Shown in pieces: positions 1 to 12,773 of a stretch of DNA of 12,773 nucleotides. Position numbers and translations under genes: made by a program. Source of the stretch: Actinomycetota bacterium (GTDB lineage Bacteria > Actinomycetota > Thermoleophilia > Solirubrobacterales > 70-9); contig VAYL01000136.1 of the NCBI GenBank assembly GCA_005884305.1, positions 19,268-32,040 of the forward strand, given 5' to 3'. The notes beneath the pieces were generated by a model, which saw only the letters and a list, made by a program, of their open reading frames with translations, was not told where the DNA came from and searched no databases. Position 1 is the first letter of the stretch. Every line of letters starts with the position of its first letter.

Positions 1-318
1 CCGACCGCTCTACGTCAAGGCTTGGCCTGGCCGGCTCCCCGCGCCGCTCCCGGAATGCTCCGGGCCCAGACCACCAACGCCAACGGCGCGCTCACTCTGA
101 CCGGTTCACAGCCGCGATGCGGCAAGAACCGTAGTCGTAGTCATCATCGCCATCATCGCCGGAAGCTGAGCGGCACCGCCTGCGAATTGCTCGTGTGGTC
201 ACCCACGGAACCGCACCCCCGAGGCCGACACGTCAGCGGCGTGAGCAGCTGGCGCGCTTCCGGCGGCTGGCTCATCAGGGCACACGTGCACGGGGGCTAC
301 TGGTTCTCCAGCCAGTAG
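1..318 (+). CDS. Possible C-terminal end of a protein entering from the left edge (unknown function)
   Basis: A frame open from the first base of the window ends at TAG 316-318. I do not recognise the family. The middle is rich in His and Arg (SHHRHHRR near 140-165) and the end is rich in Trp, Gly and aromatic residues, finishing GGYWFSSQ. Over the last 30 or so codons nearly every third base is G or C, which is the usual signature of a real frame in this genome; the first half is less convincing. The stop lies 12 bases before the stop of the opposing 83-aa gene, a sensible convergent arrangement. No start codon or signal can be judged because the gene would begin outside the window. It could still be a chance open frame in GC-rich DNA. 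Confidence 0.35.
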   Translation, partial: PTALRQGLAWPAPRAAPGMLRAQTTNANGALTLTGSQPRCGKNRSRSHHRHHRRKLSGTACELLVWSPTEPHPRGRHVSGVSSWRASGGWLIRAHVHGGYWFSSQ

Positions 319-330
319 TCGGCATAGGGC

Positions 331-582
331 TTAGTCTCCGCGCACGACGGTCCGCATCTGGCCGACAACCGTCCGGAGGGACTCGGCGCTGCTTGCCGTG
401 TGGCCGCTGAAGTTGAAGCCGATCTTGTCGATCTCCGTGATCACCGGGTCCTCGCCGTGCTGCACCCTGACCTCCTCGAGGAGTCCGTTGAAGACCTTGC
501 CGAGGGCGCCGCTGTCACGCAGCTCTCCCTGCTGGTTGCCGAGGTCGTTGTAGAGCTCGGTCAGGCGGGTGTCGAGGTCCAT
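331..582 (-). CDS. Small 83-aa hypothetical protein
   Basis: An 83-residue, acidic, soluble-looking protein with no signal peptide and no membrane segment. It starts MDLDTRLTELYNDL and ends VGQMRTVVRGD. The first third looks helical (LTELYNDL, then LGKVFNGLLEEVRVQHGEDP) and the rest mixed. I do not recognise a family. It uses an ATG with only weak purine signal before it (GGCGCTGG). It lies 63 bases downstream of the FAD oxidoreductase gene on the same strand, so it may be the last gene of that transcription unit. High third-position GC supports translation. No function can be assigned. Confidence 0.65.
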   Translation of the reverse strand: MDLDTRLTELYNDLGNQQGELRDSGALGKVFNGLLEEVRVQHGEDPVITEIDKIGFNFSGHTASSAESLRTVVGQMRTVVRGD

Positions 583-645
583 CCAGCGCCAGCATAGGTT
601 CTGGTTTGCGCCGGCGTGCGGGTCCCCGCCGGGGACGCGGTCAGC

Positions 646-2061
646 TCACTGACGGAGATGCCGCAGCGCCGCCTGTGCCGCGTTGGATCCGCAGATCCCA
701 TGGACGCCCCCACCGGGCGGCGTCGCCGCCGAGCAGATGAAGACGCCGGGGATGCCCGTCGCGTACGGGTTGATGGCCAGTCGCGGCCTGAAGAGGATCT
801 GCTTCGGGGTGTTCGCTCCGTTGACGATGTCCCCGCCGATGAAGTTCGCGTTCGCGGCTGCGATCTGGGACGGCGATCGGGAGGCAGACGCGACGATCCG
901 CTCGCGCAGGCCCGGGGCAAAGCGCTCGAGCTGCGCGAGGATCGACGGCTCGGCGTCGCCGTCGTAACCACTCGGGACGTGGGCGTACGCCCAGACCGGG
1001 TGGACGTCGCCGGCGGAGCGCTGCGGGTCGGCGAGGTACTGCTGCGCGACCAGCACGAACGGCCGCTCGGGCATCCGGCCGCGATTGATGTCGCGTTCGG
1101 CTGCCGCAAGCTCCTCGAACGAGCCGCCGACGTGGACGGTGCCCGCGCGGCGGCACACCTCGTTGGTCCACGGGACGCCGTCCTGCACCGCGAGGTCCAG
1201 CTTGAATGCCGCAGGGCCGTGGCGGTAGCGACGATACGCCCGCGCAACCCGAGGCGGCAGCCGGTCGCCCGCGATGTCCACAACCACCTGCGGCGCCAGG
1301 TCGAGCGCGACGACGTCCACGTCGCCGAATTCCGCCAAAGACGTCACGCGGACGCCGGTCTCGATCGTCCCTCCGCGCTCGCGCACAACCACCGCGAGGG
1401 CATCGGTGATCGAGCGCGAGCCGCCGCGCGCCACCGGCCAGCCGAACGCGTGGCACGCGCAGATGAGCGCCGCCCCCACCGCGGAGCTCATCGGCTGGCC
1501 GAACGAGCAGAACGAGTGCGAGGCGACGCCGGCAAAGAGCGCGCGCGTGTGAGGTCCGTCCCATGCCCGGGCCAGCGTCGCGATCGGCATCGATGCCGCC
1601 ACGCCGAAGCGCGCCAGGCTGATCGGGTGGCGCGGCACGTGCAGAATCGGCCGCAGGAGATCGTCGTTCAGGGCGTCGAAAACCCGAGACGGCGCACCGA
1701 ACAGGCGCCGCCAGGCGCGACCGTCGTCGCCCAGGCCGGTGGCCGTCTCGTCGATCGAGCGAAGCATCACGCCGGCAGTGCCGTCGTCGAGCGGGTGCGC
1801 GAGATCGATCTCCGGCCAGCTCCACTCGAGGCCGTAACGCTCGAGGCCGAGCGCCTTGAAGAACGGCGACCCCGACGCCATCGGGTGGACCGCCGAGCAC
1901 TCGTCGTGCAGGACGCCGGGGACCGTGAGCTCGCTGGTGCGCGTCCCGCCGCCGATCGTCTCCTCGGCCTCCAGCACGGTCACGTCCACGCCCTCGGTCG
2001 CGAGCGCCGCGGCGCAGGCCAGCCCGTTCGGCCCCGAGCCGACGACGATGGCGCGGGTCAC
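646..2061 (-). CDS. FAD-dependent oxidoreductase, phytoene desaturase-like (NAD(P)/FAD-dependent)
   Basis: A 471-aa flavoprotein of the phytoene desaturase / COG1233 group. The N-terminus is a classic Rossmann ADP-binding fold: GSGPNG with G8, G10 and G13, then the acidic E31 that would hold the ribose of FAD (VLEAEETIGGGTRT). The C-terminus has the second FAD-contact motif of this group, PGVFICSAATPPGGGVHGICGSNAA. No signal peptide is seen. The start is GTG 2061-2059, placed two residues before the strand leading into the Rossmann motif, as usual for the family. It overlaps the stop of the DUF3556 gene as GTGA and has no Shine-Dalgarno of its own, so translation is probably coupled. Relatives include carotenoid desaturases and many uncharacterised amine- or lipid-oxidising enzymes. 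No crtB or other carotenoid gene is seen nearby, so the substrate is unknown; being paired with a membrane protein suggests a hydrophobic one (inference). Confidence 0.9.
   Translation of the reverse strand: MTRAIVVGSGPNGLACAAALATEGVDVTVLEAEETIGGGTRTSELTVPGVLHDECSAVHPMASGSPFFKALGLERYGLEWSWPEIDLAHPLDDGTAGVMLRSIDETATGLGDDGRAWRRLFGAPSRVFDALNDDLLRPILHVPRHPISLARFGVAASMPIATLARAWDGPHTRALFAGVASHSFCSFGQPMSSAVGAALICACHAFGWPVARGGSRSITDALAVVVRERGGTIETGVRVTSLAEFGDVDVVALDLAPQVVVDIAGDRLPPRVARAYRRYRHGPAAFKLDLAVQDGVPWTNEVCRRAGTVHVGGSFEELAAAERDINRGRMPERPFVLVAQQYLADPQRSAGDVHPVWAYAHVPSGYDGDAEPSILAQLERFAPGLRERIVASASRSPSQIAAANANFIGGDIVNGANTPKQILFRPRLAINPYATGIPGVFICSAATPPGGGVHGICGSNAAQAALRHLRQ
2058..2061 (-). other. 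GTGA stop/start overlap (translational coupling)
   Basis: The TGA stop of the DUF3556 gene (2060-2058) and the GTG start of the oxidoreductase gene (2061-2059) share bases. No purine-rich ribosome site precedes the GTG, so re-initiation by ribosomes finishing the upstream gene is the likely mode. This would fix the ratio of the two proteins. Confidence 0.85.
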
Positions 2062-3812
2062 GTGGCCGGCGCTGGCGCGGGCTGAGGCCGCTGAGACGTG
2101 ATGACCTCTACCGGGAAGTCCCAGGAGCCGTCGAGCCACGGTCCCCGCCGTAGCATCTCGGCGACGTCGACCCAGCCCTCCTCGATCAAACCGGTCGCGG
2201 CGTCGTAAATGCGGTAGCGCTGGCGCTGGATGTGCGCCGGCTGCGACTCGAGGAATACCACCCGCAGGTCGCCCTCGTCGAAACCGCAGCGCTCCTGCAC
2301 CGCCTCGAGCAGGCGCTGGTCGTGGAAGTGCCCGTCGCCGAAATTCCAGCCGTTGACCACGCCGGAGACGATTTCGCCGTCGCGGACCTCGTACTCGTCG
2401 ACGTTTCCCGTCGCCCGATGCGCCAGCCCGAGCAGCGCGCGCCCGTGGCTGTGGAGGGCGCGGAAGCCGATCCCCTTGAACAGCAGGTACTCGGCCGTGT
2501 CGCGGTCGTACATCGCGGCGAGCTGCTCGATGACGACCGGAGCGACCGTGCAGCACGTGCTGTTCAGCCTGTCCTCGCACTGCGTGTCCTTGCGGAAGAG
2601 CCACAGGCTCGACGCCCAATTGCCGGCGTAGTAGCGCATGCCGGGGAGGAACGAGATCTTGTCGGGGTACAGGTTGCCGAGCACCGGGATCACCACGCCG
2701 ATCGCCACCAGGACGACGATCAGGAGGGGGTTGTCGAGGGTGGAGAACGGGACGTCGCCGTAATGCCCGAACAGGAAGCCCAGCCCGAAGATCATGAAGA
2801 GGTTCCACTCCTGCGGCACGCCCAGGGCGAACGTCGAGGTGATGTGGATGTGGAAGAGGAGCATCACGCACAGCGCGATCGTGCCGACGATCCCGCCGCG
2901 GGAGACCATGAGCACGAGCGGCGCCCCGAACTCGATCGCGGTGCCCAGGTGCGCCGCGAACGCCGCGTTCCTGCCGGGTCGCAGGTCCTCCGGGTAGTCC
3001 ACGTACATCCGCGCCTTGGCCTTCCTCGATCGGTTCCAGGGCGTGTTGCTCGTCATCACCGAGGTCACAAACGGGAAGTGGTGGTTGAGCTTCGACGACG
3101 CGGCGCCCCACCAGATGAACAGGAAGACGAACTGCCAGCCGATGATCTGGTTCGACAGCGGAAAGAGCGCGACGACGAGCATGAAGCCGTAGACCTCGGG
3201 TCGCGCGGACAGGAACGAAATCTTGTCCCGCAGGCCGAGCAGCACTAGCAGCCCGAGCAGGATCCCGATCGCGACCGGGTTCAGCCGCCCGGCCGCCGTT
3301 CCGGCGGCGGCCTGGCCGTTGGCGACCAGCAGGTAGATCAGCATCCCGAGGACGGCCGCGTAGAGCGCCACGTCCGCTGGCGTGCGGGTGGTGCCTCGGG
3401 TGAGCGGCACCTTGTCGGGCCACGGCGCGAGCCGGACCGTCCCCGGTCGCAGCCGGTAGAGCACGCCCCCGATCGGCGGGTTGTATCTGGCCGTCAGGGC
3501 CATCGAGCCCGAGCCGAGGCCGAGGATCTCCCACAGCATCGTCCACACGACCGCCTTCTGGAAGACGATCGGCTCGGCCCACCAGTCGGTGACGTTCCCC
3601 AGGCCGCCCAGCCCCGACGTCGTCGAGATCACCAGCGCCGCGCCGACGACGAACACGATCAGCTTCACGACGTACAGCAGGTAGATCACGCCCGGGGCGC
3701 CGAAGCCGTTGACCACCCAGTCCTGCACGACCGGCTTCAGGCGCTCGAGGAAGGGCTTCTGCCTCCACTCGTCGAGGTCGAACGGTGGCGGCTCAGGCTG
3801 GACGAAGCCCAT
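2058..3812 (-). CDS. DUF3556 family multi-pass membrane protein
   Basis: A 584-aa integral membrane protein that I recognise as the DUF3556 family, whose function is unknown and whose usual length is close to this. It starts MGFVQPEPPPFDLDEWRQKP. About ten hydrophobic segments follow in the first 380 or so residues, the first at about 41-62. Between them lie His/aromatic motifs (KLNHHFPFV, then LLFHIHITSTF) that could bind a metal or cofactor (inference). The last 200 or so residues are soluble and contain a Cys group (DTQC, NSTCC) and a region with GWNFGDGHFHDQ. The ATG has a good ribosome site, GGGGGAGG, seven bases upstream. Its first base is the last base of the upstream pseudogene's stop (TGATG), and its stop overlaps the GTG of the oxidoreductase. 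The conserved tight spacing argues that membrane protein and oxidoreductase act together. Confidence 0.85.
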   Translation of the reverse strand: MGFVQPEPPPFDLDEWRQKPFLERLKPVVQDWVVNGFGAPGVIYLLYVVKLIVFVVGAALVISTTSGLGGLGNVTDWWAEPIVFQKAVVWTMLWEILGLGSGSMALTARYNPPIGGVLYRLRPGTVRLAPWPDKVPLTRGTTRTPADVALYAAVLGMLIYLLVANGQAAAGTAAGRLNPVAIGILLGLLVLLGLRDKISFLSARPEVYGFMLVVALFPLSNQIIGWQFVFLFIWWGAASSKLNHHFPFVTSVMTSNTPWNRSRKAKARMYVDYPEDLRPGRNAAFAAHLGTAIEFGAPLVLMVSRGGIVGTIALCVMLLFHIHITSTFALGVPQEWNLFMIFGLGFLFGHYGDVPFSTLDNPLLIVVLVAIGVVIPVLGNLYPDKISFLPGMRYYAGNWASSLWLFRKDTQCEDRLNSTCCTVAPVVIEQLAAMYDRDTAEYLLFKGIGFRALHSHGRALLGLAHRATGNVDEYEVRDGEIVSGVVNGWNFGDGHFHDQRLLEAVQERCGFDEGDLRVVFLESQPAHIQRQRYRIYDAATGLIEEGWVDVAEMLRRGPWLDGSWDFPVEVITSQRPQPAPAPAT

Positions 3813-4517
3813 CAGCTGCCTCCCCCGCTCACGGCCGGGCGCTGTTCCACCGTCGTCAGCGAGTGCGGCCGGAGCCGGATCGGAAGCCGACGGGAGCCGA
3901 CTGGGATGCGGGTGGTGTGGATCGAGACGCGCTGCGGGTGCGCGACGGTGTTGAAGGCGAGAAAGCTCGGCCCGACCAGCCTGTGGACGATTGCGGACTT
4001 GATCGCACTCCCCTCCACGAGGATCGACCCGTGCATCGTATGCGCTCGGTCCTTGTTGACGACGATCAGGTAGAGCGAGCCGTCGGTGTGGTCGATCAGC
4101 GCCTGCTTGCCGGCGAGCGGAACACCAAGCTGCATCCATCGCTGGAGCTCAGCCCGGTGTAAAGGGCTTGGTCCATCGAGCTCAAGTACCTCTTGCTCGG
4201 CCCCGGCCAGCCCCGAAACGACATCCCGTACTCTGACACCACTGCGGGGATTTCGTCGCCGCGGGCGCCCGCGTGAACCCTGACTGACCTCACGCCTGAG
4301 GCCGTTGACGTCGTTGGCGCGCCCGCGCCCTTTGGCGAGCCGCGGTGCGCTCGGTGCGACCGAGTCGGTGGTGCGAGTGGCGACGGTGGTGATGCCCAGT
4401 CGCCCGGGCGCCAGCCGCGACCGCGCCCACCATGATCGAGGCCGCGACGAGCGCTGCCGGTGCGGCTCGGCGCCACCGGCTGATCCCCCTGGAGACTGCT
4501 GCGTCGGCTCCCTGCAT
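3812..4517 (-). pseudogene. Remnant of a secreted glycoside-hydrolase-like protein (frameshifted, internally deleted)
   Basis: Three pieces that read like one protein lie in three different minus frames. (a) From ATG 4517 there is a clear signal peptide: RWRR, then AALVAASIMVGAVAAGARA. (b) From about 4260 to 4155 a second frame reads VVSEYGMSFRGWPGPSKRY and ends DQALYTG; an Glu-Tyr-Gly motif of this kind is typical around the catalytic acidic residue of glycosidases of clan GH-A. (c) From about 4153 to 3812 the third frame continues with AELQRWMQLGVPLAGKQ, then LYLIVVNKDRA, and ends LRPHSLTTVEQ, like the C-terminal beta-sandwich of GH39/GH51/GH79-type enzymes. One lost base near 4153-4156 joins b to c seamlessly (YTG-AELQRW). 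The catalytic barrel between a and b is missing. The remaining stop overlaps the DUF3556 start. The exact GH family is uncertain. Confidence 0.6.
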
Positions 4518-4527
4518 CCTCGAGCTG

Positions 4528-4544
4528 ACGGGAACTTATCCCGT
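4528..4544. repeat. Short perfect inverted repeat in the divergent intergenic region
   Basis: ACGGGA at 4528-4533 is mirrored by TCCCGT at 4539-4544 with a 5-base A/T-rich centre (ACTTA). It lies between the remnant signal-peptide start (4517) and the riboswitch leader, so it is placed like an operator for one of the two divergent promoters. No T-run follows, so it does not look like an intrinsic terminator. Role not known. Confidence 0.4.
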
Positions 4545-4599
4545 GGCCGCGCGCCATAACGCACACGTCGAGTCGAGCGGCTAGGGTGCCGAGCCGAAG

Positions 4600-4742
4600 A
4601 GAACAACTGCCGAGTCCCTCCGTCCCAGACGGGGGGAGCGGGGGAACCAATGGGGACCCGGGAACGGGTCCAGGGGGCGAATCGGAACTGACTCCGTAGC
4701 GCCGCTCTTTCAGCGCGAGCCCGACAGCTAACCCCGTAGGCC
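4600..4742 (+). ncRNA. Cyclic di-AMP riboswitch (ydaO-yuaA class)
   Basis: The conserved blocks of the ydaO/yuaA c-di-AMP aptamer occur in order on the plus strand: CTGCCGAGTCC at 4607-4617; GAGCGGGGGAACCA at 4636-4649; a variable arm with a perfect 7-bp stem and GGAA tetraloop at 4654-4671; GGGGGCGAATC at 4673-4683; a further GCGC hairpin near 4700-4716; and the diagnostic 3' block GACAGCTAACCCCGTAGG at 4723-4740. In actinobacteria this class is known mostly before cell-wall hydrolase and resuscitation-factor genes, and c-di-AMP normally lowers expression. Here the aptamer ends about 20 bases before the ATG of a 48-aa membrane protein. The 5' limit is approximate. The promoter is not clear. 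Confidence 0.92.
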
Positions 4743-4761
4743 CGAGAAAGAGAGGTTCTCG
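4743..4761 (+). promoter_or_regulatory. Hairpin carrying the Shine-Dalgarno in its loop (candidate expression platform)
   Basis: CGAGAA (4743-4748) and TTCTCG (4756-4761) are perfect 6-bp complements. The 7-base loop between them is AGAGAGG, which is the ribosome-binding site for the ATG at 4762. The hairpin begins two bases after the last conserved aptamer base and ends immediately before the start codon. Its placement suggests that the riboswitch acts on translation by changing access to this site. No U-run terminator is visible between aptamer and gene. The coupling between aptamer and hairpin is inference. Confidence 0.6.
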
Positions 4762-4908
4762 ATGACAGAGCGACTGCTCAACCTGATCGAGCCGCGCGGG
4801 GTCGAACGACACGCGTTGCTCGCCGGCTGGATCGCCGGCGCCGTCGCGGGGACGATCGTCGCCATCTGCGCGCTGCTCGTCCTCACCGGGGCGAACATCG
4901 GGACGTAG
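4762..4908 (+). CDS. 48-aa single-pass membrane microprotein under a c-di-AMP riboswitch
   Basis: ATG 4762 to TAG 4906-4908 encodes 48 residues. The first 17 or so (MTERLLNLIEPRGVERH) are charged and could form a short amphipathic helix. They are followed by one hydrophobic span, about residues 18-41 (ALLAGWIAGAVAGTIVAI, then CALLVL), rich in small Gly/Ala residues of the kind that pack helices together. The C-terminus is a short TGANIGT tail. There is no lipobox and no clear cleavage site, so it is more likely a membrane anchor or regulator than a secreted peptide. The AGAGAGG ribosome site is six bases upstream, and third positions are mostly G/C. Nothing else coding lies between the riboswitch and the next gene 215 bases on. 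I do not recognise the family. Regulation of a channel, transporter or cell-wall enzyme in response to c-di-AMP is a possible role (inference). Confidence 0.75.
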   Translation: MTERLLNLIEPRGVERHALLAGWIAGAVAGTIVAICALLVLTGANIGT

Positions 4909-4948
4909 CGCAGCCGCTGACGGACAGCCGGACTGAGTCCGAAACTCG

Positions 4949-4969
4949 CCGCGCGTCCCCCTCGCGCGG
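4949..4969 (+). terminator. GC-rich hairpin downstream of the microprotein gene
   Basis: CCGCGCG (4949-4955) and CGCGCGG (4963-4969) form a perfect 7-bp stem around the loop TCCCCCT, 41 bases after the stop codon at 4908. A second short stem, GGGCC/GGCCC, follows at 4977-4992. There is no U-tract, as is common for actinobacterial terminator-like hairpins, so termination here is plausible but unproven. The rest of the 4909-5092 gap shows nothing else I can support. Confidence 0.4.
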
Positions 4970-5080
4970 TTCGAGAGGGCCAAGGACGGCCCCTGTCCGC
5001 ACGGTGTGTTGGGCGGCGACTTTGTCGACGCAAAGGCATGTCAGGCGGTGAAGGCGCCGCAAATGTGTTCCAGGGGCAGT

Positions 5081-5123
5081 AGGAATAGGCGGGTGAAGGC
5101 TGGTCGATCTGTATGAGCTGACG
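5081..5123 (+). other. pncB start region with an apparent reading-frame break
   Basis: Codons 5100-5123 read LVDLYELT, the conserved start of nicotinate phosphoribosyltransferases, and run into ATG 5124. No ATG, GTG or TTG lies between the in-frame TGA at 5094-5096 and position 5124. GTG 5093 has a well-placed AGGA (5081-5084); dropping one G of the pair at 5098-5099 would give M-K-L-V-D-L-Y-E-L-T-M. The pattern fits a single-base insertion or sequencing indel. A CTG start at 5100 is the alternative. Confidence 0.6.
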
Positions 5124-6422
5124 ATGTCCGCGAGCTACCTCGCGCGCGGGATCACGGAGGAGGCGACGTTCGAGCTGTTTCCCCGGCGGCTGCCTCCCCG
5201 GCGTGACTGGCTCCTGGCCGCCGGCCTCGGCCCCACGCTGGAGCTCCTACGGGAGCTTCGCTTCGGCGAGCGCGAGCTGGAATACCTGCGGTCGCTCGAC
5301 ATGTTCAACGAGGACTTCCTCGCCTATCTCGAGCAGTTTCGGTTCACGGGTGACGTCGAGGCGATCCCGGAGGGGACGATCGCCTACGCCAACGAGCCGT
5401 TGCTGCGCGTCACCGCGCCCCTGATCGAGGCTCAGCTCGTCGAGACGATCCTGCTCAACCAGATCAACTTCCAGACGATGATCGCGACCAAGGCGGCGCG
5501 GGTCGTGCTCGCGGCCGGCGGCGGAGCGCCGGGCGCCGGGGATTGCGTCGTGGACTTCTCGCCGCGTCGCGATCACGGCGCCGACGCGGCGATGAAGGTC
5601 GCCCGCTCGGCCGCGGTCGCGGGCTGCGGCGGCACGTCGAACGTCGCCGCGGCCATGCGCTATGGCCTGCGCCCGGTGGGGACGATGGCCCACTCCTACG
5701 TGCTGGCGTTCGACACCGAGCCACACGCTTTTCGCTGCTTCATCGAGAGCTTTCCGGACCACTCGACGCTGCTCGTGGACACCTACGATCCGCTCGACGG
5801 CGTTCGCAACGCGATCGACGCGGCCGGGGATGCGGGAGTGACGCTCGTTGGGGTCCGGCTCGACTCGGGCGATCTGCTCACGCTCTCGCGCGATACGCGC
5901 CGGCTGCTGGACCAGGCCGGGATGGCGGAGACCCGCATCACGGCAAGCGGCGACCTCGAGGAGGGCCGGATCGCCGAGCTTGTGGCGGCCGGTGCCCCAA
6001 TCGATCTCTGGGGCGTGGGAACCGAGCTCGGCACGAGCCGCGACTCGCCGGTCGTGAACGGCGTCTACAAGCTGGTCGCGCGGCGCCAGGACGGCGAGTG
6101 GGAGGGCGTGTGGAAGCGCTCCGCCGACAAGGCGACCGTTCCGGGCGCGAAGCAGGTCTTCCGCACATACGTCGACGGCCAGATGCGGGGCGACGTCATC
6201 GCGGCAGCGGACGAGCAACTCGACGGGGTGCCGCTCCTGGTGCCCGCGATGCGCGTCGGCGACCTCACGCTGGAGGAGTCGCTGGACGAGATCCGGGAGC
6301 GCGCCGCGGCCGAGCTGACCGCCCTGCCGGAGGACCTGCGACGACCGGAGCCGGCGCCCGAGCCGTATCCAGTGACTTATTCGGAGCGGCTGCAGAGGCT
6401 CGTCGCCAGGTCGGGCACGTAG
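5124..6422 (+). CDS. pncB: Nicotinate phosphoribosyltransferase
   Basis: NAPRTase joins nicotinate and PRPP to give nicotinate mononucleotide, the first step of NAD salvage (Preiss-Handler route), in the cytoplasm. Family motifs, numbered from ATG 5124, are DFSPRRDHGAD (D144, R148, R149), GTSNVAAAMRYG, GTMAHS with the His that is phosphorylated in this family (H190), VRLDSGD (D247-D250, phosphate/ribose binding), and GVGTELGTSRDSP near the end. The 432 aa cover the normal fold, but the family's N-terminal LxDLYELTM box is only partly inside this reading. The same frame before the ATG reads LVDLYELT-M back to CTG 5100, then meets TGA 5094-5096. A GTG at 5093 with AGGA eight bases upstream is one base out of frame. 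The true start is therefore uncertain: a one-base indel, or a CTG or ATG start. The gene ends before a strong bidirectional hairpin. Confidence 0.93.
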   Translation: MSASYLARGITEEATFELFPRRLPPRRDWLLAAGLGPTLELLRELRFGERELEYLRSLDMFNEDFLAYLEQFRFTGDVEAIPEGTIAYANEPLLRVTAPLIEAQLVETILLNQINFQTMIATKAARVVLAAGGGAPGAGDCVVDFSPRRDHGADAAMKVARSAAVAGCGGTSNVAAAMRYGLRPVGTMAHSYVLAFDTEPHAFRCFIESFPDHSTLLVDTYDPLDGVRNAIDAAGDAGVTLVGVRLDSGDLLTLSRDTRRLLDQAGMAETRITASGDLEEGRIAELVAAGAPIDLWGVGTELGTSRDSPVVNGVYKLVARRQDGEWEGVWKRSADKATVPGAKQVFRTYVDGQMRGDVIAAADEQLDGVPLLVPAMRVGDLTLEESLDEIRERAAAELTALPEDLRRPEPAPEPYPVTYSERLQRLVARSGT

Positions 6423-6487
6423 GGCGGCGGTCACGGAGGCGCGAGCGTTTCGTTTGGATCCATGCGACTTTCGTCACGCGCTGTCGG

Positions 6488-6532
6488 CGATGGTCGGAAA
6501 ACCCGCCCATATGTGCGGTTATCCGACCATCG
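6488..6532. terminator. Bidirectional terminator hairpin between convergent pncB and tadA
   Basis: CGATGGTCGG (6488-6497) is exactly complementary to CCGACCATCG (6523-6532). One further A-T pair continues inward, then after a mismatch AACC(C)GC pairs with GCGGTT, leaving a loop around CCATATGT. The element sits between the stop of pncB (6422) and the stop of tadA (6568), so it can serve both genes. No long T-run follows on either strand. Its strength and placement support a terminator or an mRNA 3'-end stabiliser. Confidence 0.65.
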
Positions 6533-6567
6533 TCATCGGAGAGGCCGAGCCCTCCCCTACTTGCCCT

Positions 6568-7023
6568 TCAGCGCCGCGCGGCGAAGAACCGCTCGAGCAG
6601 CGCCCTCGACTCCTGGAACAGCAATCCGGCGTCGACCGCGGGGCGGTGATTCAGGCGCGGCTCGCCCAGGACGTCGAGGACGCTGCCGGCGGCGCCGGCC
6701 TTGGGGTCCGTGGCCCCGTAGACGACGCGAGGGACGCGGGCGAGGACGATCGCGCCGGCGCACATCGCGCAGGGCTCGAGGGTGATGTAGATCGTCGCGT
6801 CCGGGATGCGCCAGCCGCCCAGCCGCTCCGCCGCGGCGCGAAGCGCCAGGATCTCGGCGTGCGCGGTGGGGTCCGCCCGGAGCTCGCGCTCGTTGCCCGC
6901 CGCCGCCAGGATCTCGCCGTCGCGGGCGATCACGGCCCCGATCGGCACGTCATCATGTGTGGCGGCACGCCCGGCCTCATCGAGGGCCAGGCGCATCATC
7001 TCGATATCGGCAGGATCGCGCAC
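6568..7023 (-). CDS. tadA: tRNA-specific adenosine deaminase
   Basis: TadA deaminates A34 to inosine in tRNA-Arg(ACG), allowing CGN decoding; it is cytoplasmic and usually essential. The 151-aa protein has the zinc deaminase motifs in order: TAHAEI with ligand H55 and the proton-shuttle E57, then EPCAMC with C85 and C88. The length matches the family, and the ending (LLFQESRALLERFFAARR) matches the usual C-terminal helix. The start GTG 7023-7021 lies directly after a -10-like TAGATT, giving a leaderless reading; an internal ATG-ATG pair eight and nine codons on is an alternative, less likely because MRLALDEA is normally preceded by a few residues. It converges on pncB. Cytosine/guanine deaminases share the fold, but the FFAARR-type end favours TadA. 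Confidence 0.9.
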   Translation of the reverse strand: MRDPADIEMMRLALDEAGRAATHDDVPIGAVIARDGEILAAAGNERELRADPTAHAEILALRAAAERLGGWRIPDATIYITLEPCAMCAGAIVLARVPRVVYGATDPKAGAAGSVLDVLGEPRLNHRPAVDAGLLFQESRALLERFFAARR

Positions 7024-7029
7024 ACCGAG

Positions 7030-7035
7030 AATCTA
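7030..7035 (-). promoter_or_regulatory. Candidate -10 element for leaderless tadA mRNA
   Basis: On the minus strand TAGATT (7035-7030) fits the TAnnnT -10 pattern. Six bases (CTCGGT) separate it from the GTG start at 7023, which puts the expected transcription start at or next to that GTG. There is no Shine-Dalgarno. No convincing -35 box is seen. Confidence 0.45.
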
Positions 7036-7039
7036 TTGC

Positions 7040-7054
7040 GGCGGCTTCGCCGCC
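7040..7054. repeat. 15-bp perfect hairpin in the tadA/protease divergent region
   Basis: GGCGGC-TTC-GCCGCC forms a 6-bp stem with a 3-base loop. It lies just upstream of the proposed tadA -10 and about 90 bases before the protease gene. It could be an operator or a simple GC palindrome. The rest of the 7024-7144 gap shows no clear protease promoter or ribosome site. Confidence 0.35.
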
Positions 7055-7144
7055 TGACATGCCTGACTCGTCGCTCGCCGCTCCTCGACAACACACCCGC
7101 AGTATGGGCAACTTTCGACCCTCTCACCGTGTTACAGATAGTCC

Positions 7145-8503
7145 ATGACTAAGTCGCACCCACGGGCCGCTGCGGGGGGGCGCCGGGCGCTCGCGTGGTT
7201 CGCCTTCATCGCCGGCGTGCTGGCCTTTCAGGCCGCGCCCGCCTCCGCGAATTCGACATCGTTCGCGCGCGACGAGGTCCAGGTGCAGTACCGCGGCGAG
7301 CCCGGTCAAACGACCGTGGACGTGCCCCAGGGCCAATCCGTGCGGGCGACGCTGTCCGACCTCCGCAGCGACACCGCGGTGAGCTCCGCGCACCCCGATT
7401 ACCTCGTGCACGCCTCCAGCTTTTCCCCGAACGACCCGGGCAGCGACGCACCGGGCAACTGGACCCGGGACCAGTGGAACTTCCTGAGCCAGCGACGCTT
7501 ATCGGTCGGCATCGGCGTCACGCCGAGCTGGCAGCGGCTGATCTCCGTCCGGCATCCCGGCGCCAGGGGCATCACGGTCGCCGTGCTCGACACCGGAGTG
7601 GCCTACCGCAACAAGGGTCACCGCTACCGGCACGATCCCGATCTTCCGATCACGAAGCGGTTCGTCCATCCAAAGGATTTCGTCGACGGCGGCGACATCC
7701 CGCTCGATTCCGAGGGTCACGGCACTCACGTCACGAGCACCATCGCGCAGTCCACAAACAATGGCCTCGGCCTGACCGGGATCGCCTACGGCGCCAAGGT
7801 GATGCCGATCCGGGTCCTCAATCGCCACGAGAAGGGCAAAGGGAGCAAGGTCGCGCGGGGTATCCGGTTCGCGACGGCTCACGGCGCGGACGTCATCAAC
7901 CTGAGCCTCAACTTCGCGCCCGACGTTCAGCACTGCAAGCAGATCGTCTCCGTCTGCAGCGCGATCCAGCACGCGATTCACGAGGGCGTGACCGTTGTCG
8001 CCGCGGCCGGCAACAAAAACGCCTCGAGGGTGCTGTACCCGGCGGCTGCCAAGGAGGTCATCGGAGTCGGGGCGTCGACCTACCGCGGATGCGCCGCCGA
8101 CTACTCCAATTACGGCACCGGCCTCGACCTGGTCGCCCCCGGCGGAGGCCAGGACAAGAGCGCCCAAGCGACCGGCGATCTCCACTGTCAGCCGCAGGCG
8201 CCGGGCTATGAGATCCGTCAGTACAGCCTCAACCCCAAGGCCGCCGATCGTGGCAACTATCGCCACTTCGGAGTCGTGGGGATGCAGGGGACATCCATGT
8301 CCGCCGCACACGTCTCGGGTGTGGTCGCGCTCGTGATCGCCTCGCACGTGTGCGGAGACCATCCGACGCCGAAGCGGATCACCCACCGCCTCAAGCAGAC
8401 GGCTATTGACCGCGGCCTCCCGGGCCCGGACGATGTGTATGGAGCCGGGCTGCTCGACGCCGCCCAGGCGACGAACCGCCGCCGCGCCTGTACGGCGGGC
8501 TAG
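7145..8503 (+). CDS. Secreted subtilisin-like serine protease (S8 family)
   Basis: A 452-aa endopeptidase of the subtilase family. Residues 1-36 form a signal peptide: a basic start (MTKSHPRAAAGGRR), a hydrophobic core (ALAWFAFIAGVLAF) and an APASA-N type cleavage site. A propeptide-like stretch of about 90 residues follows. The catalytic triad is complete: D149 in VAVLDTGVAY, H192 in EGHGTHVTS, and S384 in GMQGTSMSAAHVSG; the oxyanion Asn is in AAAGNKN. The domain ends ...DDVYGAGLLDAAQAT, the usual S8 close, with no C-terminal anchor, so the enzyme should be released outside the membrane. Cys residues in the catalytic domain (ADVQHCKQIVSVCS, YRGCAAD, DLHC, HVCGD) suggest disulfides, in keeping with secretion. 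No good ribosome site is seen before ATG 7145. It converges on the stress-protein gene with 12 bases between stops. Confidence 0.93.
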   Translation: MTKSHPRAAAGGRRALAWFAFIAGVLAFQAAPASANSTSFARDEVQVQYRGEPGQTTVDVPQGQSVRATLSDLRSDTAVSSAHPDYLVHASSFSPNDPGSDAPGNWTRDQWNFLSQRRLSVGIGVTPSWQRLISVRHPGARGITVAVLDTGVAYRNKGHRYRHDPDLPITKRFVHPKDFVDGGDIPLDSEGHGTHVTSTIAQSTNNGLGLTGIAYGAKVMPIRVLNRHEKGKGSKVARGIRFATAHGADVINLSLNFAPDVQHCKQIVSVCSAIQHAIHEGVTVVAAAGNKNASRVLYPAAAKEVIGVGASTYRGCAADYSNYGTGLDLVAPGGGQDKSAQATGDLHCQPQAPGYEIRQYSLNPKAADRGNYRHFGVVGMQGTSMSAAHVSGVVALVIASHVCGDHPTPKRITHRLKQTAIDRGLPGPDDVYGAGLLDAAQATNRRRACTAG

Positions 8504-8515
8504 CTTCTCCCCGTC

Positions 8516-8959
8516 CTACGTAGTCCGGACGATGTAGACGCTCGACGGAGCGTGGTGCGAGACCTTGTTCGGCACGCTCCCGAGCAGGAACCGCTTCGCG
8601 CCGGTCATTCCCTTGTTGCCGACGACGATGACGTCGGCGTTCGTCTCCTCGGCCACGTCGAGGATCGCGTCGGCGGGATCGCCCTCCCGCGGAAAGGAAT
8701 CGGCGTCGACCCCCTCCTGCTTTGCCCGGCCGACCGCCGTGTCGAGGATCACGTTGACGTCCTCTCGCGGGCCGACCGCATGGCTCACGTCCCCCGGCAG
8801 CTCGGCGGACTCCTCGCGCAGCCTGGTCTGCGGAATGGGCTCGAACGCAGCGACGATGCTGAGATTTCCGCCCGACATCTTCGCGAGCTCGATCGCCTGG
8901 CGGACCGCCTCGGTGGCGGTGTCTGAGCCATCGGTGCCAACGACGATGCGATCGAACAA
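8516..8959 (-). CDS. Universal stress protein (UspA domain, ATP-binding type)
   Basis: A 147-aa single UspA domain; such proteins are cytoplasmic and help survival under starvation, hypoxia or stress. It begins FDRIVVGTDGSDTATEAV, the normal first strand and helix. It carries the ATP-binding signature G-2x-G-9x-G-S (G114, G117, G127, S128: GNKGMTGAKRFLLGS). The length is typical of a single-domain Usp. I choose TTG 8959-8957 as start: it sits four bases after a very strong AGGAAGGGGG, and the family begins at this strand. An upstream ATG at 8992 would add 11 residues (MRAIRLQEGGV) encoded across that ribosome site, so it is unlikely. The stop faces that of the protease gene. Confidence 0.9.
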   Translation of the reverse strand: MFDRIVVGTDGSDTATEAVRQAIELAKMSGGNLSIVAAFEPIPQTRLREESAELPGDVSHAVGPREDVNVILDTAVGRAKQEGVDADSFPREGDPADAILDVAEETNADVIVVGNKGMTGAKRFLLGSVPNKVSHHAPSSVYIVRTT

Positions 8960-9031
8960 GACGCCCCCTTCCTGTAGCCGAATCGCGCGCATCCTATCCG
9001 CTCGCCTCCCGCGTCCCGCCGGTGGAGGGCG

Positions 9032-9118
9032 CTACAGAAGCCGCACGAGCGCGATCACCATCGACGCGATCAGGCAGATGACCAGGATCGTCATTGCGAT
9101 GGCCCAGCTTCGCGGCAC
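9032..9118 (-). CDS. Possible 28-aa hydrophobic microprotein upstream of the stress-protein gene
   Basis: GTG 9118-9116 to TAG 9034-9032 encodes 28 residues: PRSWAIAM after the start, a hydrophobic run TILVICLIASMVIALV, and the end RLL. This is one short transmembrane helix with basic residues on both sides. Third positions are nearly all G/C, and an in-frame TAA lies four codons upstream. No Shine-Dalgarno is visible, and an internal ATG (codon 9) is possible. It precedes the universal stress protein on the same strand by 72 bases and lies in the gap before the divergent lactonase gene. Short hydrophobic frames can arise by chance, so this is tentative. Confidence 0.4.
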   Translation of the reverse strand: MPRSWAIAMTILVICLIASMVIALVRLL

Positions 9119-9141
9119 GCGAATAGGTTACGGTCGCGCGG

Positions 9142-10131
9142 ATGCCGAACGTGGAGACGGTCACAGGCCCGATCGACGCCGACGAGCTCGGCACGACTCT
9201 CATCCACGAACACCTCGTGTTCCGCGACGAGGCGGTGCTGGCCGAATGGCCTCACGCCGGGACCGTGAAGGAGTCCGAACCGCCGGTGAACGTGGACGAG
9301 GAGGGCGCGTTCGAGGCGGCGCTAGAGTCCGCCCGCGCCGTCGTCGAGCACGGCGTGAAGACGATCGCCGAGCCGACGGCGATGTTCGGCGGCCGCGACG
9401 TGCGGTTCTCGCGGCGGGTCGCGGAGGAGACCGGACTCCAGGTCGTCCCGTGCACCGGGATTTACACCTACGACTACCTCCCGCCCTACTTCATGTTTCG
9501 CGACGAGGACGCGATGGCGGACCTGTTCGTCCACGACATCGAGGAGGGGATCCAGGGCACTGACATCAAGGCCGCGTTCCTGAAGTGCGCCGCGGACGAG
9601 CCCGGAGTCACCCCCAACATCGAGAAGGTCCATCGCGCCGCCGCCCGGGCGAGCGTCCGGACCGGCACGCCGATCATGGCTCACTCACGCCCGGCGAGCG
9701 AGACCGGACCGCGCCAGGTGGAGATCTTCATCGAGGAGGGCGTCGAGCCGGAGCGGATCCAGATCGCACACACCGGCGACACCGACGACCTCGACTACAT
9801 CGAGCGCCTGCTCGACACGGGCGTTTTCGTCGGCATGGACCGGTACGGGCTCGAGATCTTCCTGCCGATGGAGCAGCGCAACGCGACCGTCACGGCGCTC
9901 TTGGAGCGCGGCTACGCCGAGCGAATGTTCCTGTCGCAGGACTTCTGCGCGACGCTCGACTGGTATCCAGCGGAGGTGGCAACGCAGATGATGGAAGCCG
10001 GCGCCGCCAAGGGCTGGAGCATGACCCTGATCTTCGAGGAAGTGATTCCGGCGCTCCGCGAGTCAGGAATGACCGACGAGCAGCTCGAGACCATGATGGT
10101 CTCGAACCCGAAGCGCTGGCTTACCGCGTAG
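9142..10131 (+). CDS. Phosphotriesterase-like lactonase (amidohydrolase superfamily)
   Basis: A 329-aa TIM-barrel metallohydrolase. All six ligands of the binuclear centre are present: H22 and H24 (LIHEHL), the carboxylated lysine K148 (AAFLKCAADEPG), H181 (IMAHS), H210 (IAHTGD) and D267 (SQDF). The length and motif spacing match phosphotriesterase-like lactonases such as SsoPox; known members hydrolyse lactones, including acyl-homoserine lactones, and have weak organophosphatase activity. There is no signal peptide, so it should be cytoplasmic. The actual substrate cannot be read from sequence. ATG 9142 lacks a ribosome site, but TAGGTT 12 bases upstream could be a -10 for a very short leader. 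The 3' end overlaps by 11 bases the end of the convergent FG-GAP protein gene. Confidence 0.92.
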   Translation: MPNVETVTGPIDADELGTTLIHEHLVFRDEAVLAEWPHAGTVKESEPPVNVDEEGAFEAALESARAVVEHGVKTIAEPTAMFGGRDVRFSRRVAEETGLQVVPCTGIYTYDYLPPYFMFRDEDAMADLFVHDIEEGIQGTDIKAAFLKCAADEPGVTPNIEKVHRAAARASVRTGTPIMAHSRPASETGPRQVEIFIEEGVEPERIQIAHTGDTDDLDYIERLLDTGVFVGMDRYGLEIFLPMEQRNATVTALLERGYAERMFLSQDFCATLDWYPAEVATQMMEAGAAKGWSMTLIFEEVIPALRESGMTDEQLETMMVSNPKRWLTA

Positions 10132-12773
10132 GCCCAAGGTCAACCGTCAGCGGGCGGCCGACGTTGCCCTGGTCGTCCACGGCGCGGATCGAGACGTAGC
10201 GCTTCGCCGCGGACGGGATCGTGTAGGTCTGGGTCGAGCCGGCCGCCTTCGGCGCAGGGGCACTCGGCAGCGCCTTCGCGCTCTTGAAGTTGGACGGGTT
10301 GATCGGCTTGCCGGACGTGACCACCTGGTAGCGCTTCGCCTTGCCACAGAGCAGATCGTCACCGGGCGCCTTGAAGGTGATCGTGGTTCGCGTGTGCCCG
10401 GCGCCGTAGGGAGTTCCCGGCTGGATGGCGTCGCGCTCATAGTCGCCGGAGTTGGCGTTGTCGTGGTGGAAGCGCGGCCACGCGGACGGGGTGCAGGCCT
10501 GGGCGCTGGTCCGGTACGCGTTGATGTATCCGGAGCGAGTCTCGGAGATCACGACCTTGTGCGACGAATCGGCCGTGTCGAGGGTGCCGAACGAGCCGAT
10601 CGTCGGGTTCGCGACCGTCCAGTCGGTGGTCAGCCTTGGCCACCCGGGAAGCTCGTTGCCCGCAGCGCTGAAGGCGTTCAGGTCCATGCTCGCGGTGCCC
10701 TCGACGATCTCCTGGCCGGGCGCCCCGCCGAGGTCGGCCACCGACGGCCCGGTTAGGAACTGGAGGTCGTTGACGGCCTGCGGGAAGTTCGGCCGGAGCT
10801 GCCCGCCGCCGTTGACGCTCCAGGCCGCGACGAAGTCCTGGCCCGTGGGCTGGTAGTCCGGGAAGGCCACGTCCAGCGCCCGGCCCAGGCCCGCGGCGGG
10901 CGCAACGAAGCTCAGCCCGGTTCCGTCGAGGTTGGCGAATGCCGGCAGGCCGACGGCCGGCACCAGCGGATGGTCCGGCTGACCGGCGTAGCCGTCGGTC
11001 TGGAGCGGGATATCCGCACCGCGCGCCCGGCCGTAGCAGGATCGGCCGTTCGGGCTGAAGACGTAGGCGAGCCCGTTGTTAGCCAGCGCCCCGACCTTGG
11101 GGCCGTCGGTGCCGCCATTGCAGCTCACGTCCCCGATGACCGGGTATCCGGTGACGCCCTCGCCGACGATGGGCAGGAGCTCGCCGTCGACGATCGCGAG
11201 CTTTGCCGGCCACCCGGGCAGGAACGGGCCTCCGGCGTGCTGGTTGCCGTCGGATTGGATCGCGTAAAGCCGCGTGTTCGCGGGATTGAGCGGGGCATCG
11301 GGGAGGTTGTTGCAGACGGACCCGCCCCCCATCGCCGCGCACTGGTCCTTGAAGTCCTGGATCCCGTGATCGATCTGGTCGAGCAGGTTGAACGACGCGC
11401 TGTTGGCCGGCGCCGCGTTCCAGCCGCCGTCGGAATCGGCGGCGTACTCCTCGTTGGTGCCCACCACGATCTCCGGCTTGCCGTCGCCGTTCAGGTCGCC
11501 GACCGCGGGGGTGTCGACGATCGCCCCCTGCTGGAGGGACCCGGCATCCGGCTTGAAGGTGACTTGGTGGGTGGTCGGATCGATCGACTGCACCTTGGTC
11601 GGGTCCACCACGAGTACCGGGAAGCCGGAGACGGGCGTGCCGTCGCGGTGCCACGCGTAGACGTGACGGTCCATCCCGGCGGCGATCACCTCCATCTTGC
11701 CGTCGCCGTTGAGGTCCGCGAGGACGGGCGAGGCGATGAAGCCGTGCTGCGTGCGGTGGAACGTCGACTGGCCGGGCTGGTAGCGCGGCTCCACGAACGG
11801 TTGGAGCGGCCTGCCTGAGTAGGCCGGGTTCGACTCCTGGTCGAAGAACTTGTGCCCAGTGGGATCCCAGCCGTAGACGTGCCCCTCCATGTCATCGGCG
11901 AACACCTCGGGCACGCCGTCGCCGTTCGTGTCCGCCACGGCGACGGATCCGAGGACGGCCCCGCCGACGTCGGTCGTGACCTCCCCGCTCTTGAACGCCC
12001 GCTCGCCCGTGTGGAGCGCCGGGCTATCGGTCTTCACCGGCCAGCCGGGCAGCTCGGAGCCGTCGCGCTCGATCGCGTGGACGAATCCGTCGCTGCCGGC
12101 GACGATCAGCTCGTTGCGATTGTCGCCGTTCAGGTCCGCGAGGACCGGCGAGGACTCACCGTCGCCGGTCGGCGTACCCGTCGTGATCGCCCCTCGCGTG
12201 ATGGACTTCGGGAAGCCCGCGAGCATCTTGCTGTCCCGCTCCAGGTAGGCCGCGCGACGGTCCTGGCCGGTGAGGTCCTGGCCGCCCTGCATGGTGTGGA
12301 CGATGACCTCGACCGTGAACGCGTGTGGCGCGGCATTCGGGCGCCCGTTGTCGTTGGCGGGGCTCGCCTGGGGCTCGGGGCCGTTGAAGTTCGTGCCGGG
12401 CGGGAACTGGGACTCCAGGTGGGAGGTCGTGATCGTCCCGAGCGAGCCGGAGTGGTAATCCGAGTGCGTCGTCGAGCCGTCGCACCAGCCGTTGCCTAGC
12501 GGCTTGAAGTCGCCCGGATCGGTGTCCGTCGTGCGGGCGTTGTTGGGGTACTGGCCGGGGGCGACCAGCACCTCGCACGTGTAGTCATGGCCGCGGGCGT
12601 AGGTGTCGCCCTGGACATCGATGGCTGGGTACGCCGGATCGACCTGCTCGTACCACTGCGGCGAGGTGATCTCAGCTTCGGGCGGGATCTTCGAGGTGGC
12701 GGGCGACTGCGGGTCCGACAGGATGGCCTTGAGCGTGTTCGCCATGTTCACCCGGCCGTACCCATAGAACTGA
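10121..12773 (-). CDS. Secreted S8-type protein with FG-GAP/VCBS repeats, 5' part beyond the window
   Basis: The gene enters from the right edge; 883 residues are visible. The first visible residues, FYGYGRVNMANTLKAI, match the closing segment of a subtilase catalytic domain, so the unseen N-terminal part is probably an S8 protease (inference). Then, after about 200 residues, come FG-GAP/VCBS-like repeats with D-x-N-G-D calcium loops: ADLNGDNRNE (about 12140), ADTNGDGVPE (about 11930), ADLNGDGKME (about 11710) and GDLNGDGKPE (about 11490), plus degenerate copies near 11130, 10930 and 10735. These usually build a beta-propeller; each blade ends in phrases like GSELPGWPV. Cys pairs (SVC, SCNGG, RSCYGR) suit an extracellular protein. 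The last 90 or so residues look like a fibronectin-III-type sandwich ending TVDLGPTR. The ATG near 12745 is internal, not the start. Confidence 0.85.
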   Translation of the reverse strand, partial: QFYGYGRVNMANTLKAILSDPQSPATSKIPPEAEITSPQWYEQVDPAYPAIDVQGDTYARGHDYTCEVLVAPGQYPNNARTTDTDPGDFKPLGNGWCDGSTTHSDYHSGSLGTITTSHLESQFPPGTNFNGPEPQASPANDNGRPNAAPHAFTVEVIVHTMQGGQDLTGQDRRAAYLERDSKMLAGFPKSITRGAITTGTPTGDGESSPVLADLNGDNRNELIVAGSDGFVHAIERDGSELPGWPVKTDSPALHTGERAFKSGEVTTDVGGAVLGSVAVADTNGDGVPEVFADDMEGHVYGWDPTGHKFFDQESNPAYSGRPLQPFVEPRYQPGQSTFHRTQHGFIASPVLADLNGDGKMEVIAAGMDRHVYAWHRDGTPVSGFPVLVVDPTKVQSIDPTTHQVTFKPDAGSLQQGAIVDTPAVGDLNGDGKPEIVVGTNEEYAADSDGGWNAAPANSASFNLLDQIDHGIQDFKDQCAAMGGGSVCNNLPDAPLNPANTRLYAIQSDGNQHAGGPFLPGWPAKLAIVDGELLPIVGEGVTGYPVIGDVSCNGGTDGPKVGALANNGLAYVFSPNGRSCYGRARGADIPLQTDGYAGQPDHPLVPAVGLPAFANLDGTGLSFVAPAAGLGRALDVAFPDYQPTGQDFVAAWSVNGGGQLRPNFPQAVNDLQFLTGPSVADLGGAPGQEIVEGTASMDLNAFSAAGNELPGWPRLTTDWTVANPTIGSFGTLDTADSSHKVVISETRSGYINAYRTSAQACTPSAWPRFHHDNANSGDYERDAIQPGTPYGAGHTRTTITFKAPGDDLLCGKAKRYQVVTSGKPINPSNFKSAKALPSAPAPKAAGSTQTYTIPSAAKRYVSIRAVDDQGNVGRPLTVDLGPTR

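Follow-up and report, generated by a model that had tools for sequence, protein, structure and literature searches.

Which gene does a cyclic di-AMP (c-di-AMP) riboswitch control when the only reading frame directly behind it encodes 48 amino acids, and by what means? The question is raised by a 12,773-nucleotide stretch of DNA from an Actinomycetota bacterium (assembly GCA_005884305.1, contig VAYL01000136.1, positions 19,268 to 32,040 of the forward strand), hereafter the window. Comparison with related genomes makes it quite probable that the locus is a stand-alone unit, consisting of a promoter, an aptamer, a lone microprotein gene and a hairpin, and that it works as a translational OFF switch. 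In this lineage c-di-AMP would thus probably control an uncharacterised microprotein alongside the usual cell-wall enzymes.

Results

The locus comprises the following features, with pncB judged to lie outside the unit:

4582..4587, plus strand: TAGGGT, a -10-like hexamer (TANNNT), from the positional excess of TANNNT over 254 aptamers
4598..4757, plus strand: c-di-AMP riboswitch aptamer (RF00379), full-length cmscan match, 80.1 bits, E 1e-17
4705..4711, plus strand: CUCUUUC, putative pseudoknot loop arm, 7 Watson-Crick pairs with 4746-4752
4746..4752, plus strand: GAAAGAG, putative pseudoknot tail arm, overlapping the Shine-Dalgarno sequence at 4750-4755 by 3 nt
4750..4755, plus strand: GAGAGG, putative Shine-Dalgarno sequence 6 nt 5' of the ATG, 4-nt match to AGGAGG
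4762..4908, plus strand: gene for a 48-aa single-span protein, stop included, from the frame and its relatives; below all Pfam and NCBIfam cut-offs
about 4945..4975, plus strand: GC-rich hairpin 3' of the small gene, no T-run, from the fold z-score; 7 perfect pairs
5124..6422, plus strand: pncB (nicotinate phosphoribosyltransferase), with NAPRTase domains

The aptamer and its usual targets

The aptamer had been proposed from three ydaO-yuaA motif blocks, all of which are present in the window sequence, and the covariance model bears the proposal out: the match covers RF00379 from position 1 to 134 and scores well over the gathering score of 38. Judged by its sequence this is a real c-di-AMP aptamer, which would be expected to bind the ligand. 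A diadenylate cyclase domain is encoded in all four genomes of the genus, although in the window's own genome it is partial and lies at a contig end.

The same genome, which is 73% complete, holds seven such aptamers. Apart from the one in the window, five stand, as inspected by eye, in front of secreted proteins that resemble wall enzymes, and one in front of a 73-aa frame. This single-span frame (L006; aptamer at 1501-1633, minus strand) was considered as a second small target and set aside; its N-terminus matches, with 21 of 32 residues identical, that of a 235-aa protein with peptidoglycan-binding and lytic-transglycosylase-like domains behind an aptamer of genome G001, and it is probably a truncated copy. 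Across the family, 154 aptamers (7 from the window's own genome and 147 others) of at least 285 matches were read. The scan of their targets leaves out 31, namely the 13 small-frame loci described below and 18 without a closed frame, which was set at 110 aa with a start within -20 to +60. The remaining 123 targets include proteins with M23 peptidase (42), lytic-transglycosylase-like (30), peptidoglycan-binding (11), transglycosylase-like (4) and CAP (3) domains; a protein may be counted under several of these, and L006 enters in what is probably the wrong frame.

A small gene directly behind the aptamer

The 48-aa frame that the sequence-only reading had placed directly 3' of the aptamer is indeed there, starting after a gap of 4 nt. 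Of 50 genomes of the family, 13 have an aptamer followed at once by a frame of this kind, 40 to 48 aa long and with a single membrane span: two of four in the window's genus (g1), ten of 18 in genus g11 and the one genome of g3. The frames measure 48 aa in the window and in G001, 44 aa in the ten g11 genomes and 40 aa in the g3 genome G005, and all 13 start at base +5 to +7 past the aptamer end. The distribution is patchy, since the unit was not found in eight of the 18 g11 genomes, two of the four of g1 and any of the 27 other family genomes, several of which are incomplete.

When a profile of the 13 small proteins was searched against six-frame translations of 232 genomes of the order, as had been suggested for asking whether the protein always follows the aptamer, it returned 13 matches at E of 3.6e-9 or lower, every one directly behind an aptamer; the same 13 sequences built the profile, so that they find themselves by construction. 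The next match (E 7.5e-4) falls inside a 652-aa frame, and none of the next 17 profile loci has an aptamer. A search of 399 genomes of the class and 396 of the phylum, both evenly drawn samples, gave nothing outside the known 13. In three other families (f2 to f4), none of 105 aptamers read is followed by a hydrophobic frame of 25-80 aa, and five of the 105 lack both a frame of 100 aa or more and one that runs open into the contig end. A 38-aa single-span frame with a weak profile match (E 0.006) and no aptamer beside it was seen in genus g12 (L208, 110-226), and we read it as what may be another small membrane gene.

The kinship of the small proteins is close within the window's genus and marginal across genera. 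Used alone as query, the window protein found G001 at E 4e-8 among 61 genomes, together with a weak match (E 0.073) in G013 whose frame proved to lie directly behind an aptamer; among the 232 order genomes G001 was the only one to stand out. Scored on 9590 short frames taken from aptamer loci, it ranked G001 first (E 1.5e-9) and a g11 member (L101) second (E 0.004), with the other g11 members at E 0.15 to 6.9 and the g3 protein not separated from decoys. Conversely, with a g11 profile the window protein came ahead of all 9590 decoys, yet only at E 0.086, and the g3 protein came 19th. The small proteins of g1 and g11 are thus likely akin, on statistics that are marginal across the genus groups. 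Partial synteny, with a cyclophilin common to G001 and three g11 genomes and a sulfatase common to g3 and two g11 genomes, fits such a kinship and does not prove it. The sulfatase-family genes beside the unit (L329 7690-9573, L338 4849-6765 and L331 4613-6217, from G028 and G061 of g11 and from G005) are 37-38% identical; that of G005 runs in the same direction as the small gene and could be co-transcribed with it.

The small frame as a protein

The frame evolves like a protein in g11, as far as its substitutions tell. All ten g11 frames have 44 codons with zero indels, their variable columns fall on codon positions 1, 2 and 3 in numbers of 24, 17 and 33, and pooled pN/pS is 0.56 over 45 pairs, with per-pair dN/dS from 0.09 to 1.64 and two pairs above 1. 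Where residues differ, the mean BLOSUM score is 0.31 in the frame of the small gene as against -1.02 +- 0.20 after column shuffling (reached by none of 1000 shuffles), and the other five reading frames score -0.68 to -1.81. For the window and G001 the BLOSUM sum is 90, compared with 31.6 +- 16.9 when shuffled (0 of 2000 reach it); pN and pS are both 0.44 for this pair, so we claim purifying selection for g11 and not for the window's genus. It is hardly credible, then, that the frame is untranslated and the unit a short regulatory RNA or a c-di-AMP sponge: the predicted g11 transcript, short and ending in a hairpin, would suit such an RNA, but the protein-level conservation, the fixed 44 codons and a 6-nt Shine-Dalgarno match in g11, where the counterpart of the window's motif reads AAGGAGG, all argue for translation.

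AlphaFold2, run on a two-row alignment, predicts for the 48-aa protein a helix at residues 2-8, a break near Pro11 and a long helix at 12-47 (mean pLDDT 79, pTM 0.45). The long helix carries G22xxxG26xxxG30, a GxxxGxxxG pattern that recalls helix-packing motifs. In the alignment of the 13 proteins, in which two GTG starts are typed as M, one proline, two glycines and one leucine are invariant besides the start. The basic residues stand N-terminal of the hydrophobic span, which suggests an N-in/C-out topology. None of the 13 members rose over a Pfam or NCBIfam cut-off (best E 0.051 and 0.025, respectively), and KdpF would be among the small-protein families of these collections. Nor did we read homology into profile matches to PDB entries, the best of them a photosystem II repair factor at E 0.0045, or into those to PHROG families, which two of the 13 members gave, at best with E 0.0013 and to a family of unknown function.

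Neighbours and the limits of the unit

As had been noted from the sequence, pncB is the next gene in the window, starting at 5124, 215 nt past the stop of the small gene. One could therefore argue that pncB is the real target and the small frame a leader peptide or spacer; the gene is co-directional, and in G001 too a pncB lies downstream on the same strand. There, however, pncB is separated from the small frame by an opposite-strand frame resembling TMEM175 (Pfam); the pncB of G003, 72% identical, has no aptamer within 1.5 kb flanks; and pncB was not noticed by eye beside the unit in the listed g11 and g3 neighbourhoods. We therefore consider pncB a very unlikely target. The earlier suggestion that the small gene is the main target is supported, since it is the only immediate frame and recurs in 13 of the 50 genomes while pncB is disfavoured. 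In seven of eight g11 loci with sufficient flank the next gene is on the other strand, a count that holds for frames picked by GC bias, picking by length only giving other frames in some loci. Upstream of the unit, the window encodes a DUF3556 membrane protein on the minus strand (2058-4139; Pfam E 6e-229).

Single-span small proteins often serve as accessory subunits of transporters or channels, and the kdpFABC operon begins with one, KdpF. Accordingly, the microprotein could belong, in the way KdpF does, to a transporter or ion channel as an accessory subunit, rather than modulating wall enzymes. Two neighbours lend themselves to this reading: the TMEM175-like potassium-channel frame of G001 (L009 1126-1506), which opposes the small gene (1477-1623, minus) with a 30-nt 3' overlap, stops included, and a Na+/H+ exchanger frame of G067 (L337 6163-6717), co-directional and 3' of the small gene after a hairpin and the hexamer TAGACT. 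In Bacillus thuringiensis, moreover, kdpFABC is itself under a c-di-AMP riboswitch (PMC6488665). Against it, the neighbours vary between genomes (as read by eye from where frames start) and every member stays below the Pfam cut-offs, and we regard the subunit as a possibility on the doubtful side.

The ends of the transcript can be placed with differing success. TANNNT hexamers upstream of 254 aptamers are concentrated close to them, with 243 counts within 20 nt and 21 in the bin from -30 to -21, compared with 2-7 in each 10-nt bin between -140 and -31. The TAGGGT of the window would put the transcript start near the first base of the aptamer; a simple generic scan for sigma-70-type promoters found none at 4400-5300. 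The GC hairpin that had been described between the small gene and pncB is present, but modest in the window: the RNA at 4909-5000 folds at -46.2 kcal/mol (z -3.1; three of 200 shuffles are as good), and its longest perfect stem has 7 pairs and no T-run behind it. It is a possible transcript end. In g11 the hairpin is clearer, with a perfect stem of 12-17 pairs at most 72 nt from the stop in eight of ten loci; the ninth (L061) has by our reading a 13-pair stem with one G-U, giving nine of ten loci with a GC hairpin of at least 12 pairs, and the tenth (L166) runs into the end of its contig. No such hairpin stands behind the small frame of G001 or G005, where the longest perfect stems have 3 and 4 pairs.

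A predicted pseudoknot overlapping the putative ribosome-binding site

A pseudoknot is mentioned for the crystal structure of the c-di-AMP riboswitch (PMC5393176), and the loop and tail of the window aptamer appear, on our reading of the printed sequence, to match it. Its conservation was analysed in 248 aptamers with an exact CAGCTAAC core, 11 of the 105 aptamers of families f2 to f4 having been dropped for want of that core. A longest-helix test proved weak, exchanged partners also pairing well, and was replaced by tests in a near-fixed register. Six pairs with at most one G-U form in 214 of the 248, and this pairing fraction of 0.863 drops to 0.644 on average (maximum 0.690) once tails are exchanged. 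Aptamers with the common loop CTCTTT pair 6/6 with their own tail in 110 of 137 cases. Those with other loops, of 46 kinds, do so in 47 of 111, as against a mean of 3.7 and a maximum of 9 in 200 draws with CTCTTT-type tails, and a 6/6 match to the common loop would be possible for only 12 of these 111 tails. In the ten small-gene aptamers of g11 the loop reads CTTCTTC and pairs with the tail GAAGAAG; this loop recurs in three other aptamers. By these counts, which ignore kinship among the sequences, the predicted loop-tail pseudoknot covaries over the 248 aptamers.

The same pseudoknot bears on how the switch works. Premature transcription termination, reported for Streptomyces coelicolor rpfA and Bacillus subtilis ydaO (PMC10117811, PMC9960051), could act on the same unit and the same target in place of hiding the ribosome-binding site. 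The 4 nt between aptamer and ATG leave no room there for a terminator, however; a simple scan found no T-run terminator-like site at 4400-5300; and the pseudoknot tail overlaps the Shine-Dalgarno sequence. Termination thus seems unlikely in this unit. From that overlap, the covariation and a translational precedent in Corynebacterium glutamicum, where the c-di-AMP riboswitch of nlpC is reported to act on translation and pairing with the ribosome-binding site has been proposed (PMC9960051), we infer a translational OFF switch.

Discussion

The preferred reading, a translational OFF switch in front of a lone microprotein gene, can be put together as follows. Transcription would run from the promoter through the aptamer and the 40-48 aa single-span gene to a GC hairpin that is clear in g11 and weak in the window. 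Bound c-di-AMP would hold the loop-tail pseudoknot and so mask the ribosome-binding site that overlaps the tail. When c-di-AMP falls, the tail would be freed and the microprotein made together with the peptidoglycan hydrolases whose genes bear the aptamer. Probably inserted N-in/C-out, it could then use its Gly-zipper helix to act on some other component of the membrane or wall.

The earlier idea that the microprotein links c-di-AMP to an envelope process is a hypothesis drawn from its presumed co-regulation with peptidoglycan hydrolases, which carry the same aptamer class. As a tentative extension, the small proteins may form a lineage-specific class of c-di-AMP-controlled membrane microproteins, Gly-zipper proteins of 40-48 aa, each the sole output of its riboswitch, that adjust the peptidoglycan hydrolases, or a cation transporter, of the same regulon. 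A recurring unit with an uncharacterised microprotein as its sole product would extend the c-di-AMP regulon to a new kind of output and would show that riboswitches can flag small genes that are easily missed. The microprotein would also be a small and testable candidate for the means by which cells keep wall growth in step with turgor.

The aptamer class and its wall-enzyme targets are already known, and the actinobacterial targets named in excerpts of the literature are cell-wall enzymes (PMC9960051, PMC10117811, PMC8079986). No lone microprotein target is named in the titles and abstract openings among the matches listed, from which we claim no absence from print. The riboswitch of B. thuringiensis kdpFABC belongs to the same class (PMC6488665), but in that case the small protein is the first product of a transporter operon, whereas no transporter follows in the window. 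Streptomyces rpfA and other hydrolase genes with ydaO leaders (PMC10117811, PMC8079986) share the class as well, and many family aptamers described here likewise precede wall hydrolases; according to the same excerpts their targets are larger secreted enzymes and rpfA is controlled by transcription termination, in both of which the window differs. Another close system is C. glutamicum nlpC (PMC9960051), which has the same aptamer class and is reported to act on translation, with pairing to the ribosome-binding site proposed there. As far as that source describes it, the nlpC riboswitch governs a cell-wall peptidase at the head of an operon, whereas the one in the window precedes a lone 48-aa membrane protein.
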